Below are positions 1-64,000 of a DNA stretch of 64,000 nucleotides, piece by piece. The stretch is from Tetraselmis striata (lineage: Eukaryota > Chlorophyta > Chlorodendrophyceae > Chlorodendrales > Chlorodendraceae): NCBI GenBank assembly GCA_006384855.1, contig VCJN01001151.1, positions 124,001-188,000 of the forward strand, given 5' to 3'. The notes under the pieces were generated by a model. That model was not told where the DNA came from, did not search any database, and saw only the letters and a program-made list of their open reading frames with translations. The stretch's first letter is position 1, and every line of letters begins with the position of its first letter. A program made the position numbers and the translations under genes.

Positions 1-2887
1 ACAAAAGCAAGCACAAGCACATCTGCGAGCAGCAGCAGCATCCAAGCAGCCCGCGACCAGCCAGCACCTTAGCCGCGGGCAGCGGATGGCATGCATGCTG
101 ACGGACACCACCACCCCACAAGCCGCAGCCACAGGTGCGAGGAGTGCCGGATAGGAGAGGCCCGCGGCAGCGCAGCCCCCGGGCAGCAGTAGCAGGCCAC
201 CGCACGGCGGCGGCGGCCGTGGGCACTAAAGGTCTCCATGTAATTATATTTTCTGGTTTGTTTATCAGTACTTTCGCATAGTGTCCGACCCACTTGCATA
301 GGAATGAAAGTGACCGATACCACCTGTTCAAATTTACCAGATAGGATTAAGCGTGCTTAAATGCGCTTAACTACAGCTGAACGCTCCACTATCATTGGTT
401 GTTGTGTTGATAACATCCAGCCTGGCGCTTCTGCTTTGATAAAACCTCAGACCACCCGCCACCAAGCGTGAAATTCATCTCCGCTGCCTTTGTCACGTTA
501 TCGGTATGTGGCGAATAATATTGTAACTCCCGCCCGTACGTTTGACCCCCGCAACTACTCGCGAGTAGTCGCGGAGTAATCGTGCTTACTACTGTCGCCC
601 ATAGTGATCTGGTAGCATATCACAAAATATTGTACTCATACCACTCCCGCCGTACCTTACATTGACGACTCAAGACTACGACTCTTGCCCTACTCGTCAC
701 GCTTCTCTCTAGTACTCAGTGCAAGATATCGATGCCGTAGACATGCCTCCAGCCTTAAATAAAGTACTGCGGCACTTACCGGTTAAGCGGTGTAAAGCGT
801 GATATACATGCGCTTACTCGCGCGTACTATTTGGTAAGCACGGTTAGGCGGACCCCATTTCGACGAGTGGGAAATATGCACGCTATGGTATTGGCAATAT
901 TAATTTGACAGTCGATGCGCAGTGGCCTTACCCGCACGCATATCACATGCCTACATAAACCGCATATCCGGTGTCACTCGGTATAATATGTCACTCCGAC
1001 CGTGACAACCCCGCTAGCGCCGCGTACTAAAACTCAAAGGGTGCATGTGGAATTGAGTGGTGTCGGGTTGGAGACGTAGGTGCACCACGCACGAGGCAAA
1101 CGCACTGCGGGCGCGTCATCGCCTTGCGTGCGTCATGGCGTTGTGCCTTTGTAGCCAAAATGGCATATGTAGGTTTAAAAACACCGTGGAAGAATCCTCT
1201 GGAGGCTGAAATTGGGCGGTCACACAGCCAGCGCCGATGTAAGTTACTGGGTAGGCGCATATAGGAACTACCCCCTGGAGTCAAAGCACCGCAGCGTGTT
1301 ATGCAATTTTGCCGGCGTTGAAATCGCAATATATCGGAATGTACGTGTTTGTTATTTCAATCGCATGTATGAACACGGTCATTATAAGCGAACGCCATTT
1401 ATCACCGTAAGGGTTACCGCGGCAGCCGTGTCAAAATATGTTGTGACAGCATCGGAAGTAGGGCGTCTGTGTGATTTATGGGGTTGTGTATAGTTTGCCC
1501 CCTCCCCGCATGGGTGTGCCATGCAGCGTGCGGGCTCGAGTAGGACGATGGGTATTTACACGTCTATGTATATATACGGGCGTTGATATATATAGAACTG
1601 CTAAGCAGTGCGCTGCGACGAGCGGGTGCGTACTTTAAACTACTATCCATCAGCTCGCCAAGATGGAAGCACATCCCGGCTACACCCACTACCACATTCC
1701 ATTATATTTGTATTCTGGCCATGCCAATGCCGCCGCATATTATGCCGAGGCCACTAACCAAATGTTGATGTGATTGTTGTCGCTGCCGTTGCCGATGTAT
1801 CATCTGCAGGTTTTCCGTGCATGTGCATTGTGCGTGCGCATGTGTAAGTTCCCACAACGTCGCTTATGCCATTGTCACTAACCATGTTGAATGATGCCAA
1901 TGTAACTAAGAGCCACTGCCGATGTCTTTCTTGCTGCCCATGCTACCGCCAACATGCACGTCCCGGTGCCTAGTCTCCATGCAGCAAGTTGGTTGTGGCA
2001 GCTGTGTGCGAGGGCTTGTGTGTGTGACTGTGTATGTATGTGTGCTTTGCCTGACAAGCGGCTGCCCCATTCCCTATGCCAATGTAGCTGCCATCACGAT
2101 GGCATGCAATTTCATGTGTGTGACGGGGAGTGGGAGCGATTGCTATTGAGCGAGCTACTGAAAATTTGCCGCATAAAAACTTGCACAAAAATCGTTGCCA
2201 AGCATGTAATCGTAGCATGCACCTCTGCAGACTTAGCTACCATGCTGTCCGCATGCGAGCGAGCCCGACTGCCCCCCCCCCCCCCCCCCTTCGAGCGAGC
2301 AAGAGCGACCCCCGCCCCGCCCCCCGCCCTCATGTAGTTATCTATATGCTGGCATTGCCGCCACCGCGTGTGCAAATTCAGTGATATTATCAGTAATGTG
2401 TTTGTCCCCATGGAATTCCTGCTGCCACCGCTGATGGAGATGCTAGTGTTGGACATCAGTCCTAAATACAATGTCGTTATATCATTGACGGCCACAATAT
2501 GCTGCCCACATCACCCCTTGCCCCTTCAGCTGCATGCATTCATGTGGTGTTGTCGATGGACGGATCATGGAATATGAAAGTGCATTGTTGACGTCCGGTC
2601 AGCGCACTCGTCGGACATGCGCACCTGCCTATATGTTAGGGCTGTCATATCTAGATTGCCGCTGTGCTAACCCCCCCCCCCCCCCCTACACGGCTCCTTA
2701 CCCCCTCCAGTCTTCTTCGCTGACCCGCGTCTGCCGTCCATGCAGAATGTACATGCAGCGGACAGCTGCGCCATGCTCGTCAACGTTGCTGCTCCGCTCT
2801 ATCACCCCCCTCTCCGCTCTGAAAGCCCGTCTCTCCAGCAGTATTGCCCATGTCTGCCGCATACATAGAAATAGAAATAGAAATTGA
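1..2887. other. Intergenic DNA, no gene seen
   Basis: No open frame here has a protein-like composition, and none matches a family I recognise. The stretch contains two poly(C) tracts near 2273-2290 and 2671-2686. A short AAATAG-type repeat lies at about 2864-2883, just before the LINE target site. The degenerate Asn/His/Cys-rich frames around 1920-2500 look like chance translation of low-complexity DNA. Confidence 0.6.
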
Positions 2888-2899
2888 TTACATCGTGTT
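2888..2899. repeat. LINE target-site duplication, left copy
   Basis: The 12-mer ttacatcgtgtt here is repeated exactly at 7238-7249. The two copies bracket the LINE. The last two T's are ambiguous with the element's own tail, which reads as poly(T) on the plus strand. Confidence 0.9.
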
Positions 2900-5800
2900 T
2901 TTTTTTCGCCCCCGGGACAGGACTGGCACCAGTGAAACCCTTGCAGCGTCTCTACGACGGCCGTTTAGGCAGCAATCCAGTTACGGAAAGCCCTGGGTAG
3001 GCGACGCTCCGTTATAGTCATCAAGCAAATTGCCGAAGCATTTCGCAAGACTAATTGGAGGCCAGTGACGGAATTTCCAACACTGTTGGATCACCGTCTA
3101 AAACACTGCCATCAAAATACCCGGCACTGACCACGAAAGGTCCGCCCTACCCGTTTGGGCGTCGGCCCATTCGAGTAATGCGAGTTGGGGCAAGCCCCAA
3201 CCCGCGGAGCAAAGCATTTCGGGAGTGCGATACATGTGCAACAAAAAAGGCAATGTGAGGGAGGGCCCGACGCCATAGCTGGAAAAATTTCCCATTCCCA
3301 GTAAAATCCAGGGCGCCGTGAAGGGAGAGGGGGACCCCGCCCAAAATAAAGGCAGTTAAGTCCTCAGGCGTTGACGCACTAACCTGACTACTAATAAAAT
3401 CCATGAACTCCGGAACTAACAACCCAAAATTATGACGGTGATACCCCCACCGCGGGCACTCCACCAACATATGTTCGATAGTCTCAGATTCACCTCCGCC
3501 ACATGCAGGGCAGTGTTCAAGGAACCGCTCAGGCATGGCATGAATCCGGGCCAATCGGCGGGCAGTGGGAAATACTCGGGTGCGTAATTGCATCATAATG
3601 TGCAACCCGGCCACAACCCCCGCGGGGACACCCACACCGTACTGTGGCAACGGGTTTGACGCATAGGACGCCTGGACATATATACCCCAGGTGTTATTGC
3701 GTGCTAACGATACCGACGATTCGTAACGCGCCCACACGGATGCCTTTATTAGTTTAGCGGCATCGCGCGCGGCTAGTGACCTCCACTCAAGTGGAAGGTG
3801 CGCCCCCTCACCTAGCCCTACGTTCGCCCTAGCTAGTCGATCTAACCACCGCACAGTCCCCGACGTCCACGTGTTAGGGCGCGCCCGACTTGGCTGAGCT
3901 ACTAAATGGGTTATACATGTATTCAAGTCGGATGCTTTAAGGAACGCCCGAGCCCGTGCCGCAGCGGCCGTAGCCTCTATGGGCGCAATATCTAATTCCC
4001 GCATCATCGGTGCAGTGGCTACCCCAGGGGAGTTTTTACCTACCCCAATGAGGCAACGCAAGCACTGATTGAGTACAGTTTGTACTTTATTTGCGCCGCT
4101 AGTTCTATCCATGCCCCATACTTCACACCCGTAAGTTAAAACCGGCAGTACACAGGTTTTAAAAACCGACACACGCACATTAATAGGGATTATGTCCCGT
4201 CCACCGACTAATACCGAATCGAGCGCCTCAATAGCGCGATTACCCTTCTTAACCCGGTCGTCTACTATGTGTTGCATACCTAAATCCGACTTAATGACCG
4301 TACCCAAGTACCTATATTCATTTACAACCGGTACCCGTCCCCCCCCAAGCTGCCATCGGGCAGCTTGTTCGCGTAACGCGGTCTCGTCGGAATATCGGCC
4401 TAATGCCATCACCCCACTCTTAAGTACCCCAAACCCCATAAAATGATCCTCCGCCCACTGCGAGAAGTGGGCGAACATGGCATGCAGGTTATCGAACGAG
4501 CCTGTGATACCAACAGCGTCGTCCGCGTATAACTGACCTGGCACCCTTAGTGGTTGCCTTGCCGTTAATGTGTCAGTGCACCCTGGTACATCACATCCTA
4601 GATGTTCTACCCCATCGAATATATCGTTAATAAATATGTTAAATAGGATGGGGGAAGCGGGGCATCCCAATCGGAGGCCACGCTCTATGGGTATGGGGTC
4701 TGATAGTGTTCCCGGGGCCACCCCTGTCTTGACCCGTACCATACTATCCCTGTATAAAGTTTTAATGAAGGTAAGCATATGACCCGAAACTCCTATGGCT
4801 TGTAGTTTTAGGAATAAAAGCTCATGAGGTACGGTGTCATATGCCTTCCTAAAGTCAATAAACCCCGCGTACGTGGGTAGACCTGCCGCTTGGCGACGAG
4901 CCGCGATATCGAACAAGCTGGCAACTTGCATGGGGCCCTCCTCATTCCGCATAAAACCCGCTTGCCAACGGCGGATTATCCCTTTAGCTTGGCAGACGTC
5001 TTGCAAGCGTTGGGAAATGACGGTCATAAGGAGTTTCATAGCGGCACCCATAATCGAAATGCCCCTATAATTGTCCATAACGGTCGCGTCGCCTTTCTTG
5101 GGCACCGATACTATGGCCGAGCTACGCCACTGCTGGGGGATATAGTTCTTAGTCCATATCCCGTTAATTAAGGCCAGCAATGCCTTGCCAAAATGGCTAT
5201 TCGGGGCGTATATCGCCAATTTTAAAGCCTCTGCAGTGATCCCATCCTGCCCCTGGGCCTTATTATTTTTTAAACGCCTAAGAGCCTTGACTAGTTCCTC
5301 CCATGTTATATGCCCATTTATCCCGTTTAGTGCGGGGGCAATGGGTGGGGATGTACCGTGTCGGTGTTCCCACGCCGCACGGTATATCGCAACCCGTTGT
5401 GCTAGGGGGTGGGGGTCACGCAGCAGCTCCCGATAGTGCCGCGCCCAGCACGCATTGATTTCGCCCGGCTCGGTATGAAGTACCCCTGATACCGGATCGC
5501 GTACTGGCTGGTCGTTTGCGCCCTCGAATGAACCCTGCCCCTTACGGAGAGAGCGCGCCCACTTCCAGAACTCCCGTCTCCCACCACCCTTCTTAGAATC
5601 CTGAACCGCTTTTAGCACGGCCCGCTCCCTCTGGCGGCGGCGGTTATTACGTACTAGTGTCCGGACCCTATGCCGTGCAGCAGCATAATGTGCCGACGCT
5701 AGAGCGGCATCCCGAGGGCCCCTAGTCCCCCGGCACGCCATAAAGGCCATGCGCCGACGATTAATCGCACCTAGGATAGACCGTTGGAGCGGCGGCCCTA

Positions 5801-7237
5801 GGTCACGACGCCTGGGCTTGGTAACAGCCCCTACCCCACGCGCCGCCGACCATATTGCCTGGATAAAGTGATCGGCGCCGGTGTCTAGGGATCCCCCCCC
5901 TCCCGGGGGCCCGCCGTCTACAGGTGGGTCATCTAGAGGGGCGAGCACCGCGAACGGATTAGCGGTGACAAAATCGTGAAACGGCTTGGGCCATTCAGAG
6001 GGAGAGTCACCGTGGGCCGGTTTGGGAATGGACCTTGCAGACAGGCGTTCATGCAGGGGAGGTGGACAGGCATCCTCACGGATGGCGCCCATGGGGAAAG
6101 AAGACAGGACAGGGAAGTGATCGGAGGTGTCCCAAGAGTAGTCCACCCATGCCGAGGGCGAGAGAGGGGGGGGAGGGCCTATGGTGGGAGGCCATGCGAT
6201 GAAGTGGTCGAGAACGCGGCAGCTGCCCCTCCGGCAAGTACCCCGTTCGCGCGCCGATGCATCCCGCGGCCACATGGGCTTACCGCCGGGAAGGCACCGC
6301 CAACGCCTGAGTAGAGCCGTCAACTCCCTTTCATCCATGTTCCAATCCCCCCCCACCACGATCATATCCCTCGGATAACTCGTACGAAGCCGCACCAACT
6401 CTTCGCGCAGGCGGTCCCGATACGGTTCCCCCTGTGAGCCGGTGGGCAAATAGGCCGAGATAAATATAGTGGCCGCGGAGTCACTGCAACCTCCCCCCAC
6501 CCGGACACAGGTCCAACATGGGTGGGGCGCGCCGACTGCCCGCGCCCGGTACGGCGACCGGACTAACACACAACACCCACGTTCCGATGCAACGCGGTCC
6601 CCGAACGAATAGTAGTCAGAGTACCCATTAAAACGCACTCGCATATCGGTCGCCCTAACCGTGGTCTCCTGAATGAGCAGAACATCTACAGATCGCTCGA
6701 ACAGCAACGCGCCAACATCCTCCACCTTAGAAGACAACCCATTCACATTAAGCGTCGCAACGCACAGGTGGGCGGGCATGGGAGGGAGGGGAAAGGGCAA
6801 GGGGTGGGAGGGAGGGGGAGGGCGGGCGGCGTGGCGATCCCAGTACGAGCGGTGTTCCCGCAAGTACCAACCCCACCGGCATGCAAAACGTTGTAAACGC
6901 TCGCGGACATGCGCACCCTGCCCTTGGGTATAATACACATCAAAGCGCACTAGCCCATCCCGCTGCAACACACGATCGATCTTCGGAATGGCCGAAGGCC
7001 GGCCATTAAACGCCCGATCGACGCGGCTCCAAAAGGCAGGTAGTGGCGACGGGTCCCCCGAACAACACACACGACGCAGGGACGCCCCAGCGCCCTCAGC
7101 CAAGTGCCCAACCGTCCAAGGGCGAACCCCCGTCACTATGACGGCTGCACTCGGTGGCGCGCGGTTGCCCATATCGGGGCCAACCTTACCGGAGCTACGG
7201 TTATGTTATACCAGGCGGAAAAACTCGGTAATGCGGT
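2900..7237 (-). mobile_element. Apparently full-length LINE (non-LTR retrotransposon)
   Basis: This 4338-bp element runs right to left. Its 3' end is a short A tail, seen as T's at 2900-2906 on the plus strand. The tail is preceded by a 3' UTR of about 240 bp. Its 5' end lies only 65 bp upstream of the large open frame. A perfect 12-bp target-site duplication flanks it, and the coding frame is uninterrupted, so the insertion is probably recent. The single long frame carries apurinic-type endonuclease, reverse transcriptase and a C-terminal CCHC finger, with no RNase H seen. That order fits an L1-like clade. A separate ORF1 is absent. Either the family has one frame, or this copy lost a 5' part. 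The 3'-terminal 38 bases recur at 46948-46985. Confidence 0.92.
3147..7172 (-). CDS. LINE ORF2-like polyprotein: endonuclease, reverse transcriptase, CCHC finger
   Basis: The 1341-residue product would nick target DNA and reverse-transcribe the LINE RNA at the nick. Residues 1-130 are basic and end in an RNA-binding-like WGWYLREHRSYWDR stretch. The endonuclease starts near residue 137 (ATLNVNGL) and shows LLIQET, GGDWNM and SDHFPVL, the usual metal and catalytic blocks. The reverse transcriptase has FIDFRKAYDTV, then GLRLGCPASPILFNIFI, and YADDAVG near residue 881 as the active site. A CPACGGG...H....C finger lies near residue 1219. The start is a true ATG at 7172, with a 65-nt leader. There are no internal stops, so this copy may be able to make protein. 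The clade (L1-like or a chlorophyte relative) is inferred from domain order only. Confidence 0.93.
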   Translation of the reverse strand: MGNRAPPSAAVIVTGVRPWTVGHLAEGAGASLRRVCCSGDPSPLPAFWSRVDRAFNGRPSAIPKIDRVLQRDGLVRFDVYYTQGQGAHVRERLQRFACRWGWYLREHRSYWDRHAARPPPPSHPLPFPLPPMPAHLCVATLNVNGLSSKVEDVGALLFERSVDVLLIQETTVRATDMRVRFNGYSDYYSFGDRVASERGCCVLVRSPYRARAVGAPHPCWTCVRVGGGCSDSAATIFISAYLPTGSQGEPYRDRLREELVRLRTSYPRDMIVVGGDWNMDERELTALLRRWRCLPGGKPMWPRDASARERGTCRRGSCRVLDHFIAWPPTIGPPPPLSPSAWVDYSWDTSDHFPVLSSFPMGAIREDACPPPLHERLSARSIPKPAHGDSPSEWPKPFHDFVTANPFAVLAPLDDPPVDGGPPGGGGSLDTGADHFIQAIWSAARGVGAVTKPRRRDLGPPLQRSILGAINRRRMAFMACRGTRGPRDAALASAHYAAARHRVRTLVRNNRRRQRERAVLKAVQDSKKGGGRREFWKWARSLRKGQGSFEGANDQPVRDPVSGVLHTEPGEINACWARHYRELLRDPHPLAQRVAIYRAAWEHRHGTSPPIAPALNGINGHITWEELVKALRRLKNNKAQGQDGITAEALKLAIYAPNSHFGKALLALINGIWTKNYIPQQWRSSAIVSVPKKGDATVMDNYRGISIMGAAMKLLMTVISQRLQDVCQAKGIIRRWQAGFMRNEEGPMQVASLFDIAARRQAAGLPTYAGFIDFRKAYDTVPHELLFLKLQAIGVSGHMLTFIKTLYRDSMVRVKTGVAPGTLSDPIPIERGLRLGCPASPILFNIFINDIFDGVEHLGCDVPGCTDTLTARQPLRVPGQLYADDAVGITGSFDNLHAMFAHFSQWAEDHFMGFGVLKSGVMALGRYSDETALREQAARWQLGGGRVPVVNEYRYLGTVIKSDLGMQHIVDDRVKKGNRAIEALDSVLVGGRDIIPINVRVSVFKTCVLPVLTYGCEVWGMDRTSGANKVQTVLNQCLRCLIGVGKNSPGVATAPMMRELDIAPIEATAAAARARAFLKASDLNTCITHLVAQPSRARPNTWTSGTVRWLDRLARANVGLGEGAHLPLEWRSLAARDAAKLIKASVWARYESSVSLARNNTWGIYVQASYASNPLPQYGVGVPAGVVAGLHIMMQLRTRVFPTARRLARIHAMPERFLEHCPACGGGESETIEHMLVECPRWGYHRHNFGLLVPEFMDFISSQVSASTPEDLTAFILGGVPLSLHGALDFTGNGKFFQLWRRALPHIAFFVAHVSHSRNALLRGLGLAPTRITRMGRRPNG

Positions 7238-7249
7238 TTACATCGTGTT
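7238..7249. repeat. LINE target-site duplication, right copy
   Basis: This is an exact copy of the 12 bases at 2888-2899. It marks the 5' end of the LINE at 7237. Confidence 0.9.
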
Positions 7250-8424
7250 AGTCTCCTGCTCGCCACCGCCCACACGGAGGTATTTTTAGGGGCCTGCCAT
7301 CTCTAGCCATAGTAGGGAACACATATTGTGCAATTACAGCTCAAGCATCCGGTCATCCTCTTTCGTTTCCAAACCGAGCCCCTCCCATCACATGATCCAT
7401 ATCTGTGTTCTTGCAGAATAACTACGGGCGGTCGCCAGGACGGGCGACTACCGCTAATTGGCAGTACGGGGATTAGGAATACTCGCCCCGCCGAAAACAT
7501 TTCCATGTACATCGTTAATGCACCGGCACCGCGCAATCTTCGGTCGTCGTGCTGCGTCTTGGCTCCACCTGCCGCCATCGCTGAAAATATCCCGCAAGCG
7601 GTCGCGGCGCCGATCGCCCCACCGCGCGGTTGTGGCGGTCCGCCGACCTCGGCCGCGGTCCACCGATGCTGCTTCCATCTCGCCCGCCTGAGCGCTACCA
7701 CGGGGGACTGAAGGAGGAAAGGCGGGCTACCCCCCGCCCCCCCCCCCCCCCCCCCCTCGCCCGCGTGTGTCGCTCCGTGGTCGGCATGCCGGTCCTACTC
7801 CCCCGTATGCCGCTTGCCTCCGCAACGCGCCTCGTCACTGTAGCCGCCCGCCAAGGGTCAGACCGAGCTGGCCGCCAAATGACGCCTCCCGCTGCATGGC
7901 TGCGAATCCCTCAGGGCTCTCCGGCTCCTGTCTCTTGGCCCCTGAGTCGCTACCATGCCCGGTATGTCCACCCCCGAGCGCCCGCCCCGCCTTTCAGTGC
8001 CGGGCTCCTGTCTCCTCGCGCTCGCCGCCCTCGCCCGTTCTCACTGGGCGGCTGAGGGTTCCATGGGTGTTCCGAATGGGTCGGCCGCAGGGCGCCGCCG
8101 AACACTTCGTTTGACAAGGCTGGGATTCGATTGATTCTCAGGTGGAACACATAGGGGTGGGGGGTACGCCAGATCTTCGGCATGTCGGTCGCGGGTCCTA
8201 CAGAGGTACGAGAACACGATTTTATTTCGAACAACGCTCGCGAGTAGGCTGCCCCCGTCCGAGTCGTACATACCCCCCTTCCCACCCGTAGGCTGATCTC
8301 GGAGAGGTCGACGCAAGGCCGAGGTCGTACATGTATTATTTTTAGCAGCCCCCACACGGGGCTGCTGCCCCGCGGCGCCACCAGGCGCTACCGGGACTTC
8401 GAGTATTATTCGAAAAGCCCCTGG
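7250..8424. other. Intergenic DNA with poly(C) tract
   Basis: I see no gene. The stretch holds a C run at about 7736-7756, a GC hairpin near 8344-8366 and an imperfect palindrome near 8398-8413. Open frames here are Arg/Pro-rich and overlap on both strands, as expected from high GC. Confidence 0.5.
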
Positions 8425-10912
8425 TTGGGCTCCCCGGTCGTCGCACGATCCAAGGACCCGCCACAGCCGGCCACCCCGCTCAGCCCCCCTGCCGCATCCA
8501 GCCGGGCACGGGTCTTAGGGGTTACTAGCGCCCATTCTGTGGAGGTGGGGGTGGTGCCGCTAGGCCTGCCGCACCCAAGGTCCTTCGCTCATGGTGGGCC
8601 GCTGCCTGGCGCTGGGCGGCCGCATACATATCTCGTACCTATATGTGCCGCACCGCTATGGCGCAGCTTCGTCGCCGATGTCCCACGCCTGCCGCGCGCC
8701 TACTTTATGTCACATGCCAGCTGGGCGTATTATCAAACGCCCCCCGTTCTGAACGGCACGCCTCTACTCGCAAACTTTAACTCATCATCACAACACTAAT
8801 ATATGAATCCCCCTCTCCCATGCGAGCAGTGGCGGCATTTACCGGTGCCGCGCCACTCTGGCGCATATCCGTCGCCACTGTCTTGCGCTAGCCCCGTCCG
8901 CCTAATTCCCAGCCTCCCACCGGAGGCCGCTCGGACAGCATGCGCGTGCACTAGGCAGCAAAGCGATGCGCTACCGCCCTGCCATGGCATGCCTGTCGCC
9001 CAGTGGCATGCCGCGCCCCCCATCTACGCCCCGCCCTCTAGCAGCGATGCGTACCTCCAAGACGGTGGCGTCCTCAATGGCATCAGCGCTCCGACCGTCC
9101 TTTCGCCCGCCACCCACCGTGCTGCCCTTGACAACATGATAGCACCACACAAGCAAGTCAGCGATGCATGTAGCACCGAGGTGCCACTCGCCGTGCCGGC
9201 ATTATCCCCGGCTGTGGCCAGTACGTCCAATCGTTACCAACTTCGGTCTAACCCCTCCAACAAGTACCGTTCTACTGCCGGCAACTTAATGGGCGCCGCC
9301 GATTATTTTGCCGGGATGACCCGATCCCATGTTACCGCGTCGGTCAAACGACACACTTACATGATTGACGAGCCCGAGGCTTCCATCCCATGGACAACTT
9401 CCGTTCGTGCACGTCTCAAGGAGGCGTAAGGTGCGGACGAGCTGGGCTAGCGCGCACTCGACCTCCTCTCCAGCTCCCTCACTGCCCAGACTCTACGGAG
9501 CTACTCCGGTACCTATCTCAGTTCGCCAGGTTCTGCCACGACTCGGAAAATGTCAACCCGCTGAAGGAGCCTTCTCCCATTGTCGTTGGGTACTACGTCG
9601 CTTGAATCAATGAGCGGGGTCACATTGGGGCTAAGTCGTTACAACCCTACCTGTCGGTCATCAACATGTTCTTCAAACTGCACAACATGGACCCCATCGC
9701 CAAGGACGGAATGCACCTTGCCGCCCCACGTCGTGGCATCATGCTCAGGCAACGCCGCATGGACGCCGTCGCCTTGCGAGACAATCCCATTGCATGCCGA
9801 TGTAGCTTACTCCTCCGTCGAACGTGGCGAGCTAATTGTTTCTGCTAATTGTCTCCCCCCCCCCCTTTCGGAGTACCAGTGCGACTTCCGGGCCCTCATG
9901 GCCGCGGTCGTCAACGTAATGTTTTTCGCCCGCGGGCTTACTACTTAGCGTGTCATGCCGAGTGCGGGACGTGCACGTCGTCTCGTATAACATTTGCCTA
10001 CATGTAAACCGCGCGCGACTGAGAAAGGCCGCGCCGGTCGACGCGGTCCCGACGACTTGCGTCTACCGCTCCTCCCCGTGAAGGAGCACACTTGCGTCGC
10101 CCGTCCCGTGCACCACCACATCGACAATGTCCAGTCGGCGCCCCCCTTGGGCCATGTTGCCTTGTCCGAAACTAACTTTAGGGCGGTAACCCCTAGCGAG
10201 CACTCCAATCAAGTCGTGGACTGCGGCTACAAAGACGGACTAGGTCTCTACGGCCATTCGTCTCGTCGGTAGATAGGTGTTGCCCCTCCTGCCGGCACTA
10301 TTCGGACCTCCGACAGCCTTCGCGAAGGTGCAAATGCATTCAACTGGGATTTTAGAACGCCATCGGAACGCCATCGGGCAATCAACTCCGACGTCGTTTT
10401 GAACTACATCGACCCCAACGTCCTCCGGGCATCATGACGTAGGCAAAATTGACTAATTGTAGAACCCCGCCGCCGATTGTATATCACAAGCACCACCGCT
10501 CAACAATGACGCGATACCGCCGCACCCAAATCCCTTCATTTGGCACGTGGTTCTTCTTCGGCCACATCGCGCCCCTTCACCACTTCCAAGTTTAGCAAGA
10601 TTCCGCAGCAGTGGCCCTTACGGTGCCCCTACGTGACTTGGCGCTACTCATGCTTCGTCAATCACCAACGTCCTCATCCGGGCATCATGACGTAGGCAAA
10701 ATTGACTAATTGTAGAACCCCGCCGCCGATTGTATATCACAAGCACCACCGCTCAACAATGACGCGATACCGCCGCACCCAAATCCCTTCATTTGGCACG
10801 TGGTTCTTCTTCGGCCACATCGCGCCCCTTCACCACTTCCAAGTTTAGCAAGATTCCGCAGCAGTGGCCCTTACGGTGCCCCTACGTGACTTGGTGCTAC
10901 TCATGCTTCGTC
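8425..10912 (+). mobile_element. Fossil tyrosine-recombinase element (DIRS/Kangaroo-like, or Crypton)
   Basis: Two kinds of remains read on the plus strand. From about 8803 to 9429 there is a Pro/Ala-rich frame ending in a charged tail. From about 9430 to 10437 there are pieces of a tyrosine recombinase. These include a helical core-binding part (for example LQPYLSVINMFFKLHN) and a C-terminal piece, VVLNYIDPNV, with the tyrosine expected at the active site. The copy is broken in several places and cannot act. No reverse transcriptase was found next to it, so a Crypton origin stays possible. DIRS is preferred because a DIRS-like gag/RT remnant lies at 44.6-46.0 kb. Age is not young, judging by the amount of decay. 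Confidence 0.55.
10415..10912 (+). repeat. Tandem duplication, unit about 250 bp
   Basis: 10415-10659 and 10665-10912 are nearly identical, offset by 250 then 253 bases because of a small indel near the start. The first copy begins inside the end of the recombinase remnant. The repeat may therefore come from the 3' end of that element or from a local slippage event. Confidence 0.85.
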
Positions 10913-11808
10913 TATCTTCGTTCATTCTTCATTGGCAAAACCATACTCACCTTGAAATGTTCTGAGCTAGTTTATGGGGTTGCCTCCTTTCCTAACCACC
11001 TATCTGTGCTTCTAAGTGGTGCGAGCAGTTACTAGTTCACCCGTTGATGCGCTCCTTCGTGTGTGCAACATGAGTCGACATAAAAGCAACAACAAAGCTT
11101 GCGGCCTTCTTATTCCAGTTTCGCTATGTACAAACATCGCCCTCCCTGACTCCGTTTTCCCTCCACGCTTTCACTAAACCTCTTGTCCTCAACTTGAAAC
11201 GCCGACTTCCGCCCTAAATTACTTTGCTATGCCATATCCTGAGCAATCAAGAGGCCATCTGGGTCGCGCCGGCGGCGTAGTGTTGGAGCGGCGCTGAGCA
11301 CCAGCTCGCGCAGCTCAGCACAGCACGGTACTGGTACTGGTACTCGTAGAGTCGTAGTATACTCATGCACACCTGCTGTATGGAGTACAGCAGAGCGACT
11401 TCATCTAGCTCAGCATAGTCGCTATATCATAGCAATATCACCACACACGTCACCATGCGGGCAAAATACTACGGGCACCAGTACCAGTATCCCCGTAAAT
11501 ATTAGGACGACTTGTCAACCAGTTCTTCTCGTAGTATGCCACGCACCCACCGCCATCTGTCGCCTTCTGCTCGTTCTCCAAGAGAGATAGAAACCCGGCA
11601 CAAAGAGTGCGAGTCCACTGCCGGCAAAGTTCCGGACAGGTAAAGCGGGCTGCTTGCCTGCTGCGAAGTCCCATCAGGCTACTGCTGTATAGTGGTGGCC
11701 CGCCAATAAATAGAGGGGTTTGCCGTACAACACAGGTTCCCACCTGTCCGCGCGAGGCGAACGAACCGGCTCTGGAAGCCCGCTCTACACCCCCGAGTTT
11801 TCTTGGAC
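10913..11808. other. Intergenic DNA upstream of the RING gene
   Basis: No gene is visible. Short GTACTG/CAGTAC repeats occur at 11330-11400. An A/T-rich stretch (aataaatag, about 11704-11712) lies roughly 100 bases before the RING start codon. It could be a TATA-like core element, but this is weak. Confidence 0.4.
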
Positions 11809-14688
11809 ATGGATAACTACGTGACGATTTCCGTTCAACCTGGGCAGTCGGTGCAGCTCGCGGACGGCTCGCTGGTGACCGTGAGTGGTGGCGCCGGGAC
11901 TGGCGAAATGATATGGATGGAGCTGACGGGCGGGGCTGGGGTGAGTGCCGCTACTGTGCTGGCCCAGGCGGGGCTACCGCCGAGCGATACCCCGTACCCG
12001 TCTGCGGGGGCAGGCGCTCGCAGGTCCTCGTACCTTGAGAGCTATTCGCCACCTTCAGAATGAATACGGGATTAATTACTGTTTAACCGCAGTAACTGAC
12101 CCTGCTCGGCTCCAGCGCCGGTCTGTTCCTGGTGTCGCGGCATGTCGCGATATATGTGAATGCTCCCTCACTGGGGCGGCGTTTGTCAATGACCCAGCAA
12201 CAAAAGGTTTCACAATATATATGCATTGAGCCATTTTATCTGGGCGACTGTCATAGGTGTAGATAGCATATATCCCATAGGCATCATGAGCCAACTGGCG
12301 GACTGACTCAACGGCAGTGGGAGGTGAGGGGTGGGGAGCTCCCCAGGGCGGGGAAAGGAGGGGGATGGGGTGTAATTCCTTGTATGAGTACTGGTTTGCC
12401 TCTACCCGGGATCACCTGGGATTATACTTGTAAGGGGTATCTCATACAAGCTCAGCCCTGCAGCATCCTCGCAATGGGGATGGGGCGCGAACTGGCTCCA
12501 TCCCGCCAAGATGACACGTTATCTGTCCCGGGGGCGAAAAAATGGCACGTTATCACTAACCCCAGCGCCGCCACCTTCCATCACCGCCGGGCCTATCACG
12601 TGCTCGCAGCCGCGCCAACCGGGGCTGTCTTAAATCCCTCTCATCCTTACCCCCCCCCCCCCCCCCCCCCCCCACCCCCCTCGATTCCTTTTTGTCCTCG
12701 CTGTCCAGGGGCTCGTACAATCGACCGTTTCAATCTCGGGAGGCAGTGGGGACCCCATATTACACTCCGTGGTGAGATTCCCGTCATGATATCTCTCAGT
12801 GACCATGCAGCCCCATGAACACAGTCTAATTGCTTTCCAAAGCTGCACCGGCCGCTTGCTGACAACTTGTTGCCCTCGACGCTGTGGATGGGACTGCCAC
12901 CCTCGCGCGCAGAATGTGAATGTCAACTCCAATGCCCCCCGGGGTGTGCACGCGGCGTACCGCCACGGCAGGCAGCAGCAGCAACAGCCTCAGTCTTCCA
13001 CTTCCCCCGCCGCTCACTCATCGCGGACACGCCGCGCCGCCGCAGCGCCCCGGCGCTCCCAGCAGTCCGAGCAGCAGTCGCAGGCTCTCGGGATGTCGGC
13101 ATCCCTGCCCGGCCGTTTCAGCGGACATTTGCATGAGCTGGCCTCGGACCTTCGTGCGGATGTCATGGAAATGCTGCAGCGGGAGCTGGGTGCAGTGTTG
13201 GCGGGCGCGGAGGAGACCATGGCTGCTGTTGACACCCAGGGGCAGGCTTTGTCGGAGAACGAGGCCGGGAGGCAGCGCCAGGTGCAGGCCGCCGAGAGGC
13301 GGCGGCGGGAGGCGCAGCGAGAGGCGGAGGCTCGGCGGCGGGCGCAGCAGGTAGCGGCAGAGCAGGCGCAGCGGCAGCAGCTGGAGCGCCTGCAGCGCGC
13401 GCTGGCGGAGCGGCAGAGGCAGGAGAGCGAGGCGGAAGAGATGCTCAGGCAGGTGGTCGCCTCATTTCAGCACGCCGCGCAACGCCGGCGGCGGCAGGAG
13501 AGTGAGCGGCGATCCCAGGCGCAGGCCGCCCTGGTGGAGCTGATGGAGAGCCTGTCCGGCCTGCGGGTCGTCACATCCCAGCTGGCCGATGATGAGCAGG
13601 GGGACGACGCCGAATTCGAAAGCGCTCTGAACGCAAGCATTGCTGAGTCCACTCCAGCGCCGCGCACGGTGGGTTCCGTCTGCGCCATGCTGATGTTTGC
13701 TACAAGCCCTAAACCTCTTCACATCCTGGCTTTCATGAATACAATGTGCCCTTCCACAGCAATCCTTCTTATATTTCCGAGCATGTTCAAGGTGTCGCGG
13801 GAGTGCGACCGCAAAATAACGAATAATAGACGAATTTCATTTGTTTCATTACCAACTATTCATTTTGTCAACCCAAGCCTGACCTCCAAAACCTGGCCAT
13901 GTCGCGCTCTCGGCCCGTCATCTCATGGTTCCCTCCTGAGAGAATGTCACTTCGGAGTCGGCACCCTCAGAGAGCGATAGATTACATTCCCGGGATTGTC
14001 AAGTGTTTCGGTACTCGTTATTCCATCTGCCGCTGTGCGATACCCGCAGCGAAACGACCAAGCCCCCAGGAACATTGTTCCAGTACCTCTGTATTGCTCC
14101 AATTTTTATCCGGATTACTGTGTCAGAGATCGTTTTGTTCCAGCCGAAAGTGCAGAAATGTCGGCTCATCCCGGTGCTGTAACTGGCTGCTGCGGATCAC
14201 TGCATGAATTCCGATCTGATATATGCACTGTTTATAATTAGGTACCACTTGTCCGCAATGATTTGAGATTGCTTTTTGCACGTATTCGCTGCAACCATGC
14301 GGCAAGGATGGACGATACCAACAACGAGTTTGCCAAAGAGCCCAACTCAGTCGCGGTCCACTTAGTTTGATGATGGTCTGACAGTTGGTTGGCGGCTCTG
14401 CAGGGGCCGATGAGTAGCAAGCTGCTGGGCTCCCTCCCTACGTTCGTGCTCAGCAGCAGCGGCGGCGGGTCCTGCTCCTCTGCTGCGGGCGGCAGCGGCG
14501 GCGACCACGAGGCCGAGAAGTGCTCGGTGTGCCTGTGCGACCACGCGGCGGGCGAGACGCTGCGCATGCTGCCCTGCTTCCACCGCTTCCACCAGCCCTG
14601 CATCGACAAGTGGCTGGGGCGAAGCGGATGCTGCCCTGTCTGCAAGCAGGACGTGCAGAGCCTGCTGTCCGTCGACATTCCGTCATGA
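11809..14688 (+). CDS. RING-H2 finger protein with coiled coil, putative E3 ubiquitin ligase (3 exons)
   Basis: Proposed exons are 11809-11940, 12913-13668 and 14404-14688, about 390 residues. RING-H2 proteins bring an E2 enzyme to a substrate for ubiquitination. Exon 1 starts at ATG 11809 and ends at a GTGAGT donor. Exon 2 encodes a Gln/Ser/Arg-rich stretch, then about 130 residues of Arg/Glu/Gln/Ala heptads (13240-13500), almost surely a long coiled coil. Exon 3 encodes a C3H2C3 RING, from CSVCLCDH through CFHRFHQPC to CCPVC, ending 15 residues before the TGA at 14686. The second intron (GTGGGT to CTGCAG) joins phase 0 to phase 0. The first intron is less sure: 11880 is another donor, and 12811 and 12994 are other in-phase acceptors. 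A poly(C) tract sits in intron 1. The substrate is unknown, and no membrane segment is seen. Confidence 0.75.
14404..14688 (+). CDS. Terminal exon of the RING gene carrying the zinc-binding domain
   Basis: The exon follows a CTGCAG acceptor at 14398-14403 and stays open to TGA. It holds a Ser/Gly-rich linker and then all eight RING ligands, in the order C, C, C, H, H, C, C, C. This is the best supported part of the gene. Confidence 0.85.
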   Translation, partial: GPMSSKLLGSLPTFVLSSSGGGSCSSAAGGSGGDHEAEKCSVCLCDHAAGETLRMLPCFHRFHQPCIDKWLGRSGCCPVCKQDVQSLLSVDIPS

Positions 14689-15546
14689 CGGCGCAGCGCA
14701 CAATTGCTCGCCGCTGCATTCGATTAGATCAAGGATGCCACCATCTGCATGCGCTCCTGCCCACCGGTCGTGTGCTGGAATAACTCCATACCGTAGCTTT
14801 ACATTTGATATCAATTCCAGAAACACTTTTACCTGCGTATATCTCTCGACGATGAGCCTTCCCACCGCCTGCTTGTGCGGGATACACTTGCATGCTGCAA
14901 TCGAGCGTGTTCACGCTGCTGCTCGCAAGCATTGACGTCAAACACACAGGTGAACATGGACTGCAAAGAATGTATCCGGGAGCGCCCTCCTCACTGTGCG
15001 GGTTGATTCCCGGCGGCACCGCTTTGCCAATTCCCATCAGCGGTGGCCTGTTTATCCTGCATGAAGCGTGTCAAGTGCACATGTACAACGGGCTGCAGCC
15101 ACTCTGGAAGAGCAGCAGGTGCGCGCGCTCTGGCGCGCTACTCTGTGTACCGTATGTTTGCCAAAATCAGGGCGCTAGAACCTGAATCTATCTGATCGCA
15201 TGTGCATGCTCAATTCTCAGGTCAACATCATTAACATCATATGTCTGGAACATCAGCAGGTTAATATTGACAGAAGGTCGTTCCTTTGAGTCTCCCGTCT
15301 TACGCAGCTTGTGTCCATGCACGTTATTTCAATGGCATAACTATTTGGGGAGATGACTCCATTATACAGCACACCGCAAACGGCCAGGAAGTCTCAGGAG
15401 CCGCACAATGTTCGAGGGAACTTTTTGTTGTGGCCGTCCTTATTGTTGGAGGCATGTTGCTTAATTGTTACGAGTTGATGCAGCCCAGTTTGCATACACA
15501 CGCCAATACGTAGCGCCCATTTGACGGCCAACATATGAGCGGCCAT
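14689..15546. other. Intergenic DNA, no gene seen
   Basis: No open frame with recognisable content. No TGTAA motif is visible in the 150 bases after the RING stop codon, so the end of that transcript is not placed. Confidence 0.5.
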
Positions 15547-17383
15547 TGACCAGAGAGGAGGTGGAGTCAGGTGTATTCTTCCACCGTGCTTTTCCACCGT
15601 GCTCTACTGTGTGATAAAAAGGCAAGCATATATTATCGGCAGTATCAAATGGTTGCAGTTAGCACCTCACTTTCCACCATCAGAGCGCATTTCCACCAGC
15701 AAGCGCCATTATTATTGTGGGACTACGCGCATCCATTATAGAAAGGGTTAAATAATAATAATGAGGGGGCCGCGGCGCGTTCGGCTAGCGGGCGGGTGTT
15801 GATCCGTCCTGCGGTCGACCTCAACATAAAAGTAGAAAACGACGTGATGCTGCGCCAGCTTCGCCGTCAGCCACACCTGCGTCATGTCACCCCGACGCAG
15901 CTCCTCCGGGGTGAGCCCCGGGACCTGGCGTCCCTCGCCGCGGTGCAGAACCAGGTGCAGTTCATCCTGTGCCTCGTGAAGGCGATCGCCACGGAGAACA
16001 GCGCGGACACGCCGCTGCAGTACGTCGCCAGTCGCGGCTATACGCGGCGCGCTCGCGCGCCCGTGCTCGCAACTCGTACTCGTCCTACTGGTGTGAATTA
16101 CAAAAAAGGCAGTTCCCCAGAATTAGAAAATCAACACAGCAAGCCGCCTAAAAGCGGCCCGCATCCCGCATAAGGCGGGATGGATGAGTGATGGACTCGT
16201 CCTACTGGTACTGGTACCTGTGCCGCTCTGCTGGGCACCCGTCGCCAACGTCGCCGTTCCTACTGGCCTACAGTTCCGGTTTGTGCCGCACGCCGCCACG
16301 GACATATAGCGACTACTGCAACGAAAACAAACATACCTTAGACCGTTTCAGGAGTGCTTGTGGAATCCGGAGCCCCGCAAGGATGAATCCTATATACCTT
16401 TCCACATAAGTATGGGGTTTGCGAATTTGATCCACATGCCCATGCGCGGCTACACTGAGACCGTTCGCGCGTGCATGCGTGTTACTCAGGGTCGCACGGC
16501 TGGTGGGGGGAAATGCCGCGATAGCGCGATACACCCCATATTGCCACGCGGTGGCCGTTGCCATCAACGCTTTCATTCAGGCAAAAGCATGGCTTCTGGC
16601 GCTAGAGCTTCAAAACCACAAATTGCGCCACTCGCGTGCACAAATATGCATGGGACAGCACAGCCCCCGTACTCATACCACATCACCCTTGGTATGATCT
16701 CTATCCACCATACACGCAGGGCATTGAAATTAGGTCATTAATGACCTGCACCAAGCCCTGCATGTCGATGGTGATGGTTTATGGCCAAAATCATAAACAA
16801 AATGCGCCTGTGATCGTTGCACGCAAAGGCGGGAGAGGGTTCTCGCGGCCTCCTTGCCGTAGGCCAAAGCTTTTATATAGCAGTGTATGGCCGCATGCTC
16901 ATAGTGAGTCCAGGGGCGGGAATGGCATGCACCTTAATGCGTTGATGCTGGTGGAAATAATTTTGTTAAAGGGGGGATCCGGCATGGCGGCCGTGGGCAT
17001 CGCTCAAGGAGGGTATGTGCCAAGTATGAGTAGTCCGTGCAAAAGTACATACAACAGATTGTCCCGCCACCGTGTATCAGGTTTTAAAATCCCCTTGGCG
17101 CAAAGTTTCACGCCAACGCGTTGACCACACGCTAACAGTCATTGACGTCAGATTTTGACATATTATTTCAAAATAATCGAAAAAGTACCTAAATGGCCTC
17201 GGATGGCCGTGCTGCTGCTGTGGAATCTGTAGACATGCACGCGTAGTTTTATTAGTATTTATATGATGAAAATTTTCTGACGTTTCCTCGCAACGCACTG
17301 AGCGATGCCGCGAGTTTGAGAGCTGCACCACAAGGCGGCACTACAGTGGCGATGGCGGTATCACGCCACATTGTGCACGCCAC
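15547..17383. repeat. 1837-bp tandem duplication, copy 1
   Basis: The segment is followed directly by a second copy at 17384-19220, at a constant offset of 1837 bases with no indels that I could find. I count about four substitutions over the last 1660 bases but about seven in the first 170. One frame (15796-16173) is open for 125 codons but has no ATG at its start. It continues into RARARNSYSSYWYWYLC-like text in another frame, which resembles gag-like DNA of DIRS elements. I do not call it a gene. Confidence 0.93.
16093..16194. mobile_element. 102-bp insertion with perfect 15-bp target duplication (copy 1)
   Basis: The 15-mer actcgtcctactggt occurs at 16078-16092 and again at 16195-16209, directly on either side. 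The inserted DNA starts gtgaattacaaaaaagg and ends with a hairpin around catcccgc/ggcgggatg. A long duplication without terminal inverted repeats fits target-primed insertion of a short SINE or a truncated LINE tail. The family is unknown. Confidence 0.7.
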
Positions 17384-19220
17384 TGACCAGAGAGGAGGTG
17401 GAGTCAGGTGTATTCTTCCACCGTGCTTTTCCAACGTGCTCTACTCTGTGATAAAAAGGCAAGCATATATTATCGGCAGTATCAAATGGTTGCAGTTAGC
17501 ACCTCACTTTTCACCGTCACAGCACATCTCCACCAGCAAGCGCCATTATTATTGTGGGACTACGCGCATCCATTATAGAAAGGGTTAAATAATAATAATG
17601 AGGGGGCCGCGGCGCGTTCGGCTAGCGGGCGGGTGTTGATCCGTCCTGCGGTCGACCTCAACATAAAAGTAGAAAACGACGTGATGCTGCGCCAGCTTCG
17701 CCGTCAGCCACACCTGCGTCATGTCACCCCGACGCAGCTCCTCCGGGGTGAGCCCCGGGACCTGGCGTCCCTCGCCGCGGTGCAGAACCATGTGCAGTTC
17801 ATCCTGTGCCTCGTGAAGGCGATCGCCACGGAGAACAGCGCGGACACGCCGCTGCAGTACGTCGCCAGTCGCGGCTATACGCGGCGCGCTCGCGCGCCCG
17901 TGCTCGCAACTCGTACTCGTCCTACTGGTGTGAATTACAAAAAGGGCAGTTCCCCAGAATTAGAAAATCAACACAGCAAGCCGCCTAAAAGCGGCCCGCA
18001 TCCCGCATAAGGCGGGATGGATGAGTGATGGACTCGTCCTACTGGTACTGGTACCTGTGCCGCTCTGCTGGGCACCCGTCGCCAACGTCGCCGTTCCTAC
18101 TGGCCTACAGTTCCGGTTTGTGCCGCACGCCGCCACGGACATATAGCGACTACTGCAACGAAAACAAACATACCTTAGACCGTTTCAGGAGTGCTTGTGG
18201 AATCCGGAGCCCCGCAAGGATGAATCCTATATACCTTTCCACATAAGTATGGGGTTTGCGAATTTGATCCACATGCCCATGCGCGGCTACACTGAGACCG
18301 TTCGCGCGTGCATGCGTGTTACTCAGGGTCGCACGGCTGGTGGGGGGAAATGCCGCGATAGCGCGATACACCCCATATTGCCACGCGGTGGCCGTTGCCA
18401 TCAACGCTTTCATTCAGGCAAAAGCATGGCTTCTGGCGCTAGAGCTTCAAAACCACAAATTGCGCCACTCGCGTGCACAAATATGCATGGGACAGCACAG
18501 CCCCCGTACTCATACCACATCACCCTTGGTATGATCTCTATCCACCATACACGCAGGGCATTGAAATTAGGTCATTAATGACCTGCACCAAGCCCTGCAT
18601 GTCGATGGTGATGGTTTATGGCCAAAATCATAAACAAAATGCGCCTGTGATCGTTGCACGCAAAGGCGGGAGAGGGTTCTCGCGGCCTCCTTGCCGTAGG
18701 CCAAAGCTTTTATATAGCAGTGTATGGCCGCATGCTCATAGTGAGTCCAGGGGCGGGAATGGCATGCACCTTAATGCGTTGATGCTGGTGGAAATAATTT
18801 TGTTAAAGGGGGGATCCGGCATGGCGGCCGTGGGCATCGCTCAAGGAGGGTATGTGCCAAGTATGAGTAGTCCGTGCAAAAGTACATACAACACATTGTC
18901 CCGCCACCGTGTATCAGGTTTTAAAATCCCCTTGGCGCAAAGTTTCACGCCAACGCGTTGACCACACGCTAACAGTCATTGACGTCAGATTTTGACATAT
19001 TATTTCAAAATAATCGAAAAAGTACCTAAATGGCCTCGGATGGCCGTGCTGCTGCTGTGGAATCTGTAGACATGCACGCGTAGTTTTATTAGTATTTATA
19101 TGATGAAAATTTTCTGACGTTTCCTCGCAACGCACTGAGCGATGCCGCGAGTTTGAGAGCTGCACCACAAGGCGGCCCTACAGTGGCGATGGCGGTATCA
19201 CGCCACATTGTGCACGCCAC
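17384..19220. repeat. 1837-bp tandem duplication, copy 2
   Basis: This is the second copy of 15547-17383. DNA beyond 19220 does not continue the repeat, and DNA before 15547 does not match 17383 backwards, so this is a simple head-to-tail pair. Confidence 0.93.
17930..18031. mobile_element. 102-bp insertion (copy 2, duplicated with its host segment)
   Basis: This is the same insertion and the same 15-bp flanks as at 16093-16194, one unit further on. It was therefore in place before the 1837-bp segment doubled. Confidence 0.7.
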
Positions 19221-20107
19221 TATGGCCCCACCCCAAGCAAGAATACCCTCGCCTCTTTGCTGACATGTTATCTCGCCCGCCCATGGCCGTCATACCATGC
19301 AATGGTCTATGCATATGCTCGGCGGGACGTGCGGGGCACCAATCCTTGTTGCTGTGGGGGTACTGGAAACGCTCAGTGTGGCGCAAGTGCCACTCGTGTA
19401 GGGCACTTGTTCACACCATATGGTGGTAACGGCTGAGCCTAAATGTGCAATATTCCAGGATTTCAGGTCATAAACCCATATTCAGCTGCCGCACTATTCG
19501 TAAGCTCGGATTCGGCGAGAAAGGGGCCTGGAGTTATGTGGAAAGGTGTAGTAGTCTACCACAGTCCACAGGTATATACTGGTACGACCTGCTGGAGTAT
19601 ATTGCTGTATTATAGCAGGATGAGGATTGCTGCATGTCCGAACGATAAAACGTCGTGAACTATCACGTTCGTTCGCCACATCCGCGAAGGATTGCTGCCA
19701 AGAGAATGATTCAGAATGTTTGAAACGAGAATAATTCTAGAATGATTCAGAATGATTCGACGTCCATTCCAGAATCTTTCAGGGGCGCGACGCGCGCTCC
19801 CCGCCCCGCAGCCACAGGCGCAGCCCGCAACATCGCGCCGCATTAGCGGCTGCTGGCATGTCTCAGCGAACAGCCGATCACACGGCCGCTACGCTCGGCA
19901 GGCCAGCCGCTACCTCATGGCTCATGCGGTCGCCTACTCGCGTCACAAGCGCTGCACAAGGGCTTTTGTTTTCCGTGCTACACTGCTAGATAGTGCGCAG
20001 TATGGACGCGCCTATGGGCTCGCTCGCGGAAGATGCAGGGTCATCTCTTTCCGCCGCGCCACGTATGCCCTCCTCGGCTTTTCCCCTTTTACTTTCTCGC
20101 TCATTTT

Positions 20108-20112
<5 letters not shown>

Positions 20113-20149
<37 letters not shown>
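20113..20149. repeat. (CT)n microsatellite
   Basis: About 18 uninterrupted CT dinucleotides. Confidence 0.95.
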
Positions 20150-20151
<2 letters not shown>

Positions 20152-20966
20152 CCTTTCTCTCCCTCTCTCCCTACCCCCCTTTTCTCATGTATTATATCAG
20201 TATCAGTATTCTAGCGTGAGGGCGCCCCGCCCCTCTTAGGCTCGGCCCGCACTGCAGCTTTCGGCACTTCTGTAGTCGATGCTCCCCTTAGCAGCCCGAG
20301 CCCGGCTCACTGCCCCCTCTGCATGTAGCTCCGAGCACTTCCACCTCCCAGCGCATCATCGGTTGAGCCGCTTTGGGGATCCCCAAGCAGCTGCGCAGAG
20401 CGTCGACATCCTCGCCATGCTGCTGTCATCAGCTGCTTTGTAGCGCCACAACCTACGGTTTGGTGAGTCATCAAGCGTGCCAAGCTAAATCCATTAGCCA
20501 CAATTGCGCGCCTTTCTATATTTTATTGCGCTTGTTTATATATCCGATTCCCAGGAGATGTGACCTATAAATGTATCGGTGGCCACCGGCTGCTACTCCG
20601 TGGTCAGAACCTTCTGAGTAGCAGAGACCATATCATATGTCATTCGGAATTCAGAGATGATATCCGAGAGTTGTTGTCAGAGTTTTCATTCGGAATTCGG
20701 TGCGGACACAGTTAAAAAGGCATGCCTTAGTCCGGAGCAATGCAATAATACATCGCTGCGTTCACGGGACTGCCGCCAGATGGCATGTGACAATATCCCA
20801 ATGTGATATAGTTACCATGGTTATTGGTGTGCTGTCCCAAATAAGCATGAGACACCATGTCGTGGGTCGGCTCGGACTCGCGCGCTGCCCTTGCGAGCCA
20901 CACCTGAGACGTTGAAAATAAAGGCAGCGCGTCCGCGTCATCCTTGATAATACCACCACTGGCTGT

Positions 20967-20971
20967 TTACA
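20967..20971 (-). promoter_or_regulatory. Putative polyadenylation signal TGTAA
   Basis: TGTAA on the minus strand, about 140-165 bases after the possible stop codons of the cyclase gene. TGTAA is the usual nuclear polyadenylation motif of chlorophycean algae. Confidence 0.45.
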
Positions 20972-21112
20972 AATACGATTATACAATTTGTTCGTGGTGC
21001 CGAGGAAACGGGGAATCACGTTTCAAAGGTGGGCACCACAATGGACTACACGAAACTAGCCTATTCTGGATGACAGTTCTGGTGGATGACACCAGGACAC
21101 CACGTATTGCTG

Positions 21113-22150
21113 CTATCCAAACATAGGTTCTAAAGAATGCGCTCTGGCAGGCCAGTGCGCGTCATGTCGAACGCTGCTTCCAGCCGAGTCTGCAACTCCA
21201 CCACGTGCGGAGGCCACCCCCTGAGCCACTCGAAGCAGCCCCACCGCCTCCCACAGGCTTGCCGAGCCAGCCACATCCGCAGGGCCTTCCACCTTGTCCG
21301 GCGCCAGCGGCCGCCCCGCCACCGTCACGTGCGCCAGGACGGCTGCCAGGTGCGCGGCCGCCACCCGCGCCGCGGAGGGCGAGCCGAACTGGACGCGCTG
21401 CACGCCTATTGCCGGCTCCGCGTCCCCGTCTGGCAAGAAGGGCGGCAGGGCCACCGCCACCATGGCCGTGGAGGCCCGGAGCTCCGCCTCGAGCCCGGGC
21501 TCGCACTGCCCCGCGCCAGCCAGCAGCAGCCTCGCCAGGGCTATGGTGGCAGGGAGGCAGCCCGGCAGCAGCTCCCCCCGCGCGGCGCCGTGCTGCTGTG
21601 CCATCATCAGGCCGCTGGCTACCTGGGCGGGGCCGTGAAGAAGCGCCGGCTGGGGTTTCTTCGCCCGCGCGCCCAGCAGGAGGTGTATCGGCTCGGGCGC
21701 GACGCGGCCGTACGCGCCGTCCCCCGCATGGCGCAGCCACCATTGGAAGAGGTGCAGCATGGCCCTGCCCAGCATCATGGTGGACGGCAGGAAGGAGTGC
21801 CCGAAGACATTGGACCCCCAGCGTGCCCACAGCTGCAGGCACGAGGACAGCTCCTCCGACACCCCCGCCAGGTGTCGCAGCGCCGTGGGCGTCGGCGGCG
21901 CTGGCGGCGCCGCTCCTCCCGGGAACAACACCCGGCAGCCCTCCGCCACGCACGCCATGACGACGCACGCCTGCGGCATCTGGGCGCCCGCCTCGACCGA
22001 GGCGCCGGCAGTCTTGACGGCCAGTCTCAGCGATGCGAGGGCGTCGGCAGCCGCCGTTGCGTTTCTGTCTTGAAAGGCGTCCGGGCCCAGAGTGGCCACG
22101 GCTGCCGAGGCGGCATGCAGGTGACGCAGGCAGTTTGCCATGTGGTCCCA
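21113..22150 (-). CDS. Cyclase terminal exon: helical C-terminal region
   Basis: The exon follows a CCGCAG acceptor and is open to a TAG at 21113-21115. It is rich in Ala/Leu helices (for example LQLWARWGSNVFGHSF and MLGRAMLHLFQWWLRH). In the last 90 bases another frame, ending at TAG 21130-21132, has the more protein-like sequence. A one-base length difference in the C5 run at 21217-21221 would switch between them. Confidence 0.75.
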   Translation of the reverse strand, partial: WDHMANCLRHLHAASAAVATLGPDAFQDRNATAAADALASLRLAVKTAGASVEAGAQMPQACVVMACVAEGCRVLFPGGAAPPAPPTPTALRHLAGVSEELSSCLQLWARWGSNVFGHSFLPSTMMLGRAMLHLFQWWLRHAGDGAYGRVAPEPIHLLLGARAKKPQPALLHGPAQVASGLMMAQQHGAARGELLPGCLPATIALARLLLAGAGQCEPGLEAELRASTAMVAVALPPFLPDGDAEPAIGVQRVQFGSPSAARVAAAHLAAVLAHVTVAGRPLAPDKVEGPADVAGSASLWEAVGLLRVAQGVASARGGVADSAGSSVRHDAHWPARAHSLEPMFG

Positions 22151-25100
22151 CTGCGGGCAGCGTCGGGGGCACGGCGTCAGCGTTGTTGCACTATAATACA
22201 GCGGGGCGACCGATTGCCTCAGCGTATCCCGGAAAGAATACAATCTTTCATTGCTTTACCAATGAGGGGGGTCTAATACCACAATCATCAGCAATCTCAG
22301 ACCGTGCTCAACAAACATTCCGCAAAACAGTCAATTATGACATATCGTTCTGGGTGCAGTATACACCGTTTGGAAGCAGGACGCCGGCAACGGATTCTTC
22401 ACCTGACTAATGCATAAACTACAGCAAACTCTTGACAGTGCCCTGGTTGGGCGTAAGTCGTGATTGGGGAGGCAAAACGTAGCGTAGTTGCGTTGCTAAG
22501 CAATGTAACAAGACCACTATATCACTAAAGTTGTTCTTTCTGGTCCAGGCTGATGATTTTGGGGGGTGGGGGAGTACCGGCTTCCGTGGTGTGCCAGCCG
22601 CACGCCTCTGGCGGCGCTGAGACTGCACCCTTGGCGACGTCAGGGGCTCCCAGCTGGCCTCCACGCACTCGCGCAGAGTGATGAGGAAGCCCGCCTGCGA
22701 CATGTCAACCTTGGCGGCCGTGTCCGTGGCGGCGTCCTCAGCCGCGTCGCCCAGCTGGCCCGACCAGAGCTGGCCAGAGAGCCACAGCGCCGTGATACTG
22801 ATGGAGATGGGGTGGCCGGGGATGTCGCGGAGCTGGTGCGGCTCCCCGGCGTCCCTGAACGCGGCATGCATCTCTTTGCCCATTGAGGCACGCTCCCAGC
22901 ACGTGGCCTGGTTCATCAACGCCGTGCAGATATGGGCGCCGATGTAGGCCCTCCCCTGAGGCGTGCCCTCGTCTTGCAGCCTGCACGCAGTGCACACATC
23001 ATCATCCGCGGCACCATCGCGAGGCAAAACAGCCATCCTGCAACTACGCACAGCATGCCTCGATGCCCAATGGGGCACCGGGCTGCACATATCCTCGACA
23101 CAGTCATTGATCACCAATAACTCAACGGCAACGGCGGTGGTGGTGTTGGTGGTGGCGGGTGTGTGTAGGTGCGCTTGCCGGGGGAGAAGTGCGATGGCAG
23201 ATATAGCGTTTTAGGGTTTGGGTTTTTGGGGTTTAGGATAATAGTAGGGTGGCCCACAGAATGGTCAGCGGGGCGGGGGCGCACTCATCCATCAACGACC
23301 GCAGCTTGTCAGTCTTCACAAATCCCACGGCTGCCAAGGACTCCCACACCGCTCCGAATTTGGTGCTGATGGAGACCTGGCGCGCGAGCTTGAAGCTAGG
23401 GCTCGAGTCAGTAGGCCGTTTCTCCAGCAGCGCGAACGAATTCCTTCGCCGATCGGTGACCTCGCGTGCGGGATCCTGCGCCCAGGTATTGTTGACTTCC
23501 GCTATCTTGCCCAGAAGCTCAGCTTGCCTGGCCTCCATCTCCTGCAGCCTGGGCGGCGGGAGGCACACGGGACGCGCCGTGGAGGGTTTGCGACAGCATC
23601 AGCCGCCTTGGTCTTGAAGGCGTTATTGTATGAACTCCTACCGGAACTGGTATGTATTGCGGGTTGTCGGAGGTTGTCTTGGTTTGGTCACAGGGGTTCC
23701 TAGGGTTCATGCTCACGGGCGGCAGGTTCCACACAGGAGTTTTGGCTAGGTGCATCGGTCTGGGTTTCATGGTGGAGGATTTTTGGGGGTTACCAGGGAG
23801 GGTGGGATGTAGGGTAAAAGGGTGTGATGGGGGTATTACATTATTGAATAGGGGGTGTACATCGTTCCCTTGCCCGCTCGGTTGAGCGGTCGTCCCGTAC
23901 GCGAGAAGTCCCGGTATTGATTCCTGGCCGATGTATTTTCGGCAATATCGTCCCGGCGTGTCCTTGGTTTACTTGGTTGATGCATTAGCCCTTCGGGGTT
24001 CGAATGAGGCAATTGGATGGTCTACGGGCTATGCGAGAGCTACGCCTGCAGTTGGCGCAAGATGTCAAGTGCTGGGGCGGCTTCGGCCGATGTCCCGGGG
24101 CGAACTTGACTTTTACTTTTAGGGGGTAGTGATGGTTTGATATTTTCGATGATAAATGGTTTAGCGCCTAGCTTCTGGTAGCAGAGTGCATTGCTTTGCA
24201 TACTATCCGAGTCGTATGGCGGGCTTCAGTTTGTGTATGAGATTATGTTCAGTATAGGCTTCACAACCCATGCAAGTCGGTATGTAGGGTAAATTTGGTT
24301 TACTGATTGAGGGATGGTTCCAGATTTCACGGTCACGCCAGTTTGATATTAGGGTTTTTAGGGTTGCAGATTTCGGAGAGCTGTATGCGTACAAGTGTTT
24401 GGGCGGAATAGGAAGGGACCCTAGAACGAATGTGCCAACCGCACTAAGCAGCGCCGTACCTTTGCTTTGGGCTGATGACTCCGGCAACCTTCATGCTGTA
24501 GAGCGAGAGGGCCATGAAGCAGCTTTTGGCGCTGTCCAGGGCCCGGCTTTCGGCCTCGAGCAGCTCAACCACTGGATCCTCTGCCATGATATTCTGTTCC
24601 TGAAGGATGCCGAGTAGCTCATCCTGTCGGGCGCGCGCAACACGGGTTCAGTCCGCGCCTCTGGAACGCTCATTTAAAAACTCATGTACTGTTGCTGCTG
24701 CTCCTGGCACCTCCTAGGCCGGCTAGTGTGTTGTTCCTGCCACCGTTGATTAAAGATTTCAATATATACATTTATGAAGATTATACATCGTTGTTTTGCT
24801 ATATACACCAATGGTCCATTTAGCGTCACATAAAATGCGGACCCTCGTATTTTTTATCAACACTCTGCGCTCGAGAGTAGCAGCAAACTAATCATTGCAT
24901 CAAAGCTATTATCATGCTGGATACACCAGGCACGTACTATATTGGGCGGCAACATTCAGAGCTCGCTTGGTATTCATAGATAGTTCGAAGCTGGGTTGGA
25001 TTTGTCAGCAAGTTGAATGTTTGTATGCATGAAAACTATTTACGGCAACGATAATACAGTGACAACCCGCGACCGCCCTTCCTTGCTTCACCTACCCAGT

Positions 25101-26055
25101 ACGCCACGGCCTCCTGGTAGTCGCCCACGGCCAGGCTGTTCTTGGCAGCCTTGCCAATCGCCGACTCCAAGTCGCGCAGCTGGCGGCCCCCAATATGCTG
25201 GTACTGCTGGCCCTTGGTGGTGTCGCCCGCGGGGAGTGCGCGCAGCAGGTGGCTCGTGAGCGCCTTCAGGATGGGGCGCAGCTCCATGTACGTCCGCTCC
25301 CTCTCCTGCATCTTCTGCCGCATATACGCCGCCACCGCTGCATGGAGGCTGCGGCGGTGCTTGTGCGCCATGCTGCTGTAGAGCACCTCCTGGTGCAGCC
25401 TGTTGCGGAACTGCGGGGAATGCGCAGCACGGCGCACAGCTCAGACCCGGATTCATCCTCATGCGCCCTAACTAATGAACCCGTAGTGACATCAAATAAA
25501 ATTGGGCGCATCAGTAACATAAATATAAAATGATATTGTTTTCCACCGTCGGGTCAGAGATTCTGTTATATATCGGCTGTCTATTCTAACAGATGTCTGG
25601 ATAAATAGTTGTTGACTTTCTTTGGGGAAAGGGGGGGGGGGGGGGGTCGAAAACATTTATTTGTAGCTGACCCAAAGCGTCTTATTGGTGACAGCAGCAG
25701 AAAACGTTATCGTCCACCACCAACCAGCAAATCCTACAGTCCGGCAGCTATACTCTGCCATGTGCACCTCAGCGATGAGCCCATGACAAATGCCGATTGC
25801 ACCTCAGCACAAAACCCACACGTATAATATGCCGCATAGCCGAGTCTGCGAATCTGATTTAGGCTGGGATATAAATGGCCAAACTACAGCTCTGGAGTGA
25901 TGTGAATACATCGAAGGGGTGCCAGTAACGTCAAGCTTGATGTGGTACATTGTGCAGCAGTGTCTCTACCTGCTCTAGCGCTGCCCACATGCAGTGTTGG
26001 ATGAATGTAGAGCCGCACATGGCACCATTATTTTGCTGCACAGCATCAACCCCCC

Positions 26056-26086
<31 letters not shown>

Positions 26087-27031
26087 AAACATCACTCCCC
26101 GCTATGGGTATGGATTACTGGGTGGGTCGGACTGCACCTTCCACGTCTCCTCAGCATCAAACATGTTGCGCGATGAGGCTCCAGGACGGACGTGTTCAAT
26201 GAGGCGCGCCTCACACAGCACCTGCAGCTGCTCCTCCAGCTCACCCTCATCGGCCACAAGGCCCGGCGGGAGTATCGCCAGCAGCATTTGCGAGCTGAAA
26301 CGCAGGCCGAGCGCGCTGGCAAAGCGCAGCATCATGCCGGGCACCATGGCCACCTGGTCCACCTGCGCCTGGACGGTAGCTTGCATGTTGGGTGGCACGT
26401 AGTTCATGAGATCCAGGCCGGCGGCCTTGGCGGAGAGGCGCCCATCGATGACGAGCTGCTGGCTCTGCAGCCAGGCGCACAGCTCCACCACCTGCAGCGG
26501 AATGCCGTTGGAGCGCCCTGCCACAGGTCGCAAAGCATGTGAGCCTCACTTACCACATGCTGATGCTACACCTACGAGACAGATGGGGTCCACCGATGAG
26601 GCAATTGTGGCAGGCAGCGGGGGATTGATTGGGAAGCTCTACTCAGGGGAACACTACTGTGTATTGCGGAGGTCACTGTAAAACGGCAATGCCTGGTAGC
26701 CTACACACTACGAGAGTGTGGTATTCCATTTTGGTTGTATAGATCTGGTTACTACTACATGGATACACAATTCCTTTCTTTCACTGTATACTGCCCCACA
26801 GAGTTCTTTCCATTTCTGTGTAGGAATACTGGTAGTCGTAATTTTGACATCGTGTCTGAAGTGCGCGGGTGGGTCTTAGGTACATATATTCATGATAGCA
26901 GCATCTGGGATATAAATGTGGATATCACTAGTGATGGGTACACAAGTGAGAGAAGATACGCATGCATCACATAGCAGGCATGCTGCTATGTATAATTAGC
27001 GCCGACGGCCAGCAGGGGTGGGGGGGTCGGA

Positions 27032-27067
<36 letters not shown>

Positions 27068-30000
27068 GGACAAAAATATGGATATCTGCACATGTGGACC
27101 GCATGAAAAGTTTTTTTTCGACAAGCTTCAGCAAATCAGCAAACAATCAGGAAAGAAATTTTGAAAAGGTTCCAACTATGTCTGGCCATGTCTGCCTGCC
27201 GCCCATGGGCGCACGCGTAGCTGCACACATGCCCTGCTGCTAGAGACTCTGAAAAAGACCCAAAAACCCTGGGGTAACCCCAACACGGGTTATAACCCCA
27301 GAACAACCTGAAGCTTATATCCAGCCCCGGCTCTGGGGTACTTTTGTGTTCGTGTCATCCGGTGTCGTGCACACTTTTGCCACCATTCATTCAAAGCAAC
27401 TAGTTCCACATACAAACAACACCTTAATATTATTTACCTGCTTGTAGATGATAAAACTACAGTAAAATCAAGAAAAATGTGCTGGTTCCTGTCGATTACT
27501 GCCACTCCTATGGCTCGTGCACTGGTCTTAAGTACGTGTGACAAAGGTGGGCCCTAGGTCAACCCCTAAGTGCTCAAAACCTGGTCGTTTTCCCGAACCA
27601 GAGGTTAACCTCAGGTTTTCCTGAGCCCGGCGGGCTTATAGCGATATCCCAGGTTAAACGTGCGACGGGTCGGTCTGCTGCTGCAGCACGCCGATACCGT
27701 AAACGTAAACAAGGTACAGCCCTTGTCCGCTGGGTTGAGCGGCCGTCTCGTACGCGAGAGGTACAGTGTTCGATTCCTGGCCGATGTACTTCGACAGAAT
27801 CGTCCCGGCGTGTCCTGGGTTTTCCCGGTTGATGCATTGGCCCTTCGGGGTTCGAATGAGGCAATGGTCTACGGGCTATGCCAAACCTATGACTGCAGTT
27901 GGCGCAAGAGGTCAAGTGCTGGGGCGGCTTTGGCCGATGACTACACCGGGCGAACTTCTACCGTAAACGTCGCACGACAAGGACCTAGGAAGTACTTTGG
28001 ACGAAGATTAATTAAAAAAAATCGAATTTAGTCGTGTATAGTCGCTGAGGATTCCTCGCGCACGATTAATGCTATATGGCGCTTTGTGTACCAGCACAGC
28101 ATGAGCGCTACCTGCCGCCTGCGAAGAGACAGGCCGGTAATTCTAAAATCGCCATCTACTGATACGTCTTTTTTAGTGATTAATCGCAGTCTCTGGCTTG
28201 CCAAAGAGAATTCACAGTTTAGCAGGTACACGGTAGCGCTATGGGTACTGGAAGGCGAGTAGTCGAGTACCGAAAACATATCATTCTAATTGTGTCGTAA
28301 CAAAGCGTAGGAAGCAGATACAGGTAGTCGCTAGTAGTTACAACATATTAATATTTGAAACAAATGTAAGGAATACTTCAGGTATACCGGCAATGAGGTA
28401 TACAAGGTACATCCCTTGTCCGCTCGGTAGAGCGGTCGTCTCGTGTGCGAGAAGTACCGGGTTCGATTCCTGGCCGATGTATTTCGGCAATATCGGCCCG
28501 GCGTGTCCCGGGTTTACTCGGTTGATGCATTAGCCCTTCGGGGTTCGAATGAGGCAATGGTCTATGGGCTATGCCAGACCTACGACTGCAGTTGGCGCAC
28601 GAGGTCAAGTGCTGGGGCGGCTTCGGCCGATGTCCCGGGGCGAACTTTACTTTTACTTTTACCGGCAATGAGACACTCGGAGAGTCTTAGAAAGTCGCAT
28701 CAGTTGCATTGTTTTAATTTCATAACAGCATTCATTATTACCGGTATTTCAGGACCGGTAATACTTTCGACTGCGAGAACTCGCACTACCTGCTGTACTT
28801 GGCGCGATGCATGACTGTCAAAGCATCACGTATTATAACGACAGTACAGATCCTGTAGTAGGACGTGACTATCGCAAAGGACATCGGGTTTGAGGTGACA
28901 CTGGCAGCCCCTCGTAAAGCTAAAATGGCAAATAGTAATGCTCCGGAAAAGTGCTTGTGTGGAACACACAACGATTGCTAAGAAATAATATAAAAGCAAT
29001 AGCAGCTTTGTAGGGCCCAGCAGGGCAGAGGGCAGTCGCCACGCTCCGGGCACGCACCGGCAATCAGGTCAGCGGCAGACTCATCCAGCGCACTGCCGAG
29101 GCAGTCACACGCCATTTCTTTGACCGCGTCACGCTCCAGCGGGGCAAGCTTGAGGCAGACAGACTGACGGGCGTCCTCCGGCTGCTCACGGGCGGGCACT
29201 GCCTCGCCGATGCTCAGCATGTCAATCACGCGAGAGGTGCAAAAGAGAATACTCGGTGGGCCCTGTCGGGGGCTGCGTTCCTGGCCAGGTGATGCAGCGT
29301 TCTTGTGCATGTTCGCCACGCACTGCAGCACATGCTGGGAATGGCCGTCCAGTGCGTCCACGTCCTCCAGCAGCAGCGCAATGCCGCCCCGCTGCAGCGC
29401 GTCCCAGATCAGCCGTGTGTAAAGCACCTGCATTGGGAGCGAGTTATCATGATGGTCGTCGCGAAGGGCCTCCAGGTCCTCCGCGTAGGGCTGTAGAAGG
29501 GCTGGCAGGCTCTCGACTTCCAGCTCGAAATCTCCCTGTTGCGAGCCGTAGCCAAAATTGGAAAAATGATTGTCAATTGCAAGTGTGAAACCGCACGTAT
29601 GTGCTCAAGGTATGTATGTATCGAGTGCCCCACGTCAGTCGGGGAAAATACTAACATCACTTCCCCGCCCCTCCCTCAGTGAGTGCGTGGGCAGGTGAGC
29701 GCTTGGTCGGTGGGCGCACCATCAGCCACGACATGCTCTCCGCATATGGATCGCCCTGCAACTCCAGTAGCCAACAGATGATCGCGCGACACGCCAGCAG
29801 CGGCGAGCTGTCATCGTACTCCGTGCCGCGAACCAGCAGCCACTGCAACGTGCCGGTGGCCAGGCCCTGCTGCATGATAGTCTCCGCCAACGCCGACTTG
29901 CCCACTCCGGCCTCGCCCTCCACGACTACAAGCACGACCCCGGTTGCGTCTGCCAGGTTGCTGAAATCCAATGCACGTTTCAGCAGCTTCATCTCCGCGT

Positions 30001-33000
30001 CGCGACCCCTTAGGCAGACTGGCCTGATCTCCCCCTCCGGTAGGGTACCATCGTTGTGAGAAGCCAATGGTCTTGGGACGTAAGTGCAGACCTCGGCCTG
30101 CTTGCCCTTGAGCAGCAGGCTCTCTGCAGCCTCAAGCGTCAGCGCATGCGCCGCCAGGTGAGCAGGAGTGGTGGCATGGTACACGGCCTCGGTGCACATG
30201 ATAGGGTGGCCCCGCTTGGCGCCCGCGCCGGCGAGCCTGGCCGCAGTGTTGACGTGGTCTGCAGAGCGCACGCACGCACGGCAATCACATAGCACACGCA
30301 AATCTCAGTGATGGAGGTTCATGCCACCCAGCTACACTACGGCAACGATGGCGGACCCAAGGTGACTAATGCAGCCGCAGCCGTGCGATGCTGTCAGCGC
30401 AGGCAAACTCAACGATATCTCATTGTGTACATATTCTCAAGACCTGGTGCACAATCAGTCATGTAGAACCTCCAGCACTAGCTTCCCAAACATCTGACAA
30501 TACCATTTGTAGCACCCATCATACAAAATGCTGCCCTCATTCAAATTGGCTGAGGCGGCGACCTCAGTATCTATCAGATGTGGTCAGGCATGCTGTGCCA
30601 TGACTGATAATACTGTTTAGTTTGAAGTGGCACGGAAGGCAGAGGGGCGCGGGCAAGAAAGAGGAAGGCCGCAAGCTGCAAGCTGCATCCGTAATCCCTA
30701 GGTCTCCACAGGGGATGGATAAAGCAGGTCCGAAAAGCAGCTCGGCTGGGGCAGCGGAGAGCAGCAAGTCAGCACGCTGTGATTCAATATCGATTTCAAT
30801 ATTTTGATCAAATGCTAGACAGTGTGTTTCAGTTATGATAAGGCATCCCATACATGTTGCTCTTGCACGATACACAAGCGTATAACGTGAAAATCAGCGA
30901 ACAAAATCCCGCCGGCACAGTACACAGCGTAACATTCAGCATCAAGCCAGTTAAATACCCCCCCCCCCCCCCCCCCTCCACACACACACACACTTGGAGG
31001 CACACAGGCTTCCATGCAAAGCAACAAGGTCCTTGGTTGAAGCATGTGGCATACCTCCCATGACGGCATACTCGCAGCGGATGTTGGGATTGCCAACCAA
31101 CCCGCAGAAGCATGTGCCTGCGGAGATGCCTGCAGATCCATGGATGCCGGCTCCGGATAGGTGCTGAAGTACCTTGCGAGCCGCAATAATGCTGGGAACG
31201 CTCTGCCGGTTGCTCTGATAGCCCGGCAGGCCAAACACGAAGATCATGGCTAGCCCCTTGTCGTCCATGGTGATCTGAGGGATTCGGAGAAGAGGACGTT
31301 GAGTGCGCGTGTGTGTTGGTGGTGGTGGTGGTGGGGGGGGGGGGGGGGGGGGAAGGGGGGGGGCACGCAGTCTCAAAAACATGCGCAGAGACCTGCTGCT
31401 GCTAGATTCAGAACAGTGCAGGGCATGCAGCACGGGAACATCAGACATGCCAGAGATTATCACACGGCCTTGGGCTTCCACTTGAAGGCTTGACGGCAAG
31501 TCGCACCTGACGGGTGGCGCCCCCAAATTGTGCTTCCACTGTGTTGATGCTCTGCCCAAGAACGCTCTGGAGCTGCGAGATCCAGGCCAGGTCCTTGAAC
31601 TTGCTTGCATGCTCCTATGCGGACACGCACACATGCGTGGGCAAACAGTGGCACATTCAATGAACAGGTTGGGGGCATTCGAGCAGGCCATGGAGCAAAA
31701 TGGCCTCACGGGTATTGTTCAAGCATTCGCCCGGCGGCGTGCTTGTAGACCCGGCCAGAACCCACCTCCATGTCCGCCACAATAAAGAGGATGGTGACGA
31801 CGCGGTGCTCCATCATAGTGGTCAGATTCTGACCCAGCAAGCACTGGGGGCGCACACACTCGGGCATGAAGCTTAGCAGGCCCATCAGGCCCATGTCGTC
31901 GTTGCAGACTTGGTTACGGGCCCCCATGGCCGATCCGCTGCTGGCGCAGCGACGCAGGTTGAGCTTGCCTCGTGAGTTTCGCTGCCCCGAAACGGAATGT
32001 CCTTGTGGCAGCTGCCCCCTGAAAGACTTTCCTGTCGGGATCCGCCCAATGAAGGACATCTCCCGCATAGACAACGACGACCCTGCGCGCTGCGAAGAAG
32101 TTGACCGGCGTAGACCTGTCGCGTTGTAGACACTATGCATTTGATCGACCACTTGATCAAGCAGGGCCAGCGGCGGGCCACTGTCCTTGCAGCTCATAGC
32201 ACAGTCGTCTAGCGAATCGAGGAGCGCCTCGCCGCCAGCGGGGAGCAGTCTTGACTGCCGTGCATCACTGCCGGGCTCGTCACTACAGCTCATGAACATC
32301 ACCCGGCCGGATGCGAGGACTGATCGCTCCCAGGTGCCCGAGACACTGGTGTGGGAACTTAACAGGTGCGACACGCTGGGGGCCAGCACAATTTGGCCCG
32401 CAGAAGACTCGGTGAGGGCGGGTGCAATCTCCAGCAGGGGCAGCCCAAGCAGAAACGCTTCACAGCGCTGCGCGAGCTCGCCACCTGCAGGCATGACAAC
32501 GCATTCAAGCCGGGTAGTGAAGCGCCAACAGAGCCGTGGCCGTGGCAGCACCAGCACCCGACGTGTCTGTGCCATGTGGGGGCGCATTCTTACCGCATTC
32601 GATACACATTAGCTCCCCTGCATTAGCAAGAACAATGCTGAGTCAGCCAAACCAAATCTCCCTTATGCGCTCTGATAGGTGTGTCTGGCTGCAGCTGTAC
32701 ATGTGTCGACGCGTCTGTAAGAAGAAAATTCTAAAAGCGCGGCCTGCCGTATCGGTGAATATTCATTACATGAATACAACACACTGCCATTACACTGGGA
32801 TTTTGTGACGGCATCAAATTCTGGGATCAAAAACAGATGTTATCATTGTTATCATTGTCGAGGCGGCACCCGTAACTGCGCTCAGCACACTCTGGGGTTT
32901 CATCCATCCTGCTGTCCATTCGTGCTTGCCATCTATTTCGCAGATTTCCATATCAGCGATGCCCATGTCTCATTCTGCAATAATTTGAGTTCGAACTACT

Positions 33001-34374
33001 GCCTTTTTATTATTGCGATAGGTGGACCCGCGCTTGATAGCATATGGCCTGGGGTACTATAAATAAAAGGGAAAGGGGTTGGAGTGTTTCTCAGTTTCAC
33101 ATGTACTTGTCAAGGACCGTATGCAATTCGAAGGATATAATAGACTACCAAAACGATAGCAATCCGTCACAGACCCCGCGCCCAGCACGTAGAGTGCATC
33201 ATACCAACAGCCCTAGGCAATCGTGAGTAGCTGCTGCAGTTCTTTGTGTCACTGCCTATCACTCTCAAACAGGCAGTCTTCTCTCGATAAAAGTCATGAT
33301 ATGAGACGAATATTAGTCCGGTCTGTTAAAACGAGTCTGACCACACTGGCAGAAAAAAACAACAATGCCAACGCAATCATCAATAGTCTACCCGTAGATA
33401 TATACACCCAACACTGTTGTTGTATGTAGGAGCAGCTGGCCTCCTGCCTGGCTCTCGGCGCTGATGCGTTGGATAGGAGCATAGAGATAGGATGGGAGCA
33501 CGAAAAAATCGCAAAATAACTTCACAATGGTACTCTTATCGTTACTGTTGCTATATAGGATTTTGGCAATTGCTGTCAAATTTGTTTTGGGACAAGGAGG
33601 GGCGGGAGCCGTGGGGGGGGGGAGGGGGGGGGGGGGGAGCCCACCAGCTGCTAGTGCCGAGTGCACCCGCAGTGGCGGGTCCTCGGGCTCGTGCTGGAAG
33701 CCGTCAAGCCGTACGTGGAGGGCCTGCGTGCACTCCAGCGCTCGGTGCGCTGCCTCCGACAAGCCGCACTCGGCAGTCCGCCCAGCCTGCGACTCAAAGA
33801 CTACAAGAACCGCATCGCCCGCGAAGCAGTCGACGTCCCCTCGGAACTTTACTATAACCGGCAGCATCAAAGAGAAGAACGCCGAGATCGCTAGGCTGAA
33901 GCGCTCCACGCCCTCGCTACCGAGCCGCCTCTGCGCGTCCTGGCTCAGCCTGGTGAACCCCGAGATGTCCAGGATGAGCAGCACGCCGGTGACGCCCTTC
34001 GGCCGCACGGATGACACGCGCTGTCGCACCTCGTCCTCGCTGCCGCCACGAGAGCCAAACGGCCTCGCCAGGCGGCCCTCCGCAAAGGCCGCCGACACGC
34101 GCTCGGGGACGAAGGGCAGCACGGTTCGCGCCAGTACGGAGGCTGCCGACCTCCAGATAGTCGGATCATCGATATGTACCCCGACAGAGTCTTCAGCTGG
34201 CGACAGGGCCTTCTTAGGTCCATCATTTAGCTGGCTGACAGACGGTAGGTCGGGCCTCGAGAGGCGGGCGACCAACCATGACTTCTGGCGCTCGGGGCGC
34301 GCCTCCACACCGGCCGCCGAGGCGGTGGTGTCGAAGCGGGGCGCCACCGCCGCGACAGACGACGCGCAGCCCAT
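21113..34374 (-). CDS. ADCY10-like class III adenylyl cyclase with NTPase and helical repeat region (12 exons)
   Basis: The product, about 1770 residues, should make cAMP from ATP. Exons by splice site and phase: 34374-33645, 32484-31766, 31599-31507, 31274-31055, 30258-29720, 29535-29058, 26517-26138, 25410-25096, 24623-24460, 23548-23258, 22980-22629 and 22150-21113. Every junction agrees in phase. The domain order matches soluble (bicarbonate-type) cyclase ADCY10. First comes cyclase domain C1, with metal aspartates in LDISGF (D136) and FAGDAVLVVF (D187). A Ser/Arg-rich linker and C2 follow (VTILFIVADME ... CEYAVMGDHVNTAARLAG). Then come a Walker A (GEAGVGKSAL), a Walker B (ALLLEDVDALD) and a long alpha-helical, TPR-like tail. 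The start MGCASS predicts N-myristoylation and palmitoylation, so membrane or flagellar placement is likely. Introns hold three SINEs and several C/G homopolymers. The C-terminal frame is uncertain (see findings). Bicarbonate response cannot be judged here. Confidence 0.9.
23849..23856. repeat. SINE 1 target-site duplication, left
   Basis: tagggggt, repeated at 24120-24127 on the far side of the SINE. Confidence 0.7.
23857..24119 (+). mobile_element. tRNA-derived SINE, copy 1
   Basis: This is a roughly 260-bp element with a tRNA-like head (gctcggttgagcgg D-arm, weakened B box gtattgattcc), a shared body and a tail of cttttactttt. It lies in the intron between cyclase exons 9 and 10, antisense to the gene. 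An 8-bp target duplication flanks it. The eroded B box makes this the least well-preserved head of the three copies. Confidence 0.85.
25628..25647. repeat. Poly(G) tract in cyclase intron
   Basis: About 18-20 G's on the plus strand in the intron before exon 8. Confidence 0.9.
26050..26089. repeat. Poly(C)-poly(A) tract in cyclase intron
   Basis: 27 C's followed by 13 A's on the plus strand, which is T then G on the coding strand. It begins about 50-90 bases after the donor of exon 7. Confidence 0.95.
27034..27065. repeat. (TA)n microsatellite
   Basis: About 16 TA units in the long cyclase intron. Confidence 0.95.
27707..27958 (+). mobile_element. tRNA-derived SINE, copy 2
   Basis: Same family as the copies at 23857 and 28398. 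The B box gttcgattcc is at 27768-27777 and a D-arm-like gctgggttgagcgg lies upstream. The 12-mer taccgtaaacgt flanks it at 27695-27706 and 27959-27970. The 3' tail is nearly absent. It lies in the 2.5-kb intron between cyclase exons 6 and 7. Confidence 0.9.
28398..28659 (+). mobile_element. tRNA-derived SINE, copy 3
   Basis: This is the best preserved copy. The D-arm cgctcggtagagcg is at 28421-28434 and a perfect pol III B box, ggttcgattcc, at 28460-28470. A 150-bp unrelated body follows, ending cccggggcgaac and a (CTTTTA)n tail. A 13-bp target duplication, taccggcaatgag, lies at 28385-28397 and 28660-28672. It sits in the same cyclase intron as copy 2 and in the same orientation. Confidence 0.92.
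29058..30258 (-). CDS. Cyclase exons 5-6: end of C2 and NTPase domain
   Basis: Exon 5 (30258-29720) finishes C2 and carries the P-loop GEAGVGKSAL. Exon 6 (29535-29058) carries the hydrophobic Walker B strand GGIALLLEDVDALD and the following sensor-like strand SILFCTSRV. The intron between them is 29719-29536. This STAND-like NTPase is typical of ADCY10-type proteins, and its role there is not settled. Confidence 0.85.
31055..31274 (-). CDS. Cyclase exon 4: core of C2
   Basis: It encodes MDDKGLAMIFVFGLPGYQ, then GISAGTCFCGLVGN and RCEYAVMG, close to the ADCY10 C2 pattern. It joins the next exon to give GDHVNTAARL, with the conserved Asn and Arg of the active site. Confidence 0.9.
31766..32484 (-). 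CDS. Cyclase exon 2: end of C1, linker, start of C2
   Basis: It follows a CTGCAG acceptor and ends at a GTGGGT donor. It opens with the last part of C1 and carries a 120-residue Ser/Arg/Gly-rich linker. It closes with HRVVTILFIVADME, the first strand of C2. That strand lacks the metal-binding aspartate found in C1, as is usual for the second domain of ADCY10-type enzymes. Confidence 0.88.
33645..34374 (-). CDS. Cyclase exon 1: acylation signal and catalytic domain C1
   Basis: It starts at ATG 34374 with MGCASS, a classic dual acylation motif. Residues 127-243 hold C1 up to HSALAAG. The donor GTGGGC is followed within eight bases by a long poly(C) tract (coding strand). The next exon resumes GELAQRCEAFLLG in phase, matching the known C1 fold. 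Confidence 0.9.
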
Positions 34375-35358
34375 CTCGCTCTATTAGAAAGCGCGCCGTT
34401 TGGCCACCTTCGAAACCCTCTCTGGGAGGCAAGCACTGGGTATGGCACTGTGGTGGCACGGCCGTCTTGTCCGGTGCGAGGTATGCGCGGAGTGCGGGGA
34501 GTGAATGTTAGGAATGTTTTAAGTGCGCAGTCGAGCTTGCCAGTGCTATAGGAGCAGGGCAAGCTAAGAACATTGGGGACAGTAGAGTAAGCTACGTGTA
34601 CCCGGGCCGGTACGGAACTGTGAGGGGCAGGCGTAATCCTTAGCGACTACTACTAATCCTTTCCTGGGCTGGGTTTCGATTCTCCGTATTCGTATATCAT
34701 GTGGCGTTCGATTCTGAGCGCTCGGCCCGGCGCTAAGAGGGTTCTGCGTAAATGTAGGCTTTTTCCTCCCCCAGTACTTTGCGTGCATTCTCTTGACGCT
34801 CTCCCTGTAACCAAAAAGTACATATTCTGAGCGCTGCGACCTGCTCTATTTCCGCCCGTCATGTAGCGACTCGTCATGTGCGTGTGCTCGTGCCCACTCT
34901 GCGTCTTCTCATGTTACTGCTTCCACCCTCTAGTCGATGTAGAGGACCTTTCTGATTGCCTTTTATTTTGGTGATTTCCGATATCGCCTTCTGCTGCTAG
35001 CTCATGTAATTAATGTAGCGACTAAGGCTTACTGTAGAAGGCTTTTTTCGATACCCTGTACAGTACTGCTCATCGCGCGCAGACGCAGGTACCGGTAAGG
35101 ATTACAGGGATTGTAATTCACACCATAGCTGCGCCCAGGGTTGGGCTGAAGTCGCGACTTCAGTGCAGCCTGAAGCAACTTCAAGCCGAAGTTTTGGACT
35201 TCAATGGGGGTCTGAAATTTCGTCGAGAGTCGGCCTCATCAGAAGTTTATTAACCAAGCGAATTTTATCGGAAACAGCACGGATATAATTCGCCTTCAAT
35301 TTTAATTATCTGTCTGGGCGGATAGTGCTGATGAATTTATTACAGGTATGAGCGGCTA
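34375..35358. other. Region upstream of the cyclase gene
   Basis: No gene is seen. It should include the 5' UTR and promoter of the minus-strand cyclase, but I find no clear core element. At 35150-35220 there is a cluster of cttcag/ctgaag repeats with a palindrome, ctgaagtcgcgacttcag. Similar repeats lie at 46170-46260. Confidence 0.5.
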
Positions 35359-35363
35359 TTAGC
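35359..35363. repeat. Copia target-site duplication, left
   Basis: ttagc, repeated at 42758-42762. Five bases is the usual length for Ty1/copia integration. Confidence 0.9.
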
Positions 35364-35807
35364 TGTTGATATTAATATGCTGATGAGAGCGCTGAACTGC
35401 TGTGACTTGTAGCTGCTTTTGCTGCTCTAACAGGCTGCCACAGTGGTACTGCACCTGGGTACATTTAGGATTGCGCTCAGATGGGCAACAGGCTCAAGTG
35501 ACTGTTGACCATTCATGTCCACACCAACAAAGCATAAAGTACTAGAAAAGTTACATCAAACGTACCAGAACCAAGGTACAACGGTAACTACTAGAGGCCA
35601 TTTCAGTGGCCAGGATGCCACAGACCGGCTAGGCATGTTGCAAACATGCCCACCAGCCAAGTTGGAGAAACCTAGCCTTTGTAAATTACTTCGTTCTTCC
35701 CACCAGCTCCTCACTCGACCTGCAAGGTCGTGTTGCCGTCCTGTGCACTCACACTCACCTGCTGCTGCTTGTCTGTCAGCTGCAGCCGCCTTGTGTCAAC
35801 ATTAACA
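35364..35807 (+). repeat. Left LTR of the copia element
   Basis: 444 bp, TG...CA ends with TGTT/AACA short inverted termini. The next bases, ggttatgggcctg, are where a primer-binding site is expected. I could not match them to a specific tRNA. Confidence 0.95.
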
Positions 35808-35961
35808 GGTTATGGGCCTGATCGCGCATGTCCCTGCACCACTCATCGTTGTTTTCGTCTTCGCTTCCACCTAGGTTTCTCAACCTCTGGGTTTCTCCGC
35901 TCGTCTCATCCTCGTCGTCCTCTGGCGTCCTCCGTCACCCCTCGTGGGAATCCTTGCTACC

Positions 35962-37164
35962 ATGTCCCATGCGCGCTTGAAGACCAAGGACTATGAGTCC
36001 TTTGCTCGTCCTGGTGATTTTGATGCTGCCTCATGGCTGCTGTGGCAGTTTCAGCTTGAGAGTCGTCTCACCAGCGAGGAGGGGTATTCTAATATCTTTG
36101 TCGCTGATGACACCACAACCTCTGAGGACTGCCACGCCCAAGTCTTCCGCCTGCTGCTCAACCTGCTTCCTGGCAGGACCGCGGCGACTCACCTCCTGGA
36201 CGTCAGCTACCGTTACAACACCCGTAAGGGCTACCACGCCCTGCAAGCCCTCAAGGCCGCTTTTGCTCCGCCACCTGAGACCTACATCTCCACCCTTGAG
36301 GGCTCCCTGTCTACCAAGCAATCTCCTCACGAGGACCTCGAATCGTTCATCGCCCGCCTGATGCTTGCCCGCCTGATGCTTGACAGAGCCGGCACGATTG
36401 TCCCTGACGCCAAGCTGATCAACCACTTCCGTGATGGTCTGCGTCAACCTGACTTCAAGTCTGAGTACGACCACCTTCTTCGCAGCAGGCCTGACACCTT
36501 CCTTGAGGCAGCGAAGGCTGTCCGTCTCACCTCCCGTGCGCCTGCCGCCGAGTCAACTGCTGCAGCATTCCTGGCCGCGCCGCCCCCGTCGCAGCCGAGC
36601 GCCGTGAAGGATGGCAAATTGAGTGAGGCTGATCTCACTGCCCTGGTCGCAAGACTCAAAGAGGAGCTCTCTCCTCCTCAGCCCGGCGCTGAAGATGCAA
36701 CCATGTCCAAGCTCGCCGCCATGCTGTCTTCCTTGGCGTCCGGCGGCGCTGGCCACTCGTCTACGCAGCCGTCAGACCGTCCCGGCGTCAACAAGCGCCG
36801 CTGCTATTACTGTGGCATCCCTGGCCACCCGAAGCGTGACTGCCGAAGCTACGCCCGGGACAAGGCCGCGGGCCGTGTTCACCCTGATCGCAACCCACCT
36901 GCAGGAGACGGCCGCGGCCGCCCTGACGCCGCTGGCGACAAGGAGCATGCCCACGTGGCCAAAGGAATTTGCTTTTGTGGCGACCTCTCACCTCAACCTG
37001 CCCAGCTGCCCCACATCAGCAGAACGTCTGGCGCCCGTCACCACCGACTTCAACGTGATCACCCATTGCACCTTCTGTTGGAGCCGCTCTCACCTGCGCG
37101 AGGAGTGCTACAAGCTCCGGGCGGATATTGCGGATGGCAAGCGTCCCATGCTCCCCGAGGCTGA
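35962..37164 (+). CDS. Copia gag-like part (fossil element)
   Basis: Gag-like region opening at ATG 35962. It has the copia gag helical pattern (SWLLWQFQLESRL; ESFIARLMLARLMLDRA) and a CCHC zinc knuckle, CYYCGIPGHPKRDC, near 36800. Such proteins coat the element RNA and build the particle. It overlaps the pol-like frame. Confidence 0.85.
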   Translation: MSHARLKTKDYESFARPGDFDAASWLLWQFQLESRLTSEEGYSNIFVADDTTTSEDCHAQVFRLLLNLLPGRTAATHLLDVSYRYNTRKGYHALQALKAAFAPPPETYISTLEGSLSTKQSPHEDLESFIARLMLARLMLDRAGTIVPDAKLINHFRDGLRQPDFKSEYDHLLRSRPDTFLEAAKAVRLTSRAPAAESTAAAFLAAPPPSQPSAVKDGKLSEADLTALVARLKEELSPPQPGAEDATMSKLAAMLSSLASGGAGHSSTQPSDRPGVNKRRCYYCGIPGHPKRDCRSYARDKAAGRVHPDRNPPAGDGRGRPDAAGDKEHAHVAKGICFCGDLSPQPAQLPHISRTSGARHHRLQRDHPLHLLLEPLSPARGVLQAPGGYCGWQASHAPRG

Positions 37165-40100
37165 TGTGGTGGTTACATCCATCATGCCACTTGCGGAGCC
37201 TGCCATGGGTGCTGAGCAGGAGACTGATGAGTCTAAGGCGCCCGCGGAGCCAGTGGAGTCTGCTGCGGCGTGTCATGAGTCTAAGGAGCCCGAGGAGTCA
37301 GGCGAGCCTGCCGCGGAGCCTGACGCGCTGGAGGCGTCCGCTGAGGATCCTGACGCCGAGCCCAAGTCACCTCATCGCCGCAACCGCCATCTGCGCCGCC
37401 GCCGCAACCATGCTGTGCGCCGCCGCAACCATGCGGCGCGCCAGGCTGCATGCGCCTTCCTACGCATCAGCGAAGGTGATTACGATGCCTCGAGCGACAA
37501 CAGCATGCCAGGCGCGGTGACTGACAGCTCGTCTGGCGGCAGCTGCACACCGTGTGACTGGAGCCCGCCACAGGAGCGCCCTCCCACACATGATGCCGCT
37601 GCCTACCCGGACGCCGTCCCTCCGTCTACACCGGATGCCATTGATCAACTGATCATGATGACTGCTGTCGACAACCTCTGCGATACCGCCAGCGATGTGG
37701 ATGTCCATGGTGATGACGGCAATGGCGACAGTGACAGCGAGTGCGAGCATGACGCTCTGGAGCGCGCGTTCCACTGGCGCCTCACTGCGTCTCATCGCCC
37801 GGGTGTGTGCTACCCGGCCTACCTCACTCCTACCAAGACCGTTCCCTTCTTCCATCCATGTGGATATACTGCTGCGTTTGCCGCCCAGACGCTGCCGGAC
37901 ATCGCCTCCACACCGCCATTGCCTCACGCCGCCCTTGCCCGCTCGCCGACGCCGTTCCAGCCTCTTCCGTCTGTTACTGATGTCAAGGCCGACCCTGCTG
38001 CTTTTACCAAGGGCAAACCGATTCGGATTTTGTCACTGTGTGCTGGCGCCCTTCACTCCATCGCGGAGGGCCTGGCCGAAGCTGGTGTCACCATTGGCGA
38101 CATGATCTGTTGCGACACCGACAAGCACGTGCGCAAGGCCGGCCGGGTGGAGCAGGAGCGCATGCAAGCCCGCCATCCTCATCAGATCCCTGCCAGCGCC
38201 ATCCACGACTCCTACGGCCGCATCAACCCTGATGTCCAGTCCATCACTGACGACGAACTGGCATCACTTGGGCATGTCGACCTAGTGATTGCCTCACCGC
38301 CCTGCGCCCCGTTCTCAGCCGCCAACCCTCATCGCCTCATGCTCGCCGACCCGCGTGCTGGTGGGCTGTACGGTTCTATTGATGTCATCAAGCGTCTGGC
38401 GTCGATGCAGTCTGGTGGCGTCAACTTCATTCTCGAGAACGTCCCCGGTGCTGCGCGCTGCCATGAGATCATTGAGGCTATGGGCACGCCAATTCTGGTC
38501 CGAGCGCACGAGCTTGGGTCAACAGCCAGACGCGATACAGTGGTATGGAGCAACATCCGTGACATCGATTTCTTTCGCGCTCACTATCAGCAGTCCCAGC
38601 GGGCACCGCTGTCTGTTGGGGAACTCCTTATCACACATGGCTTCTCTCCACGGTGGACCGCTCCTTCTCATCTGCAGCATGGCCTCTTCTCGAAGTTCGT
38701 CTCCCGCCGGGGCAGTTACGCCTACCGCATGACCACCGCCACGACAGACGCACCTGCAGTGCCCGGCAAAAGCATGCTTCTACTCGACGGCGAGCCTGAA
38801 ACCCCCTGTTTGGACATCGTGGCTGTGAGCATGGGCTTCCCGGCTGACACATTGGACATCCCTGGTCTCTCGCTTGATCAGCGCCGCATGATGCTGGGCG
38901 CCTGCATCGATGCCAACATCGGCAGGTGGCTGGCACTTGCCATCGTTAAGGCCAGTGCGTCAGAGGTTGCGCTCCCCAGCATCAAGTCGTTCCCGCAGTC
39001 GTGGGTGCTTGACACCGGCGCCACCTCTCACATGGTGGCCAACATCTCTGACTTCGCGGACTACAAGCCCATTTCCCCGCGCTGGATTCACGGACTGTGT
39101 GCACGGGCCGTCGGCATCGGCACTGTGCGAACCACCATTCCCGACGACAACGGCACTGCTCAGACAGTCGTTCTTCGCAATGTGTTACACGTGCCAGATC
39201 TCGCGTTCCGCTCTGACAACCAGATCTATCGTCTCTTCAGTAGCCGGCAAGCTGAGGAGCAGAATGCCCATCTCCAGATCATCATCAACTCCCGCGGCAG
39301 CCGCCTCGAAGTGGGCGATACCGTCTTCCCGGTGGAGAGCGTCGACCGCCTGTACGTGCTGCACAGCCGCATTGAGCGGTCTGGACCCCCAGCGGGCATC
39401 TCCCTCGTCTCTGCAGTGAAGCAAGACTCCAAGTATCTGTGGCATGCCAGGCTCGGTCACATCCATGAGCGCGCCATGGACGCTCTGCGCGGCACCGCAG
39501 GCACGCAGGTTGACTACTCCACGCAGACGCGTCTACCGTTCTGTCACGCCTGCGCCATGATCAAGGCTACTGCAGCCCCGCGACCGCGCACCTGTCATCC
39601 TCGACCAGATGCACCATGTCACATGCTGGGCTGCGACTTCTGGGAGAACCCCACCAGATCGCTGCAAGGCAACTCCTACGTGTTTGGAGCTGTTGATTAC
39701 GCCAGCAGCTGGTGCTGCATTCTATTTGTCCGCTCCCGCGCCGCCGCTGTCGACTGCCTGCGCCGCGTCCTGGCGATCGCCCGCAGCATGGGGCACACCG
39801 TCCGTGCCCTACGTCTCGACAACGACAGCGTGTTCCACAGTCGCGCCTTCATCGCTGAGTGTGACGCTCATGCACTGCGACGTGAGTATTCTGCTCCCTA
39901 CAGCCAGTTTCAGAATGGGCTGGTGGAGCGTACCTGGCGCACCTTGTGGACCTGGGGCCGCTGCATGCTGGCCTATGCTGGCCTTCCTACCCCGTACTGG
40001 CAGTTTGCCATGGCTACCGCTGCCTACCTGCACAACCGCACCCCCAGGAGCACCGGCGCTGCACCCATGTCCATCGTCGCCGCAGCCGCCCCTGATCTCT

Positions 40101-42319
40101 CCCATTTGCGCGTCTTCGGCTGTCCAGCGTACGTTCATCAACAGCGCGCTCAACGCATCAAGTCGGACCCCTCTGCTCGCCTCGGCATCTTCGTGGGCTA
40201 CGACGCTTTGCACGCGGACGACTGCTACCTCGTCTATTTTCCTGATACCAACACCACCGTGGCAACGCGCAACGTCACGTTCAACGAGCATTGGGTCCTG
40301 CCGGCTACCCCTTCACCTGCCACTGATGTGTGGCGGCATGCCACACAGGAGGGGATGATGTGGCAGGAAGGGCATGCGTCAACTTCAGGAGGGGCATCTA
40401 CCTCCGGAGGGGCATCGACCTCAGGAGGGGCATCCCGCCCACTGCGCCGTCCCGACAGTGACAGTGATGCCAGCGACAGCGACGAAGATTTCTTCTCAAA
40501 CGCCCAGCCTGAGCGAGATGAGACGCCCGAACCGGCCGGAGCCGATGCCCCGCAGCCACCAGCAGTGACTCCCCAGCCTCCTACTCCTGCCGTCCCTGGT
40601 CCAGCACGCCCTACAGTGCCAACCGCCCCGACGTCCAGCGGACCGCCACAGCCTGCCGGCTTGTCCCGATCAAGCCGCCCGCGCATCGACTACCGCAACC
40701 CCGTCAGCGCCCGCCACCAGGCATGGAGCAATCGAGATCATGCCCATCTGGCAGGCGAGGCACCCGGCGATCCGCAGACGCACACGGAAGCTCTGACCGG
40801 TCCAGATGCACCACACTGGCTGGAGGCGATGTGGGTAGAATACCGATCCCTCATAGCCAGGAAGACGTGGGTACTGGTGACCCTACCATCTGGCAGGAAG
40901 GCAGTCAGGTGCAAGTGGGTATTCAAGACCAAGCGCAACGCCGACGGCAGCCTGGCACGCTACAAGGCGCGACTGGTGGCCAAGGGCTTCAGCCAAGTGC
41001 ATGGCATCGACTACAACGACACCTTCGCACCTACCGTGAAGTTCACCACGCTACGCATCATATTTTCCCTGGCAGCCCATTACGGCATGGAGCTCGAGCA
41101 GACCGACATCGACTGTGCGTTCCTCTACGCAGACCTGGAGGAGGATATCTACATGACACAAGCCCCTGAGTTTGAACAGCAAGGCCCCAACGGAGAGGAG
41201 CTGGTCTACCACCTGAAGAAGAGCGTCTATGGCCTCAAGCAGGCGCCGCACGATTGGTACCTCAAGCTGCGCGAGCACATGCTGGGGCAGGGATTTGCTC
41301 AGCTCAAGACCGACCCCGGCGCCTACATCTACCGATCCGGCAACACCTTCAGCATTGTGGCGATCTACGTGGACGACATCCTGATCTGCAGCAACTGCAC
41401 CACCTGGGTGGTTCAGTTCAAGCGCAACCTCGCTGACGAGTTCGACATCAAGGACCTGGGAGCCTGCACCTGGATTCTAGGCATGAAGGTGGAGCGCGAC
41501 CGAGACGCGGGCACCATCAAGATACATCAAGGGAAGTACGTGACCGACCTGCTGGAGCGTTTCAACATGACAGACTGCAACCCTGCTGATATTCCCAGCG
41601 TCGGCAACGATGCTCGCGACTCACCTGCGCTAGACGATCCAAGCATTTTCAGGAGCCTCATCGGCGGACTGCTGTACGCCTCCACTGCCACCAGACCTGA
41701 CATCACTGAGGCCGTCAACCGCCTGTGCAGAGCTATGTCAGCCCCAACTCGCGCACACATGGAAGATGCAAAACATGTTTTGCGCTACCTCAAGAAGTAC
41801 CCTGATCGAGGCATCACCTTCGGCGGGAGCGACGTGCTGCAGCTAGCTGGATGGTCTGACTCAAACCACGCCACGATGACCAGCCAAGGCAAGGCCACCT
41901 GCGGATTCTACTTCACCATCTGCGGAGGAGCAGTGAGCTACAAGTCGCTGTTGCAGCCTATCGTCACCCTATCCACTGCGGAGGCGGAATATGTCGCCAT
42001 GGCAATCGCCACTCAGGAGGTGATGTTCATCAGGCAGATGTTACAGGAGCTGGGACTCGCACTTCACGGCCCTACCCCTATCGGAGAGGACAATCAGGCA
42101 TGCATCGCTATCGCCACCAATGACGTGACATCCAGTCGTACCAAGCACATGGACATCCGCTACCACTTCGTGCGCGAGGCATGCAAGAATGGCGACATCA
42201 GTATCCACTACGTGGAAACCAGGGAGATGGCCGCCGACATGTTCACCAAGCCTCTACGCAACCCTCTCTTCGCCAAGTTTGCTGCAAAGGTCATGCAGTT
42301 CATCGAGGAGGGGTGTTGA
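36623..42319 (+). CDS. Copia pol-like part with methyltransferase-like, protease, integrase, RT and RNase H domains (fossil element)
   Basis: Recognisable content starts near 37050 with a second zinc knuckle, CTFCWSRSHLREEC. A Glu/Pro/Ala-rich linker runs to about 37950. The methyltransferase-like domain is at 38011-38945. The protease (WVLDTGATSHMV) is near 39001. The integrase has its HHCC finger at 39440-39560 and an acidic triad spread over about 39630-39930. Reverse transcriptase runs from about 40900, with YVDDILI near 41370. RNase H lies at 41850-42250 (GWSDSNHA; STAEAEYVA; RTKHMDIRYH). The frame ends three bases inside the right LTR region. Its first 400 bases overlap gag and carry no recognised domain. 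Confidence 0.9.
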   Translation: MRLISLPWSQDSKRSSLLLSPALKMQPCPSSPPCCLPWRPAALATRLRSRQTVPASTSAAAITVASLATRSVTAEATPGTRPRAVFTLIATHLQETAAAALTPLATRSMPTWPKEFAFVATSHLNLPSCPTSAERLAPVTTDFNVITHCTFCWSRSHLREECYKLRADIADGKRPMLPEADVVVTSIMPLAEPAMGAEQETDESKAPAEPVESAAACHESKEPEESGEPAAEPDALEASAEDPDAEPKSPHRRNRHLRRRRNHAVRRRNHAARQAACAFLRISEGDYDASSDNSMPGAVTDSSSGGSCTPCDWSPPQERPPTHDAAAYPDAVPPSTPDAIDQLIMMTAVDNLCDTASDVDVHGDDGNGDSDSECEHDALERAFHWRLTASHRPGVCYPAYLTPTKTVPFFHPCGYTAAFAAQTLPDIASTPPLPHAALARSPTPFQPLPSVTDVKADPAAFTKGKPIRILSLCAGALHSIAEGLAEAGVTIGDMICCDTDKHVRKAGRVEQERMQARHPHQIPASAIHDSYGRINPDVQSITDDELASLGHVDLVIASPPCAPFSAANPHRLMLADPRAGGLYGSIDVIKRLASMQSGGVNFILENVPGAARCHEIIEAMGTPILVRAHELGSTARRDTVVWSNIRDIDFFRAHYQQSQRAPLSVGELLITHGFSPRWTAPSHLQHGLFSKFVSRRGSYAYRMTTATTDAPAVPGKSMLLLDGEPETPCLDIVAVSMGFPADTLDIPGLSLDQRRMMLGACIDANIGRWLALAIVKASASEVALPSIKSFPQSWVLDTGATSHMVANISDFADYKPISPRWIHGLCARAVGIGTVRTTIPDDNGTAQTVVLRNVLHVPDLAFRSDNQIYRLFSSRQAEEQNAHLQIIINSRGSRLEVGDTVFPVESVDRLYVLHSRIERSGPPAGISLVSAVKQDSKYLWHARLGHIHERAMDALRGTAGTQVDYSTQTRLPFCHACAMIKATAAPRPRTCHPRPDAPCHMLGCDFWENPTRSLQGNSYVFGAVDYASSWCCILFVRSRAAAVDCLRRVLAIARSMGHTVRALRLDNDSVFHSRAFIAECDAHALRREYSAPYSQFQNGLVERTWRTLWTWGRCMLAYAGLPTPYWQFAMATAAYLHNRTPRSTGAAPMSIVAAAAPDLSHLRVFGCPAYVHQQRAQRIKSDPSARLGIFVGYDALHADDCYLVYFPDTNTTVATRNVTFNEHWVLPATPSPATDVWRHATQEGMMWQEGHASTSGGASTSGGASTSGGASRPLRRPDSDSDASDSDEDFFSNAQPERDETPEPAGADAPQPPAVTPQPPTPAVPGPARPTVPTAPTSSGPPQPAGLSRSSRPRIDYRNPVSARHQAWSNRDHAHLAGEAPGDPQTHTEALTGPDAPHWLEAMWVEYRSLIARKTWVLVTLPSGRKAVRCKWVFKTKRNADGSLARYKARLVAKGFSQVHGIDYNDTFAPTVKFTTLRIIFSLAAHYGMELEQTDIDCAFLYADLEEDIYMTQAPEFEQQGPNGEELVYHLKKSVYGLKQAPHDWYLKLREHMLGQGFAQLKTDPGAYIYRSGNTFSIVAIYVDDILICSNCTTWVVQFKRNLADEFDIKDLGACTWILGMKVERDRDAGTIKIHQGKYVTDLLERFNMTDCNPADIPSVGNDARDSPALDDPSIFRSLIGGLLYASTATRPDITEAVNRLCRAMSAPTRAHMEDAKHVLRYLKKYPDRGITFGGSDVLQLAGWSDSNHATMTSQGKATCGFYFTICGGAVSYKSLLQPIVTLSTAEAEYVAMAIATQEVMFIRQMLQELGLALHGPTPIGEDNQACIAIATNDVTSSRTKHMDIRYHFVREACKNGDISIHYVETREMAADMFTKPLRNPLFAKFAAKVMQFIEEGC
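38011..38945 (+). other. C5-cytosine DNA methyltransferase-like domain inside copia pol
   Basis: About 310 residues with the ordered motifs of this enzyme fold. There is a nucleotide-binding motif I, ILSLCAGALHSIAEGLAEAG. The catalytic Pro-Cys motif IV is SPPCAPFSAAN, near 38296. Motif VI is LENVPGA, near 38440. An Arg-Arg motif VIII is GSTARRDTVVW, and the C-terminal motif is DQRRMMLGACIDANIGRW. Family members transfer a methyl group from S-adenosylmethionine to cytosine C5. The domain lies in frame with the protease that follows. Activity is not shown, and motifs I and X depart from the common form. Confidence 0.85.
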
Positions 42320-42757
42320 TATTAATATGCTGATGAGAGCGCTGAACTGCTGTGACTTGTAGCTGCTTTTGCTGCTCTAACAGGCTGCCACAGTGGTACT
42401 GCACCTGGGTACATTTAGGATTGCGCTCAGATGGGCAACAGGCTCAAGTGACTGTTGACCATTCATGTCCACACCAACAAAGCATAAAGTACTAGAAAAG
42501 TTACATCAAACGTACCAGAACCAAGGTACAACGGTAACTACTAGAGGCCATTTCAGTGGCCAGGATGCCACAGACCGGCTAGGCATGTTGCAAACATGCC
42601 CACCAGCCAAGTTGGAGAAACCTAGCCTTTGTAAATTACTTCGTTCTTCCCACCAGCTCCTCACTCGACCTGCAAGGTCGTGTTGCCGTCCTGTGCACTC
42701 ACACTCACCTGCTGCTGCTTGTCTGTCAGCTGCAGCCGCCTTGTGTCAACATTAACA
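42314..42757 (+). repeat. Right LTR of the copia element
   Basis: 444 bp, read as identical to 35364-35807. It is preceded by the purine-rich cgaggagggg. Confidence 0.95.
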
Positions 42758-42762
42758 TTAGC
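42758..42762. repeat. Copia target-site duplication, right
   Basis: ttagc, matching 35359-35363. Confidence 0.9.
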
Positions 42763-44092
42763 GACCTACCGCCAACAATTGCTAACTGCAGCCCTGGGAC
42801 TAATTGCGAACGGGTGTATCAAAAGCATCCAACGGCCCCTGTTTCAGCCTCCCTGAGGACATCAACCATGATGCCGATGGGGGGAATCCCAGCCGTTAGA
42901 TCATATCTAAGCTACAGGGAGCCCTTGGGTTGTGTTGGTCAGCGTGCGATGGACTATGGTCATGTTAGTCGAAGTCTCTCCCTGTTGTTAGCAAGATCGC
43001 CAGTGTCCCATTCTGCCACCCGACTACCACAACCCACCCCAGACTGCCACATTACCTCAGGACACCAACTGTGCCCCACCAAGTGTCCCTTCAGGTCACC
43101 TTTGTCGATTGCAAGTGGCGCTGGCGCGTCTGTGTCGCGGTCGTGGCGATGACAATTGCGCGCCCAAGGTATCGTGAGCGATGCGCACATATTTCAAACG
43201 CCGGCACCAACCCACTACTCCACCCTGCCTCTTAGTGGAACTCTAGCGCAGGCACTACGCCTCCAACAAGTTACAAATCCGCCTCATTATCGTTACACGT
43301 CGTCAATTTGCTTCTATGACTGCGGCACGTGCTGATTTGTCACCGTGTGTGTAGGCGAGTTCCGCTGGCTCCGATCATCGCGGTGGCCACCAACGATGCC
43401 GATGAACCAGTCGCCGCCCTCACTCCACTGGAGGACCGGTGCTCCAACCGACGTGCTTGCCAAGGGCCCCTCCCGTTTCACAGCCTCTCGCACCCGGAAC
43501 GTAAGGACTTATGTGATCGTGCTGCGGAGGTGGCGGTGATGCGGCCGGAGCTATTGTACCGGCGGCCGGGGTGCTGGTCGCCGCGCAGCTCAATGTCCGC
43601 ATACCGGTACATGTAGGCGCGCGGCGCAGAATAATAATAATGAGCGGCGCGGGACACCATCTACCGCGGCACATCCGTACACGACGCGATCACATGCCCC
43701 TCTTCGTCACTATATGGCACTTGTCAGTTGTCACTTATCCCCTCGACGCTTCACGTCCCAGTAAGAGACCTACTGCATGATAGTATGGGCGGGACACGGA
43801 AATACGAAACGGCGCAGCGGCTGCACCGTAGTCGCCTCGGCGCGGCGCATCGGCGCTGCGCATCGGCACGGAACAACGCGGGGCAGCGGCGCGCTGCTGG
43901 CGCCGGCCCGCCCGTGCTGGCCCCTCATCCACACGCACGAAGAAGCATATAGCCAATCCAAACCGGAATACAGTCGTCCCAACTCATAATACACATAATT
44001 CCTCACTTTCTTGCCACTCTCACCTTCCACGTTGCACCGCGCGCACCCCTATGTATTTTGCTTGTCGGCAATATATAATATATATATACATA

Positions 44093-44160
<68 letters not shown>

Positions 44161-44589
44161 CCATCTCGGCGAGGGACTCGTGCTTGTGGACAAAGTACGC
44201 CTTCTCCGCATTATTGTCATATTCTCATCATTCAGTGCTTTTATCAAACTGATGTTTGTCAGACATTCCGAGTGGCGCGGGCAATTCATGCCGCTACTCG
44301 TAAAACCCCCTCTGCCGGCTGTCAATGCAATTTAGCACGACGCGCTGGACATTCTACGAGTTTCCAAAGTTTTCTAGAGTCGCGGCGGCTTGTGTATGTT
44401 GGCAGCGGACCGTCGCCGACAACTCCCGTCCTCATCCCTAGTCATGAACCTTCTAGCACTACTTGGGTGGTGTTGGAGGTGCCACTGCGCTCATCCCCTT
44501 TGCCGTACCGCTTCTCGCACTACATACAACAATCGCATCTACAGCGCCTTGCGCCGTGAGGGAGCGTCTATCGACTGGACCTACCGCCC
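42763..44589. other. Intergenic DNA with (AT)n microsatellite
   Basis: No gene is seen. There is a short (AAT)n at about 43629-43641 and a long (AT)n at 44098-44156. Arg/Ala-rich frames from 43330 onwards may be further decayed retroelement DNA, but I cannot assign a domain. Confidence 0.5.
44098..44156. repeat. (AT)n microsatellite
   Basis: About 29 AT units without interruption. Confidence 0.95.
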
Positions 44590-46025
44590 TTAAGAATACG
44601 ACGTTGCTCGCGCGGCACTCGCCCGGCTCAGTATGTCCGGCAACTACGAATACGGCAAAAGCAAAGAGTGTGCGGCGAGCACCGCCGGCTCGTCCGCCGT
44701 CTCCTATGCCCGTCTCGCCGAGTTGGAGGCCTTGGTGGCGAATATCGCGGTTTTGCTACGCGACTTGCTCGCCCGTGACCCTCGTCGGCTTGACGGCACC
44801 ACCACTTCGAAGCCACGCGCCCGCCCGAGGCGCTGCCGCGGAGCGCTCTCTGCCAGACGACCCGCCCCCCGCGCCGGTGACGTCTGCGCGCCCTCTCCCC
44901 TCTTGCGGCGACTACCTCCCTTGGGAGGATTGGGTCCCCCTATTTGAGCCCGGCTTTGCGATTCAGCCGGCGCCTGGGCTGTCTATATGACGCCGGGTTA
45001 TTCCCACTGCGGCTGGCGACACTAGTCGCATCCTTACCGAGAAGCGGCATTGGGCGACGCTGGACCTCGGTGTACTGCTATGTGTACCACTCGGTATACT
45101 GCTATGGCTTCTACGATGCCGTCGCTCACGCGGACTTCGACGAGGCGGCAGCGGCGAGCCGGCAATTGAAGGAGCGGCTAGCTAGGAGCGCCCTTCCCCC
45201 CCCCCCTTATTAGTGCGGCGGACATTGGCGTCCTTAAAGCAGTAATCGCGGCCTACAGCGCCAGCAACCAGCACCGCCGCGACTTCCTCTCGCATACCTA
45301 CGCCTCAAGGCGGCGGGCGATGCGGACGCGGGGTAAAAAACGCTCGCCAAGATTTCACGCGCACGCCTCCTCCGGCCCCATGAGACTGACCTCTACGGTT
45401 CGCTGGCAATGGCAACGCTCCGAGAGAAGCTTTCCAACGACAAGCCGAATGCACTACCGTCAACGCCGCGGCGAATAATAAGGCGGCCGTCAACCAACGT
45501 TTCGGCGGTGCCCTCACCCACGACGAGCCCGCCCCCAGGCCCCGCCGCCGTCCTCGCCACCCCCCGGCTCCACCGGAAGACTCCAAGCACTTCTACCTCA
45601 AGCCCAAGCCCAACAAGCCCAAGCTCACCAAGATCGACGAATGACGGCAAGGCCCGCCGCCCCGGCTCCCCGCCACGCGTGCCTACGTTCCTGCGCCACT
45701 GAGTGCGGAAGCAGTGGCGCGAACGGCAGCGAATTGGGGCGAGCGGGCGCGTGCTACGGGGGGTACGGGAGTGCGTGCCGGTGCCCTTGACCCCGGGCCC
45801 ACCTTCTCCTTTCCACCACGGCGTATCCCCGCTGGACGCTACAGACGCGCAGCTACTTCGGTGGTGGGCCGAGGAGAGTTCGAGACTAGTCCGCGTTGGA
45901 GCCCTATAACATGGGTTGACGAGCCGTTGTGTGTCGAGAGTTTTCTTTCCTAGTTCCGAAGCCGGGCAGCAACAACTGGCGCCTTGTAATCGACTTGCGC
46001 CAGCTCAACTTCTACTGCGCGGTGT
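44590..46025 (+). mobile_element. Fossil DIRS/Kangaroo-like retroelement, gag and start of reverse transcriptase
   Basis: Plus-strand remains include a gag-like helical stretch (YARLAELEALVANIAVLL, about 44705). A second stretch, VLKAVIAAYSASNQHRRDF, lies near 45233. At the right end is the opening of a reverse transcriptase palm, VPKPGSNNWRLVIDLRQLN, near 45955. This form of the palm motif is typical of DIRS-type elements. The element stops there; no further reverse transcriptase or recombinase follows. It is broken in several places and old. Confidence 0.6.
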
Positions 46026-46933
46026 GGGGTTGCGTTGTAATCAAGTCACACGCTCCTTTGGCAAATGTGACTCGCACTGCGTCTGATACTTCATTGTTAC
46101 AATAGTATTACATCACTACATGCCTCTTAATGCTACATCGGGCTGCAGTGCGGGCCTTGAGGCCGCACTGGAGTGCTTCAGCCCCACAGTCCGCCGGAAG
46201 TTCATGACTTGAGTTCAGCCTGCAGCATATCAGGCTGAACTTCAGCCGAAAGTATGCAGTGCAGCCTGGTTATGAAATCCCGACTGTGTTATGTACCCCT
46301 GGTGGCGACATGTCCAAAGTAGGTTTCGAAACTACAAGCAAATGTGCTCGCACTGCCCACGGACATACACACACATGGACACACGGACACATCGGACACA
46401 TTAGATCTCCCCGAACAAAATTCGCAGGAGAAGTTTGTGATGTTCCGATACTTCCCGTGTGGATTACTGTACAGTACTAAAAAATATCGCTGGCAGTAAC
46501 AGATCCAGCGCAAAAAGCAGAAATAAAAGATCAGCACAAGCCGCTTTAAAACGGCCTGCAAACCCTTATTGCCTACTGTATGACTGTACGGCACACTGAC
46601 AGACAGTACGACTGCTGCTCGTTTCGTTCAGCACCTGCGTGGGTATTTAGAGGTCTGGCGGTCAGACGAGAGTCATGAGATCAGAATAGCTGATACGGGT
46701 AAGGATTCTCCTTAGGGTGTATGGAGATAGTGAACGACAGATATAACCGGTACGTACCAGCACGGGAGAATAATCGGACCATCGGTATCGCGAATATGTG
46801 TTTATCCCCGGTAATAAGGGTTATGATTTGATAAGGATGATGGTTTGACCCCCCCCCCGCCCCCCGTCCCGCCGATTTTTTTGGTTTCCGCGCACTTCGT
46901 TTTTCAGGACGAATAACGCTAATGTACTAATCG
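46026..46933. other. Intergenic DNA with ttcagcc-type repeats
   Basis: No gene is seen. 46170-46260 has repeated ttcagcc/ggctgaa words like those at 35150-35220. A C-rich homopolymer run begins near 46850. Confidence 0.5.
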
Positions 46934-46940
46934 TTGCTAC

Positions 46941-46981
46941 TTTTTCCCGCCCCCGGGACAGGACTGGCACCAGTGAAACCC
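46941..46981 (-). mobile_element. Minute 5'-truncated LINE insertion (3' tail only)
   Basis: 46948-46985 is identical, over 38 bases, to the 3' end of the LINE (2907-2944). It is preceded by five T's (an A tail on the minus strand). The 7-mer ttgctac flanks it at 46934-46940 and 46982-46988. Four bases of the duplication overlap the LINE match, as is common at 5' junctions of truncated copies. Confidence 0.8.
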
Positions 46982-46988
46982 TTGCTAC

Positions 46989-47720
46989 TGATGCCGCCCC
47001 GCGGGCTTCTTCGTCCAGCGTCCTCCAAAGCGGTATCGCCGTGACGGCAGAGGATGATTCTGACTCCGAGGACGGGGGCTTTATTGGCAACACTTCTGCC
47101 GAGGGAGATCCCTAAGCCTCATGATGGCTACAAGGAGAAAAATCACGGTAAGACACACGTTTTCGGTACCCATCACGGGAAAAGTCGCAATAACCACTGA
47201 AATTCGTCGAAGTACCGGTACATACGTTACCCGGAAAAGACCCATTTAAGTCCCGTACTCATCACTTTCAGTATATATTTCCCTTGTGTTCTATATTGCG
47301 TGGCAACTTCATGATATAATATGCTCTAGGAATATTCCGACATGACGAAGGAAGTCTCTGCTAGGCGTCCCGTCCCCGTAGATGAGATTATGAACACCAA
47401 TTCTGAGTGAGCTATCCCTCGGCTCCTTGGGAATATGCTACGTTCCACTTTTGACGATTATGTATAGTCGTCAGAAGTATAGTTCCGATAATGCCCAAGC
47501 CTATCGCGGCGAGGGCGTTTGTGGTAATGATTTGACTCTCTCCGAAAGACAGGGCTCGTAAGGCCATCAAGCTGACCAAGGCTAGTATCAAGGCCGAGCA
47601 AGCTAATCCCAACAACCTTGGTGGTGATGGTGGTGGTGGTGGTCGTGGTCGTGGTCGTGGTCGCGGCCGTGGACATGGTGGTGGTGGTCGAGGCGGCGAC
47701 CGACACGGCGGTCGCCACTA
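46989..47720 (+). other. Possible exon fragments, including an RGG-rich C-terminus
   Basis: Three short plus-strand frames look protein-like. About 46986-47115 encodes an acidic tail (AEDDSDSEDGGFIGNTSAEG). About 47343-47410 encodes MTKEVSARRPVPVDEIMN. About 47541-47720 encodes KAIKLTKASIKAEQANPNN, then Gly/Arg repeats, ending at TAG 47718-47720. RGG tracts bind RNA in many proteins. No splice scheme joins the three convincingly, so this may be a gene with missing exons or a decayed gag. Confidence 0.3.
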
Positions 47721-47959
47721 GTACAAATGTACAATAACTAGTTCGATTCTACTCTCCAAATGGCCATTGTGATGGCCGGGAATAACATGATTTCACAACA
47801 ACAACAATGGCCATGGTGCCAGCCTCCTTATAGACGAGTCATCGGCCCTTGCCATGGTAGCGGTGCATTCGGCCATCTTAAAGAAACACAACCGCCCGAA
47901 TGCCAACAAGGGCTGAGTTTTGTGATGACTTTTCCCAATAGTGTGCATTGGCTTGTAGG

Positions 47960-48490
47960 GGCCTAAAATGCGTTGATTGTATCACAACGCTTTTTGCATT
48001 GAATCTCTTGCCATAGCTAGTTTTTATGTGAGCCTTCTTGAATATGTTTTTCTTGTCACTCAATGAAATCAGCAATGGTGGATATCTGCCTGCCTTTAGC
48101 TTTGAAAGTTGACCTTGCGGCTCTTTCAACATCTGGTATGTAAATGAAGCCATTGAGGTTTGCTAACTCCGTTCCAACATCTTCTCTGATATTCGTTTTC
48201 TTTGTCATAGGCTCCCGCTCCCATTTTGAACTTGATGCGTTGATGCTTTTATGTTGATTATATATATGTGCGTTGATGATCCACGGCGCATCCGCCCGGT
48301 GTGAAAAATAACCGGCGATATAGCACGCGTATGGTGTCTCATGTGCCCTTACACCGGCCTGCATATTATGTAGGAACCCCCGCCAGCCGGCGGGGGTTAA
48401 TCCCCCGCCTTCGGCGGGGGGTGGGTGGTGGGGGTCTTGGGGAGGGGGCTTGCCCCCTCCGTCCCCCAGAATTTTTTTCAAATATGCGGT
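47960..48490 (-). other. Probable organelle-derived insertion (NUPT/NUMT-like)
   Basis: The stretch is A/T-rich with T-rich plus-strand codons, unlike its surroundings. A minus-strand frame at 48056-48493 ends with a coherent, Lys/Asn/Ile-rich tail (PMTKKTNIREDVGTELANLN and on). Next to it, 48370-48470 is a cluster of GC palindromes such as cccccgccttcggcggggg and agggggcttgccccct. Palindromes of this kind are known from plastid and mitochondrial genomes of volvocine algae. The encoded protein is not recognised. Confidence 0.45.
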
Positions 48491-48717
48491 CAAAATAACG
48501 CATTTTTTGTTAGTCTCTGGGCAGATATGTATGAAGTAACTTGACAGTTGAATCAGCGATGCGTCGATTTTTCAGAAAATTTTCAAGGAACGGGTTCTAT
48601 ATGACTGGCCTACAGTTCCATGACTTGCATTGCCAGCGCTTTGAAGTAGCGACTATGAACTCGCGTGTGGCTTGCAAAGAAGTCATCAGGCGCAGCGTTT
48701 CGAGCGGCGGCTCACCG

Positions 48718-49085
48718 GATTATAGTACTTAGTGGTACATGTCAGTAGATAAGCGCTTGCTGTGACGACTAGCGAGTACCATTTTTTTTCCATTACCAGC
48801 AGCGAGTAGCGAGTAATCCTTACCAGTGAGTGGCGAGTAGCGAGTACCAGTAGCGGACTCGACCAGATTATAGTACTTAGTAGGACATGTCAGCAGATAA
48901 GCGCCGCTTGTGACGACTAGCGAGTACCATTTTTTTTTCCATTACCAGCAGCGTGTAGCGAGAACCAGTACCTCCCAACCGTGAGATCGTAATCGGACGG
49001 CTGTGTAATTAAGAACCGTGGGCGGGCGGGCGGGCGGGCGGGTGGATTATAGTACTTAGTAGTGTATGCCAGTAGATAAGCGCTT
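48718..49085. repeat. Tandem repeat, three units of 148-179 bp
   Basis: Units start at 48718, 48866 and 49045 with gattatagtacttagt, followed by gataagcgc. They carry internal gcgagtagcgagtacc words and a T-run. The third unit is cut short at about 49085. A (GGGC)n run precedes it at 49020-49042. Confidence 0.85.
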
Positions 49086-50445
49086 TAGTCATGCACCTAT
49101 AGGCCCGATCCGCAGTATACGGGTACCCGTACGGCAATAAAGCTCACCGCCGAAAAATCGATATCTGAAAAAAAAATCGATCTGAAAAAAAGCGACGCTT
49201 CGCTGGATAATATCGTGCTGCAGCAGTGCTCGCGGCATTGCGAGGCCGGACGCGACGACTCGCGCAGGCAGCGTAAGCAACAAGCGAAGCAACGAGGTGA
49301 ACGAGCCAACGACTAGCTGTGGTGACCGTGCGTGGTAAGCTAGCCCCCGACGGCAGGCAGTGGTGGGTGCTTTTCGCGGCAGAGGCCGACTCGCTTGTGC
49401 GTGGCGGGTGAGCACCCTGACTCGATTAGGCAATGCCGAGCGGCCGAGCGCCCGCGCGAGCGGCAGCCGGACTGCCCCTTGTACTTTTTGCAGCTAGCAA
49501 CGCTGTCTAGACCCGTGGCCGTGTGGGCATAATGCCTACGTCTGGACAGAATGCATATGGGCATCCCAAGGGGATCTTGAACAGCTTCAAGCCCATGCTT
49601 ACATCAATGGGGGGGTAGATATGGACAGCCGTTGGCGAGACATCCACCTTTCAAGCCTGAATTTCGAAGTTTGGCTGTCCATGAGGGGGTCCATTGGAGG
49701 GTCCATAGGGTGTCCAGGGGGTCTATCCATCTTTTTTGACACAGAATCCGTAACTATATCGGTAACACTCCGTATGCGTAGTATTCTTCGGCTATATGCT
49801 GTACATAAAGTACAGGCAATTCGTGATGGTAGTCACTTTGCGTCCGGTATTAATCAGTAAAATCCATATATATATATCTATATGACATATTACAAGTCCC
49901 GCGTATTATTACATAGCGCTAGATAACACTGCTTGCAGCTTTATATCTGATCATATCTGGCATCGGTGCTGATATACGGCCGTGAGCGCTCTAGCACTGT
50001 TCATACTTTTAATTAACGCGCGAGTATATAGATATTACTATATAAAAAAGGATTCGCGCTATATCTATTGTCTGTCCTCCCCTATATTATTCTGAAAGTA
50101 GCGACTAGTACACACGCATGCGCACTTCACTGCTCCCCGCCCCCCCCCCCCCCCCCCCCGCGGCCCCCAGCCCTGCACATGCCCTACGACCCTCGCCTGG
50201 AGGGCTGTAGGGCCCGAGGCCCGGAATCCCCTGTCCCCCCCCACGGGCTTGTGTGGCAGGCCGAACCCCCCCCCCCCCCCCCCCCCCCGGCCTTCGGCTG
50301 GCGTATATACTACATAATATGCTACCCGGCCCTTACATACCACCACCATCCCACCCCTAAATCGTGATGAAGCGGCCACAATAAGCAGCAGTGCACAAGA
50401 TGCGCACAAAAAAACCTCTAGAACACCACCCATGGCGTGTTAGGG
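49086..50445. other. Intergenic DNA with C tracts
   Basis: No gene is seen. A hairpin pairs 49621-49630 with 49672-49681 (atggacagcc/ggctgtccat). C runs lie at 50140-50160 and 50268-50288. AT-rich runs occur near 49865 and 50025. Confidence 0.5.
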
Positions 50446-50472
50446 CTAGTGCCTCGGGCAAATATGTTGTAT
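50446..50472 (+). repeat. 27-bp inverted repeat, left arm
   Basis: Exact inverted match to 51769-51795. It is followed by two copies of the palindrome gttgtatatatacaac. Confidence 0.9.
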
Positions 50473-51768
50473 ATATACAACATTTGTTGTATATATACAA
50501 CAGAAAGTATGGGCCTAGTACTATGGGCAAAACTGGCATGATGACCACCAGGGCGTCAGGGGAGGTCCAGAGGGCCCCAAATAGGATACTTAAGTTGGTC
50601 CGGGACCGGTCGGGTCGGCTGATTGGGCAGTGCAAAGCGGCCACCATTCCCAACCCACCGGTTCGCCATGCGACAACCTATTCAGCTCAAGAGCCGTGTG
50701 GCCGCCCGTCCTGGGCCGTATCAAGCCCCTGCCGCCCCCGGCAGATTACGCCAACAGAGGGCTATGAAGTTTGAAGAAGTCGCGGAGTCTGTCGTGAACG
50801 ACACATGCCGCATCAGGTGGGACCATGGCACCGAGTCCCCAGAGACCTCAACGTGCTAAAGCTGCCATCCACCGGCGCCGGCACTCTGCCTCAGGTATGA
50901 CTCCCATACCACCCAGCACTCGTCTAATACCTTGCCTGGATGATATGTCGTCGGCATGTGATGATTATGTCGACGCGTGTGGGCGGCGCGCCCGTGCGAT
51001 CGCATCTGGATGTTGAATCGGAATTCGAATGTTTTTGAAATATCACAACAACGGCCGACTGACCTGCGCCCCGCAGGCGCAGGTCAGTCAGCCCTGCCGA
51101 CCAGCCCCGTCCCGAACTCGAGGCAAGCTACGCCATGCCCATGGCCTCACGTTCCAGGACATCCCCGGAAGTGCCATGGTCACGGCGCCGGCTGTCCCTG
51201 GTGTCCCTGTGCGGAACAACGCTGGTCCGATCGCCGTCCCTCTGTTGCGTTTCGCCGCCGCTACTGTTCCGTCCGACTGCGACAACTCGGCAAACGCTCC
51301 GGCAACGACAACGCCACCAAGCAAGCCCGCTGCACTGTGGGCCGTGATGGCGATGACAAGGTGGGTTGGACGTCCTACAAGTTCCCGGACTGCGACATAC
51401 CTCGGTGCACGCCGAGCGAGAGGCGCAACGGCGTCGCCTGCTGGACCCGGCACCGTCCCAGCACCGCCCAGGACCTCGCGGTTTACACGTCAACCGCCGC
51501 ACGGACTAGGCCGCCACCGGGCAACCCTCCCCATAACCAAACCCCGTACCTCAAGATCTTCCTTACCCGGTCGGTTGGCGGCTGATGGTTGCTCCTCCGC
51601 AGTGCCCTGGCCGGAACCGGTGGTGTGACGCTGGTTCAGCGAGCTACAGCATCTTAGAGGGCGGCGCTTCTGTTAGGGCGCGGCCCGCGTAGTATTAGTA
51701 GTATGTAATTAAAATCCGTTAATGATGCCGACGCGAGCCGTGTTGTATACTCATGTTGTATATACACC

Positions 51769-51795
51769 ATACAACATATTTGCCCGAGGCACTAG
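51769..51795 (-). repeat. 27-bp inverted repeat, right arm
   Basis: Reverse complement of 50446-50472. Confidence 0.9.
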
Positions 51796-52628
51796 GGGTG
51801 GAACATGGGCCGTGTCGGGTGGGAGTTGGCGAAGCACGGGTCAAGAATCGTCCGATTCAGCCCGTGTCCAACCTCCGACCCTAAACCGTGTTTCCGCGCC
51901 CTATTTTCCGATATTATCACAGCTGCGCATCGTCCCATCGGCTCCCAATGCACCTACATGCCACCCCACGTACCGGTAGCATCGGTATTTATCGCGAGAA
52001 GAGGGAAATATACACAATCTTTGAGTGCTGCGGTGCGGTGGGTGGCGGGTCGACCGCGCATCTACTGGTGGTGGTTGACTGTGGTCCGATTCTGCACGTT
52101 TTTCTTTTCCGGCTCGGAAATCAGAGTTAGATTTCTGGCTAGCCCGCGCGTCCAAATGAGCAAAGCCGCAACTATTTGGGGGTGAGGCTGGTTGGATATT
52201 AGGAGGAGGTAGGACGGTAGTCACTGCTGAGCGAGGGCGGACTAGCTATCCGTGTCGATGGGGCCTACCATGCATGCATCGAGCGAGATTGACCCCGCAA
52301 CGCGACCGCCAACGTTCGCAAACCACCCGCCGCATAAGTCTATTGGGAATGGGACAGGATTCGAGCGTAAACGGTACAAGCCATGGGGCTGTAAATTGTC
52401 CCGTTTTTGCGGTACAACATCCGAGCGTTTAACCCTGTGCAGAATTTTAGGGTTTCGACCAGGTCGCATATACTTGCATGAAGTTCATGCGCACCTACTG
52501 GTGGCGTGGTGGGGCACCTTTATTCGACGCTGTCTAGACTCGGTTGGTGCATAGTGTGGGCAATTGTCTGCTTCCCCCACCTAGTCCAATATGACCGAGC
52601 CCATTGGAGGAGGGGCGGCGGGGGCAGA

Positions 52629-52976
52629 ATGCTGGGCGTTGCTTTGCAAGCTATGGACGACCTAGCCGCTGAAACGGAGGAGGGGAAGGCCGTCGTTGTC
52701 GCGAATTATGGGACGTTCGGTAGGCAAGAGGTTGTTGGGCTTACAATGAGTTATATCGGGTATGTGGTCGGGCACCCCACCTCGCGTAGTACCGCCCCGT
52801 TCGACCCTGCGCCTCTAGGAGAGTCGTTCATGGGGCCTCTCATGCAGCCCCACGCGTCTTTGTCCGAAGTAGTGGCGTCGGAAGTGGCTGCCGAAGGCAG
52901 CCACGTCGGCGAGGAAGCGTGCAACTGGGCCAGCGAGTCGTTAGAGAGGATGGGGGCCGTCGAACACCCTGCCTAA
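52629..52976 (+). CDS. Hypothetical open frame, 115 residues
   Basis: The frame opens at ATG 52629 and ends at TAA 52974-52976. Composition is balanced (MLGVALQAMDDLAAETEEGK at the start, Glu/Ala-rich end) and more protein-like than its neighbours. No family is recognised. No splice partners were found. It may be part of a decayed element, since the surroundings are. Confidence 0.25.
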   Translation: MLGVALQAMDDLAAETEEGKAVVVANYGTFGRQEVVGLTMSYIGYVVGHPTSRSTAPFDPAPLGESFMGPLMQPHASLSEVVASEVAAEGSHVGEEACNWASESLERMGAVEHPA

Positions 52977-53250
52977 GGCGCACTTTCTATCGGACACCGG
53001 CTTCCTGCCGAAGACGGTCACACCGAATATGTCGACTACGACGCTGTCAAGGCGGCAATATCTGGCCTTCCGACTAAATGGCGGTATCTGCATACCGCAG
53101 AGGATACTAAGGTGCGCAGCACTCCCCTTACCTGCCCTCTCGCCTTCCTACACATTGTAGCCTTCCCGTTTTGCAATCAGTGAGTTGGAAACATCCAGTC
53201 GGAAACAAGCCAGTCGTTATACAAGAATGGGGCGACGTGGACCACCCCGC

Positions 53251-56130
53251 CTAAGGCGCAGCCAAAACCTCATGAGATCGGGCAGTAGCATCCTGCCGAA
53301 AACGGCCACACCGAAAATTTTGCAGTTTTAGGGCAGTGGCTTCCTCCGAGTGAGAGGAAGGCGCAGAAGTCGGCACCGCCGAGGCTTGCCTTTCATTCGC
53401 CATGTTGGGCGGTTGCGCACAAAAGCTCAACGCTAGCGGCTCCTCGCTGGCTTGACACGCCTTACGCTTCGGCCAAAGCTGAAAATCGGCATCGGCCCCG
53501 GCGTGGGCTGCAGTCGTCAGACGATGCTGCTTCCGAGCACGCACGAATGCGGGGTTATGCTTCAACGGCAGCATGTCGCCACCCGTAATGCCCAGCAAAG
53601 CGCCCATATAACGGCTTAATAAACATTTAAATATGGGGAAAATTTTCCGGGTAGTTTTCCTTCACCATGCACTTTGCCTCCCGTCTGTGGCTGCCGTCGA
53701 TATTGACTTGAAGCGCGCACTGGGAGCCCAGAAACTTGATGATGACGTCGATCTATGGCTTGTAGGAACTTGCATCCGCCAACCTCGGGTTCTCCCCGCC
53801 TTCGAATTTCGAATGCTGCGACTAGGTCCTTGAAGTTGGCCATGGTAAGAGCGAGGGGCTCATACTCTCCGGAGGAAACTCTGCCATTGTAGTGAACTAC
53901 CGGAAAAGACATTGAGAAATTTTCGGCGGATAGGGAAGGACAGATAACATCCAAATGTTATTTGCATTTGAATAACAAATGCAAAGACATGTCTGTAAGT
54001 TGCATTGTGTATTAATTTGGATTTGTTTACGCATTTGATCCGGATAGGTACAACAAATCACGATGGGCTTTTACCTTGTAGCTTTGCGTGACCATGTTGC
54101 AGTCTTGTAGCTTTGGGGAAGGGAATTCAAATTCCGGCGGCGGAGCGACGAACTTATCGGATGGGAAGCTGAAAATGTGAGGTAGCCCCGTATCCTTGTC
54201 GGTGACGAGGTTGATTATGTCGGCGTATAACATGTTGATGTCGCCACCGTGAGATGTCTTCACCTTTGGATCACCAATCTCGACTCTGAGGTGGCCGTAA
54301 GAGATCCAATCGACAGCACCGGTGTTGCTGAAGCCATTCAAGGCCGGCGGGACGGCAAACGTATCGACATATGGAAACGCGTTCTCAAAATCCGTGCTTG
54401 TCAATGTTGGCCAAGTCATCGATGGTAATCGTACCATCCGCGAAACCTCTCAGCGCATGCGCCCGCACATTGCGCTCGACCAAAGTCCATGCGTAGTAAG
54501 ATTGGAACCGCGGCTGGGAGGAGAGTGGCGGCTGGATCGCGTGGAGTGGCAACCTCTCAAAGACGACTTCGATCCTGATCTCCTTGTACAATCCCAAGCG
54601 ATAAGGTTCCGGACAGATCTGCGGTAACAAGCATGTGCATATTAAAATTTATTGACACACGATATTGACACACGAATTCAAAAACCTCGGCTGTGTTTAT
54701 CTCACCCAATAGCGCCCTCTCCCGTACTACCGACGTCCGTGATTTTTCCGATGCACGCGGCAAGTGGCCCCCTTGGATCATCGAAAACGTCATTGCCAAT
54801 CAACAGGCTTGCCCTGTGCAATTCGATGTACACATCGATATGTACCTTGGCCCTTGTATCTTTGAACCAGTGGATACTCCAGCTCCGCGAAGTGAAGTCG
54901 CTGTAGCCCCCATCTTGTTCTTGGAATTCGTCGCCGTCGTCAAAGAAGTCGCCAAAAGAGGCGATTGTCAGCAGCTTTGTCTTCCTCTCGGGTCCAGGAG
55001 TGCCGGTGATGTCGAGAGCTTGCTTGCGCTTCTCTGCCGCCCCTTGCCTCCGTTCTTCCTCTGTGCCGAAGATCTCTTCATCCGTGCACATACTGAGGAA
55101 TTCAGGAACCCTTCTTCTCGGAGCCTCGGCAATAGAGGCTCGAGAACCAGAGGCTCCACAACCGGATGCTTGCCCGGTAGCATTACAGATTCGCCGTGGT
55201 TGTCTAGTAGCCGCGGACTGATGAAATCTGATGTGCGATGCAGGAAATTCAACTCCGTGGTAGAAAGATTCCGTACATCAGAATTCAGATGGACAACACC
55301 GTCAGGGAGAACAAGAATAGGAACGTGGCGGCCCTCTGCAATTGGCTTGTTTCTATCGGCATCTGTGACGTCATTCATTTGGTCTTCTTGCATGTCGGGA
55401 CACTCATGAACGGGTTGACCAAATCTTCAGACGCATCAGTCTTGCGCTAACTCGAAGCTCCGCCTACACAGTCGAGGCCTTTCTTGACTTGGTGGCGAAG
55501 GCATTCTCGCCCACTCCGGAGATTGCTGAGCTCTCATTCTCCCTCGACTTCTCTGAGTGGTTAAGGCCCCATTTCCAAGATCACATTCATGACATCAGTA
55601 GGCCGCACAAATTCGAGTTCACCCGTGATGACGCCGCCGCGTTTGGCGGCTCGTTGCGCACCGCCTTGTGGCCCAACACACCTACCGCTTTCCGAGCCCG
55701 TGCAAATCTTGAAGAACGCGCCAATTGGGACGCCCTAGATTCGTGCGGGCCGGTCCCTTTTGTACGCTCTCTGCGACAAAAAGAAGCCCGACGCGCTGAA
55801 GGTCCAGAGGAACTTGGATGACTTCAAGAAGGTCAGGTCATCCATCACGGACCTGGCGGTCTAGTGGCATTTCTCCCCAAGTCGAGCGCGAGAGCTGGAA
55901 GAATTTGCTCGACGACTTGGATGAGATGCAAACTGCTCCTTCGGCAGCTTTCTCCGGGTTCTAACCGCAGCGGAAAGAGGAAGTTGACGACTTCTTGCGC
56001 GAGCACGGGCAGACCGCGCCCGCTGAGGCACGTCACACGATGGCTACCAACGCAGACCTCAAAACAATGCCGAAGCCGCTCGCATTAAAGCCGAGGTTCG
56101 TGCTCAAGTGCTTCAAAATGAATTCCGCGG
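53251..56130. pseudogene. Broken coding DNA of unknown origin, two opposed parts
   Basis: 53251-55393 reads on the minus strand as successive protein-like stretches, such as HIDVYIELHRASLLIGNDVF and GDINMLYADIINLV. 55489-56130 reads on the plus strand (for example PHFQDHIHDISRPHKFEF). Codon use is more A/T-rich than in the host exons. The region is broken in several places; a few of the frame changes could instead be introns. I recognise no domain. It may be a decayed mobile or virus-like element, or a dead host gene. Confidence 0.35.
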
Positions 56131-56159
56131 TGCAAAATAGATTAAATTACTGTTTGTTG

Positions 56160-56990
56160 TAGTCGGGGGCTGGTGGGTGGAACGTGCGATGGAGACATAA
56201 TTAGCAACCCGAAAACTAAAAAAAGGCCCAACACAGCCTTACATTGTAGCAAGGCCGTACAGCTTGTGACTGGCGTCGCTTCTTTTGAGGCCGGCTGCGA
56301 CTCGTCGGCAGCAAGGCGAGGGGTGCGTCGCTCGTTCAGCTCAGCAGTCGGGGGGGGGGGGGGGGGGGTCGAATGTGCGATGACGACATCATTAGCAAGC
56401 CAAAAAATACAAAGGTGCACAACAACATTATATCGCATCAAGGCCACCCACCTTGGCGACTGGCGTCGACTCTTTCGAGGCCGGCTGCGACTCGTCGGCA
56501 TCGGGGGCAGCGGGTGCGCCGCTCGTGGCAGCTTTTGCAGTCGGGGGGGGAGGGGGGGGGGGGTCGAATGTGCGATGGCGACATGATCAGCAAGCCGAAA
56601 ACTGTTGGGAAAAAGCCCAACATAGCCTTACATCGCAGCAAGGCCGTCCAGCTTGCGACTGGCGTCGCTTCTATTGAGGCAGGCTGCGACTCGTCAGCAG
56701 CAAGGCGAGGGGGTGCGTCGCTCGTGCAGCTCAACAATCGGGGGGGGGGGGGGGGGGGGGGGGGGGCGTCTTTTGAGGCCGGTTGCAACTATAGGCCGCA
56801 CCGGGGGCTGGGAATACGTTGCTGGTGCCACCTTGAATTGCAGTCGGGGCTGTGTGTGGAACTTGCGATGGCGACATAATTAGCGAGCCGAAAACTAATA
56901 AAACAGCCCAACATAGCCTGACATCGCAGCAAGGCCGCTCACCTTGGTGACTAGAGTCGCCTCTTTTGAGCAGGCTGCGGGGTCGTCACG
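56160..56990 (+). repeat. Tandem repeat of about 195 bp with long G tracts
   Basis: Units start near 56184, 56375, 56570 and 56863 with gtgcgatg(g)/cgacat words. Each has tggcgtcg, cggctgcgactcgtc and, in the first three, a run of 18-26 G's. The last unit is displaced by about 100 bases of extra DNA. The frames across it are low-complexity. Confidence 0.8.
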
Positions 56991-57192
56991 GAGATCCCGC
57001 AGCACGCCGCCTTCTCGGCCATAGCGGTTGCGACCCGCCAACCATCGGCAGGGTGGTATATATTCCGCTTACTTTCCGCTTCACTACGACTAATCCTTAC
57101 GGCTCTCTCGTTTCCGCACACCTGCAGTGTCTACTTGTATATATATATTATATGTTTATAATATATTGTGATATATGTTGATATGTATACAT

Positions 57193-57194
<2 letters not shown>

Positions 57195-57244
<50 letters not shown>
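57195..57244. repeat. (GT)n microsatellite
   Basis: About 25 GT units. Confidence 0.95.
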
Positions 57245-57246
<2 letters not shown>

Positions 57247-58526
57247 ATTGCCGTATATTGGTTGTACAGCAATAGCTCACACCATGCCCGTAGCAGCCGG
57301 ATAGATAAAGCTCGGCGGGTACGTCTAGCCGGATGACAGCAAAATCATGAAAGTTCTAGCGCATTGGGTAGCAGCTCGCCATCTCTGATGGCCATAATTG
57401 CTCAATGGAACGCACTGCTATGGCAAGTACGGAGTCAATACCTAACGTAATACATAATAGTATGACAAGATTGGTGATCACGTGCAGCAACGGGGCGTGA
57501 GTGTTGCAGTGCAAGGTGCACATGTCGTAACTGAGAGCTGCTTCCACAGTACCCATTATTACTTATAATGCCTAGGCGCCATACGGTCTACGTATGCGAT
57601 GGCGGAGATACCCCCCCCCCCCCCCCCCCCCCCCCCCTTTAATTTGGGTGCCATTTCGTTTTGCCAGGCACTCACCCCAGCCCTTTGCACTGGAGTCACA
57701 CCGGAGACGGCCGAATGGTGCACGGCTGTAACCAGGGCGTCAAGTTCAGTCTAGATCAATGATGCGCGCTCCAGGTAGTAGGATAGCTTCAATGTCAGTT
57801 TTGGTGCTTTGAGGGGCATCCTGAGCGCTGCTGATCGTTCTCACACCTGCTAAGAGTTGCGTAGAATGGTGATGGTGCACAGCGGAGGTTGGGGACTCCC
57901 AAGTACCGGCAGCTGCACAAAGCGGTGGTACCATCGCCATGCCGCCGCTACTACATAGCAGCGCTAATCCGTGTTACGGTGTTGGGACTTCGTATCCACA
58001 GTGAGGCTTCCGCTCCTCAGTTATGCAGGTCAGCGGGGCCAACCCCGCCGAAAGCGTCGCGATGCGTGTTACTTCACAAATGTGGAGCAAAATGTCCGAG
58101 CGGTCCCATGCTGCTGGTGGAACCAGAGACACCATGCTCGGTTGCTCGGCTCTTGCGATTGGAACGCTTACAGATGACACTGGAAGCGTTCCGTCCTTAT
58201 AATGCTGCGGCTGGCTAGCGCAAAAGGCTGGCGTCCTTGTACGTGCGCAATCCCCTGTACCGCGCACGTGTCGCGTACCGATACTGTTGATTCGAAATTA
58301 TTATATGTACTGCAACACAGCCACTTGGTCTACAGAGGCCCTACGCACTGTTTAAAGTGGACCTATGCAGGTTGGTCAGGGGCGAGCCCTTGCCTGATTT
58401 TGGGTTACGACAGGTTGTCAAGAGGAAGAGCTTGATTCAGCTGTAACAAATTTCAATTTCAAATTTGCTGCGGGTACCATTGATGCCATTGCCCTAACCC
58501 CCGTCTTGCTAGCTATCAACCCTCCG
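57245..58526. other. Intergenic DNA with poly(C) tract
   Basis: No gene is seen. 57611-57637 is a run of 27 C's. The last part should hold the 3' UTR of the minus-strand gene starting to its right, but no clear TGTAA was found. Confidence 0.5.
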
Positions 58527-60360
58527 TCAAGGGGTGGGGTAGTAGCGCCGGCACTTGTCACGCAGCGCCGCCACGAGCTGGTCGCCGCTCCGGATGCCCG
58601 AGCTCATGTCCACCACCAGCGGGACGCTCCCTGAGAGGCGGTCCATCACGTCAGCGACACAATGAGAAGGGGCACTTTGCACCATTTAGTCATGAAACAG
58701 CCTTGATTAGTGTGGCAATGCGTCCCAGAGCATTCAATGCCTTATGGTTTGCCGCGTACATATAATGTATGTAATATACTATACTATGATGAGTTGTGAT
58801 ACGATATGATATGATACGATATAATACGATATGATATGATGATACGATACAGTACGATATGACATGACATGATATAATACATTAAAATGTGAAATGATAT
58901 ACGATAATATATTATGCACACACACGCACACAAACAACAGACGTACATGGCATTGGCAACACATACATCGATGGGTGCCGAGGCACCCGCGATGCAAACC
59001 TCCGGTTGGCATTGCCGGCAATCTAGAGGAACATTCGCTGCACTTCCGCCACAGCTTCATTGTTGGGCGCATTCCTGCGCGCAGTGCTCCTAGGACCGCG
59101 CCGGCATCCAGACTTTGACGAGTAGATGCGTCCTTTATTCCCTAAAACAAAACACTGCTCTGGTTGCACGGACCGATGGCTTACGAAGCGCTACCTACTG
59201 CGTCGCCCGCCACCTGGGTGCCCACACAACAGGCCGCCATTGTTGTGCGACAGGGGGCCTCACCCGCGCCGCCTGGAAACTCCACCGTCCACATGCCCTC
59301 CGCCTTCATGAGAAACCGCTTCAGCTCCGACACCGCGACGGTGCGCGCCGCCTCCGGCAGCGCCGCCAGCCCGGGCGCGTCCACGCCGCCCAGCCAGCTC
59401 GTCACCAGCTCGCTCGCCACGCGACACCGCTGCCGGGCGGACCCGTCGTCGAGGTACACCTCAAACCTGTCCGCCCAGGAAGGGGAAGGGGAGGCAGGTG
59501 AACGCCCGGCCGGGTTTGAGTCACAATGAATGGAGAGCCAACTTGTGCCGGCATCCCGGCAAAGGGTACCTGGAGCATCCACTAGTGCTCTGGGTGCCGG
59601 CGCACCTATAACCAATAACCCTTACATAGGCCTCAAATTGGGCTTACATGCAACCTACAAGAACATTCGCATAGTTCCGACACGGGTTTTCTACGGGTGC
59701 GGACGCACCTACACAAACCTGGCACCAAGAAAGGTTTGAGGGTAATATCTCTTTCGATCGTCACATGTTTGCTACATATTTGTTTCATTATTGCAGGTGG
59801 GAAAAACGGCGGGCGTTTTCTTAGACACGATTTTTTATTAGTATGCGCATCGGAACCCGTATGTTTTGACCTCCCACACGCATGGCAGGCGCTTCTCGGC
59901 ACTGCTCTTGCTTCTTCGCCCGCACTTGTAACCGCCCCGGCACTCGTGTGTCTCTATCTTCTCCACCCAAAATCGCTGGATTTGACCTGGGTCCATCGCA
60001 TGATCCATTTCACGTTTACAGTCGGGGTCGCAGGGGAGGGGGGAGGGGATAGGATGATGGTGGAGCCATTGCAGGAATCAAGCTGCTTGGGAAGGCGGGG
60101 GAGGAAGGTGACGGGTGAGCGACCATGGCCGTAATGACTTGGTCGGTGAATGGCAGCTCAAAACACGGCTGACACAACACACTCAGGACCTTCTGAGGTG
60201 CTAAACCCCCCCCCCCCCCCCCCCCCCCCCGCTTCTTCACGGGTACTTTACCCCGCAGGATGCCCCTGCCAGACCTGTTATTACAAAATGGCATTCTGAT
60301 TGATGCTGGTCGAAATGTATCTCAGTCGGCTGAAAAACCTTTATAAAAGGTCAGCATGGA

Positions 60361-60398
<38 letters not shown>

Positions 60399-63027
60399 AT
60401 CTCCCTGCAATACACTTTTGTGTGGTCGTACATCCAGCGGCACACCAGGATCGCCACACCCATTTTCAGCAGGCAGCCGAGGCTTTGATGATTTATGGGC
60501 GCTGGCGCACCTAAGTATGCGGACCCAGAACGAAAGTTCCAAATCGTGGGCAACGCGTTCGGCCGGAAGGAAATCCAGCAGAGGCACACCAAAGTTTCGT
60601 CTACACTTGGCTGTTGCCAGGCAGGGAAGGTGCGGTTCACTTGCAGGTATCTCCCCACCGCGCTTGTACCCATCTGGCATTGAATGGATATTGGTGTGGA
60701 AGTCCTAGCAGAGATGAAGCAAACGGCTGAAAGGCGGCCGGGAGGGTGCTACCCTGGTCGTAAGTTCATCATGAGCCTGACAAGTACCGGTCTAAATGTC
60801 AGCACGAACAGTCTCCCCTCCCTCTCTCCCTCCCTCCAGCACAGCTCTCACGTGAAAGTACACCCCATGGCAACAGAATCCCCAAGCGCACGTACGGCAT
60901 GCAGAGGGAGCCTCGCCTACAGGTGCCAACACCCCCAAACCAGGCCGCAGATCCCGCAGGCGAAAAGGCTGTAGCTGCTCTCGCATGCCCCCTGAGCTAA
61001 ACTTGCGAGGTCCTATTCAGAGTATCCTCCGCATTCGGTCTCCACTAGCCAGGGTTTGTACCCGCAGCGTTGCCATCACCGCAAGAGCACTACCCGGGTT
61101 TTAGAACCCTAAACCCAGTCAACCTGCCATCACCCGTAGAGCACTACAGAGATGGTCATGTAACACCTCGGGCGCGGGTGCCTTCACGTAGCGCATTGCG
61201 GATATGAACCTGCTGTGCCTGTCAGACGTCAAATTCAGAGGAGACTGTCTCGGAACTATAGCGAGGATTCTTATAGGTTGCATGTTGCCCCTCCCCCCCC
61301 CCTCCCCCAATTCAAGGCATACACCACAGGCTCTTATACGTGCGTCGGCACCCGTGGATAATACGCCAAAAGCGACAAGTGGGGCGGGGGGCGGGCCCCT
61401 GGGCAATGGCGGGGGAAGGGGGAAGAAAGGGGGTGCTTATCCGCACCGGAATTGCTGCAGCGGCCGCCCCTCCGCGTCGCGGTACCCCAGCCGCCCCTCG
61501 ATGCCCACGAGCACGGCGTGCAGCGGCCGCGGCCGCATCTGCTGCCCGTACGGCAGGCTTCTCGCGCGCTCCGCCGCCGTGCGCAGCGTCGGCAGCGCCG
61601 CCGTCGCCGTCGCCGCTCCCGGCCCAGAGCCCGAGCTGGCGCGGGGCGGCGGTCGCTGTGATGGCCGCTGTGGTGGCCGCTGTAGTGGCGGCTGCGACGG
61701 CTGCGTGCTGCGGGCGCTGCTGTCGGTGCGCGCGCTGAAGGAGCTGCTGGGCAGGGAGCCCAGGGCGGGGTCGACGTCCATCTGCGGAAGGCGCCGGGCC
61801 ACAGCCGCAAAGGGGTTCCTCACCGGCAAGGCAGAGGAGCAAGCGCACCCAACAGGGCGGACATCATCGCTGCTCCAACCACCACGCGATTGCCGCCATC
61901 GCTCCAGCGGGCTACGCTTCCCCCCAAAGACCGAGACGGGGCAGAAAAATAAACCGTATACAGAGCTGCAGGTGGGTTAAGGGCATCACCGCCACGGCCA
62001 CTCGGTACCCCATGACAATCCCGTGCCCCCTCCGGCCCACCACCCGCTGTTGGCACCGCCCCCGCACGAGGCAGCCTGCCACCACATTCAGCCACACACC
62101 ACCCCCTCCAGTGAGCCAGAGGGGCGCCCAGGGATGGCTGCTGCGAGCAATGGGATCAGATCAGCCGCTGCGGGCGGCCGAGGTGGGGTGTGGGGGTGGG
62201 TAGGGCGGGCAGCGGGCGGGGCGGTGTTAACGGGTGCCCGGCGGCTGGTGGCAGCAGCGAAAAAGTGGGTGCCGTCAACCGGCTGAACAGTCGATTGGGA
62301 GGAGGAGGAGGAGGAGGAGGGGGGGAGGAGGCCAATGCTGAGCGAGGCGAGGCTGCTATGCTTCCAGGGATGCTTGGGGCGGAGGGAGAGGGGGGGGGGG
62401 GGGGGGGGGCACCGGGCTGGCGGAGTCCGTGGAGCGCCTCGGCTCCGGCGACACGTCGATGCAGATGGGCGAGTTACTGCAGGCAGAGGGGGGGAAGAAA
62501 CGGTGAGAGCAGGGGGTGGGAGGGTGGGGCAAGGGGGGTGTTGGCTGAGCTGCGAGTGTTGCTTGGGGTGCAGCGCAGCCACTTGGCTCAGGCTCCGCTG
62601 CCTCATGCGCGGAATAACAAGGGAAGGAAGCGCTGGCGATGGGCAGGAACAGCAAAGGGGGGGGGGGGGGGGGGGGGGGCTCAACCTGCCGGGCTCCCTG
62701 CCAGCTCCGTCCTGGTCGCCCGGGCAGTGCAGCAGTCGATGGTCAGTGCCTGCCAACATTCCTGTAAAGATCGGCGTACCAACCCAGAGAGAGCTCCAAC
62801 ACGAGAGGGGTGAGGGGGGGGGGGGGGGGGGGGGGTTGAAAAGAGAGGGAATGGCTCTGGAGGCGATGAATAATACGGAGCCCCACCTCTGCCCACAGCT
62901 ACACCCCATAACAGCTGCTTTGTTACAGCCCTCGTGAAGATTGGTTGTACACTGCATAAGTATAGGGAACATACCCAACTGTGCAGCCGCCCTTGATAAA
63001 CCTGAATATCGGCAATTCTCTCTCTCC

Positions 63028-63060
<33 letters not shown>

Positions 63061-63828
63061 CCCTTCCGTCTCCACTCGCAGCAGACCGACTGAAAGGCAT
63101 TAACGTAGGGTCGGAACGCACATTCAGACGTATTGGAAACAGCGGGCTTTATAATGACATTCTAGCGATACATTTAAGGCAGTTTCTACATTGCTCTTAT
63201 TGTTTGTCATCATCAACACTGCAAACGCATGCACGGTCAACTACCCCCCCCCCCCTCCCCCCCCCTTCCCACTCGGAAATCCTTTGCGTTGATGTCGAGA
63301 GGGGAGACTCACCGGGCGCCGGGGCTCCGGCGACATGAAGGACGGGCCGCTCCCATGCGGGGGGGTCGCTGTTCCGCGCCCGCCGGCCGACCCTGCCCCC
63401 GCCGTCAGACCTGCTCCAGCGTGTGCCTGCGCCTGCGCCCGTCCCCCATGGTGGCTCAGGCTCAGGTTGAGCCGCCCCGGGGTGCCAAGCGGCAGCCCCC
63501 GCCCGCCCCGCTCTGCGCCCAGCAGCCCCTCCACCGCGCCGATGGGGCGAGCGTCCGGGGGAGGGTCCGCCCGGGTGCCAGGATAGCTGCCGCTGCCAGG
63601 CTGGGCCCCGTTGCCCGCAATGCCCGGTGGCGCCGCCCTCCCTGCGATACCCAATGGCGCGGCGCTCCCGCGCGGGCCGCCGCCGCTGCCCCCGTTGGCG
63701 ATGGGCTGGCCGGGTGGCTGCTGTTCTGGCAGCGCCCGCGGCGGCTGGCTGGCGGAGGCCGTGGCGGGGCCGCTCCCCGTGTGGGGCTGCCGGGCCCGCT
63801 GTGGCGCGCTGCCCTGCAGCAGTGGCAT
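58527..63828 (-). CDS. Multi-exon gene, possible RMI1-type OB-fold protein
   Basis: The 3' exons fit in phase: about 61824-61486, 59466-59214, 59141-59000 and 58630-58527 (TGA). Together they encode a Pro/Gln/Ser-rich segment, then LHAVLVGIEGRLG joined to FEVYLDDGSARQRCRVASE and LVTSWLGG. After these come SELKRFLMKAEGMWTVEF and PLVVDMSSGIRSGDQLVAAL. The strand pattern and the DDGS turn resemble the C-terminal OB fold of RMI1, the RecQ/TopoIII partner that dissolves double Holliday junctions. Likely 5' exons are 63828-63313 (Gly/Pro/Ala-rich), 62761-62686 and 62476-62413. Their joins are not settled in phase. ATG 63828 is only a candidate start, and the gene may extend past the window. Several donors are followed at once by C runs. 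The RMI1 label is tentative. Confidence 0.45.
58785..58885. repeat. GATAC/GATAT microsatellite
   Basis: Imperfect 5-bp repeat in the last intron of the RMI1-like gene. Confidence 0.9.
59214..59466 (-). CDS. Exon of the RMI1-like gene with the OB-fold core
   Basis: The exon follows a GGACAG acceptor behind a pyrimidine tract and ends at CAG|GTGGCG. It encodes FEVYLDDGSARQRCRVASE through CCVGTQ. It takes one base from the upstream exon (phase 2) and ends in phase 0, both of which fit the neighbours. Confidence 0.65.
60206..60230. repeat. Poly(C) tract
   Basis: 25 C's in the 2-kb intron 61485-59467 of the RMI1-like gene. The rest of that intron holds open frames on both strands that I could not assign. 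Confidence 0.95.
60362..60396. repeat. (CA)n microsatellite
   Basis: About 17 CA units. Confidence 0.95.
63016..63060. repeat. (TC)n microsatellite
   Basis: Interrupted TC run in an intron of the RMI1-like gene. Confidence 0.9.
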
Positions 63829-64000
63829 GACGGCGGCGCATGCTCAGTGACCGAGCCGCTGCCCGCGACGCGCAGTGGAGGAGGGTCACCAGGATGAAAC
63901 GGAGGCGTGAGTGGGCTCGATCGAGACATCACTGCGATCGGGGTAGGTCGGCCTCGGGACTATGTGACTGGACAAGCCAACGGCTTGGGTAAGCAGATGA
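63829..64000. other. Window edge
   Basis: Probably the 5' part or an intron of the minus-strand gene. No further exon can be defined. Confidence 0.4.

Follow-up and report, generated by a model that had tools for sequence, protein, structure and literature searches.

The element and the question it raises

DNA methylation normally silences transposons, so that elements which carry a methyltransferase of their own constitute a paradox. The window analysed here, a stretch of 64,000 nucleotides of the Tetraselmis striata genome, contains a retrotransposon for which the original prediction had proposed a C5-methyltransferase-like domain that follows gag and is read in the same frame as the protease behind it. 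The locus raises the question of what this domain is, how the element came to possess it, and which function it may serve there.

The element, all parts of which lie on the plus strand, spans positions 35364-42757 of the window. Its 5′ and 3′ LTRs (35364-35807 and 42314-42757, TGTTGA...TTAACA) are each 444 bp long and share 100% identity with 0 differences, and they are flanked on both sides by the 5-bp target site duplication TTAGC (35359-35363 and 42758-42762), which together indicate a recent insertion. The 5′ LTR is followed by a putative primer-binding site, GGTTATGGGCCTGAT (35808-35822), which we take to resemble the internal (half) initiator-tRNA-Met site of Drosophila copia and Ty5, with half-tRNA priming, while a polypurine tract, GAGGAGGGG (42305-42313), was recognized by eye in front of the 3′ LTR. 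The gag frame runs from ATG to stop at 35962-37164 and encodes a CCHC zinc knuckle at 36799-36846 (zf-CCHC, E 0.0016, 18.8 bits, under the 20.8 cut-off; seen by eye as CYYCGIPGHPKRDC). The pol-frame ORF comprises 1898 codons from stop to stop (36623-42319), with its stop located within the 3′ LTR, and includes a second CCHC-like knuckle, CTFCWSRSHLREEC (37067-37108), which was seen by eye and had 0 Pfam matches. Downstream of the methyltransferase domain, Pfam identified an aspartic protease region (Pol_BBD, 39002-39205, with DTG at 39011-39019), a gag_pre-integrase zinc-binding region (gag_pre-integrs, 39350-39565, at 26.4 bits slightly below the 28.4 cut-off), the integrase core (rve, 39611-39904), the SH3-like domain of the integrase (40088-40291) and the reverse transcriptase (RVT_2, 40862-41599), and an RNase H was seen by eye (TAEAEY block). 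The order of these domains, together with the LTRs, target site duplication and polypurine tract, is that of the Ty1/copia class, in keeping with the original assignment of the element to copia. The gag and pol frames of the window copy are offset despite its identical LTRs; eight other copies of the same family have a single open frame of 2144-2147 codons (2147 in seven of these), and the offset reflects either recent damage to this copy or an error of sequencing.

Three further features of the window were recorded: a 1352-codon ORF on the minus strand at 3147-7205, which has the look of a LINE-like endonuclease and reverse transcriptase and in which no methyltransferase was seen by eye; a minus-strand ORF next to the element at 33388-34380, which by eye alone has the look of a class III nucleotide cyclase (LLILDISGFTRLS); and a long TA repeat adjoining the element at 44089-44156.

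Identity of the methyltransferase domain

An open reading frame with ordered C5-methyltransferase motifs was found in the predicted place between gag and protease, the domain itself being slightly larger than first thought, extending over about 37973-38995 rather than 38011-38945. Motif I, responsible for SAM binding (ILSLCAGALHS, 38027-38059, with C23 and G25 invariant across six families), is followed by motif IV with the catalytic cysteine (SPPCAPFS, 38294-38317) and motif VI (ENV, 38435-38443), both established by alignment and locus survey, by motif VIII (STARRDTVVWSN, 38519-38554, from the alignment), and by motif X (MGFP...LGACIDAN, approximately 38831-38917, with M287, G288, G309, D313 and N315 invariant). 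What had been termed an Arg-Arg block does correspond to motif VIII, yet just one of the two canonical arginines of R-x-R, the first, is retained.

The excised piece 37991-38986 matched PF00145 with 22.5 bits at a cut-off of 22 (E 8.7e-5), whereas within the whole pol ORF the same domain scored 19.0 bits and thus fell below that cut-off; the corresponding domains of families B, C and D and of the LINE-type element described below pass PF00145 within the scanned ORFs. In addition, the phage DNA methyltransferase family phrog_116 matches the domain over nearly its full length (residues 6-325, E 5e-11). The domain is not a product of chance, since its motifs turn up again, at 31-47% identity and at the same position of open ORFs, in other families. 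Pfam, phrog_116, trees and fold matches all assign it to the C5-methyltransferases rather than to other Rossmann proteins, a placement that would have counted against the prediction.

An AlphaFold model based on a nine-sequence alignment was unusable (pLDDT 39.6), while a model for which 18 phage rows were included reached a mean pLDDT of 65.3 and is confident over about residues 1-205. The best fold matches of the predicted core were DNMT3 structures (model residues about 6-226), with query TM-scores of 0.37-0.43, and this closest fold, obtained with a partial-length model, coincides with a short motif VI-VIII spacing. The domain has the same motif order as the DNMT3A/B catalytic domain, places the motif VIII arginine at a similar distance from ENV (32 versus 34) and has an S-x-x-x-R...W-x-N block in common with it; however, the two are only ~22% identical over the aligned core, the Tetraselmis domain is without the second motif VIII arginine, and its surroundings are gag, protease and the remaining pol regions in place of the chromatin-reading domains of DNMT3A/B. 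On the strength of its sequence and predicted fold, we consider the domain to be a genuine DNMT3-like cytosine-C5 DNA methyltransferase, for which catalysis is predicted.

Protein searches with the domain, by a method that needs shared 5-residue words and similar lengths, returned just Tetstr1, Logan and JGI metagenome proteins. The nearest named proteins were EukProt Tetstr1 models, six long domain-bearing proteins (best 97% identity) and a seventh from a further protein search; Tetstr1 very probably is Tetraselmis striata, a chlorophyte of the class Chlorodendrophyceae, and the chlorophyte host that had been surmised is thereby borne out. One of these models, P0004 (Tetstr1 427508), has a GidB-type rRNA methyltransferase fused to Copia gag and DNMT, which may be due to an insertion or to an error in the gene model. 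Two JGI metagenome proteins, P0002 and P0010, are 36-40% identical to the domain and have lost ENV, and P0002 continues into a Copia-type protease. Both have the appearance of decayed copies of an element of this type.

Copia families with and without the domain

In the contigs of the 224 Mb Tetraselmis striata assembly the domain was scored at no fewer than 121 places (437 candidates). Four Copia families were read as whole ORFs, namely A, to which the window element belongs, B (L031, 2299 codons), C (L032, 2164 codons) and D (L033, 2130 codons); all four have the order gag, DNMT, protease, integrase and reverse transcriptase (RT), with the DNMT at the same position in each, and in the family C ORF rve had no Pfam match. 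A fifth family, B2 (L035, L045), was read from DNMT to RT only, a 2483-codon open frame being present at its place. The DNMT of these families is 47% (B), 45% (B2), 31% (C) and 31% (D) identical to the window domain, and RT identity between families goes down to 37-42%. A DNMT was located less than 6 kb upstream of the RT at a minimum of 32 of 34 loci of family A, which settles whether other copies of the window family possess the domain, and at least 18 of 22 loci of B and B2 and at least 19 of 24 of C did likewise, with median distances of 1.9-2.3 kb; since these RT loci were judged against the DNMT loci listed, some of the misses may be unreal.

The abundant Copia family E is without a DNMT and accounts for 94 of the 150 RT rows listed. 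Its 1561-codon ORF, of which one was read, passes from gag to protease, and among the DNMT domains listed none was found upstream of the RT at the 63 family E loci tested. Several near-identical family E copies occur per contig (C776, C805, C1230, C1435, C1776, C440 and others), and these clusters are possibly a centromere or other array.

A LINE-type element with a sister domain

A related domain was identified in a LINE-type element on contig C2687 (G000:C2687:11500-25400; L057:1-7692, L064), which consists of a single 3505-codon ORF. Pfam found in this ORF RVT_1, a PCIF1-like domain (PF12237, E 8e-15), PF00145 and RNase H, to which an endonuclease-like region can be added by eye, and the DNMT sits between reverse transcriptase and RNase H. 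The ORF therefore holds two methyltransferase-type domains in one retroelement. The blocks ENVPGA, GS..AR, KFV..GS.A.R and D-x-N are common to the LINE and Copia DNMTs. Four copies of the LINE were found, three of them with 99.1-99.6% DNA identity to the C2687 copy over the 2-4 kb fetched. In a genome search with the LINE domain, its own copies were followed by Copia C (about 36%) and D (39%, partial) as the next matches, and no free-standing C5-methyltransferase was present among the listed matches.

The LINE bears on the nature of the substrate, as the domain might methylate RNA, either the genomic RNA of the element or its tRNA primer. A Copia particle packs RNA first, and a sister domain occurs in a LINE-type element, for which free cDNA is not expected, both of which speak for RNA. 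The LINE furthermore has its PCIF1-like domain ahead of the DNMT, PCIF1 being an RNA m6Am methyltransferase, and RNA methylation has been raised for LINE DNMTs (PMC5890265). The motif VI-VIII spacing and the fold, however, point to DNMT3 and not to the tRNA enzyme DNMT2, and we judge RNA to be an improbable substrate.

Origin and probable history of capture

The six retroelement DNMTs (A, B, B2, C, D and LINE) form one clade, with support of 100/100 in a tree of 16 rows and 98/96 in a tree of 28 rows, which stands apart from the sampled host, phage and bacterial-type enzymes; the Copia DNMTs alone are supported by 88/91 and 96/93, respectively. In the 16-row tree, whose sole DNMT3 row is a partial PDB sequence, the retroelement DNMTs group with DNMT3A and phage DNMT3-like enzymes (97/95). 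When 12 compact phage methyltransferases are added, giving 28 rows, the retroelement DNMTs are nearer to those (96/92) and the DNMT3 grouping has an AU p of 0.27; this phage nearness is biased, as the added rows were found by patterns drawn from the retroelement domains. The phage DNMT3-like methyltransferases (L065-L067, L069) have the same motif order as the Tetraselmis domain and nearly the same ENV-to-arginine spacing (33), while the compact ones (L082-L107) share the motif order and the ENVPGA block and have their arginine block at 23-26 (21/21). Unlike the Tetraselmis domain, both groups are free-standing proteins, and among the sampled rows they lie outside the retroelement clade. Searches of IMG/VR revealed no close kin (0 loci in the first search, 26 loci at 26-41% identity in a later one), and of 19 pattern matches in GTDB genomes 0 were confirmed.

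The RT tree of the Copia families, built from six rows without an outgroup, is ((C,D),(E,(A,(B,B2)))) with 97/97. For the Copia DNMTs the topology is ((C,D),(A,(B,B2))), with C and D joined at only 85/83 (16 rows) and 89/67 (28 rows); the two trees agree except for E. A single capture with loss in E and two captures at the same place require two steps each, and of the two the single capture fits better with the common position of the domain and with the DNMT clade. A clade of LINE, C and D was unrejected in the 16-row tree (AU p 0.118). The simplest history suggested by these trees would be one capture before the Copia families split, followed by loss in E, with passage between Copia and LINE in either direction; alternatively, two or more captures may have taken place from one source that is since gone. 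The single clade across Copia and LINE suggests that unrelated classes of retroelement can pass a DNMT on to one another as a module.

A search of the host genome for other C5-methyltransferases gave 123 scored rows out of 337 candidates, among them a DNMT2-like gene (L050), the exon-split L047 and L048, a multi-copy 325-codon methyltransferase (L046) and the bacterial-like L049 and L053; L046, L049, L050 and L053 fall outside the retroelement DNMT clade, the L047 and L048 pieces having been left out of the trees, and a DNMT3-like gene cut by introns could be missed by this search. According to PMC9998398, a transcriptome study, DNMT3 was unidentifiable in any green alga of MMETSP, which fits a lost host gene without proving the loss.

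The free-standing L046 (G000:C1993:505-1440) has MEQSA replacing ENV. Six 325-codon rows of this kind occur, on C776, C1647, C2337, C355 and C1455 beside C1993, one of which was read; L051, L052 and L054 are partial or altered kin, and similar-scoring rows are present on C1230. C776 and C1230 also hold many family E copies, and the L046-type enzyme may be another mobile methyltransferase.

Selection, catalytic residues and CpG footprint

Across 53 loci picked by similarity and scored with permissive patterns, the motif IV cysteine was present in 53, ENV in 51 and motif VIII in 49. The DNMT of family B has a dN/dS of 0.20-0.26 in four pairs with a dS of 0.10-0.20. Near-identical copies of the other families gave 0.32-0.55 for A (five pairs), 0.30-0.77 for C (three) and 0.08-0.18 for D (two), values that are noisy owing to the few changes behind each, and one B2 pair had 0 synonymous changes. 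Between B and B2 the DNMT dN/dS is about 0.22, with dS near-saturated, as compared to 0.10 for RT. The domain is thus constrained, though less so than RT. These values bear on whether the domain is a mere passenger, a piece of host or viral DNA picked up on one occasion and since retained without use. Retrotransposons do acquire sequence, and the abundance of family E without the domain agrees with such a view; the open frame, position and motifs have nevertheless been kept across families as divergent as given above, and this, together with the dN/dS of about 0.2 in family B, makes a passenger very improbable.

In HhaI both motif VIII arginines lie in the active site; since each of the six retroelement families has Thr or Ala in place of the second, activity is not assured. 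The domain could instead be a folded DNMT relative, weakly or no longer catalytic, which acts as a nucleic-acid-binding module, for example in integration targeting or particle assembly. The arginine missing from six of six families, the altered motif IV of family C (GPCCEPWS) and the CpG data that follow are all in line with this, but the six families, at identities down to 31%, share the motif IV cysteine, ENV and the residues of motifs I and X without exception, none of which a pure binder would need; we regard a binding module as unlikely, albeit somewhat less so than an RNA substrate.

The original prediction had also ventured that the element, if its domain works, could mark its own copies. 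Methylation of carrier cDNA at CpG would be expected to leave more CpG-to-TpG change in carrier families than in a non-carrier. CpG transitions relative to other transitions per site were 1.34 in A (22 copies, ~4 kb), 2.38 in B (5 copies of the DNMT), 3.89 in C (4 copies of the DNMT) and 1.27 in D (8 copies, up to 2.6 kb), and 1.74 in the DNMT-less E (13 copies of RT), while CpG observed/expected was 0.85-0.97 in A-D, bracketing the 0.91 of E. Some excess of CpG transitions is therefore seen in all five families with no split by DNMT carriage, and CpG decay fails to separate carriers from the non-carrier. No self-methylation footprint is visible in these samples, which is no refutation of self-marking, as the context may be non-CpG or the marking brief.

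Relation to known DNMT-bearing retroelements

DNMT-bearing retrotransposons of dinoflagellates and a charophyte, mentioned in the original prediction, were indeed described in 2018: PMC5890265 reports LINE and DIRS elements of this kind from Symbiodinium and a Gypsy from Klebsormidium. According to the same paper, SymbioDIRS DNMTs are active de novo in yeast, while the Klebsormidium and LINE DNMTs had no activity there, a result its authors call inconclusive. A 2025 paper mentions Copia and DIRS in the context of DNMT-bearing elements (PMC12344493), and green algae are among the groups for which a review sentence lists, without detail, Ty3/Gypsy and DIRS elements that encode DAM and DCM (PMC6338049).

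KnitGypsy-Dnmt3 of Klebsormidium nitens (PMC5890265) resembles the Tetraselmis elements in having a DNMT3-type domain within the Pol of an LTR retrotransposon, in a green-lineage alga and under purifying selection, but it is named a Gypsy and belongs to a charophyte, whereas the Tetraselmis elements have Copia order (integrase before RT), reside in a chlorophyte, comprise several families and extend to a LINE. Symbiodinium likewise harbours high-copy DNMTs in more than one retroelement class per genome (SymbioDIRS-Dnmt3 and SymbioLINE-Dnmt; PMC5890265); its DIRS and LINE DNMTs are given there as different lineages (Dnmt3 and orphan), in contrast to the one clade of Tetraselmis, and the SymbioLINE DNMT is mostly in a separate upstream ORF, as opposed to the single ORF of the Tetraselmis LINE, in which RT and RNase H flank the DNMT. 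The literature searched, with most subscription papers and Repbase outside the search, contained no description of DNMT-bearing retroelements in Tetraselmis and no detailed one in another chlorophyte. As far as this literature goes, the chlorophyte Copia carriers, the sharing of one DNMT lineage by several Copia families next to a non-carrier family, and the LINE with the same lineage are new.

Proposed role and significance

The location of the domain in Gag-Pol, directly before the protease, suggests that it is packaged along with RNA and RT and acts on cDNA, and the yeast result for SymbioDIRS indicates that such domains can be active de novo (PMC5890265). We propose that a DNMT domain entered the Gag-Pol polyprotein of an ancestor to several Copia families and has been kept since. 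It would be translated as part of Gag-Pol, packed together with the RNA and reverse transcriptase of the element, and wholly or partly freed by the protease directly behind it, whereupon it would methylate cytosines of the new cDNA before or at integration, such that new copies would arrive already marked. The analysis establishes what the domain is, its constant position in the polyprotein, its distribution over families and its conservation; packaging, release, catalysis, substrate and benefit are inferred. The lost second motif VIII arginine, the lack of a CpG footprint, the partial structure model, the few changes behind the dN/dS values of A, C and D, the abundance of the DNMT-less family E and the lack of activity of the Klebsormidium and LINE DNMTs in yeast weigh against this proposal, which we consider the best explanation at hand and to which we assign an even chance.

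A broader picture, which we hold tentatively and at slightly less than an even chance, is that of one retroelement-owned DNMT3-like lineage, older than the carrier Copia families, moved between Copia and LINE and without a free-standing host relative, such that a DNMT3-like gene would survive in a green-algal lineage through mobile elements alone, which would use it on their own copies. The presence of related domains in several families, including one of a different class, suggests that the domain has long been useful to the elements. As carrier Copia, non-carrier Copia and carrier LINE share one nucleus, their methylation and spread are directly comparable in Tetraselmis striata.
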